Positions 1-64,000 of a stretch of 64,000 nt of DNA are shown piece after piece. The stretch lies in assembly GCF_030269685.1 (NCBI RefSeq), contig NZ_BSTT01000003.1, forward strand, positions 186,001-250,000. Direction: 5' to 3'. Within the stretch, counting starts at the first letter, position 1. Every line of letters begins with the position of its first letter. The position numbers and the translations under genes are program-made. This stretch comes from Actinomycetospora sp. NBRC 106378. Lineage in GTDB: Bacteria > Actinomycetota > Actinomycetes > Mycobacteriales > Pseudonocardiaceae. The notes under the pieces were generated by a model. That model saw only the letters and a list, made by a program, of their open reading frames with translations, was not told the origin of the DNA and did no database searches.

Positions 1-225
1 TCGATCCGCGACGTCATCGCCTTCCCCAAGACCGGTGGCGGGTACGACCCGCTCACCGCCGCGCCCGCGCCGATCACCGCGCTGCAGCGCAAGGAGGCGG
101 GGGTGGACGCCAAGCCCGCGAAGCCTGCGGAGCCGGGCCCGGGGACGCTGCCCGCCGCTCCGGTCAAGCCCCCGGAGCGGCCGGTGGACGACCCGGGCGA
201 GGGCCCCGGCGAGCAGCCTTCCTGA
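1..225 (+). CDS. aspS: Aspartyl-tRNA synthetase, C-terminal fragment
   Basis: Only the last 74 codons are in the window; the gene enters from the left edge in frame 1. The first residues ([19 protein letters not shown], then [14 protein letters not shown]) match the conserved end of bacterial AspRS, where the motif 3 region is followed by the short C-terminal helix. AspRS charges tRNA-Asp (in many actinobacteria also tRNA-Asn) with aspartate in the cytoplasm. After the family's normal end there is a tail of about 35 residues rich in Pro, Ala and Gly, probably disordered. The aspS - rarA - alaS neighbourhood is common in related actinobacteria, which supports the call. Confidence 0.85.
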
Positions 226-352
226 CGTCGGGTCGGCTCCGTCCGGCCGTTCGGTTGCGCGCTGTCGCTCCCACAACCGGTGACGCCGCGCAACCGGATC
301 GTGGCTCGCCGCTCACTCACGTGCATCGATTCCGAACGGCCCGAGTTCGCGT

Positions 353-364
353 TACTCGCGAGTA
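353..364. promoter_or_regulatory. Perfect 12-bp palindrome, candidate operator
   Basis: TACTCGCGAGTA is a perfect palindrome inside GTTACTCGCGAGTAG (351-365), 18 bp before the candidate -10 box of the next gene. A nearly identical 15-mer on the opposite strand lies at 41123-41137. The shape fits a TetR-type operator; no cognate regulator is visible nearby. Confidence 0.35.
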
Positions 365-381
365 GTAGACGGTCCGGACGG

Positions 382-387
382 TAAGCT
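382..387 (+). promoter_or_regulatory. Candidate -10 box (TAAGCT)
   Basis: TAAGCT lies 10 nt before the ATG at 398, with no purine-rich ribosome binding site between. This supports the start and suggests a leaderless or near-leaderless transcript. Confidence 0.35.
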
Positions 388-397
388 CCATCGTCTG

Positions 398-1645
398 ATG
401 ACCCCGCTCACGGCCGATGACTCCGATGCTCCCTCCGTCCTCGACGCCGCCACCGGGCGCACCGACCGTTCGGTCGAGCGCACGGTCGCGCTCGCCGAGG
501 ATCTCCTCACCCGCCGGGCGGGCGCCCGCGTGCGGCTCGCGGACGCGGAGGATCTCGGCGGGAGCAGTCGTTCGCGGGTGGTCCGGGTCCGGGTCGCGCA
601 GAACCCGTTCTCGCTGCCTCGCACCCTCGTCGTGAAGCACTACCCGGGTGAGGCCGCGGCCTCGGAGCGGACGTCGGCGACCGAGCGCGTCGACCCGTTC
701 CCCTACGAGGCGGCGAGCTGCCAGCTGTTCACCGCGATGCCGGCGGACGACCGCGCCACGCCGACGCTCTACGCCAACGACCCGCAGCAGCGGCTGCTCG
801 TGCTCGAGGACCTCGGCCGCGGCTCGACGCTGGCCGACAAGCTGCACGGCGACGACCCGAAGGCGGCCGAGCGCGCCCTGCTCGGCGCCACCCGGGCCCT
901 CGGGCGGCTGCAGGCGGCGACGGCCGCCCGCGAGGGCGACTTCGGGGCCCTGTTGCGCCGGTCCGGGGTGAAGCACTGGCGGGACCCGCTCGCCGACGAC
1001 GCCCGCTCCGCGCTCGCCGAGATCCCCGACCTGCTCGCCGGTCGCCTGCGCGTCGAGGCCGCGCCCGCGGCGGTCCAGCATGCCCGCGCCGCCGCCGGGC
1101 TGCTCGGCGGTACGCGCTACCGGGCGTTCAGCCCGTCCGAGGTGTCGCCGGAGAACTGCCTGCTGACCGGGGCGGGCGCCCGGTTCCTGGACTTCGAGTG
1201 GGGCTGCTTCCGCGACGTGGCGTTCACGGCCTCGTCGGTGCGGCTCCCGTTCCCGGGCTGGGCCGCGCCGTACGCGTTGCCGACCGGGATGGCCGAGGCG
1301 ATGACGGCGTCGTGGCAGTCGGAGGTCGCGGGGGTGTGGCCGGAGCTGGCCGACCCCGCGGTCGCCGGCCCGCGCCACCTCGCCGCGACGACGCTGTGGG
1401 TGTGGGTGTGCACCCGCTCCCTGCTGCCGGTGGTCGTCGGGGACGGCGCGGGGCCCGAGCAGGTCGTCGTCGGGCGGCCGCCCGAGCGCGCCGCCGCCGT
1501 GCTGTCCGGGTACTGGCAGCGCCTGGCGACCGACGCGACCCGCCAGCAGGAGCAGGCCGTCGTCGACCTCGCCGAGGCCGTCGTGCGTGCGCTCGCCCCC
1601 TACGGCGGGAGTTGCCCGCTACCGCTGTTCCCGGCGTTCGCCTGA
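398..1645 (+). CDS. Phosphotransferase-fold protein with degenerate catalytic loop
   Basis: A 415-residue cytoplasmic protein resembling the aminoglycoside phosphotransferase/choline kinase fold. The N-lobe shows a candidate ATP lysine (LVVKHYPGE, K80), a glutamate helix (FPYEAASC, E104) and a hinge-like LLVLEDLG (133-140). The C-lobe has the metal-binding aspartate in FLDFEWG (D265). The Brenner-motif loop, normally HGDxxxxN, reads SPSEVSPENCLL (245-256): the histidine and catalytic aspartate are missing while the Asn (253) remains. It may therefore be a pseudokinase or use another residue. Start: ATG 398 follows a TANNNT box. Downstream it faces the aminotransferase across a tandem repeat. 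Substrate unknown. Confidence 0.6.
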   Translation: MTPLTADDSDAPSVLDAATGRTDRSVERTVALAEDLLTRRAGARVRLADAEDLGGSSRSRVVRVRVAQNPFSLPRTLVVKHYPGEAAASERTSATERVDPFPYEAASCQLFTAMPADDRATPTLYANDPQQRLLVLEDLGRGSTLADKLHGDDPKAAERALLGATRALGRLQAATAAREGDFGALLRRSGVKHWRDPLADDARSALAEIPDLLAGRLRVEAAPAAVQHARAAAGLLGGTRYRAFSPSEVSPENCLLTGAGARFLDFEWGCFRDVAFTASSVRLPFPGWAAPYALPTGMAEAMTASWQSEVAGVWPELADPAVAGPRHLAATTLWVWVCTRSLLPVVVGDGAGPEQVVVGRPPERAAAVLSGYWQRLATDATRQQEQAVVDLAEAVVRALAPYGGSCPLPLFPAFA

Positions 1646-1647
1646 GG

Positions 1648-1723
1648 GGGACCCGTCGTCCGGGACCCGTCGTCCGGGACCCGTCGTCCGGGACCCGTCG
1701 TCCGGGACCCGTCGTCCGGGACC
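1648..1723. repeat. 14-bp tandem repeat, five full copies
   Basis: The unit GGGACCCGTCGTCC occurs five times without interruption (1648, 1662, 1676, 1690, 1704), followed by a 6-bp partial copy. It fills the 82-bp gap between two convergent genes. Each unit holds a short inverted repeat (GGAC/GTCC), so the tract can form several alternative hairpins. The 14-bp period is not a multiple of three, which argues against coding. It could end transcription from both sides or vary in copy number. Confidence 0.95.
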
Positions 1724-1727
1724 TGAC

Positions 1728-2921
1728 TCAGGACCCGATGAAGCGCGCGATGCGCTCCAGGGCCTGCTCGAGCTGGGGGAGCGCGGTGGCGTAGGAGCAG
1801 CGCACGTGGCCCTCGCCGGAGGGACCGAAGACGTTGCCCGGGACCACCGCGACCTTCTCCTGGGTGAGCAGGCCCTCGGCGAACTCCTCGGAGGTCATGC
1901 CGGTGGAGGCGATCGACGGGAAGACGTAGAAGGCGCCGCCGGGGACCGGGCAGGTGAGGCCCAGTTCGTCGAGGCCCTTGGAGAACAGGCGCCGACGACG
2001 GTCGTAGTCGGCGACCATCTCGTCGACGTCGTCCTGTGCGGTGCGCATCGCCTCGAGCGCGGCGATCTGCGACATGTGCGGGGCGCAGAGCATCGTGTAC
2101 TGGTGGATGCGGTGCATGAGCTGCGCGAGCGGCTCGGGCGCACACACGTACCCGACCCGCCAGCCCGTCATCGCGTACGACTTCGAGAAGCCGCCGAGCG
2201 TCACCGTGCGCTCGGGGGCGGACGCGGCGACCGGCGTGTGGACCCCGTGGTAGGTCAGCCGGTCGTAGATCTCGTCGGAGAGCAGCCAGAGGTCGTGCTC
2301 CCGGGCGAGCGCCGCGAGGGCGTCGAGGTCGCCCGCGCTCTGGGCGCTGCCCGTCGGGTTCGACGGCGAGCCGAACAGGATGGCCTTCGTGTTCTCCGTG
2401 ATCGCCGCCCCGATGATGGCGGGGTCGAGGCGGTAGGCGTCGCCCGGGTCGAGCGCCACCGGCACCGGGATACCGCCCGCGAACGCCACGCACGGCTGGT
2501 AGGCGACGTAGCAGGGCTCGGGGACGATGACCTCGTCGCCGGGGTTGAGCAGCGCCCGCAGCGTCAGGTCCAGGCCCTCGGAGACGCCGCTGGTGATGAG
2601 GCACTCGTCCTCGGCCCGGTAGCGGACCCGGTAGCGGTCGGCGAGGTCGTCGACGATGGCCTCGCGCAGCGCGAGCAGCCCGCTGTTCGAGGTGTAGGTC
2701 GTCGCGCCGTGCTCGAGCGCGTGGATGGCGGCCTCGCGGGCGCTCCACGGCGTCGGGAAGTCCGGCTCGCCGACGCCGAGCGAGATCACGCCCTGCATGC
2801 TCTGCGCGAGGTCGAAGAACTTGCGGATCCCCGACGGCGGGATGGCCTCGACCGTGCGGGAGAAGGGCTTCTGCGGCTGCATCGACGGTCCGGTTCCGCT
2901 CCGCTGCACGTCCGTGGCCAT
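1728..2921 (-). CDS. Class I/II PLP-dependent aminotransferase
   Basis: A 397-residue fold-type I aminotransferase, the family's usual length. Seen: the cofactor-contacting SNPTG (187-191), DEIYDRL (216-222), the Schiff-base lysine in GGFSKSYAMTGWR (K247), and a C-terminal arginine in HVRCSYA that would bind the substrate carboxylate. It moves an amino group between an amino acid and a 2-oxo acid; the substrate cannot be read from sequence, though the PatA/AspC-like subgroup fits. Start: the ATG at 2921 overlaps the stop of the upstream lrp gene by 4 bp (ATGA), so the two are almost certainly cotranscribed and the regulator probably controls this enzyme. The reading frame stays open far upstream, which is a composition artefact. 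Confidence 0.85.
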   Translation of the reverse strand: MATDVQRSGTGPSMQPQKPFSRTVEAIPPSGIRKFFDLAQSMQGVISLGVGEPDFPTPWSAREAAIHALEHGATTYTSNSGLLALREAIVDDLADRYRVRYRAEDECLITSGVSEGLDLTLRALLNPGDEVIVPEPCYVAYQPCVAFAGGIPVPVALDPGDAYRLDPAIIGAAITENTKAILFGSPSNPTGSAQSAGDLDALAALAREHDLWLLSDEIYDRLTYHGVHTPVAASAPERTVTLGGFSKSYAMTGWRVGYVCAPEPLAQLMHRIHQYTMLCAPHMSQIAALEAMRTAQDDVDEMVADYDRRRRLFSKGLDELGLTCPVPGGAFYVFPSIASTGMTSEEFAEGLLTQEKVAVVPGNVFGPSGEGHVRCSYATALPQLEQALERIARFIGS

Positions 2922-3400
2922 CAGGGCGTCACCGACAGGCGCTGGTCGGGCTCGGGATCGGTCAGGAGCTGGCCGTCGTCCTTGTAGCGGCGCAGCAGGA
3001 AGTGCGTGCTGGTCGCGGTGACCCGGTCGATCCCGGAGAGCTTCTGCGCGACGAAGTCGGCGACCTCCTTCATGGAGGCGCCCTCCACCTCGACCCGCAG
3101 GTCCTGCGCCCCGCTCACCAGGTGGACGGCCCGGATCTCGCGGAACCGGGCGATCCGCTCGGCCACGTCGTCGAACCCGCGACCCCGCTCGGGCGCCACG
3201 GTGACGTCGACGAAGGCGGTGACGCGCTCGTCGCCGTACCGGTCCCAGTCGACGACCGCCTTGTAGCGCCGGATCACCCCCGACGCCTCCCACGCGGCGA
3301 TGTGCTCGCGCACCGTCGCCTCGTCGATCCCGGTCAGCGTCGCGATGCGCTCGGCGCTCGCGTGCGCGTCGGACTCCAGCACGGTGAGGATCTCCCGCAT
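2921..3400 (-). CDS. Lrp/AsnC-family transcriptional regulator
   Basis: A 159-residue protein of standard Lrp length. The N-terminal winged helix-turn-helix (about 1-55: ASAERIATLTGIDEATVREH, then GVIRRYKA) is followed by an RAM/ligand-binding domain (about 65-140, VTAFVDVTVAPE.. VHLVSGAQDLRVEVEG). Such proteins form octamers and sense amino acids. It is the first gene of a two-gene operon with the aminotransferase, and diverges from rarA. Start: ATG 3400 has a TAGGGT box 8 nt upstream and no Shine-Dalgarno sequence. The divergent gap holds the CAGG-repeat element (3474-3575). Confidence 0.88.
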   Translation of the reverse strand: MREILTVLESDAHASAERIATLTGIDEATVREHIAAWEASGVIRRYKAVVDWDRYGDERVTAFVDVTVAPERGRGFDDVAERIARFREIRAVHLVSGAQDLRVEVEGASMKEVADFVAQKLSGIDRVTATSTHFLLRRYKDDGQLLTDPEPDQRLSVTP

Positions 3401-3408
3401 GGTGTCCG

Positions 3409-3414
3409 ACCCTA
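3409..3414 (-). promoter_or_regulatory. Candidate -10 box of lrp
   Basis: On the minus strand TAGGGT ends 8 nt before the ATG at 3400, predicting a leaderless lrp-aminotransferase transcript. Confidence 0.4.
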
Positions 3415-3473
3415 GCCGGGGCGTCCGGTCGTCCGTGGCCGGCGGTTGCGGGGGAGTGGCACCCACCCTCTGC

Positions 3474-3575
3474 GGCAGGAAAGCGTCGTTGCTGTCGTCG
3501 GACGCCAGGAACGCCGCATCCTCGGGTCGCGGGAGGAGCCGCCGTCCCGTGAGGTGCACACCATGCAGGAACCGC
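3474..3575. repeat. Dispersed element with 30-bp-phased CAGGAA motifs (copy 1)
   Basis: Begins with GGCAGGAAAGCGTCGTTGC (3474-3492), identical over 19 bp to a segment upstream of priA (34972-34990). CAGGAA recurs at 3476, 3506 and 3566, with a weaker GAGGAG near 3533, that is, at 30-bp steps or about three helical turns. It lies between divergent lrp and rarA. The phasing suggests protein binding on one DNA face. Confidence 0.6.
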
Positions 3576-3631
3576 GGCGCCGGGGTCTGCCTCACGTGAC
3601 TCTCGCGGGCCGGGGTGTCGGGGGTGGGCAG

Positions 3632-3637
3632 TAGCGT
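3632..3637 (+). promoter_or_regulatory. Candidate -10 box of rarA
   Basis: TAGCGT ends 7 nt before the GTG at 3645; no ribosome binding site lies between. It decides the rarA start and predicts a leaderless mRNA. Confidence 0.45.
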
Positions 3638-3644
3638 CGGACGG

Positions 3645-5042
3645 GTGAGCGAGGAGGGGCTGTTCGACGTGGCGCCGCCGGAGCCCGAGCGGCCCGCGGT
3701 CGAGGACCTGCGGCCGGTGACGCGGGGTGTGGTCGAGGACCGGCCCGTGCCTGCCGGCAGCGACGTCCGCCCGCCGCTCGCGGTGCGGATGCGGCCCGCG
3801 TCGCTCGACGAGGTCGTCGGGCAGGACCACCTCCTGGCACCGGGCGCCCCGCTGCGCCGGCTGGTCGAGGGCGCCGCGCCCGCGTCGGTGCTGCTCCACG
3901 GCCCGCCCGGCACCGGCAAGACGACCCTCGCGCGGCTGATCTCCCAGGCGACGGGCCGTGCGTTCGAGGCGCTGTCGGCGCTGTCGGCGGGCGTGAAGGA
4001 GGTCCGGGGGGTCATCGAGGTGGCCCGTCGTCGGCTCGCGGCGGCCGAACCGCGCCGCACGGTCCTGTTCATCGACGAGATCCACCGCTTCAGCCGCACG
4101 CAGCAGGACGCGCTGCTCGGCGCAGTGGAGGACCGGGTGGTGCTGCTCGTCGGCGCCACCACCGAGAACCCCAGCTTCTCCGTCGTGGCCCCGCTGCTGT
4201 CCCGCTCGCTGGTCCTGGGGCTGCACGCGCTCGAGGACGACGCCGTCGCCGCGCTCCTCGACCGCGCGGTGGCCGACGAGCGCGGCCTCGCGGGCACCGT
4301 CACGCTCACCGACGAGGCCCGTGCCCACCTCGTCCGGCTCGCCGCCGGGGACGGGCGCCGCTCCCTGACCGCCCTCGAGGCCGCCGCGGACGCCGTGGGC
4401 GAGGGCGGGACGATCGACCTGGCGGTGGTCGAGCAGGTCGTCGACGAGGTCGCCGTGCGCTACGACCGGGCGGGCGACCAGCACTACGACGTCATCTCGG
4501 CCTTCATCAAGTCCATCCGCGGCTCCGATCCCGACGCCGCCCTGCACTACCTCGCCCGGATGATCGTCGCGGGGGAGGACCCGCGCTTCATCGCGCGGCG
4601 CCTCGTGGTGCACGCGAGCGAGGACGTCGGGCTCGCCGACCCGACCGCGCTGCAGGCCGCGACCGCCGCCGCCCAGGCCGTGGCGCTCATCGGGCTGCCG
4701 GAGTGCCGGATCGCGCTCGCCCAGGCGACCGTCCACCTCGCGACGGCGCCCAAGTCGAACGCCGTGATCACCGCGATCGACGCGGCCATGTCCGACGTGC
4801 GCAGCGGCGCCGCGGGTCCCGTGCCGCCCCACCTGCGCGACGGGCACTACGCGGGCGCCCAGAAGCTCGGCAACGCCGTCGGCTACCGCTATCCCCACGA
4901 CGAGCGCTCGGCCGTCGTCGCGCAGCAGTACCCGCCCGACGAGCTGGTCGGCCGGGACTACTACGCGCCGTCCGGCCGGGGCGAGGAGCGAGCCATCGCG
5001 GAGCGTCTCGCCCGGCTCCGTGAGGTCGTCCGCGGGCGTTAG
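3645..5042 (+). CDS. rarA: Replication-associated recombination AAA+ ATPase RarA (MgsA)
   Basis: A 465-residue AAA+ ATPase of the RarA/MgsA/WRNIP1 family that acts at stalled replication forks. Seen: Walker [13 protein letters not shown] (85-96), Walker [10 protein letters not shown] (140-148), sensor 1 GATTENPSF (about 165-175), and the C-terminal tetramerisation domain ([20 protein letters not shown] onward, with the family-typical [14 protein letters not shown] and YRYPHDE). The first 40 residues are acidic and variable. Start: GTG 3645 is preferred over an upstream start at 3615 because a TANNNT box lies 7 nt before it. Its stop overlaps the stop of the convergent coiled-coil gene by 3 bp. 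Confidence 0.92.
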
Positions 5043-5335
5043 GCCACCGGCGGCAGCCGCCGGAGGATCTCCTCGAGCATCCCGGTGTGCTGGTCGAGCG
5101 TCGCCGAGTGCTCGGCGAGCGTCGCGGTGTGCTGGTCGAGCGTCGCCGAGTGCTCGGCGAGCGTCGCGGTGTGCCGGTCGAGCGTCGCGGTGTGCCGGGC
5201 GAGCGTGACCTTCTGCTCGTCCAGTGTCGTCTGCACCTCGAGGACCGAGTCGGACAGCGCGGTGATGTCCTCGCGCAGGGAGACGTACTGCCCCTCCAGG
5301 CGGTCGACGCGGGGAGCGAGGTCGGGCTCGGTCAT
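5039..5335 (-). CDS. Small coiled-coil protein with heptad repeats
   Basis: A 98-residue acidic protein with no signal or membrane segment. After [20 protein letters not shown] it continues as one coiled coil whose second half is a near-perfect 7-residue repeat: units of the form LD(Q/R)HTAT and LAEHSAT alternate, about seven in all (around residues 45-85). The DNA shows this as 21-bp/42-bp direct repeats (5085-5205). Heptads with Leu at one position and Ala/His at others suggest oligomerisation. The frame extends upstream, but ATG 5335 has TATCCT 6 nt before it. It converges on rarA with overlapping stops. Function unknown. Confidence 0.65.
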
Positions 5336-5341
5336 GGCGGC

Positions 5342-5347
5342 AGGATA
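5342..5347 (-). promoter_or_regulatory. Candidate -10 box of the coiled-coil gene
   Basis: Minus-strand TATCCT lies 6 nt before the ATG at 5335, supporting that start over the longer open frame. Confidence 0.4.
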
Positions 5348-5482
5348 GCGACGGGCTGCTCGGCGGCGGGGCCCGATCGGGAGGACCGTCGACGCCGGAT
5401 CGGCGACGATCACGGGCAGGTCGCGGACGCCGGTGGCGGCTCCCGTCGGTACAGCCCGTCACCACGTCCCGCGCCGATCTTG

Positions 5483-5496
5483 GGCTACCGGTAGCC
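5483..5496. promoter_or_regulatory. Perfect 14-bp palindrome upstream of the DUF948 gene
   Basis: GGCTACCGGTAGCC is a perfect palindrome 60 bp before the start of the DUF948 gene, in the 221-bp gap after the coiled-coil gene start. It may be an operator or a small hairpin. Nothing else recognisable was seen in this gap. Confidence 0.35.
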
Positions 5497-5556
5497 TTCC
5501 GCCACCGTTCGGTCCGCGGGCCGAGATCGGACTCTACGACCACCAGCGAATGGGGA

Positions 5557-5967
5557 ATGACCGTGTCGGTCGGGCAGATCGCGGCCATCATCGCCGCGGT
5601 GGCGTTCGTGATCCTGGTGCTGCTGCTGGCCGTTCCCTTGATCAAGCTGGGTCGCACGCTGGACGAGGCGACCGTCGCGATCCGCAAGGCGCACGAGGGG
5701 TCCGCCCCGCTGCTGAACGACGCCCAGGTCACGCTGACCACGGTGAACACGCAGCTGGAGCGCGTCGACGGCGTCACGGCCAGCGCCCAGGCGGTCGCCG
5801 CGAACACGCGGGCGCTGAGCTCGCTGTTCACCGCGACCCTCGGCGGCCCGCTCGTCAAGGCCGCCGCCCTGTCCTACGGCCTGCGCAAGGCCAGTCAGGC
5901 GCGCAGGCTGAAGAATGCACCGCCGCAGAAGCGGTCCACCAGGAGCAAGCGGAGTGCCCGCGCATGA
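5557..5967 (+). CDS. DUF948-family single-pass membrane protein
   Basis: A 136-residue protein. One N-terminal transmembrane helix (about residues 6-30, IAAIIAAVAFVILVLLLAVPL) is followed by an amphipathic helical region (LGRTLDEATVAIRKAHEGS.. LTTVNTQLERVDGVTASAQAV) typical of DUF948, then a short hydrophobic patch and a very basic tail (KRSTRSKRSARA). Function of the family is unknown; location is the cytoplasmic membrane. Its stop overlaps the next start (ATGA, 5964-5967), so both form an operon. This pair upstream of alaS is conserved in many actinobacteria. Confidence 0.75.
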   Translation: MTVSVGQIAAIIAAVAFVILVLLLAVPLIKLGRTLDEATVAIRKAHEGSAPLLNDAQVTLTTVNTQLERVDGVTASAQAVAANTRALSSLFTATLGGPLVKAAALSYGLRKASQARRLKNAPPQKRSTRSKRSARA

Positions 5968-6275
5968 AGCGTCTGTTCTGGGTGGGAGTCGGCGTCGCGA
6001 TCGGCGTCAGCGCCACCCGCAAGGTCAACCAGGTCACGCAGCGGGCCACGCCCGCCGGGATCGGCACGAGCCTCGGTGAGGGGCTGCGCGAGCTCGGGGC
6101 GGGGCTCGGCGCGTTCGGCGCCGAGGTGCGCGCCGGCATGAACGAGCGCGAGCAGGAGCTCTACTCGCTCGTCGAGGACACCACCGAGATCCCGGTGCGT
6201 CCCCAGGCCTTCGTCGAGCCGACGCCGAGCGGCCGGCACGCGCGAGCGTCCCGGCGGGGACCCGCCGGGCGCTGA
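5964..6275 (+). CDS. Small conserved actinobacterial protein (DUF6167-like)
   Basis: A 103-residue protein starting MKRLFWVGVGVAIGVSATRK, a short hydrophobic N-terminus (about 4-17) that may anchor it, followed by an Ala/Gly-rich helical region (LGEGLRELGAGLGAFGAEVRAGMNEREQEL) and a basic, probably disordered tail. The family assignment is from memory of the small gene that usually lies between the DUF948 gene and alaS. It overlaps the upstream gene by 4 bp and is 125 bp from alaS. Function unknown. Confidence 0.65.
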   Translation: MKRLFWVGVGVAIGVSATRKVNQVTQRATPAGIGTSLGEGLRELGAGLGAFGAEVRAGMNEREQELYSLVEDTTEIPVRPQAFVEPTPSGRHARASRRGPAGR

Positions 6276-6400
6276 CCGCGCCCGCCGTCGGGACGCTCCC
6301 GCACCCGAGCCACCCACCTCGCGGGTGGCACCCGTCGCTGCCCACGGGGCACGCGGAATGATGGGTGCTGCCCGCCCCACTGACGACGAGCAGGACTGAC

Positions 6401-9094
6401 GTGCAGACCCACGAGATCCGTCGACGCTTCCTCGCGCACTTCGAGAACGCCGGCCACACCCCCGTCCCCAGCGCCTCGCTGATCCTGGACGACCCCACGC
6501 TGCTGTTCGTCAACGCGGGGATGGTGCAGTTCAAGCCGTACTTCCTCGGCGAGGCCCCGCCGCCCTACCGGACGGCGACCTCCATCCAGAAGTGCGTGCG
6601 GACCGGCGACATCGAGAACGTCGGGCACACCACCCGCCACAACACGTTCTTCCAGATGGCGGGCAACTTCTCGTTCGGCGACTACTTCAAGGAAGGCGCC
6701 ATCCGGCACGCCTGGGCGCTGGTCACCGGTTCCCAGGACGACGGTGGATACGGCTTCGACCCGGAGCGCATCTGGGTCACGGTCTACGAGAACGACGACG
6801 AGGCCGAGCGGATCTGGCGCGACGTCATCGGCCTGCCGTCGGAACGCATCCAGCGGCGCGACGGCCGGGACAACTACTGGGACATGGGCATCCCCGGGCC
6901 GGGCGGGCCCTGCTCGGAGATCTACTACGACCGCGGACCCGAGTACGGGATCGAGGGCGGGCCGGTCGCGGACGAGGACCGCTACCTCGAGATCTGGAAC
7001 CTCGTGTTCATGCAGGACGTCCGGGGCGAGCAGAGCCCGAAGTACGGGGCGTCCCCGATCGGTGAGCTGCCGCAGAAGAACATCGACACCGGGCTCGGCG
7101 TCGAGCGCGTCGCGTTCCTACTGCAGGGCGTGGACAACGTCTACGAGACCGACCTCGTCCGCCCGGTGATCGACCGCGTGCAGGAGCTCTCCGGACGCTC
7201 CTACGACGAGGGCGGTGAGGAGGACGGCGTCCGCTTCCGCGTGATCGCCGACCACGTCCGCACCGGCACCATGCTCATCGGCGACGGCGTCGTCCCGGGC
7301 AACGAGGGCCGCGGGTACGTGCTGCGCCGCCTGCTGCGCCGGGTGATCCGCAACGCCCGCCTCCTCGGCATCACCGAACCGGTCCTGGTCGACCTCGTGG
7401 GCATCGTGCGCGACGCGATGGCCCCGTCGTACCCCGAGCTGGAGACCGGGTTCGAGCGGATCGCCGCCGTCGTGCGTCGCGAGGAGGAGGCCTTCCTCGC
7501 CACGCTGGCCACCGGCTCGCGCATCTTCGAGTCGGCGGTGGCCAACACCCGCGCCGCCGGGGCCACGACGCTGCCCGGCGAGTCCGCCTTCGCGCTGCAC
7601 GACACCTACGGCTTCCCGATCGACCTGACGCTGGAGATGGCCGCCGAGGCCGGTCTCGCCGTCGACGAGGGCGCCTTCCGCCTGCTCATGGACGAGCAGC
7701 GTGCCCGGGCCAAGGCCGACGCCGCCGCCCGCAAGCACGGCGGCGCCGACGCCAGCGCCTACCGCGAGGTCCTCGAGCGCTCCGGTCTCACCGCCTTCCT
7801 CGGCTACACCGACCAGCGGGCGGACGCGACCGTCGTCGGGCTCGTCGTCGACGGGGTGGGCGTGCCGGCCGCCGTCGAGGGCGACCAGGTCGAGGTGATG
7901 CTCGACCGGACGCCGTTCTACGCCGAGGGCGGCGGCCAGCAGGCCGACACCGGGCGGCTGTTCGGCGAGGGCTTCACCGTCGAGGTCACCGACGTGCAGA
8001 CCCCGGTGCCGGGCCTGAGCGTGCACCGCGGCCGCGTGATCCACGGCGAGGTGACCCGCGACGCCGCCGTCTCCGCCCAGATCGACATGGAGCGCCGGGC
8101 CGCGATCTCCCGGTCGCACACGGCCACCCACCTCGTGCACGCCGGGATGCGCAAGGCCCTCGGCGACTCAGCCGCCCAGGCCGGGTCGCTCAACGCCCCG
8201 GGCCGGCTGCGCTTCGACTTCACCTCGCCCGAGGGCGCGGTGCCGACCTCCGTGCTCGCCGACGTCGAGGACGAGGTCAACTCGGTCCTGCTCGGCGACG
8301 ACGAGGTCCGTGCCTTCGTCACGAGCATGGACGAGGCCCGCAAGCTCGGCGCCATCGCGCTGTTCGGCGAGAAGTACGGCGACGCCGTGCGGATCGTCGA
8401 GGTCGGCGACTACTCCCGCGAGCTCTGCGGCGGCACCCACGTGGGCCGTGCGGGTCAGCTGGGTCTGGTCAAGCTGCTGGGCGAGGGCTCGGTCGGGTCC
8501 GGGGTGCGGCGCGTCGAGGCCCTCGTCGGCATCGACGCCTTCCGCTTCCTCGCCCGCGAGCACGTGCTGGTCAACCAGCTCGCCGAGCAGTTCCGGGCCC
8601 AGCCCGAGGAGCTGCCCGAGCGGATCTCCGGCATCGTCGACCGCCTGCGGGCCGCGGAGAAGGAGCTCGAGAACGTCCGGGCCCGCGAGGTGCTCGCCTC
8701 GGCCGGGGCGCTCGCCGAGGGCGCCGACGACGTCGCGGGCGTCTCGCTGGTCGCCTCCCGCACCCCCGACGGGGTCGGCGGGGGAGACCTCCGCACGCTC
8801 GCGTCGGACGTCCGTGGCCGCCTCGGCGACCGGCCGGGGGTGGTCGCGCTGTTCGCGCCCGACGGCGACAAGCTCTCCTTCGTCGTCGCGACGACCGCCG
8901 CCGCCCGGGACCGCGGGCTCGCCGCCGGTGACCTGGTGAAGGCGTTCGCGCCGACCGTCGGGGGTCGCGGCGGTGGCAAGGCCGACCTCGCCCAGGGCGG
9001 CGGCTCGCCGTCGGGCGGACCGGCCGGGATGGACGCGGGGATCGGTGCCGCCATCGACGCGCTCCGGGCGCAGGTGGCGACGGCAGGCCGCTGA
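6401..9094 (+). CDS. alaS: Alanyl-tRNA synthetase
   Basis: An 897-residue class II synthetase that attaches alanine to tRNA-Ala and edits Ser/Gly mischarging. Seen: N-terminal class II core ([24 protein letters not shown], then [18 protein letters not shown] and [12 protein letters not shown]), the editing domain zinc motifs HTATH and CGGTH, and the C-terminal Gly-rich C-Ala end ([15 protein letters not shown]). Length is normal. Start: GTG 6401 matches the usual short N-terminus before HEIRRRFL; the 12 codons ahead of it in the open frame lack support. No T-box or other leader RNA was found in the 125-bp upstream gap. ruvX follows after 2 bp. Confidence 0.96.
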
Positions 9095-9096
9095 CG

Positions 9097-9543
9097 GTGG
9101 CCGGCCGCGTGCTCGGGGTCGACGTCGGCGCGGTGCGCGTCGGCGTCGCCCTCTCCGATCCCGCCGGAGTGCTCGCCACGCCGCTCGTTACTCTCGATCG
9201 CGACGAGACGACGTGGTCCGACCTGGACCAGCTCGTGGACCTCGTCGTCGAGCACGAGGTGGTGGAGGTGGTCGTGGGCCTGCCCCGCACCCTGGCCGGC
9301 CGGGAGGGTCCGGCCGCCCGGGCCGCGCTCGGGTACGTCGACGACCTCAACGAGGTGTTCGACGAACGCGGCGTGTCGGGGGTGCCGGTGACCATGGCCG
9401 ACGAGCGGCTCTCCACCGTGACGGCGGGGCGGATGCTGTCCGACCGCGGGGTCAAGGGACGGGCCCAGCGCCGGGTGATCGACCAGGCGGCGGCGGTCGC
9501 GATCCTGCAGACCTGGCTCGACGCGCGCGGGACGGCCCGGTGA
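9097..9543 (+). CDS. ruvX: Putative Holliday junction resolvase (YqgF/RuvX)
   Basis: A 148-residue YqgF-family RNase H-fold nuclease. Seen: the first catalytic aspartate in LGVDVGAVRVGVA, the central VVVGLPRTLAG with the conserved Gly-Leu-Pro, the acidic DERLSTV, and the final aspartate in RVIDQAAAVAIL. In other bacteria the family trims pre-16S rRNA 5' ends and has been proposed as a Holliday junction resolvase. It starts at GTG 9097, 2 bp after alaS, and its stop overlaps the mltG start (GTGA). The order alaS-ruvX-mltG-aroE is standard in actinobacteria. Confidence 0.93.
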   Translation: MAGRVLGVDVGAVRVGVALSDPAGVLATPLVTLDRDETTWSDLDQLVDLVVEHEVVEVVVGLPRTLAGREGPAARAALGYVDDLNEVFDERGVSGVPVTMADERLSTVTAGRMLSDRGVKGRAQRRVIDQAAAVAILQTWLDARGTAR

Positions 9544-11174
9544 CCCGGGGATCCGAACGGCCCCGCCTGGTCCCCATGTCGACCTCGTCCGGGGCCGACC
9601 GCGAGCACCCGACGTCGGGTGGCCCGGGCGCCGAGCACCGGATCCCGCGGCGCAGCCGCGGGCTGCGCCACCCGGGCGCCGAGAGCGCGCCCACCCGTCG
9701 TCGGGAATGGGAGACCCCCACCACGGCCCTCTCGGCTCCCGGGACCGACGAGCCCGACGCCGTGACCGACACCCTGGCCCGCCGGGGGGCGAACCCGCCC
9801 GAGGTGCCCTCCCGGGTCGCCCTGCCCGAGCCGCCGCGCCACCGGACCGGCCCGGCCGAGCAGCGCACCCGTCCCGTCCCCGCGCGCCCCGAGCGCGCGG
9901 CGTGGGCCCCGGCCGACCCCACGACGCCGACCCCTGCCGGTGGCGCGGCACGCCGGTCCGCGCCCGCCGCACGACGTCCCGACGACGACCTCGACGTGCT
10001 CGGCGGGCTCGGCGCGCCGCGGTCGGAGGAGCCCGCCGACGACCGCCCCGCGGGCCGCCGCCGGATGGTGTGGCCGATCGTGGCCGCGGTGCTCGTCCTC
10101 GCGCTCGCCGGCGGCGCCTTCTTCGCCCGCGACCTGTGGGGCGTGGTGTTCCCGCCCGACTTCGACGGCCCCGGGTCCGGCCACGTCGTCGTCCAGGTGG
10201 CGGACGGGGACTCGACCCGCGACATCGGGGAGTCCCTGGTGACGGCCGGCGTGGTGGCCTCGGCGCGCGGCTTCGGCCAGGCCGCCGAGGACGATCCCCG
10301 CGGGCGCGGCATCCAGCCCGGCTACTACGACATGGCGCGGCAGATGTCGGCCGCCGGGGCCGTCGGCCGCATGCTCGACCCGGCCTCGCGCCTGGGTCGG
10401 CTCGAGGTCCGGGGCGGCACGCAGCTCGACGACACCGCAGGCGTCGGCAACGCGCGGGTGCCGGGCGTGCTGTCGCTGATCTCCGAGGCCACCTGCGTCG
10501 TCGAGGACTCGGGGCAACGCCGCTGCACGTCCGTCGACGACCTGCGCCGCGTCATGGCCACCACCGACCCCGCTCAGCTCGGCGTGCCGGACTGGGCGCT
10601 CGACGGCGTCCGGAGGGCGCTGCCGGAGCGGCGCCTGGAGGGCCTCGTGGCGCCCGGCACCTACGACGTGCGCCCCGGCGCGGACGCCGCGTCGGCCCTG
10701 ACGACGGTGGTGCGGACGTCGGCCGAGACGCTGGAGGCGGCCGGGCTGGTGACGAAGGCCGCGGCCAACGACGTCACGCCCTACCAGGCGCTGATCGTGG
10801 GCTCGATCGCCGAGCGCGAGGGCATCGAGTCGGACTTCCGGCGGATCACGCGGGTGGTCTACAACCGGCTGCCGATCCCGATGCGACTGCAGATGGACTC
10901 GACGATCAACTATCCCCTCGACCGGCAGACGCTTCTGACCACGCCGGTCGACCGCGCCGCGCCCGGCCCGTACAACACCTACCTCAACTTCGGGCTGCCG
11001 CCGACCCCGATCGGCGCGGTGTCGACCCCGGCGCTGACGGCGGCGCTGAGCCCCGAGGTGGGCGGCTGGGTTTACTTCGTGAAGTGCGAGAAGGACGGCG
11101 CCTCCTGCTTCGCGGTATCGCCCGAGGAGCACGACGCGAACCGGCGGCTCGCCCAGGCCCGCGGGGTCTACTGA
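9540..11174 (+). CDS. mltG: Endolytic murein transglycosylase MltG
   Basis: A 544-residue inner-membrane lytic transglycosylase that cuts nascent peptidoglycan strands. The first 170 residues are cytoplasmic, Pro/Arg-rich and probably disordered. One transmembrane helix follows (about 175-195, VWPIVAAVLVLALAGGAFF), then the extracytoplasmic YceG/MltG domain with a LysM-like N-part (VVQVADGDSTRDIGESLV) and the catalytic segment SIAEREGIESDFRRI, whose Glu is the expected catalytic residue. QMDSTINY and PYNTY are typical family motifs. Start: GTG 9540 overlaps the ruvX stop; an ATG at 9576 is possible. The stop overlaps the aroE start (TGATG). Confidence 0.93.
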   Translation: MTRGSERPRLVPMSTSSGADREHPTSGGPGAEHRIPRRSRGLRHPGAESAPTRRREWETPTTALSAPGTDEPDAVTDTLARRGANPPEVPSRVALPEPPRHRTGPAEQRTRPVPARPERAAWAPADPTTPTPAGGAARRSAPAARRPDDDLDVLGGLGAPRSEEPADDRPAGRRRMVWPIVAAVLVLALAGGAFFARDLWGVVFPPDFDGPGSGHVVVQVADGDSTRDIGESLVTAGVVASARGFGQAAEDDPRGRGIQPGYYDMARQMSAAGAVGRMLDPASRLGRLEVRGGTQLDDTAGVGNARVPGVLSLISEATCVVEDSGQRRCTSVDDLRRVMATTDPAQLGVPDWALDGVRRALPERRLEGLVAPGTYDVRPGADAASALTTVVRTSAETLEAAGLVTKAAANDVTPYQALIVGSIAEREGIESDFRRITRVVYNRLPIPMRLQMDSTINYPLDRQTLLTTPVDRAAPGPYNTYLNFGLPPTPIGAVSTPALTAALSPEVGGWVYFVKCEKDGASCFAVSPEEHDANRRLAQARGVY

Positions 11175-12034
11175 TGGCCGGGCCGCGTCGCGCCGCGGTC
11201 CTCGGCTCGCCGGTCGCGCACTCCCTCTCGCCCGTGCTGCACGCAGCCGCGTACGAGGCGCTCGGCCTGCACGGCTGGACCTACGAGCGGCGGGAGTGCA
11301 CGGCCGACGACCTGCCCGGCCTGGTCGGCGGGCTCGACGCGGCCTGGGTCGGGCTCTCGGTGACGATGCCCGGGAAGCGGGCCGCGCTCGCGTACGCCAC
11401 CTCGGCGTCCACCCGGGCGCGGCGCCTCGGTGTCGCCAACACGCTCGTCCGCACCGACGCCGGGTGGTCGGCCGACTGCACGGACGTCGACGGGATCGCG
11501 GGGGCCCTGCGCGGCGCGGGGATCGCCGACCCCGTCGGCTCGCAGGACGTCGTGGTGCTCGGGGCCGGGGCCACGGCGTCCGCCGCGGTCGGGGCGCTCG
11601 ACGCGCTCGGGACCGGGGACGTCCAGCTCGTGGTCCGCGATCCCGCCCGGGCCGCGGAGACCACGGCGGTGGTCGACGCGTACGGGATGCGGGGCCTCGT
11701 GCGGACCTTCGACGGCCTCGACGAGGTCGACCTGTCCAGTACGACGGCACTGGTGAACACCACGCCGGCCGGTGCGGTCGACGCCGTGACGGCGGACCGC
11801 CTGGTGGACGGGCTGCCCGCGCACGCCGTCGTCCTCGACGCGATCTACCACCCGTGGCCCACCCCGCTCGCGGCCGCGGCCGAGCGGCGGGGCCTCGCCG
11901 TCGCGACCGGACTGGACATGCTGCTCCACCAGGCCTTCGGGCAGGTCGAGCAGTTCACGGGGTGCAGCGCGCCCCGCCGGGAGATGCACGCGGCGCTCGT
12001 CCGGGCGACCGGGTTCGACGTCCGTCCGCCGTAG
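11174..12034 (+). CDS. aroE: Shikimate 5-dehydrogenase
   Basis: A 286-residue enzyme that reduces 3-dehydroshikimate to shikimate with NADPH. Seen: the substrate-binding GSPVAHSLSP (11-20), the catalytic lysine in TMPGKRAA (K68), VANT (87-90), the catalytic aspartate in DCTDVDG (D104), and the dinucleotide motif VLGAGATASA. ATG 11174 overlaps the mltG stop. A NADP-selective NRT motif is not obvious: the segment after strand 2 reads VVRDPARAAET, still compatible with NADP(H). With aroC, aroK and aroB downstream it supplies chorismate. Confidence 0.93.
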   Translation: MAGPRRAAVLGSPVAHSLSPVLHAAAYEALGLHGWTYERRECTADDLPGLVGGLDAAWVGLSVTMPGKRAALAYATSASTRARRLGVANTLVRTDAGWSADCTDVDGIAGALRGAGIADPVGSQDVVVLGAGATASAAVGALDALGTGDVQLVVRDPARAAETTAVVDAYGMRGLVRTFDGLDEVDLSSTTALVNTTPAGAVDAVTADRLVDGLPAHAVVLDAIYHPWPTPLAAAAERRGLAVATGLDMLLHQAFGQVEQFTGCSAPRREMHAALVRATGFDVRPP

Positions 12035-12066
12035 CGCTGCGTCCCCACCGGCACCCGCGACCCCGG

Positions 12067-12075
12067 TTGTCCACA
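12067..12075 (+). promoter_or_regulatory. Perfect DnaA-box sequence TTGTCCACA
   Basis: TTGTCCACA is the high-GC actinobacterial DnaA box consensus. It stands alone in the 94-bp gap between aroE and the prepilin peptidase gene, with no AT-rich tract or further boxes, so this is not an origin. It may titrate DnaA or be chance. Confidence 0.35.
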
Positions 12076-12128
12076 GCCCGACCGGGCCGCCGTGACAGAG
12101 GCCGGCGCGGGCGCCGACGCTCGGTGGC

Positions 12129-12743
12129 GTGGCGATGTGGGTGGACGTGGTCCTCGGGGTGCTCGTGCCGCTGGCGGTGGGCGCGGTGGTCGGCGCCGGG
12201 GTGCGCCGCGGGCTGGCGGGCGCACGGCGGGGCGTGCCGGTCGGGCGGGGGTGGTGCGAGGTGGGGGTCGGGTCGGCCTGGGCGGCGGTCCTGACGGCGG
12301 CGGTGCTCGGCCTGGTCGGCCCGGCGTGGGTGCCCGTGCTCCTCGTGGTGTCGGTGGTGGCGGTGGCAGGGTGCGCCACCGACCTGACGGCGGGCCGGCT
12401 GCCGGACGTGCTGACCCTTCCGGCGGTCCCCGTCGGCTGGGCCGCGCTCGTCCCGCTGGGCGGCCGGGCGGTACTCGCGGGCCTGGCCGGGACCCTCGTG
12501 CTCGGGGCGCTCCACACGCTGGTGGGGCTGCTCGTGCCCGGGGCGGTCGGCGGCGGTGACGTGAAGCTCGCGGCCGCGCTGGGAGCGCCCCTCGCGGCCG
12601 CCGGGTGGTGGGCGGTCGCGGCGGTGCCGGTGGCGGCCGCCGTGCTGCTGGCGGGCGCGGCGGCGGTGCGGGGACGGCGGGCCCTGCCCCTCGGGCCGCC
12701 GCTGCTCGGGGTGAGCTGGATCGTCCTTCTGGCCGCGGGCTGA
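12129..12743 (+). CDS. A24-family prepilin peptidase-like membrane protease
   Basis: A 204-residue polytopic membrane protein with about six or seven hydrophobic helices. The two aspartates of the type IV prepilin peptidase family are present: [12 protein letters not shown] and the GxGD motif in GGGDVKLAA. It lacks the N-terminal cysteine-rich methyltransferase domain, as in short actinobacterial TadV/CpaA-like enzymes. Likely role: cleaving signal peptides of Flp/Tad-type pilins, though no pilin genes are nearby. It is inserted between aroE and aroC, a position it often has in actinobacteria. Start: GTG 12129 (ATG 12135 also possible). Confidence 0.82.
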
Positions 12744-12768
12744 GGGGCAGGGCGGAGGACATGGAACG

Positions 12769-13970
12769 ATGGCGCACGTGTTGCGGTGGTTGACGGCAGG
12801 CGAGTCGCACGGTCCGGCCCTGATGGCGGTGCTCGAGGGCATGGTCGCGGGGGTGTCGGTGTCGTCGAAGGAGATCTCGGCGGAGCTGGCGCGACGACGG
12901 CTGGGCTACGGGCGCGGCGCCCGGATGAGCTTCGAGGCCGACGAGCTGGAGATCCTGGGCGGGGTCCGCCACGGGTCGACGCAGGGCGGCCCGGTGGCGC
13001 TGCGGATCGGCAACACCGAGTGGCCGAAGTGGGAGACCGTGATGGCCCCCGACCCGGTCGACCCGGCGCTGCTCGAGGGCCGCGCCCGCAACGCGCCGCT
13101 GACGCGACCGCGCCCGGGCCACGCCGACCTGGCCGGGATGACGAAGTACGGGTTCGACGAGTCCCGCCCGGTGCTCGAGCGCGCGTCGGCCCGCGAGACC
13201 GCGGCGAAGGTGGCGCTCGGCGCCGTCGCCAAGGCGTTCCTGGCCCAGGCCCTCGGGGTGGAGGTCCTCTCGCACGTGATCTCCCTCGGCACCGCGGACG
13301 CCACCCCCGACGTGATCCCGCAGCCGGGGGACGGCGAGCGCATCGACGCGTCCCCGACGAGGGCCGTCGACGAGGCCTCCACCGCGCGGATGGTCGCCGA
13401 GGTCGACGCCGCGAAGGAGGACGGCGACACGCTGGGCGGGGTCGTCGAGGTCGTGGTGCACGGGCTGCCGGTCGGCCTGGGCTCCTACGTGCAGGCCGAC
13501 CGCCGGCTCGACGCCCGGCTGGCCGCCGCGCTCATGGGCATCCAGGCCATGAAGGGCGTCGAGATCGGCGACGGGTTCGCGACGGCGCGCCGCCGCGGGT
13601 CGGCGGCCCACGACGAGATCGACGCGGCCGGCGACGGCGGTATCGACCGCGCGTCCAACCGTGCGGGCGGCATCGAGGGCGGCATGACCAACGGCGAGCC
13701 CTTGCGGGCCCGCGTCGCGATGAAGCCGATCTCCACCGTGCCGCGCGCGCTGCGCACCGTCGACCTGGCCACCGGCGAGGCCGCGACCGCGCACCACCAG
13801 CGCTCGGACGTGTGCGCCGTCCCGGCCGCCGGCGTGGTCGCCGAGGCCCTGGTGGCGCTCGTGCTCGCCGACGCCGCGCTGGAGAAGTTCGGCGGGGACT
13901 CGCTCACCGAGACCGCCCGCAACGCCGCGGCGTACCGGGCGGGGATCGACCCGTTGCGGGTCGTGGACCG

Positions 13971-13974
<4 letters not shown>
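12769..13974 (+). CDS. aroC: Chorismate synthase
   Basis: A 401-residue FMN-dependent enzyme converting 5-enolpyruvylshikimate-3-phosphate to chorismate. Seen: [19 protein letters not shown] (signature 1), [29 protein letters not shown] with the catalytic region, the signature [16 protein letters not shown], and the C-terminal [18 protein letters not shown]. Length matches the family. Start at ATG 12769; a GTG at 12778 (VLRWLTAG) is an alternative and would resemble many relatives. Its stop overlaps the aroK start (ATGA). Confidence 0.96.
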
Positions 13975-15576
<1,602 letters not shown>

Positions 15577-15605
15577 GGCCGTCGCAGCGGAGCGACGGGA
15601 GAAGC

Positions 15606-16175
15606 ATGCGGGCCCGCGCCGACGTCGCGGCGGCGTTCGCCGCGACCGACCCGGAGCACTACCAGCGCGACCCGGACGGGACCCGGTACGCGGAGAGCAC
15701 CCGACCCGACGTCGTGCTCGCGATGCTCCGCCTGCTCGACCTGCCCCGGGGGGCCCGCGTTCTCGAGATCGGCACCGGGTCGGGGTTCGCGACCGCCGTG
15801 CTCGACCGCGCGGTCGGGCCGGACGGGAGGGTGCACTCCGTGGACGTCGACCCCGAGGTCACCGCCCGGGCCCGGCGGCTGCTGACCGCCGACGGGCGCA
15901 CCGCCCCGCACCTGAGCACCGGGGACGCGCTGCACGGGCTCGAGCTGCACGAGCCGGTCGACCGGCTCGTGGCCTTCCTGTCGGCGGCGACGACGGTGCC
16001 CCCGCACTGGATCGGGGCCGTGCGGCCGGGCGGCCTGCTCGTGGTCCCCCTGCGCGGACCGGGACGGGTCGTCGCCCACCGCCGCGACCCGGTCGACGGC
16101 ACCCTCCGGGCAGGGCGGGGTCTCGGTGCGGTCTTCGACGCGCCGCGGGATCCGGAGCGCGCCGCCGGGTGCTGA
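15606..16175 (+). CDS. Protein-L-isoaspartate O-methyltransferase-like methyltransferase
   Basis: A 189-residue class I SAM-dependent methyltransferase. Motif I is clear (VLEIGTGSGFATAVL, about residues 56-70), with the acidic post-I segment VDVDPEV and the PCMT-like RPGGLLVVPLRGPG. The family normally repairs isoaspartyl residues in damaged proteins; members have about 200-220 residues, so the C-terminus is slightly short, ending DPERAAGC right before the decayed region. Alternatively it methylates a small molecule. It may be cotranscribed with aroB (29-bp gap). Part of the accessory block between aroB and pepP. Confidence 0.65.
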   Translation: MRARADVAAAFAATDPEHYQRDPDGTRYAESTRPDVVLAMLRLLDLPRGARVLEIGTGSGFATAVLDRAVGPDGRVHSVDVDPEVTARARRLLTADGRTAPHLSTGDALHGLELHEPVDRLVAFLSAATTVPPHWIGAVRPGGLLVVPLRGPGRVVAHRRDPVDGTLRAGRGLGAVFDAPRDPERAAGC

Positions 16176-16331
16176 CCGGGTAGGTAGGCCGCTGCGGCAC
16201 CAGGAGTCTCTCGGCGGCGTGGCCACCCGCGCCGGACTCGAGCGCACCGACGACGCCCGCGAGGGTGCGACCGCCGCGCTGCCCGACGGCGGGCGCGGAG
16301 GGTCGGCCCCAGCCGGTCGGCCCCAGCCCCC

Positions 16332-16528
16332 GAGCGGCTCGACCTCGCGCTGGACCGGCTCCACGGCGTCGAGCGCGAGGTCAGCCGGCGGGCGCGCACC
16401 CTCGAGCGGACCCCGACCACGCTGACGCTCATGGCGCGCACCGAGAGTATGGCGGTCTGGCCGTGGTCGACCTGGCCCTGGCGTCGCGGATCGACGACGT
16501 GGTCGCCGGCGTCGGGTCGGGCGGCTAG
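16332..16528 (+). pseudogene. Frameshifted gene remnant in a 349-bp gap
   Basis: The gap 16176-16524 holds no intact gene but has coding-like GC3 bias in two frames. From 16332 one frame reads ERLDLALDRLHGVEREVSRR and on to about 16445; a second frame then takes over and reads GLAVVDLALASRIDDVV up to a stop at 16526-16528. A further coding-like stretch (about 16213-16300, ATRAGLERTDDAREGATAAL) lies before it. This fits a decayed gene with at least one frameshift. The parent family was not recognised. Its end overlaps the stop of the EamA gene on the other strand. Confidence 0.4.
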
Positions 16529-17415
16529 ACGCGGGAGGGCTCCGAGGCGAGCGGTGGGCCGGCGTCGGGAAGACGCTCCCCGCTCCGCGCGGCCCCGACG
16601 CCCGCGGCGACGACGAGGACGATCCCGCCCACCGCGAGCGCCGAGGGCACCTGCCCGAGCGCGACCGCCCCGACCGTCAGGGCGATCGCCGGCTCGAGGG
16701 CCATCAGCGTGCCGAAGGCGCCCGCGGCGAGGCGGCGCAGGGCGAGCAGCTCCAGCGCGAACGGCACGACGGGCAGCAGCAGCGCGAGTGCGAGGCCCGT
16801 GAGGACGACCGGCCACGTCAGCGCGGCGCCGAGGTCGGGCACCAGCGCGCCCGCGGCGACGATGCTGACCAGCCCGGCGACCGGCATCGACACCGCGAGC
16901 CCCTGCAGGCCGGTCACGGCGTCCCCGACGCGCTGGGTGAGCAGGATGTAGCCCGCCCAACACAGCGCCGCCCCCAGCGCGAAGAGGACGCCGACGGGGT
17001 CGGTCGCGCTCTGCCACGGCTCGGTGAGCAGGACCACGCCGGCCGCCGCGAGGACCGGCCACAGCAGCGCCCGGCCGCGGCCCCGCAGCACGGCCACCCC
17101 GAGCGGCCCCAGGAACTCGATCGCGGCCGCCGTCCCGAGCGGGATGCGGGCCACCGCGGCCATGAACAGCATCGTCAGGCCCGCCGTCACGATGCCCAGC
17201 AACGCCGCCGCGACGAACGAGGAGCGGGTGAACGAGGAGGGGCGCGGTCGCGCGATCACCAGGAGCAGCACGCCCGCCCACCCGAGGCGCAGCGCGGCGA
17301 CACCCTCGGGCGGGACGACCGTGAACAGGCCGACCGACGCGGCGAGCCCGAGCTGGACGCAGGACATCGAGCCGAGGGCGAGCAGGGCACCGGAGCGGGC
17401 ACGGGGCGTGGTCAC
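16525..17415 (-). CDS. EamA-family (RhtA-like) metabolite exporter
   Basis: A 296-residue integral membrane protein with about ten hydrophobic helices in two homologous halves, the drug/metabolite transporter fold (for example FLGPLGVAVLRGRGRALLWPVL and GTLMALEPAIALTVGAVALGQ, the latter matching the RhtA/EamA end of each repeat). Such proteins export amino acids or other metabolites. Start chosen at GTG 17415 (VTTPRARSGALL); an upstream GTG at 17454 would add 13 residues but leaves almost no promoter space. It diverges from a lysR gene 77 bp away, the usual layout for LysR-controlled exporters. Substrate unknown. Confidence 0.8.
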   Translation of the reverse strand: MTTPRARSGALLALGSMSCVQLGLAASVGLFTVVPPEGVAALRLGWAGVLLLVIARPRPSSFTRSSFVAAALLGIVTAGLTMLFMAAVARIPLGTAAAIEFLGPLGVAVLRGRGRALLWPVLAAAGVVLLTEPWQSATDPVGVLFALGAALCWAGYILLTQRVGDAVTGLQGLAVSMPVAGLVSIVAAGALVPDLGAALTWPVVLTGLALALLLPVVPFALELLALRRLAAGAFGTLMALEPAIALTVGAVALGQVPSALAVGGIVLVVAAGVGAARSGERLPDAGPPLASEPSRV

Positions 17416-17479
17416 GGTCGCCGAGTGAACGCGGGCAGAACCGTCCGTGTCCACGTGAGAATCGACGACGATCCGTCCG

Positions 17480-17485
17480 TAGGAT
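17480..17485 (+). promoter_or_regulatory. Candidate -10 box of lysR
   Basis: TAGGAT ends 7 nt before the GTG at 17493 with no ribosome binding site; predicts leaderless lysR mRNA. Confidence 0.4.
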
Positions 17486-17492
17486 CAGGACG

Positions 17493-18395
17493 GTGGACAC
17501 CCGACGACTGCCGTACCTGGTCGAGCTCGACCGGCTCGGGTCGATGCGGGCGGTCGCGGAGACGCTCGCCACGTCGACGTCGGTCGTGTCGCAGCAGATC
17601 GCGGCGCTGGCCCGCGAGGTCGGCGCCACGCTGGTCGAGCCGGACGGGCGGCGGGTCCGGCTCACGCCCGCCGGTCGGCGCCTCGCCGAGCACGGCCGCG
17701 GCATCCTCTCCGCCGTCGACGCGGCCCGCGACGACCTCGACCCGGCCGCCGAGCCCTCCGGCACCGTCCGGGTCGCCGGGTTCGCCACCGCGATCCGCCG
17801 GTCCCTGGTGCCGATCGTCGCCGGGCTCGCCGTCCGGCACCCCGCGCTGCGCCTCACGTTCCTCGAGCAGCAGCCGGCGGAGGCCCTCGCCCTGCTGGAG
17901 AGCGACGGCGCGGACCTCGCCCTCGTCTACGACTACGACCTCGCCCCGGCCGCCCCGCTGCCGCCCTCGCTCCGGGGCGGGCGTCGGCTCTGGGAGACCC
18001 GCTGGGGCCTCGGGGTTCCCGACGACGAGGCGGTGCCGGTCGGGGCCGCGACCTCGGCCGAGGTCCTCGCCGCCTACGCCGACCGGACGTGGATCGGCGA
18101 CTCCCGCAACGACGCCGACGAACAGGTGCTCCGCCTGCTCGCAGCCATGGCGGGGTTCGACCTGCGCATCACGCACGAGGCCGACAGCCTGGACCTGGTC
18201 GACGACCTCGTCGTCGCCGGACTCGGGGTCGGTCTGCTGCCGCAAGACCGGCCGACGCGCGCCGGGGTGCGGGTGCTCGACCTGCCCGATCCGCCGGTCC
18301 GCCTGCGGGCCCGCGCGGTCGTGCGGCGGGGCCGGGAGTCGTGGCCGCCGCTCGCGGCCGTGCTGCGCGCCGTGGTCGGGGACGGGCCCGGGTGA
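17493..18395 (+). CDS. LysR-family transcriptional regulator
   Basis: A 300-residue LysR-type regulator. The N-terminal winged helix-turn-helix (about 5-65) reads LVELDRLGSMRAVAETLATS, STSVVSQQIAALAREVGATL and RLTPAGRRLAEHG; a periplasmic-binding-like effector domain follows (GTVRVAGFATAIRRSLVPI onward). The divergent EamA exporter is its likely target, with the operator expected in the 77-bp shared gap. Its stop codon abuts the stop of the convergent B-4DMT gene (18395/18396). Confidence 0.88.
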   Translation: MDTRRLPYLVELDRLGSMRAVAETLATSTSVVSQQIAALAREVGATLVEPDGRRVRLTPAGRRLAEHGRGILSAVDAARDDLDPAAEPSGTVRVAGFATAIRRSLVPIVAGLAVRHPALRLTFLEQQPAEALALLESDGADLALVYDYDLAPAAPLPPSLRGGRRLWETRWGLGVPDDEAVPVGAATSAEVLAAYADRTWIGDSRNDADEQVLRLLAAMAGFDLRITHEADSLDLVDDLVVAGLGVGLLPQDRPTRAGVRVLDLPDPPVRLRARAVVRRGRESWPPLAAVLRAVVGDGPG

Positions 18396-19220
18396 TCAGC
18401 TCTCGTCGTCGGTCGGGCGGCGCAGCCCGAAGCGGCGCCGGCCCGACGGGCGATCCTCGTCGTGCTCCTCGGCCGTCGGGCGCGCGGTCTCGGGCAGCGG
18501 GGTGACCGGCGGGAGCACGGCGACGACGGGGGAGTAGGAGCCCGAGCGCTCGGCGAACGGGCCGGTGCCGAACGGCAGCCGCGTGGGCTCCTCGTCCGGG
18601 ACGCGCTGCCGCCGCCGCGGTTCGGGGGCGGGCGTCCCGGGGGCGGGTGTCCCGGGGGTGGGCGTGGAGCCCCGGCGGGCGCGTCGCGAGGCGACCTTCT
18701 CAGTCGTCGACTCCGGCAGCACGGGCGGGGCGGCGGGCGTGCCGGACACCGTCGAGGGGGCGTCCGGGGCGTCGCCGGCCGGGAGGTCCACGTCGGCGCC
18801 CGGGTCGTCGTCGGCCCGCGGGTCGTCCGCGCGGCGCAGCGACAGCCACCCGAACCGCGCGCCCAGGCTCACCGAGGTGAGCACCAGCAGGATCGTGAAC
18901 GAGGCGCGCCCCACCAGGGCCGACCCGAGGTCCTCGACGCCGGTCGCGTCGACGAACGAGGCCAGCAGCACCCAGCTCAGGAGCCCGGCGGCCGGACCGG
19001 TGGCCACCGAGGCCTTGAGCCACGTCCACTCCGGCGGGATGCGGTCCGCGATCACCTCGGCGCCGCCCCACACCAGCCCGACCAGCAGCAGCAGCCCGAG
19101 CAGGACGAGGGTCCACACCAGCGAGAGCGACACGAAGCGCGACGACAGCGCGACGAAGGCGGTCTGGCCCACGCCGTAGAGCACGGTCATGATCACGGCG
19201 CGGAGGACCCAGGGGCTCAC
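18396..19220 (-). CDS. B-4DMT-family membrane protein
   Basis: A 274-residue protein. Four hydrophobic helices in the first 130 residues (VLRAVIMTVLYGVGQTAFVA; LVWTLVLLGLLLLVGLVWGG; ATGPAAGLLSWVLLASFV; ASFTILLVLTSVSLGARFGW) are followed by a long acidic, Pro-rich, probably disordered cytoplasmic tail with PGTPAPGTPAPEP repeats. The name B-4DMT (four-helix half of the drug/metabolite transporter fold) is from memory of conserved actinobacterial proteins starting SPWVLRAVIM. Start GTG 19220 is set by that N-terminus and by a minus-strand TACGGT box 7 nt upstream. Function unknown. Confidence 0.7.
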   Translation of the reverse strand: MSPWVLRAVIMTVLYGVGQTAFVALSSRFVSLSLVWTLVLLGLLLLVGLVWGGAEVIADRIPPEWTWLKASVATGPAAGLLSWVLLASFVDATGVEDLGSALVGRASFTILLVLTSVSLGARFGWLSLRRADDPRADDDPGADVDLPAGDAPDAPSTVSGTPAAPPVLPESTTEKVASRRARRGSTPTPGTPAPGTPAPEPRRRQRVPDEEPTRLPFGTGPFAERSGSYSPVVAVLPPVTPLPETARPTAEEHDEDRPSGRRRFGLRRPTDDES

Positions 19221-19227
19221 GGGCCTC

Positions 19228-19233
19228 ACCGTA
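19228..19233 (-). promoter_or_regulatory. Candidate -10 box of the B-4DMT gene
   Basis: Minus-strand TACGGT lies 7 nt before the GTG at 19220; supports that start and a leaderless transcript. Confidence 0.4.
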
Positions 19234-19259
19234 CGGTGCGGCAGGTCACGCTCCCGCAC

Positions 19260-19265
19260 TACCCT
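19260..19265 (+). promoter_or_regulatory. Candidate -10 box of pepP
   Basis: TACCCT ends 7 nt before the GTG at 19273. The divergent promoters of pepP and the B-4DMT gene lie within 40 bp of each other. Confidence 0.4.
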
Positions 19266-19272
19266 CGCGCGG

Positions 19273-20400
19273 GTGAGTGCACCCCGTGCTGTGGCCCGGC
19301 CCCGCCCGCATCCCGCGGGCACCCGCCGTCGGGACGCGCTGCGGGGCCTGCTCCGGGCGGCCGAGGTCGACGCGCTGCTGGTCACCGACCTCGTCAACGT
19401 CCGCTACCTGACCGGGTTCACCGGCTCCAACGCCGCGCTCGTGGTCCACGCGGAGGACACCCCGGACGCCGAGGACCGCACGGTGCTCGCCACCGACGGC
19501 CGCTACACCACGCAGGCCGCGGCCGAGAGCCCGGACCTGCGGCTGCTGGTGGAGCGGCAGTGCGCGCCCGAGCTCCTCGCGGTCACGACGGCGGGTCGGG
19601 TCGGGTTCGACAGCGCACAGGTCACCGTGGACGTCCACGACGTCCTGCTCGCGGCCGCCCCCGGGGAGCTCGTCCGCGCCCCCGGGCTCGTCGAGCGGCT
19701 CCGGGCGGTGAAGGACGCCGCCGAGATCGACGCGCTGCGCCTGGCCTGCGCCACCGGCGACGCGGCGCTGGCCGGGGCGATCGCCGACGGCGTGCTCGCC
19801 CCCGGGCGCGCCGAGCGCGAGGTCGCCCGCGAGCTGGAGGAACGGATGGTGGCCGCGGGTGCGACCGGTCCGAGCTTCGAGACGATCGTCGCCGCCGGCA
19901 CGAACTCGGCGATCCCGCACCACCGGCCGTCGGACTCCCCACTGGCCGCGGGGGACCTCGTGACCATGGACTTCGGCGCACTCGTGGACGGCTACCACTC
20001 CGACATGACCCGCACCGTGGTGCTGGGCCCCGTGGAGGACTGGCAGCGCGAGGTCTACGCGCTGGTCGACGCGGCGGCCGCGGCCGGGCGGGCGGCGCTG
20101 CGACCCGGCGTCGCGACCAGCGCGATCGACGCGGCGGCGCGGGACGTCGTGACCGAGGCGGGCTACGGCGAGCAGTTCGTGCACCCGGTCGGGCACGGGG
20201 TCGGGCTGGTCATCCACGAGGCTCCGGCGATGTCGTCGAGTGCGACCGCTACCCTGGAGGTGGGCATGACGGTCACCGTCGAGCCGGGCGTCTACCTCCC
20301 CGGCCGCGGCGGTGTGCGGATCGAGGACACGCTGGTCGTCACCGATTCCGGCGCCGAACCACTGACCTCCTCGACGCGGGAACTGGTGGTCCTGGGCTGA
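19273..20400 (+). CDS. pepP: Xaa-Pro aminopeptidase/dipeptidase (M24 family)
   Basis: A 375-residue pita-bread metallopeptidase that removes residues next to proline. The N-terminal creatinase-like domain (VDALLVTDLVNVRYLTGFTG) is followed by the catalytic domain with all five metal ligands: MDFGALVDGYHSDMTR (two Asp), HPVGHGVGLVIHE (His), TVEPGVYLPG (Glu) and VRIEDTLVV (Glu). Start GTG 19273 is preferred over an ATG at 19189 because of the -10 box at 19260 and the divergent gene. It precedes efp, as in most actinobacteria (where it is also named pepQ). Confidence 0.9.
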   Translation: MSAPRAVARPRPHPAGTRRRDALRGLLRAAEVDALLVTDLVNVRYLTGFTGSNAALVVHAEDTPDAEDRTVLATDGRYTTQAAAESPDLRLLVERQCAPELLAVTTAGRVGFDSAQVTVDVHDVLLAAAPGELVRAPGLVERLRAVKDAAEIDALRLACATGDAALAGAIADGVLAPGRAEREVARELEERMVAAGATGPSFETIVAAGTNSAIPHHRPSDSPLAAGDLVTMDFGALVDGYHSDMTRTVVLGPVEDWQREVYALVDAAAAAGRAALRPGVATSAIDAAARDVVTEAGYGEQFVHPVGHGVGLVIHEAPAMSSSATATLEVGMTVTVEPGVYLPGRGGVRIEDTLVVTDSGAEPLTSSTRELVVLG

Positions 20401-20448
20401 CGGGTGCCCGGGTACCACACCATCACGAGCGCAGGAGACGACGCGGCA

Positions 20449-21012
20449 GTGGCGACGACGAACGACCTGAAGAACGGCCTGGTGCTGCGGATCGACGGAA
20501 ACCTCTGGTCCGTCACCGAGTTCCAGCACGTCAAGCCGGGCAAGGGCGGCGCCTTCGTCCGGACGACGCTGAAGAACGTCCTCACCGGCAAGGTGGTCGA
20601 CAAGACGTTCAACGCCGGCACCAAGGTGGAGACGGCGAACGTCGACCGCCGGGACATGACCTTCCTGTACCGCGACGGCGACGACTTCGTCTTCATGGAC
20701 GCGAGCGACTACGAGCAGATCCCGGTCCCGGCGGCCACCGTCGGCGACAACGCGCGCTTCCTGCTGGAGAACCAGGAGGTGCAGGTCTCCTTCAACGACG
20801 GCTCGCCGTTGTTCATCGAGCTGCCGTCGTCGGTCGAGCTGGAGATCACCCACACCGACCCGGGCCTGCAGGGCGACCGCTCCACCGGCGGCACCAAGCC
20901 CGCCACCGTCTCCACCGGCGCCGAGATCCAGGTGCCGCTGTTCCTGGAGACCGGCACGGTCGTCAAGGTCGACACCCGTGACGGCCGGTACCTCGGCCGC
21001 GTGTCGAACTAG
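20449..21012 (+). CDS. efp: Translation elongation factor P
   Basis: A 187-residue EF-P, which relieves ribosome stalling at polyproline. Three beta-barrel domains are apparent. The tip of domain I reads [13 protein letters not shown], with the lysine (K32) that is modified in some bacteria and the family-typical VRTTLKNV following. The C-terminal signature is [12 protein letters not shown]. Start GTG 20449 has a clear ribosome binding site (AGGAGA at 20433-20438); an upstream GTG at 20404 would add 15 atypical residues. Its stop overlaps the nusB start (TAGTG). Confidence 0.94.
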
Positions 21013-21563
21013 TGGGAGACGGAGCGCAGCGGAGCTCGACCCGTCGGAACGTGCCGCCGAAGGTCGCTCGACGAGGATCGCGGTCGAAGGCCCGGAAACG
21101 GGCCCTGGACATCCTCTTCGAGTCCGAGGCGCGCGCCGAGGACCCGCTCGAGGTGCTCCGCCGCCGGATCTCCGGCTCGGACGCACCGCCGGTGTCGGAC
21201 TTCGCGGCGACGCTCGTCGAGGGCGTCGTCGAGCACCGCGACCACATCGACACCGCACTCGGTGAGCTGGCCCGTGGCTGGTCGGTGGAGCGCATGGCGG
21301 CGGTCGACCGCGCCATCCTGCGCATCGGGGCGTTCGAGATCCTGTTCACCGACGACGTCGACGACGCGGTGGCCATCGACGAGGCCATCAGCCTGGCGCG
21401 CGAGCTCTCGACCGACGACTCGCCGCGCTTCGTCAACGGCGTCCTCGCGGCCCTGGCCTCGGGGGAGCGGGTGCCCGTGGCGGCGCCGGCCCGCGAGCGC
21501 GTCGACCTGCCCCCGGACGCCCAGCCGGCGGGGGACCCGGACCCGGACCCGGACCCGGAATGA
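21012..21563 (+). CDS. nusB: Transcription antitermination factor NusB
   Basis: A 183-residue NusB, which with NusE (S10) binds boxA RNA in rRNA transcripts. The all-helical core starts at RSKARKRALDILFESEARAE and ends with VAIDEAISLARELSTDDSPR and FVNGVLAAL. Two oddities: the N-terminal 20 residues (GDGAQRSSTRRN..) are encoded by a repeat element also found at the end of uvrC, and the C-terminus ends in a DPDPDPDPE tail from a GGACCC hexamer repeat. The stop codon is the first triplet of the terminator stem. Confidence 0.93.
   Translation: MGDGAQRSSTRRNVPPKVARRGSRSKARKRALDILFESEARAEDPLEVLRRRISGSDAPPVSDFAATLVEGVVEHRDHIDTALGELARGWSVERMAAVDRAILRIGAFEILFTDDVDDAVAIDEAISLARELSTDDSPRFVNGVLAALASGERVPVAAPARERVDLPPDAQPAGDPDPDPDPE
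21014..21041. repeat. 28-bp junction repeat (copy at nusB start)
   Basis: GGGAGACG(G/C)AGCGCAGCG followed by GAGCTCGACC: 27 of 28 bp are identical to 54888-54915 at the end of uvrC. A related, interrupted version lies between gap and pgk (59126-59168). Here it codes for the first residues of NusB. Confidence 0.75.
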
Positions 21564-21613
21564 GCGAAGGGCCCCTCCGGTCGAATAGATCGACCGGAGG
21601 GGCCCTTCGCTCA
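21561..21613. terminator. Long perfect hairpin between nusB and bldD
   Basis: A 24-bp perfect stem (arms 21561-21584 and 21590-21613) with a 5-nt loop ATAGA; the arms start TGAGCGAAGGGCCCC. The left arm includes the nusB stop codon. There is no T-tract, as usual for high-GC actinobacteria. It would serve both convergent genes. Confidence 0.85.
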
Positions 21614-21639
21614 CATCCGGGCGGGGCGTGACGGGAAGG

Positions 21640-21686
21640 GCGAAGGGCGCCCCCGGCCCGTCTACCCGACGGAGGGGGCCCTTCGC
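21640..21686. terminator. Second hairpin between nusB and bldD
   Basis: An imperfect stem (GCGAAGGGC..CCCCC near 21640 against GGGGGCCCTTCGC ending at 21686) using the same GCGAAGGGC stem base as the first hairpin. It lies 16 bp beyond the bldD stop and probably ends bldD transcription. Confidence 0.65.
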
Positions 21687-21701
21687 TCAGAACAGGGCCG
21701 C

Positions 21702-22190
21702 TCAGTCCTCGCGCGACAGGCGCGCCTCGGGCGGCAGCACGCCCCATTCGACGAGCTGCTCGGACAGGTCGCCCGGCGTCATGTCGTAGATGATCGCGAG
21801 CGAGCGCAGGTCCTCGTTGCGGATCGAGAGGACCTTGCCGTTGTAGTCGCCGCGCTGGCTCTGGATGGCCGCGGCGTAGCGCGCGAGCGGCCCGGCCTTG
21901 TCCGCGGGCAGCTGCTGCAGCCGCTCGAGGTTGATCACGATCTTCGCGGCCGGCTCGGACCCGGACGGGATCCGGCCCTCGGGCAGCAGCTCGGCCACCG
22001 GCACGCCGTAGAAGTCGGCGAGCTCGGCGAGCTTCTGCACGGTCACCGCCCGGTCGCCGCGCTCGTAGGAGCCGACGACGACCGCCTTCCACCGTCCGCC
22101 CGACTTCTGCTCGACGCCGTGCAGCGAGAGCCCCTGCTGCTGGCGAATCCCCCGAAGCTTGGCGCCGAGCGCCTTCGCGTAATCGCCCAT
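21702..22190 (-). CDS. bldD: Developmental regulator BldD (c-di-GMP-responsive)
   Basis: A 162-residue XRE-type regulator. The N-terminal helix-turn-helix (AKALGAKLRGIRQQQGLSL.. VVVGSYERGDRAVTV, residues 5-51) is followed by the C-terminal domain. That domain shows the bipartite c-di-GMP signature R113-G114-D115, eight residues, then R124-N-E-D127. In Streptomyces, BldD bound to tetrameric c-di-GMP represses sporulation genes. Start ATG 22190 matches the family (short N-terminus before YAKALGAKLR); an ATG at 22244 would add 18 unrelated residues. The efp-nusB-bldD-pyrR neighbourhood is shared with Streptomyces, where bldD is likewise next to pyrR. Confidence 0.94.
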   Translation of the reverse strand: MGDYAKALGAKLRGIRQQQGLSLHGVEQKSGGRWKAVVVGSYERGDRAVTVQKLAELADFYGVPVAELLPEGRIPSGSEPAAKIVINLERLQQLPADKAGPLARYAAAIQSQRGDYNGKVLSIRNEDLRSLAIIYDMTPGDLSEQLVEWGVLPPEARLSRED

Positions 22191-22266
22191 CTGGCGGCAC
22201 CCCGTTCCCCGCGCGCCGAGCCCTGGGTGCTCCGACGCAGTCATGCTGAAGTCGATACGGAGAGTG

Positions 22267-22296
22267 ATGATGCGCCCTCGGCGATCACGAGGTCAA
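22267..22296 (-). promoter_or_regulatory. bldD: Weak candidate promoter of bldD
   Basis: Minus strand: TTGACC (complement of 22291-22296), 18-bp spacer, CATCAT (complement of 22267-22272). It would give a 5' UTR of about 70 nt. The -10 is poor, so this is tentative. No clear BldD self-binding palindrome was found. Confidence 0.25.
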
Positions 22297-22490
22297 GCCG
22301 GGGTCCGTCGCAGCGTGCTCCGGTGTGTCGCGCGGCACGCCGTCCGGTCGGGTGGATTCACTTGCGCCCGACCGAATGCCCCCCGTGATCGCCCGGACGC
22401 GCTCCGCCCGTCGGGGAGACGTCGAGCGTGGCGGAGCCGACGCGATCGGTCGCACACGGTGGCTGATAGTGTCGATCCCGACCCACTAGA

Positions 22491-22529
22491 CGTCCTTTAA
22501 GAGCCGTCCCGCGAGGCGGAGAAGGAGGT
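22491..22529 (+). promoter_or_regulatory. PyrR-binding RNA element overlapping the pyrR ribosome binding site
   Basis: The segment starting GTCCTTTAAGAGCC contains UCCCGCGAGG (22507-22516), an exact match to the PyrR-loop core UCCNGNGAGG. Short stems flank it (CCTT with AAGG, CCG with CGG). The 3' side of the stem runs into GGAGG (22524-22528), the Shine-Dalgarno sequence of pyrR. PyrR with bound UMP would therefore hide the ribosome binding site. This mode of translational repression is known for mycobacterial pyr operons; no attenuation terminator is seen here. Confidence 0.8.
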
Positions 22530-22535
22530 CCCCCA

Positions 22536-23123
22536 GTGCCCACGCGGCGCCGGGGCGGTCCCGTACCGAACGGTGCGTCGAACGCCGAGGGTGAGCGCGA
22601 GCTCCTCTCCCCGGCCGACCTCGCCCGGACGGTGGCACGGATCGCCCACGAGATCCTCGAGAAGACCGCGGAGTCCGGAGCACCCGTCGTGCTCCTCGGC
22701 CTCCCCACCCGCGGCATCCACCTGGCGCACCGGCTCGCCGAGCGCATCACCGCGATCGATCCCACCGTCGGCAGCGTCCGGACGGGGACGGTCGACCCGA
22801 CGCTCTACCGCGACGACCTCCGCCGCCAGCCGACCCGGCCGCTCGCCGACACCGACATCCCCGCCGGCGGCATCGACGACGTCATCGTCGTCCTTGTCGA
22901 CGACGTCCTGATGTCCGGACGGACGGTGCGTGCCGCCCTCGACGCCCTGCGCGACCACGGACGTCCCCGCGCCGTGCAGCTGGCCGTGCTCGTCGACCGC
23001 GGCCACCGCGAACTGCCCATCCGTGCGGACTACGTCGGCAAGAACGTGCCGACCAACTGGGCGGAGGACGTCGTGGTGTCGCTGGTCGAGTCCGACGGGG
23101 TCGACGGGGTGGCGATCCGATGA
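22536..23123 (+). CDS. pyrR: Pyrimidine operon regulator / uracil phosphoribosyltransferase PyrR
   Basis: A 195-residue type I phosphoribosyltransferase-fold RNA-binding protein. The PRPP-binding motif [20 protein letters not shown] is intact, along with [16 protein letters not shown] and PVGKNVPT-like [13 protein letters not shown] at the end. It binds pyr mRNA in response to UMP and may also have weak uracil phosphoribosyltransferase activity. Start GTG 22536 is 7 nt after GGAGG. The first 20 residues are variable. Its stop overlaps the pyrB start (ATGA). Confidence 0.95.
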
Positions 23124-24091
23124 CGGAGATCGGACTCCGGCACCTCCTCTCCACCGAGGGGCTGCGCCGCGAGCAGGCCGAGGCGCTGCTCGACACCGCC
23201 GCGAGCATGGAGCAGGCGCTCACCGGCCGGGCCGTGCGCAAGCTGCCCACGCTGCGCGGGCGCACCGTGGTCACCCTGTTCTACGAGAACTCCACGCGCA
23301 CCCGGGTGTCCTTCGAGGTCGCCGGGAAGTGGATGAGCGCCGACACCATCAACGTCTCGGCGAGCGGGTCGAGCGTGGGCAAGGGCGAGTCGCTGCGCGA
23401 CACCGCCTCCACCCTCGCGGCCGCCGGCGCGGACGCGATCGTCGTCCGCCACCCGGCGTCGGGTGCCCCGCACCGCATCGCGAGCTGGCTCGACCGGGTC
23501 GGCCACTCCCACACCGACGGCCACGTCGCTGTGGTCAACGCCGGCGACGGCACCCACGAGCACCCCACGCAGGCCCTGCTCGACGCCGCGACCCTGCGCA
23601 GGCGGCTGGGACCAGACCTCGCCGGACGCCGGGTCGCGATCGTCGGCGACGTCCTGCACAGCCGGGTGGCGCGCTCCAACGCGCACCTGCTGGCGACGCT
23701 CGGCGCCGAGGTCACCCTCGTCGCGCCCCCGACGCTGCTGCCCGCGGGGGTGGAGGCGTGGCCGGTGACGGTCACCCACGACCTCGACGGCCACCTCGCC
23801 ACCGGACCGGACGCGGTGATGATGCTCCGCGTGCAGGCCGAGCGGATGCACGGCGGCTTCTTCCCGAGCGCCCGGGAGTACGCGGTGCGGTTCGGGCTGA
23901 GCGCCCGCCGCGCCGACACGCTGCCCGACCACGCCGTCGTCCTGCACCCCGGACCCGCGGTGCGCGGCATGGAGATCGCGAGCGCGGTGGCGGACTCGGA
24001 CCGTGCCGCGATCAGCGAGCAGGTCACCGCCGGGGTCCACGTACGGATGGCCGTGCTCTACCACCTGCTGGCCGGAGAGGACGTGGCATGA
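23120..24091 (+). CDS. pyrB: Aspartate carbamoyltransferase, catalytic subunit
   Basis: A 323-residue enzyme making N-carbamoyl-L-aspartate from carbamoyl phosphate and aspartate. Seen: the carbamoyl-phosphate motif [13 protein letters not shown] (54-66), [13 protein letters not shown] with the mobile-loop lysine, [13 protein letters not shown], and the aspartate-loop equivalent [10 protein letters not shown]. No regulatory chain (pyrI) gene follows, typical for actinobacteria. Coupled by 4-bp overlaps on both sides. Confidence 0.96.
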
Positions 24092-25380
24092 CCACGATCA
24101 GGATCGCGAACGTCCGGCCCTACGGCGAGGACCCGACGGACCTGTACGTCCGCGACGGGGTGCTCGTCGACGCGCTCGACGACCCCGACGAGACCCTGGA
24201 CGCCGACGGGCTCGTCGCGCTGCCGGGCCTGGTCGACCTGCACACCCACCTGCGCGAGCCGGGCGGCGAGGAGGCCGAGACAATCGCCACCGGTTCGGCC
24301 GCGGCGGCGCTCGGCGGCTACACCGCGGTGTTCGCGATGCCGAACACGAACCCGACGCAGGACTCGCCGGTCGTCGTCGAGCACGTCTGGCGCCGCGGCC
24401 GCGAGGTCGGTCTGGTCGACGTGCACCCGGTGGGGGCGGTCACCGTCGGGCTCGGCGGCGAGAAGCTGGCCGAGATGGGCATGATGGCCGCCTCGGCCGC
24501 CGGCGTGCGGATGTTCTCCGACGACGGCCGGTGCGTGAACGACCCGCTGATCATGCGGCGCGCCCTCGAGTACGCGCGCTCGCTGGACGCCGTCGTCGCC
24601 CAGCACGCCGAGGACCACCGGCTCACGGTCGGCGCCCAGGCCCACGAGGGCCCGGTCGCCGCCCGGCTCGGTCTCACCGGCTGGCCCGCGACGGCCGAGG
24701 AGTCGATCGTCGCACGCGACGCGATGCTCGCGGCGGCCGCCGGTGCCCGGCTGCACGTCTGCCACCTGTCGACGGCGGGGTCGGTCGAGGTGCTGCGCTG
24801 GGCCCGGGAGCACCTGCTCCCGGGCACGGCGGCCGCAGTGAGCGCCGAGGTCACCCCGCACCACCTGCTGCTCACCGACACCGCCGCCGAGGACTACGAC
24901 CCGGTGCACAAGGTGAACCCGCCGCTGCGTCCCGAGGCCGACACCCTCGCGCTGCGCCGGGCGCTGGCCGACGGCGTGATCGACTGCGTCGCCACCGACC
25001 ACGCCCCGCACGCGGTGGAGGCCAAGGACTGCGAGTGGTCGCAGGCCCGACCCGGCATGCTGGGCCTGCAGACCGCGCTGTCGGTGGTCGCGTCGACCAT
25101 GGTGACGACGGGTCTGCTCGACTGGCGCGGCGTGGCGCGGGTCTGCAGCGAGGTGCCGGCCGCGATCGCCGGGCTGTCCGACCAGGGCCGCCCGCTCACG
25201 GTCGGCGAACCGGCGAACCTCGTCCTGGTCGACCCCGAGGCGCGCTGGACGGTGCGCGGGGCGGACCTGGCGAGCATCGCCGACAACACCCCCTACGAGG
25301 GGATGGAACTCCCGGTCTCCGTGGTGCACACCATGCTGCGGGGACGGTGGACCGTGCAGGACGGGAAGGTTGCAGGGTGA
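24088..25380 (+). CDS. pyrC: Dihydroorotase
   Basis: A 430-residue class I amidohydrolase that cyclises carbamoyl aspartate to dihydroorotate. Seen: the metal-binding [16 protein letters not shown] (H52, H54), [33 protein letters not shown], and the catalytic aspartate in [12 protein letters not shown]. It starts at ATG 24088 inside the pyrB stop and overlaps carA by 4 bp (GTGA). Many actinobacteria have a small membrane-protein gene between pyrC and carA; it is absent here. Confidence 0.95.
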
Positions 25381-26507
25381 GCAGGACGGACACGAAGCCG
25401 ACAGAGGCGTTGCTGGTGCTGGAGGACGGCACCGTCCACCGCGGCGAGTCCTTCGGGGCGACCGGCCGCACCCTCGGGGAGGCCGTCTTCACCACCGGGA
25501 TGACCGGCTACCAGGAGACGCTCACCGACCCGAGCTACCACCGACAGATCGTCGTCGCGACGGCGCCGCACATCGGCAACACCGGCTGGAACGACGAGGA
25601 CGACGAGTCGACCCGCATCCACGTCGCGGGCTACGTCGTGCGTGACCCCACGCGGACGCCGTCGAACTGGCGGTCCCGCCGCCCGCTCGCCGACGAGCTC
25701 GAGCGGCAGGGCGTCGTGGGCCTCGCGGGCGTGGACACCCGGGCGGTGACGCGCCGGCTGCGCGAGCACGGGTCGATGCGCGCCGGGCTGTTCTCCGGCG
25801 ACGGTCTCGCCACCGAGCGCGAGATGCTCGAGGCGGTCCGCGACAGCCCGCAGATGGCGGGCGCCGACCTCGCGGGCGCGGTCACCACCGCCGAGCCCTA
25901 CGTGGTGCCGGCGGAGGGGGAACGGCGCTTCTCGGTGGCGGCGCTCGACCTCGGCATCAAGGCGAACACGCCACGGATGCTCGCGCAGCGCGGCATCGAG
26001 ACCCGGGTGGTCCCGAGCAGCACCACCCTCGACGAGCTCCTCGACGGGTCCCCCGACGGGGTGTTCCTGTCCAACGGGCCGGGCGACCCGGCGACCGCCG
26101 AGCACGCCGTCGAGCTCACCCGCGGCGTACTGGAGCGCGGGGTGCCGCTGTTCGGCATCTGCTTCGGCAACCAGATCCTCGGACGGGCCCTCGGGATGGG
26201 CACGTTCAAGCTGCGCTACGGCCACCGCGGGATCAACGTGCCGGTCGTCGACCACACCACCGGCACGGTGGCCATCACCAGCCAGAACCACGGCTTCGCG
26301 CTGGCGGGCACGCCCGGTGAGCACGTCGACTCCCCGTTCGGCCGGGTGCACCTCTCGCACGGCTGTCCGAATGACGACGTGGTCGAGGGCGTGACCTGCA
26401 CCGCCGTCCCCGCGTTCTCCGTGCAGTACCACCCGGAGGCGGCCGCGGGCCCGCACGACGCCGCGGATCTCTTCGACCGTTTCGCTGCCCTGATGGGAGG
26501 GCGCTGA
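25377..26507 (+). CDS. carA: Carbamoyl-phosphate synthase, small (glutaminase) subunit
   Basis: A 376-residue subunit that releases ammonia from glutamine for CarB. The N-terminal domain ([19 protein letters not shown].. [12 protein letters not shown]) is followed by a class I glutamine amidotransferase domain. The catalytic triad is visible: nucleophile Cys in LFGICFGNQ, and His and Glu in [13 protein letters not shown]. Start GTG 25377 overlaps the pyrC stop. carB follows after 3 bp. Length is normal. Confidence 0.96.
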
Positions 26508-26510
26508 GGT

Positions 26511-29873
<3,363 letters not shown>

Positions 29874-29901
29874 GCCGGGCGAGCGAAGCGACGGGCGAGG
29901 G

Positions 29902-30813
29902 ATGAGCGCCCCCCGGGCGGCCTTCACCGACCGGCTGAGCGGGGCCGTGGCGACCCACGGCCCGCTCTGCGTGGGGATCGACCCGCACCCGGGCCTGCTC
30001 GCGCGGTGGGGCCACGAGGACGACGCGGCGGGGGTGGAGCGCTTCGGGCGCGACGCCGTCGCCGCGCTCGCGGGACACGTCGCCGTGATCAAGCCCCAGG
30101 TCGCGCTGTTCGAGGTGCACGGCAGCGGGGGAGTGCGAGCCCTGGAGCGGGTCCTCGCCGACGCCCGCGACGCCGGGCTGCTGACGATCGCCGACGCGAA
30201 GCGCGGCGACATCGGCTCGACGATGACCGCGTACGCCCGGGCCTGGCTGGCGGACACCTCACCGCTCGCGGCCGACGCGGTGACCCTCTCGCCCTACCTC
30301 GGCGTCGGGTCGCTCACGCCCGCGCTCGACCTCGCCGCGGAGACCGGTCGCGGGGTGTTCGTCCTGGCCCGGACGTCGAACGCGGAGGCGGCGGCGGTGC
30401 AGTCGGCGCAGTCGTGGACCTCGCTGTCGGACCCGTCGAGCCCGGGGATGCGTGAGGTCGCGCAGAGCGTCGTGGACGCCTGCGGGGCCGCGAACACCGC
30501 ACGGGCCGGCGCGGCCGGGAGCGGACCGGCGGGCGTGGTCGTCGGCGCCACCGGCGGCACGACCGGGCGGGCGCACGGCCTCGACCTCACGCGCCTGCGC
30601 GGTCCGGTCCTCGTCCCGGGGCTCGGTGCGCAGGGCGCGACCCCGGACGACCTCGCGCGGACGTTCGCCGACGGGACCGGACCCGTCGTCCCGTCGAGCT
30701 CGCGGGAGGTCCTCGCCCACGGGCCCGACCCGGAGGCGCTGCGCGACGCGTGTCTCGCGTTGAACGGCGCCCTGCGTGCCCTCGCGCTGCCCGCCGGACC
30801 GATCGGCGCGTAG
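29902..30813 (+). CDS. pyrF: Orotidine 5'-phosphate decarboxylase (type 2)
   Basis: A 303-residue TIM-barrel enzyme making UMP. The catalytic Asp-x-Lys-x-x-Asp is seen in TIADAKRGDIGSTM; CVGIDPHPGLLARWG near the N-terminus and VVPSSSREVL near the phosphate site are typical of the longer type 2 family found in actinobacteria. Start ATG 29902 lies 28 bp after carB; the gap carries GCGAGCGAAGCGACGGGCGAGGG, of the same kind as other junction repeats here. Last gene of the pyr operon, followed by a small hairpin (30830-30845). Confidence 0.94.
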   Translation: MSAPRAAFTDRLSGAVATHGPLCVGIDPHPGLLARWGHEDDAAGVERFGRDAVAALAGHVAVIKPQVALFEVHGSGGVRALERVLADARDAGLLTIADAKRGDIGSTMTAYARAWLADTSPLAADAVTLSPYLGVGSLTPALDLAAETGRGVFVLARTSNAEAAAVQSAQSWTSLSDPSSPGMREVAQSVVDACGAANTARAGAAGSGPAGVVVGATGGTTGRAHGLDLTRLRGPVLVPGLGAQGATPDDLARTFADGTGPVVPSSSREVLAHGPDPEALRDACLALNGALRALALPAGPIGA

Positions 30814-30829
30814 CAGGCACCGACCGTCC

Positions 30830-30845
30830 CCCGCCGAGCGGCGGG
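30830..30845. terminator. Small GC hairpin after pyrF
   Basis: CCCGCC-GAGC-GGCGGG, 17 bp after the pyrF stop, without a T-tract. Possible end of the pyr operon transcript, tentative because the stem is only 6 bp. Confidence 0.4.
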
Positions 30846-30859
30846 ACGCGGCGCGCGGC

Positions 30860-30901
30860 GGGTGTCCGCGGACGACGAGACCGTTCACACCCCGGACACC
30901 C
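30860..30901. promoter_or_regulatory. Inverted repeat in the mihF upstream region
   Basis: Perfect 9-bp arms GGGTGTCCG (30860-30868) and CGGACACCC (30893-30901) are separated by 24 bp. They lie about 105 bp before mihF and enclose a second palindrome GTCCGCGGAC (30864-30873). It may be an operator or an mRNA leader structure. Confidence 0.4.
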
Positions 30902-31005
30902 GAGGACTGTGGACTCCCACCCCAGACGGTACGTTCGCCAGCGACGAGGGCGTTCGCGCGGTGCGCGGGAGCCCGGAGACCCATCCACAGATATCGGAGG
31001 AGACC

Positions 31006-31323
31006 GTGGCACTTCCCGAGCTGACCGAGGAGCAGCGGGCGGCCGCGCTGGAGAAGGCCGCCGCTGCCCGCCGCGCCCGGGCCGAGCTCAAGGAGCGGCT
31101 CAAGCGCGGCGGTACCACCCTCGGTGACGTGCTCGAGCAGGCCGACTCCGACGAGGTGCTCGGCAAGATGAAGGTCTCGGCCCTGCTCGAGGCCCTCCCG
31201 GGCGTCGGCAAGGTGCGCGCGCAGCAGATCATGGAGCGCCTCGAGATCGCCCCCAGCCGACGGCTGCGCGGGCTCGGCGAGCGCCAGCGCAAGGCGCTGC
31301 TCGCGGAGTTCGACGGGGAGTGA
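31006..31323 (+). CDS. mihF: Actinobacterial integration host factor mIHF
   Basis: A 105-residue nucleoid-associated protein, not homologous to enterobacterial IHF. A long N-terminal helix (LTEEQRAAALEKAAAARRAR) precedes the helix-two-turn-helix DNA-binding domain with VSALLEALPGVGKVRAQQIM and LGERQRKALLAEF. It compacts and bends DNA and is essential in mycobacteria. Start GTG 31006 has GGAGGA (30996-31001) at the right distance; an in-frame start at 30862 would add 48 residues of non-coding-like sequence. Overlaps gmk by 4 bp; the order pyrF..mihF-gmk-rpoZ-coaBC-metK is conserved. Confidence 0.94.
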   Translation: MALPELTEEQRAAALEKAAAARRARAELKERLKRGGTTLGDVLEQADSDEVLGKMKVSALLEALPGVGKVRAQQIMERLEIAPSRRLRGLGERQRKALLAEFDGE

Positions 31324-31970
31324 CGCACGACGGTGGAGCGACGGGCGGGCGGGGACGTCTGCTCGTCCTCGCCGGCCCGTCCGGCGTCGGGAAGAGCACC
31401 GTCGTGGCGGAGCTGCGACGGATGGACGCGCCGCTGTGGTTCAGCGTCTCGGCCACCACCCGGGCGGCCCGCCCGGGGGAGCAGGACGGTCGCGAGTACC
31501 ACTTCGTCACCGAGTCCGACTTCGACCGCATGGTCGACGAGGGCGAGATGCTGGAGTGGGCCTCGATCCACCGCGGGCTGCACCGGTCGGGAACCCCGGC
31601 CGCCCCGGTCGAGGCGCACCTGGCCGCGGGCGAGCCGGTGCTGCTCGAGCTGGACCTTGCGGGCGCCCGGGCGGTCCGGCAGCGTCGACCGGACGCCCTG
31701 CTGGTGTTCCTCGAACCTCCGTCCTGGGAGGTCCTGGTGGACCGGCTGACCGGCCGGGGCACCGAGCCGCAGGACGTGATCGACCGGCGTCTGGCCACCG
31801 CCCGCATCGAACTCGACGCGTCCCGCGAGTTCGACGAGCACCTGGTGAACCACGACGTCCGGGAGACCGCGCGGCGATTGGTAGACTTGGCACACCCGTC
31901 CGACGCCGCTGCCTGCACGGACACCCGCGCGGGCGCCGTCGGACCCCGATCCGCAGGAGCCAGTGAATGA
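31320..31970 (+). CDS. gmk: Guanylate kinase
   Basis: A 216-residue P-loop kinase converting GMP to GDP. Seen: Walker [17 protein letters not shown], the GMP-binding [21 protein letters not shown] with its arginines and tyrosine, [15 protein letters not shown], and [14 protein letters not shown]. The last 30 residues ([20 protein letters not shown]..) extend beyond the fold. The GTG start overlaps the mihF stop, and the gmk stop overlaps the rpoZ start (ATGA). Confidence 0.95.
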
Positions 31971-32251
31971 GCATCACCACCAGCCGCGTCACCGGTGGAT
32001 TCCACGACGTGCCCGAGGGCATCACCAACCCGCCGATCGACGAGCTGCTGGAGACCGTCAGCTCGAAGTACGCGCTGGTGATCTACGCGGCCAAGCGGGC
32101 GCGTCAGATCAACGACTACTACGCCCAGCTCGGCGAGGGCCTGCTCGAGTACGTCGGCCCGCTCGTGGAGCCGGGCCCGCGCGAGAAGCCCCTCTCGATC
32201 GCCATGCGTGAGATCCACTCCCACCTGCTCGAGCACACCGAGGGCGAGTAA
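31967..32251 (+). CDS. rpoZ: RNA polymerase omega subunit
   Basis: A 94-residue omega subunit that helps assemble and stabilise the beta' subunit. The conserved core [28 protein letters not shown] and the C-terminal [13 protein letters not shown] are intact. Size is normal for actinobacteria. It overlaps gmk by 4 bp and is followed 58 bp later by coaBC. Confidence 0.95.
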
Positions 32252-32309
32252 CACCTTCCCGGATCGGGCACCGGAGCCGGGCGAGTGCAGCGACGAGAAG
32301 TCGGGAGCC

Positions 32310-33527
32310 ATGGCTGAGATCGTCCTCGGCGTGTCCGGCGGCATCGCCGCCTACAAGGCCTGCGAGCTGCTCCGGCGGCTCCGCGAGGCCGGGCACGGCG
32401 TGCAGGTGGTGGCCACGCCGAACGCCCTGCAGTTCATCGGCGCGGCCACCTTCGAGGCGCTGTCCGGGCGCGAGGTCCTCACCGGGGTCTTCGAGCACGT
32501 CCCGGACGTGACCCACGTCGCGCTGGGACGCCGGGCCGACCTCGTCGTGTGCGCCCCCGCCACCGCCGACCTGCTCGCGCGGATGGCGGCGGGCCGCGCG
32601 GACGACCTGCTCACGTCCACGCTGCTCACCGCGCGATGTCCGGTGCTCGCCGTCCCGGCGATGCACACGGAGATGTGGGACCACCCGGCGACGGTGGACA
32701 ACGTCGCCACCCTCCGCCGCCGCGGCACGATCGTCCTCGAGCCCGCCTCCGGCCGGCTCACCGGTGCCGACTCCGGGCCGGGCCGTCTGCCCGAGCCCGT
32801 CGAGATCGCGGAGTTCGTCCGCCTGCTCCTCGAGGCGCCCGACGCGTTGCCGCGCGACCTCGAGGGACGCCACGTCGTCGTCTCCGCAGGCGGCACCGCC
32901 GAACCGCTCGACCCCGTGCGCACCCTCGGCAACCGCTCGTCGGGCCGCCAGGGTTACGCGCTCGCCCGGGTCGCCGCGCAGCGCGGCGCGCACGTCACGC
33001 TCGTCGCCGGCACCACCGCCGACCTCGAACCGCCGGCCGCCGTCGACGTGGTGCGGGTGCGCACCACCGAGGAGATGCGCTCCGCGGTCCTCGACGCGGG
33101 CAAGGACGCCGACGTGGTCGTGATGGCCGCCGCCGTGGCCGACTTCCGCCCGGTCGACGTCGCCGGATTCAAGATCAAGAAGGGGCCGGGGGAGCCGGAC
33201 GCGATCCGTCTCACACGGAACCCGGACATCCTCGCCGAGCTCGTGGCCGAGCAGGTGCCCGGCCGGCTGGTCATCGGCTTCGCCGCGGAGACCGGGGACG
33301 CCGACCACGACGTCCTCACCTTCGGGCGCGCGAAGCTCGAACGGAAGGGCAGCGACTACCTCGTCGTCAACGCCGTGGGGGGTCCCACCGGGCACAACGC
33401 CTTCGAGGGCGCCGACAACGAGGGGTGGCTCCTGGGCGCCGACGGGTCGTCCACGCAGTTGCCGATGGGGTCGAAGGCGGCGCTCGCGGCGCGGGTCTGG
33501 GACACCGTGGCCGAGCGCCTGGCGTGA
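32310..33527 (+). CDS. coaBC: Bifunctional phosphopantothenoylcysteine decarboxylase / phosphopantothenate-cysteine ligase
   Basis: A 405-residue fusion catalysing two consecutive CoA steps. The N-terminal flavoprotein CoaC domain (about 1-180) shows LGVSGGIAAYKACELLR and PAMHTEMWDHPAT, the latter in the position of the usual PAMNxxM motif with His in place of Asn. The C-terminal CoaB domain has VVSAGGTAEPLDPVR, NRSSGRQGYALA and FKIKKGPGE with the conserved lysines. It starts at ATG 32310, 10 bp after a ribosome binding site-like GAGAAGTCGGGAG. Confidence 0.94.
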   Translation: MAEIVLGVSGGIAAYKACELLRRLREAGHGVQVVATPNALQFIGAATFEALSGREVLTGVFEHVPDVTHVALGRRADLVVCAPATADLLARMAAGRADDLLTSTLLTARCPVLAVPAMHTEMWDHPATVDNVATLRRRGTIVLEPASGRLTGADSGPGRLPEPVEIAEFVRLLLEAPDALPRDLEGRHVVVSAGGTAEPLDPVRTLGNRSSGRQGYALARVAAQRGAHVTLVAGTTADLEPPAAVDVVRVRTTEEMRSAVLDAGKDADVVVMAAAVADFRPVDVAGFKIKKGPGEPDAIRLTRNPDILAELVAEQVPGRLVIGFAAETGDADHDVLTFGRAKLERKGSDYLVVNAVGGPTGHNAFEGADNEGWLLGADGSSTQLPMGSKAALAARVWDTVAERLA

Positions 33528-33531
33528 CCGT

Positions 33532-33552
33532 CCGACCACGGAGCGTGGTCGG
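33532..33552. terminator. Hairpin after coaBC
   Basis: CCGACCACG-GAG-CGTGGTCGG, a perfect 9-bp stem 4 bp after the coaBC stop; no T-tract. It probably separates coaBC from metK. The remaining 146 bp to metK were searched by eye for a SAM riboswitch; none was recognised. Confidence 0.65.
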
Positions 33553-33698
33553 GAATCGTCGGGAAATCCACTCCCACACCTCGTGACGGCGCACAACCGG
33601 TCTGTGACGCGCTGCGCAAAGCGGCCGGTCAGGGGCCTGCCAGTTGGGCCGGATGCCGTTACTGTTGGCCCGTCCCACTGTCGAGGCAGGGAGAAATT

Positions 33699-34892
<1,194 letters not shown>

Positions 34893-34916
34893 CGCTCGTC
34901 CGACCCGGTCAGACAC

Positions 34917-34954
34917 ACGGCCCGGCCGCCCCGCGACAGGGGCGGCCGGGCCGT
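34917..34954. terminator. Strong hairpin after metK
   Basis: ACGGCCCGGCCGCCCC (34917-34932), loop GCGACA, then the exact complement to 34954, followed by CGTCGTTCCC. A 16-bp perfect stem 24 bp after the metK stop. Confidence 0.85.
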
Positions 34955-34971
34955 CGTCGTTCCCCCTCCGT

Positions 34972-35013
34972 GGCAGGAAAGCGTCGTTGCCTGCATCCAG
35001 TGGCAGGTTCGCC
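34972..35013. repeat. Dispersed element with 30-bp-phased CAGG motifs (copy 2)
   Basis: GGCAGGAAAGCGTCGTTGC at 34972-34990 is identical to 3474-3492 in the lrp-rarA gap. CAGGAAAGCG (34974) and CAGGTTCGCC (35004) are 30 bp apart, the same step as in the other copy. It lies 46 bp upstream of the priA start. Confidence 0.6.
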
Positions 35014-35045
35014 CCATCGTCGCCCGGGCGGTCGGGGCGTTCTGG

Positions 35046-35051
35046 TAGACC
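35046..35051 (+). promoter_or_regulatory. Candidate -10 box of priA
   Basis: TAGACC ends 7 nt before the GTG at 35059, predicting a leaderless priA mRNA and excluding the upstream TTG start at 34987. Confidence 0.4.
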
Positions 35052-35058
35052 GGCGCCC

Positions 35059-37179
35059 GTGGGCGGATCACCGGGCGACGAGGCGCTGCTGGCGCTGCCC
35101 GGCATGCCCGTCCCGGCTCCACCCGCCGTCGGGAAGACCGAGAAGGCCGCGAAACCCCCGAAGCACAACGAGCGGCTGCCCGCGGAGTCGAACTCCGTCG
35201 CCTCGGTCGCGGTCGACGTCCCGCTCCCGCACCTCGACCGGCCCTTCGACTACCGCGTGCCCGTGCAGCTCGACGGGACGGCCGTCGTCGGGGCCCGTGT
35301 GCGGGTGCGCTTCGCCGGACGCGTCGTGGACGGCTACGTGCTCGACCGGTCCGACACCACCGAGCACGACGGTCGCCTGCAGTGGCTGGAGAAGGTCGTC
35401 TCGCCGGAGCCGGTGCTCGCGCCCGAACTCGCGGCGCTGTGCCGCACGGTCGCCGACCGCTACGCCGGCACGCTCGCCGACGTGCTGCGCCTCGCCCTCC
35501 CGCCGAGGCACGCGCGGGTGGAGAAGGAGGACCCCGACACGGCGCCGGTCCCGGGTCCGCCGCCGGGTCCCGACGACGACGGCGGCTGGGCGGTCTACCC
35601 GCGGGGTGCGGCCTTCCTCGAGGCGCTCGCCGCCCACCGACCGGCGCACGCCGTGTGGCAGGCGCTGCCCGGCGAGGACTGGCCGCGTCGCCTGGCCGAG
35701 GCGGCCCGGGCCGCGCTCGCGGCCGACCGGAGCGCCGTCGTCGTCGTCCCCGACCGGCGGGATCTGGACCGGCTGCACGCGGCGTGCGTGGAGGTCGTGG
35801 GGGAGGAGCACGTCGCCGCGCTCGCCGCCGACCTCGGGCCCGCCGAGCGGTACCGACGCTGGCTCGCCGTGTCGCGGGGCCGCAAGCGCCTCGCGATCGG
35901 TACCCGCGCCGCCGCGTTCGCCCCGGTGCGCGACCCGGGCCTGCTCGTGGTCTGGGACGACGGCGACGACTCGCACACCGAACCCCGGGCGCCCTACCCG
36001 CACACCCGCGACGTCCTCATCGCCCGCGCCCACGGCAGCGGGGCCGCGCTGCTCGTCGCGGGCACCACCCGCACGGCGGAGGCCGAGGTGCTGGTCCGCA
36101 GCGGGTGGGCGCACCCCATCGTCGCCGAGCGCACGCGGGTCCGCGAGCACGCGCCGCGGGTGACCGCGATCGGGGAGGACGAGCGCCAGCTGCTGCGCGA
36201 CCCCACCGCCCGGGCGGCCCGCATCCCGTCGGTCGCGTTCGAGGCGGCGCGCGGCGCCCTCGCGGCGGGGCGCCCGGTGCTGGTCCAGGTGCCCCGGCGG
36301 GGCTACCTCCCGGCGATCGCGTGCGCGCAGTGCCGCGAACCCGCCCGGTGCCGGCACTGCCACGGCCCGCTCGGCATCCCGGCCGGCACCGAGGATGTAC
36401 CCGCCCCGCCGACCTGCCGCTGGTGCGGGCGGCCCGCCACGAACTACCGCTGCCCGGCGTGCGCCTCGCCCCGCCTGCGCGCGACCGTCGTGGGCGCCGG
36501 ACGAACGGCGGAGGAGCTCGGCCGGGCCTTCCCGCAGACGGTGGTCCGCAGCTCCGGCGGCGGGACGGCGATCCTCGGCACGGTCGACGCCGCTCCTGCC
36601 ATCGTCGTCGCCACCCCGGGCGCGGAGCCCCCGGCCGACGGCGGGTACGGCGCGGCCCTGCTGCTCGACGGTGCGGCCCTGCTCGCCCGCCCCGAGCTCC
36701 GCGCGGCCGAGGACACCGTGCGTCGGTGGTTCGCCGCGGCGGACCTGGTGCGGCCGGGCCCCGAGGGCGGCCGGGTCGTGGTCGTGGCCGAGTCGAACCT
36801 GCCGGCCGTGCAGGCGCTCGTGCGCTGGGACCCGGCCGGCCACGCGGGCGCCGAGCTCGACGCGCGCACCGAGCTGGGCCTGCCACCCGCCGTCCGGATG
36901 GCCGCCCTCGACGGCGAGCCCGCGGCCCTGCGCGACCTCGTCGACACCGCCCGCCTGCCCGACACGGCCGACGTCCTCGGGCCCGTCGAGCTGCCGCCGG
37001 GCACCCGCCTCCCCGGAGCCGAGGAGCGCACCGAGCGGGCCGAGCGCACGCTCGTCCGGGTGCCGCGCCCGGCCGGACGGGACCTCGCGAAGGCCCTGCA
37101 GGAGGCCCAGGCCGTCCGCGGTGCCCGCCGCGAGCGCGAGCCGGTCCGGATCGTGCTCGACCCGCACGACCCGCTCTGA
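35059..37179 (+). CDS. priA: Primosomal protein N' (PriA), helicase motifs degenerate
   Basis: A 706-residue PriA homologue of the actinobacterial type. The N-terminal DNA-binding domain (SVAVDVPLPHLDRPFDYRVP) and the zinc-binding region with four CxxC pairs (CAQC, CRHC, CRWC, CPAC; about residues 422-472) are intact. The helicase core has decayed: where Walker A (GxTGSGKT) is expected the sequence reads WQALPGEDWPRRLAEAARA, and the DEAH box is replaced by VVWDDGDDSH. It therefore probably keeps a structural, fork-binding role in replication restart without unwinding DNA. This is the usual state in mycobacteria and relatives. Start GTG 35059 is supported by the -10 box. Confidence 0.92.
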   Translation: MGGSPGDEALLALPGMPVPAPPAVGKTEKAAKPPKHNERLPAESNSVASVAVDVPLPHLDRPFDYRVPVQLDGTAVVGARVRVRFAGRVVDGYVLDRSDTTEHDGRLQWLEKVVSPEPVLAPELAALCRTVADRYAGTLADVLRLALPPRHARVEKEDPDTAPVPGPPPGPDDDGGWAVYPRGAAFLEALAAHRPAHAVWQALPGEDWPRRLAEAARAALAADRSAVVVVPDRRDLDRLHAACVEVVGEEHVAALAADLGPAERYRRWLAVSRGRKRLAIGTRAAAFAPVRDPGLLVVWDDGDDSHTEPRAPYPHTRDVLIARAHGSGAALLVAGTTRTAEAEVLVRSGWAHPIVAERTRVREHAPRVTAIGEDERQLLRDPTARAARIPSVAFEAARGALAAGRPVLVQVPRRGYLPAIACAQCREPARCRHCHGPLGIPAGTEDVPAPPTCRWCGRPATNYRCPACASPRLRATVVGAGRTAEELGRAFPQTVVRSSGGGTAILGTVDAAPAIVVATPGAEPPADGGYGAALLLDGAALLARPELRAAEDTVRRWFAAADLVRPGPEGGRVVVVAESNLPAVQALVRWDPAGHAGAELDARTELGLPPAVRMAALDGEPAALRDLVDTARLPDTADVLGPVELPPGTRLPGAEERTERAERTLVRVPRPAGRDLAKALQEAQAVRGARREREPVRIVLDPHDPL

Positions 37180-37189
37180 GCGGCCCCAC

Positions 37190-37308
37190 CCCCGCGCGTG
37201 AGGGGATCCCTCGTGCCACCAGAGCGCTCGGGTCCTCCCCTCGCGGGACGCGGTGATCCATCGCGCCCCCGCGCGTGAGGGGAACCCTCGTGCCGGCAGA
37301 ACGCCCGG
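37190..37308. repeat. Intergenic direct repeat of about 42 bp, two copies
   Basis: Copies start at 37190 and 37267 (77 bp apart); the first 28 bp differ at one position (GATCCC against GAACCC), and similarity runs on for about 14 bp. Each copy holds a hairpin GAGGG-GAW-CCCTC. A partial inverted version (CCTCCCCTCGCGGGACGCGG) lies between them. The element fills most of the priA-def gap. Confidence 0.75.
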
Positions 37309-37332
37309 CCCGACGCGAAGATCCGATCGCGC

Positions 37333-37367
37333 GGAGCGAAGTGGGCGCTGAGCGCGCACTTCGCTCC
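37333..37367. terminator. Hairpin between priA and def
   Basis: GGAGCGAAGTGGGCGC, loop TGA, then the complement with one mismatch (15 of 16 pairs). It shares the GAGCGAAG stem base with the hairpins after nusB and tpiA. Confidence 0.7.
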
Positions 37368-37436
37368 GCTCGTCGGGATCTCCGGCGCCCGACCGGCTGC
37401 AGGCGGACGGCGATCGGGCCGGAGCGGACGCGCGCC

Positions 37437-37442
37437 TAGACT
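37437..37442 (+). promoter_or_regulatory. Candidate -10 box of def
   Basis: TAGACT ends 8 nt before the GTG at 37451; predicts a leaderless def-fmt-rsmB transcript. Confidence 0.45.
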
Positions 37443-37450
37443 GGACGACC

Positions 37451-38011
37451 GTGACCGTCCAGCCCGTCCGCTACTTCGGGGATCCCGTCCTGCGGGAACG
37501 CGCCACCGAGGTGACCACGTTCGACAGGGAGCTCCGGCAGCTCGTCGCCGACCTCGACGAGACGATGCGCGAGCAGGGCGGCGCCGGGCTCGCCGCCCCC
37601 CAGATCGGCGTGGGGCTGCGGGTGTTCACCTACCGCACCGGCGAGGACATGCACGGCCACCTGGTCAACCCGACGTGGAACGTCCTGGACGACACCGAGC
37701 AGACCGGCCCCGAGGGCTGCCTGTCGATCCCCGGGTTCCGGTGGGACTGCACCCGCTACGACCACGTGGTCGCCACCGGCTGGGACATGCACGGCGAGCC
37801 GGTACGGATCGAGGGCACGGCGATGCTGGCCCGGGCGATCCAGCACGAGACCGACCACCTCGACGGCGTGCTGTTCCTCGACCGGCTCGACGCGGCCACC
37901 CGCAAGGAGGCGATGGCCGCGATCCGGCAGGCGGAGTGGTTCGACCCGACGGCGCCACCGCGGATCCAGCAGAACCCGCACGCCAACCCGCTGTTCGGGG
38001 GCGTCCGCTAG
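37451..38011 (+). CDS. def: Peptide deformylase
   Basis: A 186-residue metalloenzyme removing the formyl group from nascent peptides. All three motifs are present: GGAGLAAPQIG (43-53), EGCLSIPG with the metal-binding cysteine, and QHETDHLDG with the two metal histidines and the catalytic glutamate. It has a slightly extended C-terminus (FDPTAPPRIQQNPHANPLFG) typical of actinobacteria. It is immediately followed by fmt with no gap, so the enzymes that add and remove the formyl group are cotranscribed. Confidence 0.96.
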   Translation: MTVQPVRYFGDPVLRERATEVTTFDRELRQLVADLDETMREQGGAGLAAPQIGVGLRVFTYRTGEDMHGHLVNPTWNVLDDTEQTGPEGCLSIPGFRWDCTRYDHVVATGWDMHGEPVRIEGTAMLARAIQHETDHLDGVLFLDRLDAATRKEAMAAIRQAEWFDPTAPPRIQQNPHANPLFGGVR

Positions 38012-38962
38012 ATGCGGCTCGTCTTCGCCGGCACCCCGGAACCGGCCGTGCCCTCGCTGCGCCGCCTCCTGGAGGGCACCGCGCACGAGGTCGTCGCGGT
38101 GGTCACCCGGCCCGACGCGCCCGCCGGCCGGAAGCGTCGGCTGCAGCGCTCGCCGGTCGGGCAGCTCGCCGACGAGGCCGGGGTCGAGGTCCTGACGCCC
38201 GCGAAGGCCTCCGACCCCGGGTTCCTCGACCGGCTCACGGCCCTCGCCCCGGACTGCGCGCCCGTCGTCGCCTACGGCAACCTGCTGCGCCCGGCCGCCC
38301 TCGCGATCCCGACGCACGGCTGGGTCAACCTGCACTTCTCCCTCCTGCCCGCGTGGCGGGGGGCCGCGCCCGTGCAGGCCGCGATCCGCGCCGGCGACGC
38401 GATCACCGGCGCGAGCACGTTCCGGCTCGAGGCGGGCATGGACACGGGCCCGGTGTTCGGGACGGTCACCGAGAAGATCGACGACCACGACACCGCGGGC
38501 GCCCTGCTCGAGCGGCTCAGCCACAGCGGCGCCGACCTCCTCGCGGCCACCCTCGACGGCATCGCGGACGGGTCGCTGCACCCCGTGCCCCAGCCGGACG
38601 ACGGCGTGTCGCTCGCCCCCAAGGTCACCGTCGACGACGCCCGCGTCCGGTGGACCGACCCGCCGCTCGCGATCGACCGACACGTCCGGTCGGTCACCCC
38701 CGCGCCGGGGGCCTGGACGGAGTTCCGTGGCACGCGCATGAAGATCGGGCCGGTCACGACGACGGGCTTCGACGACCTCGCCCCCGGGGAGATCGTCGTC
38801 GAGCGCACGCGCGTGCTGGTGGGCACCGCCGCGGCGCCGGTCGCCCTGAGCACCGTGCAGCCGGCGGGGAAGCCGATGATGCCCGCCGTCGACTGGAGCC
38901 GCGGCGCCCAGCCCGCCCCCGGCGAGCGGTTCGACCCGAGCGAGGAGACGGCAGAGGCATGA
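38012..38962 (+). CDS. fmt: Methionyl-tRNA formyltransferase
   Basis: A 316-residue enzyme formylating Met-tRNA-fMet with 10-formyltetrahydrofolate. Seen: [16 protein letters not shown], the folate/catalytic motif [17 protein letters not shown] with Asn and His, and the catalytic aspartate in [11 protein letters not shown]. The C-terminal OB-like domain binds the tRNA. Its start follows the def stop directly, and its stop overlaps the rsmB start (ATGA). Length is normal. Confidence 0.96.
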
Positions 38963-40422
38963 CCGACAGCTCCGTCCCGCCCGGGGGACACCGCTCCGGG
39001 CGCGGGCCGCGCCGCAAGCCCGGCCGCCCGCACCGCTCCGGCCCGCCCCGGGGGCGCACCGCGCCGAACCGGCCCCCGGACGGCGACCAGGCCCGCGAGG
39101 CGGCGCTGGACACCCTGCGCGCGGTCCGCGAGGACGACGCGTACGCGAACCTCACGCTGCCGAAGCTGCTGCGCGAACGCCGCGTCTCCGGACGCGACGC
39201 CGCGCTCGCGACCGATCTGGCCTACGGGGCGTGCCGGGCCCAGGGCCTGCTCGACGCGGTCCTCGGGGCCTGCGTGGACCGGCCCCTCGACCGGCTCGAC
39301 GGCGTCGTCCTCGACGCCCTGCGCCTCGGTGCACAGCAGCTGCTGCGGACCCGGATCCCCGCGCACGCCGCGGTCGGCGCCACCGTGGAGCTCGTCCGCT
39401 CGCGGGCCGGCTCGAAGCCCACCGGGTTCGTCAACGCCGTGCTGCGCCGGGTCGCCGAGCGCGACGAGGCGGGCTGGGTGGCCGAGCTCGCGCCCGACGC
39501 GGCGTCCGACCCCGTCGGCCACCTCGCCTTCGTCCACGCCCACCCGCGCTGGATCGCCGAGGTCTTCGCCGACGCCCTGCCGTCCTCGGAGCTCGACGCG
39601 GCCCTCGCCGCGGACGACGCCCGTCCCGCCGTGCACCTCGCCGCCCGGCCCGGGGAGATCAGCGCCGAGGAGCTCGCCGCCGTCACCGGGGGCGAGGAGA
39701 CGCCGTACTCGCCCTACGGGGTGCTGCTCACCGAGGGCGGCGACCCCGGCGACCTCGAACCGATCCGCGAGGGGCTCGCCGCCGTGCAGGACGAGGGCAG
39801 CCAGCTCGTCGCCCTCGCCGCGGCCCGCGCCCCGCTCGAGGGCCGCGACGAGCTGTGGCTCGACCTGTGCGCCGGACCGGGTGGGAAGGCCGCCCTGCTC
39901 GGCGCGCTGGCGGCGATCACCGGCGCGACCCTCGACGCCGTCGACCGCGCCCCGCACCGCGCGGCGCTGGTCGAGAAGGCCACGGCGGGCCTGCCCGTGC
40001 GGGTGCACACCGGCGACGCCCGGGAGATCGCGCTGCCCGAGGCGGCCTACGACCGCGTCCTGGTCGACGCACCGTGCACGGGCCTCGGGGCGCTGCGGCG
40101 CCGTCCGGAGGCCCGCTGGCGCCGCCGGCCGGAGGACGTCGCCGACCTCACCGCCCTGCAGCGCGACCTGCTCGCCCACGCCCTGGAGCGGGTGCGCCCC
40201 GGCGGCGTCGTCACCTACGCGACCTGCTCGCCGCACCCGGCGGAGACCGTCGACGTCGTCCGGGCGGTCGTCGAGGCGACCGGCGCCGAGGTGCTGGACA
40301 CCGCCGCGAGCCTGCCCGAGCTGATCGGGGCCGACGTCGGGAAGGGCCCCGGCCTGCAGCTCTGGCCGCACCGGCACGGCACCGACGCCATGTACTGCGC
40401 CACCCTGCGGCGCACCGGCTGA
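38959..40422 (+). CDS. rsmB: 16S rRNA (cytosine-967-C5)-methyltransferase
   Basis: A 487-residue RsmB/Sun protein. A basic, Gly/Pro/Arg-rich N-terminal tail (about 1-45) precedes a NusB-like RNA-binding domain ([20 protein letters not shown]) and a class I methyltransferase domain. SAM motif I is [15 protein letters not shown]; the two cysteines of m5C enzymes are in [12 protein letters not shown] and [10 protein letters not shown]. Overlaps fmt by 4 bp; order def-fmt-rsmB-rpe is conserved. Confidence 0.94.
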
Positions 40423-40446
40423 TCGCGGGTGCGGGAGACTGGCGCC

Positions 40447-41136
40447 GTGCCCGCCCCGCTCATCGCACCCAGCATCCTGTCCGCGGACTTCGCCCGGCTC
40501 GCCGACGAGGCCGCCGCGGTACACGGCTCCGACTGGCTGCACGTCGACGTCATGGACGCGCACTTCGTGCCGAACCTGACGCTCGGCCTCCCGGTGGTGG
40601 AGAGCCTGCTGAAGGCGACCGACATCCCGCTGGACTGCCACCTCATGATCGAGGACCCGGACCGGTGGGCCCCGCCGTACGCGGAGGCGGGCGCGCACAA
40701 CGTCACGGTGCACGCCGAGGCGGCGCACGACCCGCGCAAGATCGCGAAGGACCTCCGGGCGGCAGGCGCGCTGGCCGGGCTGTCGGTGAAGCCGGACACC
40801 CCGCTCGAGGACTGGATCGAGGTCCTCGCGGACTACGACACGCTGCTGATCATGAGCGTGGAGCCGGGGTTCGGCGGGCAGAGCTTCATGCCGCGGGTGC
40901 TGGACAAGGTGCGCACGGCGCGGCGTCTGGTCGACACCGGACACCTCAGGGTCCTCGTGGAGATCGACGGCGGGATCGGTGCCGACACCGTGGAGCAGGC
41001 GGCCGAGGCCGGCGTCGACTGCTTCGTCGCCGGCAGCGCGGTCTACGGCGCGGACGACCCGGCACGGGCGGTCGCGGCGCTGCGCGAGCAGGCGGCGGCC
41101 GTCTCCCCGCACCGTTCGCTGACTACCCGCGAGTAA
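40447..41136 (+). CDS. rpe: Ribulose-phosphate 3-epimerase
   Basis: A 229-residue TIM-barrel enzyme of the pentose phosphate pathway interconverting ribulose- and xylulose-5-phosphate. Seen: [33 protein letters not shown] with the catalytic aspartate, [22 protein letters not shown], and [11 protein letters not shown] with the second catalytic aspartate. Start GTG 40447 (VPAPLIAPS) is preferred over GTG 40429 because a GAGACT box lies 6 nt before it. Its stop codon is part of a palindromic 15-mer (41123-41137). Confidence 0.95.
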
Positions 41137-41137
41137 C
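41123..41137. promoter_or_regulatory. Near-palindrome matching 351-365
   Basis: CTACCCGCGAGTAAC is the reverse complement of GTTACTCGCGGGTAG, differing at one position from GTTACTCGCGAGTAG at 351-365. It overlaps the rpe stop and lies 122 bp before ribE. The 123-bp gap 41137-41259 otherwise shows only a CACCGG/CCGGTG inverted repeat (41157-41176); no FMN riboswitch was recognised. Confidence 0.3.
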
Positions 41138-41259
41138 CTGAGCAGTGGTGGTTGTCACCGGGAACGACACCGGTGGAGCGCGGCCACGCGAGGAAGATGC
41201 AGGCGAGGTCGTTCGTACAGGGTCGACGACGACCGGAATCGACGGGCAGGGAGCCGCGA

Positions 41260-41904
41260 GTGTTCACGGGGATCGTGGAGGAGGTCGGCGAGATCGTCGA
41301 CGTCACCCCGCAGGCGGACGCCGCGCGACTGCGGATCCGCGGTCCGCTGGTGGTCTCCGACGCCCGGCCGGGCGACTCGATCGCGGTCAACGGCGTCTGC
41401 CTGACCGTGGTCGACCCGGCCCCGGACTCGTTCGCCGTGGACGTCATGGGGGAGACCCTGCGCCGCTCCAGCCTCGCCGACGCCGCCACCGGCACGCCGG
41501 TCAACCTCGAACGCGCCCTGGCCGCGGGCGCCCGCCTCGGCGGACACATCGTGCAGGGCCACGTCGACGGCACCGCGACGGTCGCCGCGATCGAGGCCTC
41601 CGAGCACTGGACCGCGGTGCGCTTCAGCACGCCGCGGGCCGCCGACGGCGGGGTGGGCATCGCCCGCTACATCGTCGAGAAGGGCTCCATCGCCGTGGAC
41701 GGCGTGAGCCTCACCGTGACCGAGGTCGACGACGACGGGTTCGCCGTCGGGTTGATCCCCACCACCCTCGCGGAGACGACGCTCGGGTCGCGCGAGGTCG
41801 GTGCCACCGTGAACCTGGAGGTCGACGTCGTGGCCAAGTACGTCGAGCGGCTGCTCGGCACGGGAGCCGTGCCGCAGTCGGCGGGAACGGAGTCGGGAGC
41901 ATGA
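41260..41904 (+). CDS. ribE: Riboflavin synthase, alpha chain
   Basis: A 214-residue enzyme that dismutates two lumazines to riboflavin. The duplicated lumazine-binding fold is visible: [11 protein letters not shown] at the N-terminus, [15 protein letters not shown] in the first half and [16 protein letters not shown] in the second, with [13 protein letters not shown] between. Start GTG 41260 gives the canonical VFTGIVEE N-terminus and has GGCAGGGAG upstream. ribE overlaps ribBA by 4 bp. In relatives ribD usually lies between rpe and ribE; it is absent here. Confidence 0.94.
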
Positions 41905-43166
41905 ACCACGTGGACGGCTTCGAGCACATCGAGCGGGCCATCGAGGACATCGCCGCGGGCAAGGCCGTCGTCGTGGTCGACGACGAGGACCGCGAGAACG
42001 AGGGCGACCTGATCTTCGCCGCGCAGATGGCGACGCCGGAGCTCGTGTCGTTCATGGTGCGCTACACCTCGGGCTACATCTGCGTACCGCTGACCGGCGA
42101 CGCGTGCGACCGCCTCGACCTGCCCCCGGCCCACTCCATCAACCAGGACCGGCACGGCACGGCCTACACCGTGTCCGTGGACGCCCGCGAGGGCATCGGC
42201 ACCGGGATCTCGGGCGCCGACCGGGCGCGGACCATCCGGGTCCTCGCGAACCCCGAGTCGGCCGCCACGGACCTCTCCCGCCCCGGTCACGTCGTCCCGC
42301 TGCGGGCCCGCGAGGGCGGCGTGCTGCGCCGCCCCGGCCACACCGAGGCCGCGGTCGACCTCGCCCGCCTCGCCGGGCTCGAGCCCGCCGGCGCGATCTG
42401 CGAGATCGTCTCCCAGAAGGACGACGGCGAGATGGCGCGCTACGAGGAGCTCGCGGTCTTCGCCGACGAGCACGACCTCGCGCTCATCACGATCAAGGAC
42501 CTCATCGCCTACCGGCGCCGGTCCGAGAAGCAGGTCGCCCAGGTCGCGCACGCGCACCTGCCCACCGTGCACGGCGAGTTCGAGGCCTACGGCTACGACT
42601 CGCTGCTCGACGGCATCGAGCACCTCGCCCTGGTCTACGGCGACCTCGGCGACGGCGAGGACGTGCTGGTCCGCGTGCACTCCGAGTGCCTGACCGGCGA
42701 CGTGCTCGGGTCCCGCCGCTGCGACTGCGGCCCCCAGCTCGACGCGGCGATGGCCGCGGTCGCCGCCGAGGGTCGCGGGGTGGTCCTCTACGTGCGCGGC
42801 CACGAGGGCCGGGGGATCGGGCTGATCCACAAGCTGCAGGCCTACCAGCTGCAGGACGCCGGGGCGGACACCGTCGACGCGAACCTCGCGCTCGGCATGC
42901 CCGCCGACGCCCGCGACTACGGCACGGGCGCCCAGATCCTCGCCGACCTCGGCATCAAGAGCATGCGCCTGCTGACGAACAACCCGGAGAAGCGGGCGGG
43001 GCTCGAGGGCTACGGCCTGCAGATCCTCGACCGGGTCGCCCTCCCGCTGCGCGCCACGCCGGAGAACCTGCGCTACCTGCGCACCAAGCGCGACCGCATG
43101 GGCCACGACCTCGAGGGGCTGGACGTGTACGAGGCCGGTCTGGCGAGCAGCGAGTCCGGCGCATGA
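41901..43166 (+). CDS. ribBA: Bifunctional 3,4-dihydroxy-2-butanone-4-phosphate synthase / GTP cyclohydrolase II
   Basis: A 421-residue fusion supplying both riboflavin precursors. The N-terminal RibB domain shows [20 protein letters not shown], the acidic metal loop, [16 protein letters not shown] and [10 protein letters not shown]. The C-terminal GTP cyclohydrolase II domain has [20 protein letters not shown] with the zinc cysteines, [13 protein letters not shown], and [10 protein letters not shown]. Length and domain order are standard. Overlaps ribE and ribH by 4 bp each. Confidence 0.96.
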
Positions 43167-43669
43167 GCACCCAGGGACGCCCGGAGATCGCGGTCCCCGA
43201 CGCGACCGGCCTGCGGCTGGGCATCGCCGCCACCCGGTGGAACGCCGAGATCGTCGAGACGATGCTGGAGCGGGCGTTGCTCGCCGCCGAGCGCGGCAAC
43301 GTCGAGCACCCCACGGTCGTGCGCGTCGCCGGGGCGATGGAGTTGCCCGTGGTGTGCCAGGCGCTCGCCGCCGGCCACGACGCCGTCGTCGGGCTCGGCG
43401 TGGTCATCCGTGGCGCCACCCCCCACTTCGACTACGTCTGCGACGCGGTGACGGCGGGGCTGCTGCGGGTCGGGCTCGACGAGCGCACGCCGGTCGGCAA
43501 CGGGGTCCTGACGACGGAGGACCTCGACCAGGCCTGGGAGCGCGCGGGCACCCCGCAGTCCACCGAGGACAAGGGCTTCGAGGCGGTCGTCGCCGCCCTG
43601 GACGCGGCGCTGACGGTGCAGGGACTGCGCGACGGGGCGCACCGCGCGCCGGTCCGGTTCGCCCGATGA
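43163..43669 (+). CDS. ribH: 6,7-dimethyl-8-ribityllumazine synthase
   Basis: A 168-residue lumazine synthase, subunit of an icosahedral or pentameric shell, condensing 5-amino-6-ribitylaminouracil with dihydroxybutanone phosphate. Seen: [53 protein letters not shown] with the catalytic histidine, and [20 protein letters not shown]. Overlaps ribBA and the PH-domain gene by 4 bp each. Confidence 0.95.
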
Positions 43670-44148
43670 GTGCCGACTCGCCGGTCGTCGTCCCGCCGGA
43701 GGGCCTGGAGCTCGGCCCCGTCGAGCTGGAGGTCCGCCCGCGCCGGATCCGCTGGGTCGCGTGGGTGCTCGCCGTCCTGCTGTTCGCGTTCTTCGCCACC
43801 GGCGCCCTGCTGGTCTACGTCCAGTCCGCGGGCTTCAACTTCCGCCCCGCCGACCAGGTCGCGATGGTGGTCCTCGGGGCGATCCTCGCGGGCTGCGCGC
43901 TGCTGTTCACCCGGCCCCGCCTCCGGGCGGGCTCCGGCGGGGTCGAGGTCCGCGCGACGATCCTCACGCGGCGCGTCGCGTGGGACGACGTCGTCGGCGT
44001 CAGCTTCCCCGACGGCGCCCAGTTCGCCCGGATCGACCTGCCCGACGACGAGTACCTCGTGGTCTCCGCGATCCAGGCCGTCGACCGGGAGCACGCCGTG
44101 CAGGCGGTCCGGCGACTGCGGGAGCTGCGCGCGAAGTACGACGGATGA
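43666..44148 (+). CDS. Membrane protein with bacterial PH-like domain
   Basis: A 160-residue protein. Two transmembrane helices (about 28-50, RWVAWVLAVLLFAFFATGAL; about 65-83, VAMVVLGAILAGCALLFT) are followed by a short PH-like beta domain (GGVEVRATILTRRVAWDDVVGVSFPDGAQFARIDLPDDEYLVV) and a helix (VDREHAVQAVRRLRELRAKY). A PH-domain gene after ribH is conserved in actinobacteria. Function unknown. Coupled to ribH and pyrD by 4-bp overlaps. Confidence 0.78.
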   Translation: MSADSPVVVPPEGLELGPVELEVRPRRIRWVAWVLAVLLFAFFATGALLVYVQSAGFNFRPADQVAMVVLGAILAGCALLFTRPRLRAGSGGVEVRATILTRRVAWDDVVGVSFPDGAQFARIDLPDDEYLVVSAIQAVDREHAVQAVRRLRELRAKYDG

Positions 44149-45170
44149 CCCTCTACGAGAACCTGTTCCGCCACGTCGCCGTCCGCGTCCCCGCCGAGCG
44201 GACCCACCGCATCGGACTCCGCGCCCTCGCCGCGGCGACCCCCGTGATCCCCGAGCGCACGCCCGATCCGTCGCTGGCCGTCACCGCCATGGGGCTGGAG
44301 TTCCCGTCGCCGCTCGGGGTGGCCGCGGGCTACGACAAGGACGCCGAGGGCGTGCGTGGGCTCGCCCGCCTCGGCTTCGGCGCCGTCGAGATCGGCACCG
44401 TCACCGCCCGCCCGCAGCCGGGCAACCCCCGTCCGCGGCTCTTCCGTCTCCCCGACGACCGCGCCCTGGTCAACCGCATGGGCTTCAACAACGCCGGCGC
44501 CGACGTCGTGGCGGAGCGGCTCGCCGCCCTGCGGGCCGCAGGTCCCCTGGGGACCGTCCTCGGGGTCAACATCGGCAAGTCCAAGGCCGCGTCCGGCCCG
44601 GAGCGGACGGTCGCCGACTACCGCTACTCGGCCCGCACCCTCGGCCCCCACGCCGACTACGTCGTCGTCAACGTCTCCTCCCCGAACACGCCGGGGCTGC
44701 GGGACCTCCAGGGGGTGGACGCCCTCGAGCCGCTGCTCACCGCCGTCCGCGACGAGATCGGCGCCACGCCGCTGCTGGTCAAGATCACCGCCGATCTCGA
44801 CGGCGCCGGTGTCGACGCGGTCGCCGACCTCGCGGTCGCCGCCGGCCTCGACGGCATCGTCGCCACCAACACCACCGTGGCACGCACGGGTCTGGTCACC
44901 GACCCCGCCGTCGTCGACGCCGCGGGCGCCGGCGGCCTGTCCGGCGCCCCACTGGTCGAGCCCGCGCGCGCGATCCTCGACCGCCTCGTGGCCCGCGTCG
45001 GTGGCCGCCTGACGATCGTCTCCGTCGGCGGGATCGCCGACGCCGCGGAGGCCCGCCGGCGCCTCGAGGCCGGGGCGACGCTCGTGCAGTCCTACACCGG
45101 CTTCGTCTACGGCGGCCCGGCCTGGCCGTCCCGCGTGAACGCCGAACTCGCCCGGTCGCCGCACCCCTGA
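44145..45170 (+). CDS. pyrD: Dihydroorotate dehydrogenase (quinone), class 2
   Basis: A 341-residue FMN enzyme oxidising dihydroorotate, coupled to the menaquinone pool. The N-terminal helix that contacts the membrane (MTLYENLFRHVAVRVPAERTHR) defines class 2. Seen: GVAAGYDKDAEGVRGLARLG, VEIGTVTARPQPGNPRPR, the catalytic serine in VVNVSSPNTPGLRDLQ, and IVSVGGIADAAEARRRLEAGA. It is separated from the pyr operon by 15 kb. Array A begins about 40 bp after its stop. Confidence 0.95.
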   Translation: MTLYENLFRHVAVRVPAERTHRIGLRALAAATPVIPERTPDPSLAVTAMGLEFPSPLGVAAGYDKDAEGVRGLARLGFGAVEIGTVTARPQPGNPRPRLFRLPDDRALVNRMGFNNAGADVVAERLAALRAAGPLGTVLGVNIGKSKAASGPERTVADYRYSARTLGPHADYVVVNVSSPNTPGLRDLQGVDALEPLLTAVRDEIGATPLLVKITADLDGAGVDAVADLAVAAGLDGIVATNTTVARTGLVTDPAVVDAAGAGGLSGAPLVEPARAILDRLVARVGGRLTIVSVGGIADAAEARRRLEAGATLVQSYTGFVYGGPAWPSRVNAELARSPHP

Positions 45171-45208
45171 CTCCACAACCTCGGGCACGGCACGGCACGG
45201 TCCTGCTG

Positions 45209-45552
45209 ACTTCTCCGCGTGGCGCACACACTCCGGCCGGGCCGCGACACCCTTCCGTGGACTCCAGCGCGTCAAGCACACACCGGCCCGTCCTCGGCGC
45301 AGTCGTGGTGATCCCGACGCGTCGCGCACACTTCCCGCGGGTCCTCGGCACGCTTCTGGGGACTCCAGCGCGTCGCGCACACATCGCGGGTTCCGTCCGC
45401 ATGGCCTGCGCGCGGCGCCGCCGATGTGTGCGCGACGCGCAGGGATCGGTGCCACCGAGCGCTCGGGGCGGTGGAGTGTGTGCGCCACGCGCAGGGGTCG
45501 GCGACACCGTGCACTCCGCCCCGTCACGTGTGTGCGCCCCGCGCAGGGGTGC
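45209..45552. repeat. Array A: seven about-52-bp units with central orientation switch
   Basis: Four units have the core on the minus strand (plus-strand GCACAC at 45224, 45276, 45326, 45377) and three on the plus strand (GTGTGCG at 45426, 45478, 45530). Steps are 50-52 bp, and the outward-reading consensus is GTGTGCGNNNCGCGY. Spacers are only partly similar. The array fills most of the 592-bp pyrD-HAD gap. The 52-bp period is not a multiple of three, so the open frames across it are not genes. Confidence 0.85.
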
Positions 45553-45630
45553 TGCCAGTCCTCGGGCGTGCCGGCCTCGACGTCGAGCTCGGGCGCCCGA
45601 GACGTCCACCACCCCCACCCCACCCGCGGA

Positions 45631-45669
45631 CTGTCCACCATGTCCCCGGCACAACCTGTCCACCATGTC
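45631..45669. repeat. 14-bp direct repeat upstream of the HAD gene
   Basis: CTGTCCACCATGTC occurs at 45631-45644 and 45656-45669, 25 bp apart. It lies 94 bp before the HAD gene and may be an operator pair. Confidence 0.6.
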
Positions 45670-45762
45670 TCGGGTATTGACACGTCCCGCCGAGCAGCAA
45701 CGGGCCCGACACATGACGTCTCGTCGCGCCGACCCTCGGCCCACCCGGCACGATGGTCCGCC

Positions 45763-46455
45763 GTGACCGCCCCGCAGATCGCTCCCGCTCGTCGTCCGAA
45801 GGTCGTGCTGTTCGACCTCTTCGAGACCTGCCTGCAGCTCGAAGGCCTGCGTCCGCGGTTCGTCGCCCTCGGCCGACCGGGGCACGAGCTGGAACTGTTC
45901 TTCGCCCGCCTGCTGCACCAGGGCATGGCGATGACGCTGGCGGGCGAGGCGCCCGCGTTCCGCACCGTCGCCACCGACATGCTGCGCCGCACCAGCGGTC
46001 GGGACCTCGACGACGACCAGGTCGCCTCCGTCCTCGACGGCTTCCGCGAGCTCCCGGCGCACGACGACGTCCGCGCCGCCTTCACGCTGCTCCGCGACGC
46101 GGGGATCCCCGCCTACGGCTTCACGCACGGGTCGGCCGCGACCGCGAGTGCGGCGCTGGAGAACGCCGGCGTCCGGGACCTGCTCGCCGACGTCTTCTCC
46201 TGCGAGGAGATCGCCTCGTTCAAGCCGCCGCGCCGGGTGTACGACTTCGCGGTGCAGCGGGTGGGGGGCGAGCCGGCGCGCACCGCGCTGGTCGCGGTGC
46301 ACTCGTGGGACGTGCACGGCGCCGTCTCGGCGGGCCTGCTGGGCGGGTACTGCGAGCGTCTCGAGGGCCGGGTCCCCGACGCCGTACTCCGGCCGCACGT
46401 CGTGGCCGAGAGCCTGGACGACGTCGTCGCCGGGCTCCTCGCCCTGCCCGAGTAG
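45763..46455 (+). CDS. HAD-superfamily hydrolase, haloacid-dehalogenase type II-like
   Basis: A 230-residue HAD hydrolase. The nucleophile motif is VVLFDLFETCLQ (D18); the position two residues on is Phe, as in 2-haloacid dehalogenases and unlike DxD phosphatases. YGFTHGSAATASAAL holds the motif II threonine region, SFKPPRRVYDFAVQRVG the motif III lysine, and VAVHSWDVHGAVSAGLLGGY the motif IV acidic residue with a helical cap between. Substrate unknown. Start GTG 45763 is chosen because everything upstream is repeat sequence. First gene of the module bracketed by arrays A and B. Confidence 0.72.
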   Translation: MTAPQIAPARRPKVVLFDLFETCLQLEGLRPRFVALGRPGHELELFFARLLHQGMAMTLAGEAPAFRTVATDMLRRTSGRDLDDDQVASVLDGFRELPAHDDVRAAFTLLRDAGIPAYGFTHGSAATASAALENAGVRDLLADVFSCEEIASFKPPRRVYDFAVQRVGGEPARTALVAVHSWDVHGAVSAGLLGGYCERLEGRVPDAVLRPHVVAESLDDVVAGLLALPE

Positions 46456-46518
46456 CGCCCCGGGTACGTTCGACGACCAGCCGCGACCACCACCGCGACC
46501 CCGACGGAGGCCCCACCC

Positions 46519-46986
46519 GTGACCACCGAGCCGTCCACCACCCCGACCGGACTCACCCGTCGTCGTGCCCTGTGCGGCCTCGTCGTCGCCCTGGCCGCAC
46601 CCGCCGCGCTCGCGGCCTGCTCGTCCGGGAGCGAGGCACCCGCATCGTCCGGCGGCGCCGGTGGCGGCTCGGCGGGCACGACCACCGCCGCTCCGGCGGG
46701 CGGCACCCCCGTGTCCCGGATCCCGGTCGGCGGCGGCGTGGTCGTGGACGGCCCGAACGGGCCGGTGGTGCTCACCCAGCCCCAGGCCGGCGTCATCAAG
46801 GCCTTCGACGCGGCCTGCCCGCACCAGGGCACGACCGTCGACCCGCCCGAGGGCGGCACGATCACCTGTCCGAACCACGGCAGCCAGTTCGACGCCACGT
46901 CCGGCGCCCTGATGAAGGGCCCGGCCGAGAGCGGGCTGACCCCCGTCGCGACGACCGTCGCGAACGGGCAGGTCCAGTTCGTCTAG
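46519..46986 (+). CDS. Tat-exported Rieske [2Fe-2S] lipoprotein
   Basis: A 155-residue exported protein. The twin-arginine motif (TRRRAL, 13-18) is followed by a hydrophobic stretch and lipobox LAAC (31-34), so it should be folded with its cluster in the cytoplasm, exported by Tat and lipid-anchored outside. A Ser/Gly/Thr-rich linker (35-60) leads to a Rieske domain with AACPHQGTTV and TCPNHGSQFD, which supply the two Cys and two His cluster ligands. A small stand-alone electron carrier; partner unknown. It lies 63 bp after the HAD gene and 5 bp before the SNF2 gene. Confidence 0.88.
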   Translation: MTTEPSTTPTGLTRRRALCGLVVALAAPAALAACSSGSEAPASSGGAGGGSAGTTTAAPAGGTPVSRIPVGGGVVVDGPNGPVVLTQPQAGVIKAFDAACPHQGTTVDPPEGGTITCPNHGSQFDATSGALMKGPAESGLTPVATTVANGQVQFV

Positions 46987-46991
46987 CGACG

Positions 46992-49900
46992 ATGCTCGCG
47001 CTGCACGCCGCGTGGTCACCCGGCCGGGGGCTCTGCTTCTGGGCCGAGGATCCGGCACGCGTGGCGGGCGGCTCCCGCAGCCGGGCCCGAGGCGCCCGGC
47101 CGCACCCGTTCGCCGCGGACCACGAGCGGCTGTGGGCCGTCGCGGCCGCGCTCGGGGCCACCGGTGGTGAGGGCCAGGCCGTGCTGCACCTGCCCTCCAC
47201 CGCCGGCCCGTCCGGGGCCACGCGGGAGCCGGTGCCCTCCGACGCCGCCACCGTGTCGGCCGCGCTCGCGCCGTGGACGGTGCCGGTCCTCGAGCTGGAC
47301 GCCGGCGTCCTGCTGCGCTCCGAACCGCTGCCGGGGGAGGGCGGGGAGTTCACGGTCCTGCGGGCGCTGGGCCGGCTCGCCGCGGACCTGGTCACCCGCG
47401 GGCGGGTCCTCCCGGCCCCGGCACCCGACGACGACACGCCGCTCGGCTGGCGTCCGGTGCTGCAGGGTCCGGACCTCGTCGCCGCCGACGCCTTCGCCGC
47501 CGCGCTGCCCCCCGCCGTCCGGGCCGAGGCCCTCGACGGCCGACCGGTGGCCGACGGCGTCGGCCCCGACCCGGCGGAGCTGGTCACCGAGGCCCTGACC
47601 GCGCTCGTCGACGCCGAGGCCCGCCACCGGCTCCGGTCGGAGCCGGTCCCGCCGGCCCTGCTGCGGGCCGCCGCGACGGGCGAGCTGGAACCGGGGCTCG
47701 CCCGGTGGGAGGTCGTCGGCGCACCGCACGCCGGCCCCGCCCGCGGCACGTTCCGGCTCACCGAGATCGCGGTCGACGACCTCGGGCACGCGGTCGACGG
47801 GGAGCCCCGGTTCTGGCTGGAGTTCTCGCTGCAGTCCGCCCAGGACGCGAGCCTGCGTGTCACCGCCGAGTCGATCTGGCGCGACGCCGGGTCGCTGCGG
47901 CGCTGGCTCGACGACCCCAGCGAGATGCTGCTCGCCGAACTCGGGCGCGCCGCCACGATCTACCCCGAGCTCACCGACGCGCTGCGGGTGCCCCGGCCGA
48001 CGGGGATGGAGCTCGACCGCGCGGGCACCCACCACTTCCTGCTCCACGTCGCGGCTCCGCTCGACCGCGCCGGGTTCGGGGTCCTGCTGCCCAGCTGGTG
48101 GTCCGAGCCCGCCCGTCTGGGGATCACCGCGAACGCGACGGGTGGTGCCGGCCCCGAGGGCGTCGTCGCCCTCCGCGGGCGGCTGCGCAAGGAGGAGCTC
48201 GTCGACTTCTCGTGGAAGCTCGCGGTCGACGGCGAGACGCTCTCCGACGACGAGATGCGGGCACTGGTGCACGCCAAGGCACCGCTGGTGTTCCTGCGCG
48301 GCCGCTGGGTCGCCGTCGATCCCGACCGCCTGCGTGCCGGCCTCGAGTTCCTCGACCGCGCGCCCGCCGAGGGCACCGTCGGCGACGTCCTGACCCTGCA
48401 CTCCGCCTACCACGACGACCTGCCGCCGGAGTGGGCCGCGCCGCTGCCCGTCGAGGACGTCACGGCGGGCGGCTCGCTCGGCGCGCTGCTCTCGGGAGCC
48501 GCCGACGCCCACCTCGAACTGCTCGACGACCCGCCCGCCCTCGAGGCGACCCTGCGGCCCTACCAGCGCCGCGGGGTCTCGTGGCTCGCGTTCCTCTCCG
48601 GGCTGCGCGTCGGCGGGGTCCTCGCCGACGACATGGGCCTGGGGAAGACGCTGCAGGTCCTCGCGCTGGAGGCCCACGAGCGCGCGGACCCGCTGCCCCC
48701 GACCCTGCTCGTCGCGCCCACCTCCGTCGTCGGGAACTGGCAGCGGGAGGCGGCGCGGTTCACGCCCGGCCTGCGGGTCCTCGTGCATCACGGTGCGGGC
48801 CGGACGACGGGTGACCTCACGGCCGTCCTCGCGTCCGCGGACCTCGTCGTGACGTCCTACGGGACGCTGACCCGCGACGTCGCGGAGCTGTCCCGCCACG
48901 CCTTCCACCGGCTCGTGCTCGACGAGGCGCAGCTGGTGAAGAACAACCGGTCGCGGGCCGCGCGGGCCGTGCGCACGATCGACGCGCAGCACCGGCTGGC
49001 CCTCACCGGCACGCCGGTGGAGAACCGGCTGGCCGAGCTGTGGTCGATCATGGACGCGGTCAACCCCGGCCTGCTCGGCACCGTCACGGCGTTCCGTGAC
49101 CGCTACGCCGTGCCGATCGAACGCCACGGCCGCTCCGACGTCGCGAAGCGGCTCCAGGGTGCGGTGCGCCCGTTCCTGCTGCGGCGGGTGAAGACCGACC
49201 GGAGCGTGGTCGACGACCTGCCCGACAAGATCGAGACCGTCGAGCGGTGCGGGCTCACCGCCGAGCAGGCGTCGCTGTACCAGGTGGTGGTCGACGAGAT
49301 GACCGAGACGCTGTCGGGGCTGGAGACGGCAGGGCGCGAGGGCATCGAGCGGCGCGGGAAGGTGCTCGCGGCGCTGACGAAGCTGAAGCAGGTGTGCGAC
49401 CACCCGGCCCTGCTGCTCCACGACGGGTCCGCGCTCGCGCGACGCTCCGGCAAGCTCGCGCGGGTCGAGGAGATCGTGGCCGAGATCCTCGCGGCGGGGG
49501 AGAAGGCGCTGCTGTTCACCCAGTTCACGGAATTCGGGGACGCGCTCGCGCCGCACCTGGCGCGCCGGTTCGGGGTCGAGGTGCTGTGGCTGCACGGCGG
49601 GACCTCGCGACGTGCCCGGGACACCATGGTCGAGGCGTTCCAGGCCGACGACGGGAGCGGCCCGCCGCTGTTCCTGCTCTCGCTCAAGGCGGGCGGCACC
49701 GGGCTCACCCTGACCGCCGCCCAGCACGTGATCCACCTCGACCGCTGGTGGAACCCCGCCGTCGAGGACCAGGCCACGGACCGCGCCTTCCGGATCGGGC
49801 AGAAGCGCACGGTGCAGGTCCGCAAGCTCGTCTGCGGCGGCACCGTCGAGGAGCGGATCGACGACCTCATCGAGGGCAAGCGCGCCCTCGCCGGTCAGGT

Positions 49901-50045
49901 GATCGGTGACGGCGGCGACGACCCGGACTGGCTCACCGGCCTCTCGACCGACGAGCTCCGCCGCATGGTCGCCCTCGGACCGGGCGCGAGCACCGGCGAC
50001 GAGGACGAGGTCGACGACGAGCTGGACGACGACGATGCCGCCTAG
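46992..50045 (+). CDS. SNF2-family DEAD/DEAH helicase-like ATPase
   Basis: A 1017-residue double-stranded-DNA translocase. The first 450 residues form the SNF2 helicase-associated N-terminal domain seen in prokaryotic members. The SNF2 N-lobe follows: LADDMGLGKTLQVLAL (Walker A, about 545-560), APTSVVGNWQREAARF, LVLDEAQLVKNNRSRAARA (DEAQ box, about 640-655) and ALTGTPVENRLAELWS. The C-lobe has LFTQFTEFGDAL, LSLKAGGTGLTLTAAQHVI and HLDRWWNPAVEDQA, then TDRAFRIGQ. It has an acidic Asp/Glu tail. The start ATG 46992 overlaps nothing and lies 5 bp after the Rieske gene; the last 11 bp overlap the SWIM gene. Probable DNA repair or chromatin-remodelling-like role. Confidence 0.92.
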   Translation: MLALHAAWSPGRGLCFWAEDPARVAGGSRSRARGARPHPFAADHERLWAVAAALGATGGEGQAVLHLPSTAGPSGATREPVPSDAATVSAALAPWTVPVLELDAGVLLRSEPLPGEGGEFTVLRALGRLAADLVTRGRVLPAPAPDDDTPLGWRPVLQGPDLVAADAFAAALPPAVRAEALDGRPVADGVGPDPAELVTEALTALVDAEARHRLRSEPVPPALLRAAATGELEPGLARWEVVGAPHAGPARGTFRLTEIAVDDLGHAVDGEPRFWLEFSLQSAQDASLRVTAESIWRDAGSLRRWLDDPSEMLLAELGRAATIYPELTDALRVPRPTGMELDRAGTHHFLLHVAAPLDRAGFGVLLPSWWSEPARLGITANATGGAGPEGVVALRGRLRKEELVDFSWKLAVDGETLSDDEMRALVHAKAPLVFLRGRWVAVDPDRLRAGLEFLDRAPAEGTVGDVLTLHSAYHDDLPPEWAAPLPVEDVTAGGSLGALLSGAADAHLELLDDPPALEATLRPYQRRGVSWLAFLSGLRVGGVLADDMGLGKTLQVLALEAHERADPLPPTLLVAPTSVVGNWQREAARFTPGLRVLVHHGAGRTTGDLTAVLASADLVVTSYGTLTRDVAELSRHAFHRLVLDEAQLVKNNRSRAARAVRTIDAQHRLALTGTPVENRLAELWSIMDAVNPGLLGTVTAFRDRYAVPIERHGRSDVAKRLQGAVRPFLLRRVKTDRSVVDDLPDKIETVERCGLTAEQASLYQVVVDEMTETLSGLETAGREGIERRGKVLAALTKLKQVCDHPALLLHDGSALARRSGKLARVEEIVAEILAAGEKALLFTQFTEFGDALAPHLARRFGVEVLWLHGGTSRRARDTMVEAFQADDGSGPPLFLLSLKAGGTGLTLTAAQHVIHLDRWWNPAVEDQATDRAFRIGQKRTVQVRKLVCGGTVEERIDDLIEGKRALAGQVIGDGGDDPDWLTGLSTDELRRMVALGPGASTGDEDEVDDELDDDDAA

Positions 50046-50880
50046 ACGCCGCCGGCCGACGGAGCCGTTCCGGGAGAAGTTCCCCGAGCCGGGGCCCGAC
50101 CGGTTCGAGGGCTACGGGAAACGGATCGCCGTCGAGGACGGGATCGCCGCGAGGAGCCGCCGTGGCGCGATCGGGGAGTCCTGGTGGTCGGGCCGCTTCC
50201 TCGCGGTCCTGGAGAAGCTCGGGGTCGGTGGCCGCCTGGACCGCGGGAAGACCTACGCCCGGGCCGGGCAGGTGGTCGACCTCGCGATCGACCCCGGTGA
50301 GGTCGTCGCGACCGTGCAGGGCTCCCGGTCCGAGCCCTACCGCGCACGGATCGGCATCACGACGTTCGCCGACGAGGCCTGGGAGGCGGTCGAGGGGGCG
50401 TTCGCCGCCGACTCCTGGTACGCCGCCTCCCTGCTCGGCGGCACGGTTCCCGACGACCTCGAGGAGGTCTTCGCCCGCGTCGGACTCTCGCTCTTCCCGA
50501 CGGGGGCCCGCGAGATGCCGATGGACTGCTCCTGCCCGGACTGGTCGGTGCCGTGCAAGCACCTCGCGGCCGTCGCCTACCTCGTCGCGGAGCGCTTCGA
50601 CGACGACCCGTTCCTCATCCTGCGCTGGCGTGGACGCGACCGGACGACCCTGCTCGCGGGCATCCGCGAGCGGCGCGACGACACCGGCCCCGCCGTCACG
50701 CCGCTGGCGCAGGTGGTCGACCGCTTCTGGTCCGCCGGCGGTCCGCTGCCCGACCTCGGGCGACCCGTCCCGGGCAACTCCGAGGAGCTGCTCGACCAGA
50801 TGCCGCCGCTGGGCGTGGCCGTCGACGGCACCGACGCCCGCGAGGCGCTCCGACCGTTCTACCGGCGATTCGGGTTGTGA
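50035..50880 (+). CDS. SWIM zinc-finger protein
   Basis: A 281-residue protein. The zinc-binding SWIM motif (CxCxnCxH) reads MDCSCPDWSVPCKHLAAVAY (about 163-182). The N-terminal half (REKFPEPGPDRFEGYGKRI.. GESWWSGRFLAVLEKLG) is typical of SWIM proteins encoded next to SNF2 helicases. It overlaps the SNF2 gene by 11 bp, implying coupled translation and joint function, probably as a DNA- or protein-binding partner of the ATPase. Pairing of these two families is widespread in actinobacteria, but their role is not established. Confidence 0.85.
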   Translation: MPPRRRRPTEPFREKFPEPGPDRFEGYGKRIAVEDGIAARSRRGAIGESWWSGRFLAVLEKLGVGGRLDRGKTYARAGQVVDLAIDPGEVVATVQGSRSEPYRARIGITTFADEAWEAVEGAFAADSWYAASLLGGTVPDDLEEVFARVGLSLFPTGAREMPMDCSCPDWSVPCKHLAAVAYLVAERFDDDPFLILRWRGRDRTTLLAGIRERRDDTGPAVTPLAQVVDRFWSAGGPLPDLGRPVPGNSEELLDQMPPLGVAVDGTDAREALRPFYRRFGL

Positions 50881-50885
50881 CGCGG

Positions 50886-50891
50886 TAGAAC
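50886..50891 (+). promoter_or_regulatory. Candidate -10 box of the PIG-L deacetylase gene
   Basis: TAGAAC ends 7 nt before the GTG at 50899, predicting separate, leaderless transcription even though the gap after the SWIM gene is only 18 bp. Confidence 0.35.
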
Positions 50892-50898
50892 GGAGCCC

Positions 50899-51624
50899 GT
50901 GGCTCGCATCCTCATGATCGTCGCGCACCCCGACGACATCGACTTCGGCAGCGGCGGCTCGGTGGCGAAGTGGGTCGCCGAGGGCGACACCGTCGACTAC
51001 TGCATCGTGACCGACGGGGACGCGGGCGGGTTCGACGAGGCCGTCGGACGCGTCGAGATGGCCGAGCTGCGCCGCAAGGAGCAGCGCGCCGCCGCCGACG
51101 TCTACGGCGTCGGGGAGATCGACTGGCTCGGCTACCCCGACGGCAGGCTCTACGTCACCCACGAGCTGCGCCGCGACCTCTCGCGCGTGATCCGCCGGCG
51201 CCGTCCCGACCGCTGCGTCGTGCCCTCGCCCACCCGCAACCTGCGCAGCACCTACGGAAGCCACCCCGACCACATCGCCGCCGGCGAGGCGTCGATGTGC
51301 GCGATCTACCCCGACGCGCGCAACCCGTTCGCCCACCCCGAGCTGCTCGCCGACGAGGGCCTCGAGGCCTGGACCGTGCCGGAGACCTGGATCGCGAACC
51401 CCGGCGAGGGGGCCGACCTCTACCTCGACATCACCGACACCCTCGACCTCAAGATCGAGGCCCTGCGCGCCCACGAGTCGCAAACCGCCCACATGACCGA
51501 CCTCGCCGAGCGCATGCAGATGTGGGGCTACGCCCAGGCCAAGGCCGCGGGCTGGTGCACCGACGGCACTCCCGCCGACGAGCGCCGCTACGCCGAGGGC
51601 TTCCTCGTCCTCGACACGAAGTAG
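50899..51624 (+). CDS. PIG-L-family deacetylase (MshB/Mca-like)
   Basis: A 241-residue zinc-dependent N-acetylglucosamine deacetylase-fold protein. The zinc site is intact: IVAHPDDIDFGSGG (H10, D13) and YGSHPDHIAAGEA (second His, with the adjacent catalytic/general-base region). Family members act in mycothiol biosynthesis (MshB), on mycothiol S-conjugates (Mca) or on other GlcNAc derivatives; at 241 residues this is shorter than MshB or Mca (about 290-300), so a different substrate is likely. Start GTG 50899. Last gene of the module; array B begins 42 bp later. Confidence 0.82.
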   Translation: MARILMIVAHPDDIDFGSGGSVAKWVAEGDTVDYCIVTDGDAGGFDEAVGRVEMAELRRKEQRAAADVYGVGEIDWLGYPDGRLYVTHELRRDLSRVIRRRRPDRCVVPSPTRNLRSTYGSHPDHIAAGEASMCAIYPDARNPFAHPELLADEGLEAWTVPETWIANPGEGADLYLDITDTLDLKIEALRAHESQTAHMTDLAERMQMWGYAQAKAAGWCTDGTPADERRYAEGFLVLDTK

Positions 51625-51666
51625 CCCTTCCCGACGCCGGGTCGGTGCGGGTGTGCGGTGCCTTGT

Positions 51667-52076
51667 GCGTCCCGCGCACAGTCTCGCCGGTCCGGCGAGA
51701 ACCTCGGGTGACCCCGACGCGTCCCGCACACACTCTGGCCGGTCCGGCGGGAAGCTCGGGGGACTCTGACGCGTCCCGCACACACTCCGGCCGGTCCGGC
51801 GAGAACCTCGGGCGACCCCGACGCGTCCCGCACACACTCTGGCCGGTCCGGGGAGAACCTCGCGTGACGACGACGCGTCCCGCACACACCTGGACCCGGA
51901 GTGTGCGTCACGCGTCGGGTTCGGCCGATCTTCTTGCTCGGCTGCCTGGAGTGGGTGCGTCCCGCGTCGGGTTCGGCCGATCTTCTTGCTCGGCTACCCG
52001 GAATGTGTGCGTCCCGCGTCGGGTTCGGCTCACCTTCTCGCTCCGCTGCCTGGACTGTGTGCGTCCCGCGCAGAGG
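51667..52076. repeat. Array B: nine 52-bp units with central orientation switch
   Basis: Five units have the core on the minus strand (plus-strand GCGTCCCGC at 51667, 51719, 51771, 51823, 51875) and four on the plus strand (GTGTGCG or GGGTGCG at 51901, 51953, 52005, 52057). Every step within each half is exactly 52 bp. The outward consensus is GTGTGCGNNNCGCGY. Left spacers share CCGGTCCGGCGAGAACCTCG; right spacers share GGTTCGGC and TTCTTGCTCGG. The core matches array A. It fills most of the 565-bp gap between the PIG-L gene and marR. Not coding (52 is not a multiple of 3). Confidence 0.9.
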
Positions 52077-52176
52077 TCACCCGCACCCGACGGAGACGTC
52101 CGGACGCGAACACCACGACTCGGAGCGCTCCGGCCCCGGATTCACCGAACCGCCCCTCCCGCGAGGGCGCTGCACC

Positions 52177-52182
52177 TAGCGT
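52177..52182 (+). promoter_or_regulatory. Candidate -10 box of marR
   Basis: TAGCGT, identical to the rarA box, ends 7 nt before the GTG at 52190; predicts a leaderless transcript. Confidence 0.45.
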
Positions 52183-52189
52183 TCGTCCC

Positions 52190-52750
52190 GTGGCCGACGA
52201 ACCCGTGCCGAAGTTCCCGCCGTGGGGTGCCGAGCTCGTGGCGGAGAACGCCGAGTTCGCGTCGTCGGTGCTCGACCACCTCGTGCCGGCGGTCGTCCAG
52301 ATGCACCGCGCCGACGCGGCCCGACTCGGGCTCGATCCGACGGAACTGGCGATCCTCGAGGTCCTCCGGGTCGTCGACCCGCTGTCGATCTCCGCGCTCG
52401 CGGGACGGGTCTCGCTCAGTCACGCCGCGACCGCGCGGGCCGTCGGGCGGCTGGAGGAGCGGGAGTGGGTCGCCCGGAACCACGACCCGCACGACCGGCG
52501 GGGGTGGCTCGTCTTCCTGTGCCCGGAGGCCCGGACCATGCTGCAGGACGCCCGGGCCGGCGTCCGGCACCAGCTGGCCGAGGCGGCCGACGACCTGGCC
52601 CCGGAGCGGCTGCTCGCGACACTCCACGCGCTGGTCCAGGTGACCGACCGCGTGATGCGCTCGGCCCGCGACCTGGCCGACCAGCGGTGGCAGGAGATCC
52701 AGTACCGGCGGTGGCAGGAGCGTCGGCGCACGCCCGGCGGCGAACTCTGA
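52190..52750 (+). CDS. MarR-family transcriptional regulator
   Basis: A 186-residue winged helix-turn-helix protein. The recognition region reads LDPTELAILEVLRVVDPLSI, SALAGRVSLSHAATARAVGR and LEEREWVARNHDPHDRRGWL, the last containing the wing DxHDRR motif diagnostic of MarR proteins; long terminal helices make the dimer. Target and ligand unknown; the GACAC cluster right after it (52752-52865) could hold its operators. It is 134 bp before uvrC. Start GTG 52190. Confidence 0.88.
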   Translation: MADEPVPKFPPWGAELVAENAEFASSVLDHLVPAVVQMHRADAARLGLDPTELAILEVLRVVDPLSISALAGRVSLSHAATARAVGRLEEREWVARNHDPHDRRGWLVFLCPEARTMLQDARAGVRHQLAEAADDLAPERLLATLHALVQVTDRVMRSARDLADQRWQEIQYRRWQERRRTPGGEL

Positions 52751-52751
52751 C

Positions 52752-52865
52752 GACACGATCCGACGCAAGCCGACACACCGGTTGGCAAGTGTCTCGCGGC
52801 GGGACACGCCGAACGACACGCCGAGACCACCCGCTTGGGTGCACGCCGACACGCTGAGGAGACAC
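52752..52865. promoter_or_regulatory. Cluster of GACAC motifs upstream of uvrC
   Basis: GACAC occurs at 52752, 52772, 52803, 52815, 52848 and 52861, and its complement GTGTC at 52789. Three copies extend to GACACGCC. GACACACCGG and AAGTGTC form an inverted pair (52772-52793). The cluster covers nearly the whole marR-uvrC gap and ends at the candidate uvrC -10 box TACTCT (52869-52874). It probably binds a regulator. Confidence 0.5.
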
Positions 52866-52884
52866 GCCTACTCTGGTGCTCGCC

Positions 52885-54939
52885 ATGGCCGATCCGAGCA
52901 CCTACCGCCCCGCCCCGGGAACCATCCCGGAGGCGCCTGGCGTCTACCGGTTCTCCGACGCGAGCGGCCGCGTGATCTACGTCGGGAAGGCCAAGAGCCT
53001 CCGCAGCCGCCTCAACTCCTACTTCGCCGACCTCTCCGGTCTGCACCCCCGGACGCGGCGCATGGTCACCACCGCCGCGGCGGTGCAGTGGACCGTCGTG
53101 GGCACCGAGGTCGAGGCGCTCCAGCTCGAGTACAACTGGATCAAGGAGTACGACCCGCAGTTCAACGTCCGCTACCGCGACGACAAGACCTACCCGGTCC
53201 TCGCGGTGACGCTGAACGAGGAGTACCCGCAGCTCAAGGTGTATCGCGGGCCCCGCCGCAAGGGCGTGCGCTACTTCGGGCCCTACGCCCACGCGTGGGC
53301 GATCCGCGAGACGCTGAAGCTGCTGACCCGGGTGTTCCCGGCACGGGTGTGCTCGCCCGGGGTCTTCAAGCGCCACGGGCAGATCGGCCGGCCGTGCATG
53401 TTCGGCTACATCGGCAAGTGCGCCGCGCCGTGCGTGGGGCGGGTCTCCGCCGAGGAGCACCGGCAGATCGTGCTGGACTTCTGCGACTTCCTCGCCGGCC
53501 ACACCGACCAGCTGATCACCCGCATCGAGAAAGAGATGCAGGCCGCATCGGCGGAGATGGACTTCGAGCGGGCGGCGCGGCTGCGCGACGACGCCGGGGC
53601 CCTCAAGCGCGTCGTCGAGAAGCAGGCCGTGGTGCTCGGCGACGGGACCGACGCCGACGTCGTGGCGTTCGCGCTCGACCCGCTGGAGGCGGCGGTCCAG
53701 ATCTTCCACGTCCGCGGCGGCCGCGTGCGCGGCCAGCGGGGCTGGGTGGTGGAGCGGGGCGAGGAGGACTCGCTGGAGGTCCTCACCGGCCAGTTCCTCT
53801 CCCAGTTCTACGGCGAGCAGGCGGCGCTGGCGGGCTCGGCCGACGACGCCGTGCAGCCGGTCCCGCGGGAGGTGCTCGTCCCGGCGCTGCCGGAGGACCA
53901 CACGGCGCTCGCGCAGTGGCTGACCGAGCTGCGGGGCAGCCGGGTGAGCCTGCGCGTCGCGCAGCGCGGCGACAAGCGCACCCTCGCCGAGACCGTCGAG
54001 CGCAACGCCAAGGAGGCGCTCACCCAGCACAAGCTGAAGCGGGCGGGCGACCTGACGGCGCGCAGCGCGGCCCTGGAGGAGATCCAGGAGTACCTGGAGC
54101 TCGACTCGGCGCCGCTGCGCATCGAGTGCACCGACGTCAGCCACGTCCAGGGGTCCGACGTGGTGGCGAGCCTCGTGGTGTTCGAGGACGGGCTGCCGAA
54201 GAAGTCGGACTACCGGAGGTTCGCGATCCGCGGTGGCGCGGAGGGCGGCGACGTCGCGGCCATCGCCGAGGTGGTCCGCCGCCGTTTCCAGCGCTACCTG
54301 CGCGAGACCGCCGAGGACGCCGAGCACGACCCGACGACCACGTCCTGCTCCGGGGAGACCAGCGACGGGGCCCCGGCGTCGCGCGAGATCGACCCGGCGG
54401 AGATCGACGGACCGCTGCCCGGGATCGACCCGACGACGGGGCGCCCGCGCAAGTTCTCCTACGCGCCGAACCTGCTCGTCGTCGACGGCGGGGCGCCGCA
54501 GGTGGCGGCCGCGCAGGAGGTCCTCTCCGAGCTCGGCATCACCGACGTCGCGGTGTGCGGGCTCGCGAAGCGCCTGGAGGAGGTGTGGCTGCCCGGCGAC
54601 GAGATGCCGGCGATCCTGCCGCGCACCTCCGAGGCGCTCTACCTGCTCCAGCGCGTGCGCGACGAGGCGCACCGCTTCGCGATCACCTACCACCGGCAGA
54701 AGCGCTCGGCGCGGATGACGACCTCGGAGCTCGACGGGGTGCCCGGGCTCGGCTCGACGCGCAAGACCGCGCTCATCAAGCACTTCGGGTCGGTCAAGAA
54801 GCTGCGGGCGGCGACCGTCGAGGAGATCACCGAGGTGCCCGGCGTCGGGAAGCGCACCGCGGAAGCGGTGCTCCACGCACTGAACACGGGAGACGCAGCG
54901 CAGCGGAGCTCGACCACGGACAAGGGGGAGGCGTCGTGA
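52885..54939 (+). CDS. uvrC: Excinuclease ABC subunit C
   Basis: A 684-residue nuclease making both incisions in nucleotide excision repair. Seen: GIY-YIG domain ([20 protein letters not shown]; about 15-95), UVR domain ([20 protein letters not shown]), the RNase H-like C-terminal nuclease ([33 protein letters not shown]), and the tandem helix-hairpin-helix end ([32 protein letters not shown]). Start ATG 52885 is preferred to GTG 52876 by promoter spacing. The final residues ([16 protein letters not shown]) derive from a repeat shared with the nusB start. Overlaps rapZ by 4 bp. Confidence 0.95.
54888..54915. repeat. 28-bp junction repeat (copy at uvrC end)
   Basis: 27 of 28 bp identical to 21014-21041. 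Read in the same frame, both copies encode AQRSST. Here it extends the UvrC C-terminus just before the overlap with rapZ. Confidence 0.75.
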
Positions 54940-55811
54940 GCGACGGCGGGGTCGAGGTCGCCATCGTCACCGGGGTCTCGGGAGCGGGACGGAGCACGGC
55001 GGCGAAGGTCCTCGAGGACCTGGGCTGGTTCGTCGTGGACAACCTGCCGCCCGAGCTGCTCGAGACCGTCGTCGACCTCGGCGCGCGGTCGCAGGGGCAG
55101 GTGACCCGCATCGCCGTCGTGATGGACGTGCGCAGCCGGGCGTTCACGGCCGATCTCGGGGCCGCGATCAAGGAGCTCGACACGCGTGGCGCCCGCCCCC
55201 GGGTCGTGTTCCTCGACGCCGACGACAGCGTGCTGATCCGTCGTTTCGAGTCCAACCGCCGCTCGCACCCGCTGCAGGGCGACGGGCGGCTCGTCGACGG
55301 GATCGACGCCGAGCGCGAGCTGCTGGCGCCGCTGCGCGACCTCGCCGACCTCGTCGTCGACACCTCCCACCGCTCGGTCCACGAGCTGCGCACGGCCATC
55401 GAGGAGGCGTTCCACGAGAGCGCCGCCGAGGTGACCTCCAGCGTCACGGTGCTGTCCTTCGGCTACAAGCACGGGCTGCCGCAGGACGCCGATCTCGTGG
55501 TCGACGTCCGCTTCCTGCCGAACCCGCACTGGATCCCGGAGCTGCGCGAGCACGACGGGCGCGAGGCCGTGGTCAGCGACTACGTGCTCACCCAGGAGGG
55601 CGCGGCGGAGTTCGTCGACCGCTACCTCGAGCTGCTGCGCATCGTCGGGGTCGGGTACCGGCGGGAGGGCAAGCGGTACCTCACGGTCGCGGTCGGCTGC
55701 ACCGGCGGGAAGCACCGCAGCGTCGCCATCGCCGAGGAGATCGCCCGCCGCATGGCCGGCGAGGACGGCGTCCGCGTCACCGTCTCGCACCGGGACGTGG
55801 GGCGCGAGTGA
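54936..55811 (+). CDS. rapZ: RNase adapter / nucleotide-binding protein RapZ
   Basis: A 291-residue P-loop protein. Walker A reads [12 protein letters not shown], with Arg where Lys is usual, a form common in actinobacterial members. [22 protein letters not shown] follows, and the C-terminal domain has [20 protein letters not shown] and [18 protein letters not shown]. In E. coli the family controls amino-sugar metabolism through a small RNA; in actinobacteria the role is unclear. The uvrC-rapZ-yvcK-whiA order is highly conserved. Overlaps yvcK by 4 bp. Confidence 0.93.
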
Positions 55812-56959
55812 GCACGCACGTGAACGGCCACGACGGCCCCGGCGCCCCGTTCCGGGCGACCGCCCTGGGCGGCGGGCACGGCCTGCACGCCACCCTGCGC
55901 GCCCTGCGCCGGCTCACCGACGACGTGACGGCCGTGGTGACGGTGGGGGACGACGGCGGGTCCTCCGGTCGGATCCGCCGCGAACTCGACATCCTCCCGC
56001 TGGGCGACCTGCGGATGGCCCTGGACGCCCTCGCGGAACGCGACCACGTCGGGCCGACCGACGCGTCGGCGTGGCGGCGGCTGTTCGAGCACCGCTTCGG
56101 CGGCTCGGGGGCGCTCGCCGGACACGCCGTCGGGAACCTCGTGCTCGCCGGGCTGCTCGACGTGCTCGGCGACCCGGTGGCGGCCCTGGACGAGGCGTGC
56201 CGGCTGCTGGGCGTCCGCGGGCGGGTGCTGCCGATGAGCCCGATGCCGGTCGACATCGAGGCCGACGTGACGGGGCTGGGCATCTCCTCCTCCGCCGCCC
56301 GTGACGACGATGTGGCGCACCGGATCCGCGGGCAGGTCGCGGTCGCGACGACGCCCGGCCACGTCCGCCAGGTCCGTCTCGTGCCGCGGCGGCCGAAGGC
56401 GTGCGCGGACGCGGTCGCCGCCATCCGCGCGGCCGACGTGGTCACCCTGGGCCCGGGCTCGTGGTTCACCAGCGTCATGCCGCACCTGCTGGTCCCGGAG
56501 CTGTTCACCGCGCTCTGCGAGACCGAGGCGCGCCGGATCCTGGTGCTCAACCTGGCCCCGCAGCCGGGCGAGACGGCGGGTTTCTCGCCCGAGCAGCACC
56601 TCGACGCGCTGGCCGAGCACGCCCCGCGGCTGCGGCTCGACGTCGTCATCGCCGACCCCGACGCGACGCCGGAGCCCGACCGGCTCCGCCGCGGCGCGGA
56701 GGCGTTCGGCGCGACCACCCTGTTCACCGCCGTCGGGGAACCCGACGGCGCCCCGCGCCACGATGCCGTGGCACTGGCCGGGGCCCTGCGCGAGGCGGCG
56801 GGCAGTGCCGCCTCGCGCGAGCGCGTGCCCGACGACGAGTGGGACGCGCGCGTCGAGACCTGGGGGAGAGCGGCACGGCGCCGCCTCGGAGCGGACGTGT
56901 TCTTCACGCCGACCGACGGCACCTACCGCCACGACGAGGAGGACCTACGGTGGCCATGA
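55808..56959 (+). CDS. yvcK: Gluconeogenesis factor YvcK/CuvA family protein
   Basis: A 383-residue CofD-like, UDP-sugar-binding protein needed for growth on gluconeogenic carbon and for cell-wall integrity in other bacteria. Seen: [20 protein letters not shown] near the N-terminus, [40 protein letters not shown] and [21 protein letters not shown] start overlaps the rapZ stop; its last 10 bp overlap whiA. Confidence 0.92.
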
Positions 56960-57963
56960 CCGCTGCGGTGAAGGACGAGCTGAGCCGACTCGCCGTCACG
57001 AAGACCTGCTGCCGGCGGGCCGAGGTGTCGGCCCTGCTCCGCTTCGGCGGTGGGCTGCACATCGTGAACGGGCGCGTCGTGGTGGAGGCCGAGCTCGACA
57101 CCGGGAACGCCGCCCGCCGCCTGCGCCGCGAGATCCACGAGCTCTACGGCCACCAGCCCGAGGTGCACGTGCTCTCCCAGGGCAACCTGCGCAAGGGCAC
57201 CCGCTACGTGGTCCGGGTCGCGACCGACGGCGACTCCTTGGCCCGCCAGACCGGCCTGCTCGACCCGCGCGGGCGTCCGGTGCGCGGGCTGCCGCCGCAG
57301 GTCGTCTCCGGCGGGGTCTGCGACGCCGAGGCGGCGTGGCGCGGGGCGTTCCTCGCCCACGGCTCGCTCACCGAGCCGGGCCGCTCGTCGGCGCTGGAGA
57401 TCACGTGCCCGGGCATGGAGGCGGCGATGGCGCTCGTCGGCGCCGCCCGCCGGCTCGGGGTGGCCGCGAAGGCCCGTGAGGTGCGCGGCGCCGACCGCGT
57501 CGTGGTGCGCGACGGCGACGCCATCGGCGCCCTGCTCACGCGCATCGGCGCCCACTCCTCGGTGCTGCAGTGGGAGGAGCGCCGCATGCGCCGGGAGGTG
57601 CGGGCGACCGCGAACCGCCTGGCCAACTTCGACGACGCGAACCTGCGACGCTCGGTCAAGGCCGCCGTCACCGCGTCCGCCCGGGTGAACCGCGCCCTCG
57701 AGCTGCTCGGCGACGAGGTGCCCGACCACCTGATCACCGCGGGCCGGCTGCGGGTGCAGCACGAGCAGGCCTCGCTGGAGGAGCTCGGCCAGCTCGCCGA
57801 CCCCCCGATGACGAAGGACGCGGTGGCCGGGCGCATCCGCCGCCTGCTCGCGATGGCCGACAAGAAGGCCAAGGACATGCGCGTGCCGGACACCTCGGCG
57901 GCGGTCTCCGCGGAGGACCTGGAGGACGACATGGTCGAGGTCCCGGCCGGACGCGAGCACTGA
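56950..57963 (+). CDS. whiA: Sporulation/cell-division regulator WhiA
   Basis: A 337-residue regulator combining a degenerate LAGLIDADG homing-endonuclease-like N-terminal part ([40 protein letters not shown]) with a C-terminal helix-turn-helix ([39 protein letters not shown]). In Streptomyces it works with WhiB to trigger sporulation septation; it is also kept in non-sporulating relatives. Start GTG 56950 ([11 protein letters not shown]); ATG 56956 is possible. The 139-bp gap before gap holds a possible -10 (TAGGGT near 58055) and no terminator was recognised. Confidence 0.94.
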
Positions 57964-58057
57964 GCCGTCGTCCGCGCCCGTCCGTCCCCGGACCTGCTGG
58001 TCAGCGGCCGCAGGTGAGGTCTTCGCGACGATGCGTGCCCCGCGCCGCCTTCGTTAG

Positions 58058-59119
<1,062 letters not shown>

Positions 59120-59125
59120 TGAGGC

Positions 59126-59168
59126 GGGAGACGAGTTCAACGGAGCACGCCGACAGGGGGAGCTCGAC
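59126..59168. repeat. Interrupted junction repeat between gap and pgk
   Basis: GGGAGACGAG at 59126 and CGGAG, then GAGCTCGACC ending at 59168, correspond to the two ends of the 28-bp element at nusB and uvrC with about 15 bp inserted. The GGGGGAG here is the pgk ribosome binding site. Confidence 0.4.
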
Positions 59169-59171
59169 CTC

Positions 59172-60380
59172 ATGAAGACCGTCGACGACCTCGTCGCGGA
59201 GGGCGTGCAGGACCGCTACGTCCTCCTGCGGGCGGACTTCAACGTCCCGCTCGACGGCTACTCGATCACCGACGACGGCCGTATCCGGGCGGCCCTGCCG
59301 ACGATCACGAAGCTGCTCGGTGCGGGCGCGAAGCTGCTGGTGATGGCCCACCTGGGCCGGATCAAGGACCCGGAGCCGCTGGGCCGCGACAAGCGGTCCA
59401 GCCTCGCCCCGGTCGCCGGGCGGCTCGGACAGCTGCTCGACCAGCGCGTGTCGCTGGCCGAGGACGTCGTCGGACAGTCGGCCCGGGACGTGGCCGGCGC
59501 CCTCACCGCGGGCGGCGTCGCCATGCTCGCGAACGTGCGCTGCGAGCCGCGCGAGACCGGGTCCGGCTCCGAGCGCGACGCGTTGGCGACCGAGCTGGCC
59601 GAGCTCGTGCCGGGCGGGGCGTTCGTCTCCGACGGCTTCGGCGTGGTGCACCGCGAGCAGGCCTCGGTGTACGAGATCGCCCGCAAGCTCCCGGCCTACG
59701 GCGGCGACCTGGTCGCCCGCGAGACCGAGGTGCTGCGCCGGCTCACCGGCGACCCGGCCCGGCCGTACGTGGTCATCCTCGGCGGGTCGAAGGTCTCCGA
59801 CAAGCTCGCGGTGTTGACCAACCTGCTCCCGACGGTCGACACGCTGCTCGTCGGCGGGGCGATGTGCTTCACCTTCCTCGCCGCCGAGGGCAACGACGTC
59901 GGCGGCTCGAAGCTCGAGTCCGAGCAGATCGACACCTGCAAGGACCTGCTGTCGCGCTACGCCGACACGCTGGTCCTGCCGGTGGACGTGGTCGTGGCGG
60001 ACGCCTTCGCGGCGGACGCGGACACCCGCACGGTGCCGGTCACCGAGATCCCCGAGGGCTGGATGGGTCTCGACGTCGGGCCGGAGACGGTCCGCCTCTT
60101 CGGGGAGAAGCTCGCCGACGCGGCGACGGTGTTCTGGAACGGCCCGATGGGCGTGTTCGAGATGGAGCCGTTCGCGGCCGGCACCACCGGGGTCGCGGAG
60201 GCGGTCGCCGACTCGCCGTCGTTCTCGGTGATCGGCGGTGGCGACTCCGCGTCGGCGATCCGGGCGGCCGGGCTCGACGAGGAACGGTTCGGGCACATCT
60301 CGACCGGGGGCGGCGCCTCCCTGGAGTTCCTCGAGGGCAAGGACCTCCCCGGCATCGCGGTACTCGAGGAGGGCTCCTAG
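59172..60380 (+). CDS. pgk: Phosphoglycerate kinase
   Basis: A 402-residue enzyme that makes ATP from 1,3-bisphosphoglycerate. Seen: YVLLRADFNVPLDG, MAHLGRIKDPEP, LANVRCEPRETGSGSERDAL (family normally LENxRF; here LANVRC), FVSDGFGVVHREQAS (family normally DAFG), VILGGSKVSDKLAVL, FWNGPMGVFEMEPFAAGT and GGGDSASAI. The two substitutions, LANVRCEP and DGFG, are seen in related actinobacteria as far as I recall. ATG 59172 is followed directly by tpiA. Confidence 0.96.
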   Translation: MKTVDDLVAEGVQDRYVLLRADFNVPLDGYSITDDGRIRAALPTITKLLGAGAKLLVMAHLGRIKDPEPLGRDKRSSLAPVAGRLGQLLDQRVSLAEDVVGQSARDVAGALTAGGVAMLANVRCEPRETGSGSERDALATELAELVPGGAFVSDGFGVVHREQASVYEIARKLPAYGGDLVARETEVLRRLTGDPARPYVVILGGSKVSDKLAVLTNLLPTVDTLLVGGAMCFTFLAAEGNDVGGSKLESEQIDTCKDLLSRYADTLVLPVDVVVADAFAADADTRTVPVTEIPEGWMGLDVGPETVRLFGEKLADAATVFWNGPMGVFEMEPFAAGTTGVAEAVADSPSFSVIGGGDSASAIRAAGLDEERFGHISTGGGASLEFLEGKDLPGIAVLEEGS

Positions 60381-61163
60381 GTGGCACGCACGCCGCTCAT
60401 CGCCGGCAACTGGAAGATGAACCTGAACCACCTCGAGGCCATCGGGGTCGTCCAGAAGCTCTACTTCGCCCTGCCGACGAAGTACTACGACCACGTCGAC
60501 GTGGCCGTGTGCCCGCCGTTCACCGACCTGCGCAGCGTGCAGACCGTGATCGACGCCGACTCGATGCCCATCACCTACGGCGGGCAGGACTGCTCGCCGG
60601 AGGAGTCCGGCGCGTTCACCGGTGACGTCTCGGCGGCCATGCTCGCGAAGCTCGGCTGCACGTGGGTGGTGCTCGGGCACTCCGAGCGCCGCACGATCCA
60701 CGGCGAGGACGACGCCCTGGTGGCCCGCAAGGTCGGCAAGGCCCTCGAGCACGGGCTCACGCCCATCCTCTGCCTCGGCGAGGGGGAGGACGTGCGGGAG
60801 GCGGGCGACCACGTGTCGCACTGCACCGCGCAGCTTGACGGCTCGCTGAAGGGGCTGTCGTCCGAGCAGGCCGGCCGCGTGGTCATCGCCTACGAACCGG
60901 TCTGGGCGATCGGCACGGGGAAGACCGCCACCGCCCAGGACGCGCAGGAGGTCTGCCGCGCCCTGCGTGCACGCCTGCGCGAGCAGCACGGCGGTGCGGT
61001 CGCCGACGCCGTCCGCATCCTCTACGGCGGGTCGGTGAAGTCCGGCAACGTCAAGGAGATCGTCGGGCAGCCCGACGTCGACGGCGCGCTCGTCGGGGGC
61101 GCCTCGCTCGACCCGGAGGGCTTCGCGGAGCTGTGCGCCCTCGCGGCGGGCGGCCCGCTGTAG
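60381..61163 (+). CDS. tpiA: Triosephosphate isomerase
   Basis: A 260-residue TIM-barrel enzyme interconverting dihydroxyacetone phosphate and glyceraldehyde 3-phosphate. Seen: [14 protein letters not shown] (catalytic lysine), [15 protein letters not shown] (catalytic histidine), [15 protein letters not shown] (catalytic glutamate and loop 6) and [14 protein letters not shown] start directly after the pgk stop. A long hairpin follows after 13 bp. Confidence 0.97.
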
Positions 61164-61176
61164 GCCTCCCCGGTCC

Positions 61177-61229
61177 CGAGCGAGGGGCCCCGTCCGTCGG
61201 TCTCCTCGACGGACGGGGCCCTTCGCTCG
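61177..61229. terminator. Long hairpin after tpiA
   Basis: Arms 61177-61199 and 61207-61229 (23 bp, one mismatch), loop GTCTCCT. The stem base GAGCGAAGGGCCCC is the same as in the nusB terminator, suggesting a reused terminator type. No T-tract. Confidence 0.85.
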
Positions 61230-61423
61230 TCCCCGGACCACCTGGCGTGGGGCGCCCACCCACCCGACCGCAGGTGCCCTCCGCCCCGTCCAGGGGGTCC
61301 ACGCCGGCCGCCGCGACCGCACCCTCGGGCGCGATCCCGTCGTTGCACCGGTACCGGCCACCCCGACGGTGTGACCGGCGGAACCTCCCGTCGGAGGGGC
61401 CGGGTAGTGTGACGCACGAACGC

Positions 61424-61443
61424 CCGCCCCGCATCCGGGGCGG
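61424..61443 (+). promoter_or_regulatory. Hairpin in the secG upstream region
   Basis: CCGCCCCG-CATC-CGGGGCGG, a perfect 8-bp stem 30 bp before secG, just upstream of its ribosome binding site. A TAGTGT box (61405-61410) could be the promoter -10. The rest of the 309-bp tpiA-secG gap, apart from the terminator, shows nothing recognisable. Confidence 0.35.
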
Positions 61444-61472
61444 ATGGAGACCTGGAGGTCACGGAGCCCGCG

Positions 61473-61709
61473 ATGCGACTGTTCCTGGAGATCCTGCTCA
61501 TCGTGTCCAGCGTGCTGCTGGTGCTGCTCGTGCTGCTGCACCGCGGCCGGGGCGGTGGTCTCTCGTCGCTGTTCGGCGGCGGCGTGCAGTCGAGCCTCGC
61601 CGGCTCCAGCGTGGTCGAGAAGAACCTCGACCGGCTCACCCTGTTCGTCGGCGCGATCTGGTTGATCGCGATCGTGGGGACGGGCCTGCTCATCAAGATC
61701 GAAGGTTGA
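61473..61709 (+). CDS. secG: Preprotein translocase subunit SecG
   Basis: A 78-residue two-helix membrane protein, part of SecYEG. Helix 1 (about 3-22, LFLEILLIVSSVLLVLLVLL) is followed by the cytoplasmic loop HRGRGGGLSSLFGGGVQSSL, with the family's Gly-rich G(G/S)LSSLFGGG motif, and helix 2 (about 54-73, LTLFVGAIWLIAIVGTGLLI). Size matches actinobacterial SecG. Location after tpiA is conserved. Confidence 0.94.
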   Translation: MRLFLEILLIVSSVLLVLLVLLHRGRGGGLSSLFGGGVQSSLAGSSVVEKNLDRLTLFVGAIWLIAIVGTGLLIKIEG

Positions 61710-61756
61710 TGACCCCGGACCTCGCTGCCGGGTGACGATGCGGAGGTAACGCCGAC

Positions 61757-62101
61757 ATGGCCGCTGGCAACGCGATCCGGGGCACCCGGGTCGGTTCGGG
61801 TCCGATGGGGGAGTCCGAGCGGGGGGAGAGTGCGGCCCGCGTCGTCGTCTCGTTCTGGTGCTCGAACGGCCACGAGACCCGGCCGTCCTTCGCCCACGAC
61901 GCCGAGCTGCCCGCCACGTGGGACTGCCCGCGCTGCGGTCTGCCCGCGAACACGGACATGAAGAACCCGCCGCCCGCGCGGCGCACCGAGCCCTACAAGA
62001 CGCACCTCGCCTACGTGAAGGAACGGCGCAGCGACGCCGACGGCGAGGCCCTGCTCGAGGAGGCGCTCGCCAAGCTGCGCGCGCGTCGCGGGGAGAACTG
62101 A
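61757..62101 (+). CDS. rbpA: RNA polymerase-binding protein RbpA
   Basis: A 114-residue actinobacteria-specific transcription factor that stabilises the sigma-A/SigB holoenzyme and promoter opening. Seen: the N-terminal tail with GNAIRGTRVGSGPMGE, the core domain VSFWCSNGHETRP and WDCPRCGLPA (zinc-type cysteines), the basic linker TDMKNPPPARRTEPYKTHLA and the C-terminal sigma-interaction domain (VKERRSDADGEALLEEALAKL). ATG 61757 has GGAGGTAA upstream. It lies 47 bp after secG. Confidence 0.95.
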   Translation: MAAGNAIRGTRVGSGPMGESERGESAARVVVSFWCSNGHETRPSFAHDAELPATWDCPRCGLPANTDMKNPPPARRTEPYKTHLAYVKERRSDADGEALLEEALAKLRARRGEN

Positions 62102-62121
62102 ATCTCTGACAGGGTGTCCGG

Positions 62122-63402
62122 GTGACCGCAGAGATCACCGACACCCGCTTCTCGTTGAGCCAGGCCGAGATTCCCTCGGCCTGGTTCAACGTCGCCCCGC
62201 ACCTGTCCAGCCCGCTCGACCCGCCGTTGCACCCCGCGACGCGGGAGCCCGTCGGGCCGGACGACCTCGCCCCGCTGTTCGCGGGCGAACTCATCGGCCA
62301 GGAGATGTCGGCCGACCCGTGGATCGACATCCCCGGTGAGGTGCTCGACGTCCTGCGGTTGTGGCGGCCCACCCCGCTGATCCGGGCCCGTCGGCTGGAG
62401 GCGGCGCTCGGCACCCCAGCGCGGATCTACTTCAAGGACGAGTCGGTCTCGCCGGCCGGCTCGCACAAGCCGAACTCGGCGGTCCCGCAGGCGTTCTACA
62501 ACGCCCGCGAGGGCATCAAGCGCCTCTCCACCGAGACCGGCGCGGGCCAGTGGGGCACCGCGCTCTCCTTCGCCTGCGCGCAGTACGACCTCGAGTGCGC
62601 GGTCTACATGGTGCGCAGGAGCTTCGAGCAGAAGCCGTACCGCAAGGTCATCATGGAGACCTGGGGCGGCAGCGTCGTGCCCTCGCCGATCGACGACCCG
62701 TCGAACGCGGGCTCGCTCGGCTCCGCGATCTCCGACGCCGTCCGCGACGCCGTCGGCCGGGACGACACCCACTACGCCCTGGGCTCGGTGCTCAACCACG
62801 TGCTTCTGCACCAGACCGTGATCGGCCTCGAGGCCCAGCAGCAGCTCGCGCTCGCGGGCGAGACCCGACCCGACGTCGTGATCGCGCCCTGCGGCGGCGG
62901 CTCGAACCTCGGCGGCCTCGCGCTGCCCTTCCTGCCCGACCCCGCGGTCCGGCTGCTGGCCGCCGAACCCGCGTCGTGCCCGACGCTCACGCAGGGCACC
63001 TACGAGTACGACTTCGGCGACACGCAGGGCCTCACGCCGATGATGAACATGTACACGTTGGGCCACGACTTCATGCCGCCCGGCATCCACGCCGGCGGCC
63101 TGCGCTACCACGGCGACTCGCCGATCATCTCCAAGCTGGTCCACGAGGGCCGGATGGAGGCCGTGGCGCACCGCCAGAAGGCCGTGTTCGAGGCGAACGT
63201 GCTGTTCGCCCGCGTCGAGGGCAAGCTGCCCGCGCCCGAGGCCGGTCACGGCATCGCCTCCGCGATCGCCGAGGCGAAGGACGCGAAGGAGAAGAACGAG
63301 GAGCGCGTCATCCTCTTCAACTACTGCGGCCACGGCCTGCTCGACCTCAAGGCCTACGAGGACTATCTCGCGGGCGACCTCGGCGAGGAGCCCGAGGACT
63401 GA
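62122..63402 (+). CDS. TrpB2-type tryptophan synthase beta-like PLP enzyme
   Basis: A 426-residue fold-type II PLP enzyme of the TrpB2 subgroup, longer than TrpB1 (about 400). Seen: the N-terminal extension typical of TrpB2 ([20 protein letters not shown]), [16 protein letters not shown], the PLP lysine in [14 protein letters not shown], the phosphate-binding [12 protein letters not shown], and ESPAS-like [11 protein letters not shown]. TrpB2 makes tryptophan from indole and serine, without a TrpA partner. No trpA or other trp gene is nearby, so indole salvage or a related beta-replacement is more likely than the main pathway. GTG start, 20 bp after rbpA. Confidence 0.88.
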
Positions 63403-63439
63403 GCCTTCCCGACGTCGGGTGCCGGCCCGGCCCCCGACG

Positions 63440-63943
63440 TCAGGAGGAGGGCTCGTCGATCCCGACCGGGCGCGGCTCGACCAGCGACGTCTTGATGACC
63501 GCCGTGACCGTCGAACCCCGTTCGATCCAGAGTTCCAGCACCCGGTCCAGGTCGGCCACGTCGCGGACCTGGATGCGCACCAGCAGGCAGTCCTCGCCCG
63601 TGATCCGGTGGGCCTCGGTCACCTCGGGCGTGCGCGCCACGATCTGCTCGAGCGCCTTGCCCTGTCCCAGCGCCGGCCGCACCCGCACCCACGCGCCGAT
63701 CGGGTAGCCCACCGCGGCCGGGTCCACGTCGAGCCGGTAGCCGCGGATCACGCCCGCCCGCTCGAGGCGCTGCACCCGTTCGGTGACGGCCGGCGCGCTC
63801 ATCCCGACGGCCCGGGCGAGGGCGCTCATCGACCGGCGCGGGTCGTCGGCGAGGGCCCGCAGGATGCCCCGGTTGACGTCGTCCAGGAGCCCCTTGTCGT
63901 TCTCCAGGTGAAGCCGGCCCCGCGGTTCGAGGGTTGAAGTCAT
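63440..63943 (-). CDS. Lrp/AsnC-family transcriptional regulator
   Basis: A 167-residue Lrp-type regulator. The N-terminal winged helix-turn-helix (about 18-72) reads LDDVNRGILRALADDPRRSM, SALARAVGMSAPAVTERVQR and LERAGVIRGYRLDVDPAAVG; the RAM domain follows (VTEAHRITGEDCLLVRIQVR). It converges on the TrpB2-like gene with a 37-bp gap, so cotranscription is excluded, but regulation of amino-acid genes further upstream or downstream is possible. The ATG at 63943 matches the family; the divergent upstream gene lies beyond the window. Confidence 0.9.
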   Translation of the reverse strand: MTSTLEPRGRLHLENDKGLLDDVNRGILRALADDPRRSMSALARAVGMSAPAVTERVQRLERAGVIRGYRLDVDPAAVGYPIGAWVRVRPALGQGKALEQIVARTPEVTEAHRITGEDCLLVRIQVRDVADLDRVLELWIERGSTVTAVIKTSLVEPRPVGIDEPSS

Positions 63944-64000
63944 GTGGCCACTATGTCCGTGGATCGTCCCTGTCGTCCAGCCCCGGGACCTCGCAGGATG

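Follow-up and report, generated by a model that had tools for sequence, protein, structure and literature searches.

Mirror-image, phase-locked repeat arrays in one Actinomycetospora clade and a neighboring MarR-family protein as their candidate binder

Results

A repeat array with mirror-image halves lies upstream of marR

We analyzed a 64-kb stretch of an Actinomycetospora genome (hereafter the window) in which a PIG-L deacetylase gene is followed by a MarR-family gene and by a gene that we take to be uvrC, a name assigned from its sequence, its neighbors and general knowledge rather than from a family search. Between the first two stands array B, composed of nine 52-bp units, five with their cores on the minus strand at the left and four with their cores on the plus strand at the right, so that every core is directed outward (Table 1). 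A first-pass annotation had described nine such units at this place from the letters of the window, with an exact 52-bp step within each half and a single flip of orientation near 51890. When the cores were located individually, this description was borne out: the step holds in both halves, and the orientation switches across a 13-bp centre. The common core that it proposed is exact in seven units (GTGTGCGNNNCGCG), and the other two depart from it by one and two mismatches. Each core is pseudo-palindromic and asymmetric, reading GTGTGCG-BSV-CGC and then G or A, and the outermost left copy sits within the near-palindrome TTGTGCGTCCCGCGCACA. Tandem Repeats Finder scored the two halves at 349 and 263. 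Array A follows the same plan, with spacings of 50-52 bp within its halves. About 120 bp separate the end of the final core of array B from the start of marR, and a search for a sigma-70-type promoter found none. Elsewhere, the window holds a perfect 14-bp tandem repeat of 5.4 copies (1648-1723) and a 42-bp tandem repeat of 3.2 copies (5073-5206).

Table 1. Features at and near array B, in window coordinates
Feature	Position	Strand	Remarks
Array A	45216..45543	.	Same plan as array B, 6 kb leftward
Array A cores	45216, 45268 (1 mismatch), 45318, 45369; 45426, 45478, 45530	minus; then plus	
PIG-L deacetylase gene	50899..51624	+	Ends left of array B; synteny anchor
Array B, left half	51663..51887	-	Five cores at 52-bp steps
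Left-half cores	51666-51679 (2 mismatches), 51718-51731, 51770-51783, 51822-51835, 51874-51887	minus	
Array B, centre	51888..51900	.	13 bp; core orientation switches here
Array B, right half	51901..52070	+	Four cores at 52-bp steps
Right-half cores	51901-51914, 51953-51966 (1 mismatch), 52005-52018, 52057-52070	plus	
MarR-family gene	52190..52750	+	GTG start; candidate core binder; between array B and uvrC
uvrC (presumed)	52876..54939	+	Right-hand synteny anchor; slow-evolving control

The arrays form a genome-wide family with fixed polarity and period

With up to 1 mismatch, the window contains 21 cores, against a mean of 15.0 in shuffled versions, 13 of 100 of which reach 21; since this count does not exceed the shuffles, significance rests on clustering, phasing and the genome-wide count. 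The exact core occurs 90 times in the 6.3-Mb assembly, compared with 5 occurrences of the reversed pattern, and 71 of the 90 are grouped in 19 clusters with at least two members. About 20 mirror-image arrays, array B among them, are dispersed between the genes of this soil bacterium. Arrays within one genome resemble each other, as do B and the array at locus L067 (83% over 123 bp). Two arrays on one contig (C2), 237 kb apart, are near-identical at 93% (L063 2055-2329 and L065 1932-2206). The pair also has flanking gene fragments in common, which indicates a segmental copy and not transposition; from reading alone, these fragments resemble part of clpP and the clgR end.

We compared array loci across species, referring to genomes by number: G000 is the window's own genome, G014 is A. 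chiangmaiensis, G016 A. soli, G009 strain TBRC 11914 and G015 A. endophytica. Loci of G014, G016 and G009 come from a scan of genome contigs, and a few cut through an array; those of G006 are 20 sites among the matches listed. After cores matching both strands had been removed, every minus core lay to the left of every plus core in 63 of 67 two-stranded arrays from five species, and nine further arrays had cores on a single strand. A half may hold up to eight units. Four species have a period of 52 bp, one has 48 bp and one about 50 bp. Of the 38 same-strand gaps in G000, 32 measure exactly 52 bp, and among the others are near-multiples of the period, such as decay of cores might leave; the 48-bp period accounts for 65 of 77 gaps in G006. 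The first-pass annotation had reasoned that 52 bp, about five helical turns, would place all cores on one face of the DNA, an argument that lacks generality, given the periods of 48 bp and about 50 bp in relatives. Within the fetched loci, the first base of the core's middle triplet is never A (0/84 in G000, 0/137 in G006), and the second is G or C in 83/84 and 136/137.

Spacers of the same half are about 70% identical to one another. The first-pass annotation had noted that spacers differ between halves, and this is right: identity between opposite-half spacers is 43% in G000 and 40% in G006, where different arrays give 44% and 42%, and shuffled columns 33%. As opposite halves are no closer than different arrays, we rejected the idea that the halves were born from a recent inverted duplication; each half therefore seems to expand independently, and the outward polarity does not seem to be accounted for by a recent inverted copy. 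A CRISPR-like array was likewise rejected: the conserved repeat and regular spacing are alike, but here the same-half spacers are copies rather than unique sequences, and orientation flips.

Arrays are restricted to one clade among the genomes searched

Searched for in the window's own genome and in 40 relatives, a pair of cores spaced by about 52 bp was found in four of the 41, all of the same genus. The contig scan located array stretches in Actinomycetospora (A. chiangmaiensis, A. soli, strain TBRC 11914 and A. endophytica); eight of its 44 stretches lay outside the genus with one match each and were excluded from array counts. Four of these eight (L100, L103, L115 and L118) hold three to five cores each, all on one strand. 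A relaxed pattern matched 10 of 297 genomes of the family, seven of which belong to one Actinomycetospora clade; the other three have a 24-bp repeat or single matches. The relaxed pattern had no match in ten sister-clade species (nine in the tree, and G003, absent from the trees and placed by PIG-L identity) or in G013, whose 59% complete assembly holds 5 cores, compared with 6 for the control. G002 is array-poor, with 5 core pairs. Among the genomes searched, arrays are restricted to one Actinomycetospora clade, within which their positions are often retained across species. The first-pass annotation had envisaged that the phasing might vanish in other copies; it recurs in this genome and in other species. 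A phage origin was rejected: a scan of viral contigs gave a single match in each of three contigs. Among the open-access articles listed, a body outside which most subscription journals fall, no title or opening of an abstract describes such arrays.

Arrays occupy intergenic junctions

Using a purpose-made codon-usage gene caller and omitting seven G009 arrays near locus ends, we found that arrays overlap a called gene in 0 of 20 cases in G000, 1 of 22 in G006 and 1 of 9 in G009; 49 of the 51 overlap none. The arrays lie between genes and not, as the first-pass annotation had allowed for related strains, only as decayed coding sequence. The flanking genes are convergent, tandem or divergent in 8, 10 and 2 cases in G000, in 7, 14 and 1 in G006 and in 4, 1 and 4 in G009. 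Taken together, G000 and G006 have 15 convergent against 3 divergent junctions (binomial p 0.0075), besides 24 tandem ones; array-free intergenic gaps of at least 120 bp in six loci comprise 2 convergent, 20 tandem and 3 divergent. G009 shows no gene-end bias, and the bias is therefore not general.

By inspection, array centres often contain other dispersed palindromic elements. Inverted repeats in 7 of 25 centres beat all 20 shuffles, which is suggestive only. Several unrelated families occur there (ATGATCACG..., CTTGTCGTG...CACGACAAG, GATCAGGGAGTC...GACTCCGTGATC), for example at L064 1949-2146, L101 6611-6803, L189 1954-2250 and L098 3226-3413, and the L076 centre has matches at tens of places in G002 among the matches listed. 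Simpler elements stand at some junctions of relatives. Near the pyrD and HAD gene ends, four sister-clade loci (L162, L163, L165, L169) carry hairpins of the form GTGAGTGA...CTATAG...TCACTCAC and variants, where the array clade has arrays or nothing. Simple palindromes (GTGAGGGGA...TCCCCTCAC; CATGTGAACGGAT...ATCCGTTCACATG) are found at the L073 junction (L191, L192, L193) and at the L076 junction of G009 (L209), where G000 holds arrays; at L073, the right-hand gene of G000 differs too.

Arrays come in lineage dialects

Flanks and period define dialects of the array. Dialect I, in G000, G014, G016 and G009, has mostly CGCGCAGG-like flanks and the 52-bp period; dialect II, in G006, has a CGCAACG flank and the 48-bp period; G015 mixes CGCAACG and CGCAC at a period of about 50 bp. 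Copies of the dialect II core, GTGTGCGNNNCGCAAYR, number 189 in G006, 14 in G002 and 8 in G015; there is one in the sister-clade genome G010, and none in the four dialect I genomes or in the other ten genomes. Different dialects can occupy the same junction. At locus B, G000 and G014 carry dialect I, G006 carries dialect II and G015 the CGCAC form. At L076, the arrays of G000, G014 and G016 belong to dialect I and those of G002 and G006 to dialect II, and G009 has a simple hairpin there. At locus B of G009 (L161, about 10550-11400) there is a separate tandem repeat with GGTGCGCGGGCCGTCTCC and GAGTCGCTGCGCGTCGAGCGGATCTCC.

The adjacent MarR is fast-evolving around a conserved predicted recognition helix

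The product of the gene next to array B matches PF01047 at 46.7 bits, against a Pfam cut-off of 24.6. Syntenic orthologs occur in G000, G014 (82% identity), G016 (63%), G009 (48%), G015 (47%) and G006 (43%), at E 1e-29 or better, and the genomes with an intact syntenic marR are exactly the six that are array-rich. Between PIG-L and uvrC in G002 there is no intact marR, only a C-terminal remnant; the same locus in G013 (59% complete) has neither marR nor array, and in five sister-clade species, which are without arrays, the MarR near the locus is more distant. The G002 remnant aligns with the tails of type II MarR proteins at scores of 66 (G015) and 60 (G006), against a best of 39 each in 300 shuffles, and with type I tails at 33 (G000), 42 (G014), 30 (G016) and 44 (G009). 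It also beats its own shuffles with two type I tails (42 vs 39 for G014, 44 vs 36 for G009), and its type II preference is therefore one of margin only.

MarR dN/dS is 0.39-0.86 in six comparisons, against 0.00-0.33 for eight neighbors, which could reflect relaxed constraint. Its best-conserved 13-residue window, LSHAATARAVGRL, is the predicted recognition helix, with 10 of 13 residues invariant compared with 36 of 191 overall; of 20,000 column shuffles, a procedure blind to correlation between neighbors, 6 attained such conservation. Twelve differences are fixed between types I and II, and the sole one within the helix window is residue 82, A in all four type I proteins and S in both of type II. 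A structural model of modest quality (mean pLDDT 74.8) places this helix at 78-90, a wing at 94-110 and a long C-terminal helix, arginine-rich near its end, at 138-180. The best 50 PDB matches found by Foldseek are MarR-type regulators by title, DNA-bound ones included, in line with a winged-helix fold. We infer that a conserved reading head with a fast-changing remainder would fit a conserved core with changing flanks and spacing.

MarR type follows array dialect against the species tree

Counting the G002 remnant, MarR type agrees with array dialect in 7 of 7 genomes, against the species tree. The MarR tree groups G006 with G015 (support 73/99, with a program warning of long branches). In topology tests, whose clade groups were chosen after inspecting a first MarR tree, MarR rejected the species clade of G000, G014, G016 and G006 (AU p 0.0039), and five neighbor proteins rejected both G006 with G015 (p 8e-5) and a single clade of G000, G014, G016 and G009 with G002 added (p 5e-7); they did not reject G002 with G006 (p 0.31). 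The best tree has three dialect changes, and independent switches number only two or three. With dialect labels shuffled, 74 and 59 of 500 draws show clustering at least as good, so that by itself the clustering of six labels proves little. MarR is a specific candidate for the binder, supported by correlated change, albeit over few independent events.

Discussion

Array B is real, is repeated across one clade and falls outside the repeat families tested. The first-pass annotation had offered two readings, a multi-site protein-binding array or a pair of structured RNAs; judged from sequence comparison, the binding array appears the best reading, and structured RNA is not favored. We infer that the MarR encoded next to array B may bind the cores. 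Dimers of MarR would bind the cores of each unit, units would be laid out at a species-fixed period in two half-arrays directed outward from a centre, and dimers on successive units would form a regular protein-DNA cluster between genes. The long basic C-terminal helix of the modeled protein may help to set the period, array B may additionally control marR itself, and the arrays might insulate neighboring genes or organize the chromosome. We lean modestly towards this proposal as a whole, in which MarR dimers bind the cores, form regular clusters and control marR through array B.

In bacteria, dispersed palindromic repeats are commonly attributed to a RAYT transposase, and the arrays could be a REP/BIME-like family, spread and homogenized by recombination or by some transposase, with an incidental link to MarR. 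Like REPs, they are short, palindromic, multi-copy, lineage-specific and clustered in intergenic regions, in G000 and G006 often near gene ends, and arrays of one genome are alike. One account describes a similar gene-end preference for REPs (PMC3733652), which the convergent excess in G000 and G006 recalls and which is missing in G009; REPs are also described as insertion targets (PMC1525189), and other palindromes often lie in array centres here. Against this stand the phase-locking of units at 48-52 bp and their outward direction. The Y1 transposase domain (PF01797), the only transposase family searched, was found in 0 of 18 genomes of the genus by a search that was positive in 5 of 14 control genomes, and RAYT/REP membership was rejected accordingly. 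Inspection of the unit consensus (35 and 71 units) showed no GTAG or CGTC tag at core ends, although CGTC can arise within the core when the triplet is GGA. Incidental repeats would also leave the match between MarR type and dialect, and the conserved recognition helix, unexplained, and we regard this reading as rather unlikely.

We consider it improbable that the arrays are remnants of mobile elements whose inverted ends bind a transposase at several sites. The single flip of polarity, the outermost units that in several arrays are, by inspection, fuller palindromes (GTGTGCGNNNCGCRCAC) and the near-identical pair in G000 would suit such ends; however, that pair is a segmental copy, no clean empty site, boundary or definable target duplication was apparent at the two loci compared (A and L073), halves reach eight units, and positions are often kept between species. 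Slighter still is the chance that the arrays are 3'-end terminators or RNA hairpins at gene ends. Array B folds as a single long hairpin (z -9.9 on the plus strand, -5.0 on the minus) and, like 11 others of 35 arrays (those with at least 3 cores, both strands represented and under 650 bp), folds better than all 24 spacer-shuffled versions; simple hairpins stand at the same junctions in some relatives, and two terminator-like matches were found against 0.3 expected. Yet both strands fold (mean z -3.8/-4.2 in G000 and -5.4/-5.7 in G006 over the 35 arrays), because the cores mirror each other, and in 23 of the 35, shuffled spacers fold as well at least once, the shuffled blocks including centres that hold other hairpins. 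Moreover, sense-strand G.U pairs in 20 tandem-context arrays are more frequent in 10, fewer in 9 and tied in 1; 7 of the 51 arrays lie in divergent regions; and no Rfam family matched positions 44000-54000 up to E 1. Structured RNA was set aside as less likely on the Rfam, G.U and shuffle results, and an RNA function is not favored, though array B spacers pair across halves above chance.

The proposed MarR binding has partial parallels among known systems. In parS/ParB, matS/MatP and the dialects of DNA-uptake sequences, dispersed sites have lineage dialects matched to a DNA-binding protein. The dialect-bearing dispersed sites and matched candidate protein described here are similar; unlike those systems, the sites form arrays rather than standing singly, the polarity is mirror-image, and the candidate is of the MarR family. 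With MarR regulators such as MftR bound to operator DNA (8ylg) and ST1710 bound to promoter DNA (3gfi), the candidate shares a predicted winged-helix fold and candidate palindromic sites upstream of its own gene. It differs in its very fast evolution, in the long basic C-terminal helix of its model, and in the presence of about 20 arrays here, and of 180-189 dialect II cores in G006, rather than a few operators.

Tentatively, and somewhat short of thinking it probable, we entertain a broader reading: a chromosome-wide system whose fast-evolving MarR and tens of mirror-image, phase-locked arrays would change dialect in concert in separate lineages, at least partly at the same junctions, and which would probably serve chromosome organization or insulation between genes and not the regulation of a few promoters. 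If true, this would parallel, in bacteria, the pairing of a rapidly evolving DNA-binding protein with target sites that co-evolve. In this genus the search found no member of the RAYT family, and what tracks the repeats is instead a protein of regulator type. Should MarR prove to be the binder, the clade would supply a naturally occurring set of matched protein-site pairs, one lineage of which has lost the protein and keeps few arrays; in this set the co-evolution of DNA recognition and spacing (52, about 50 and 48 bp) would be directly measurable.
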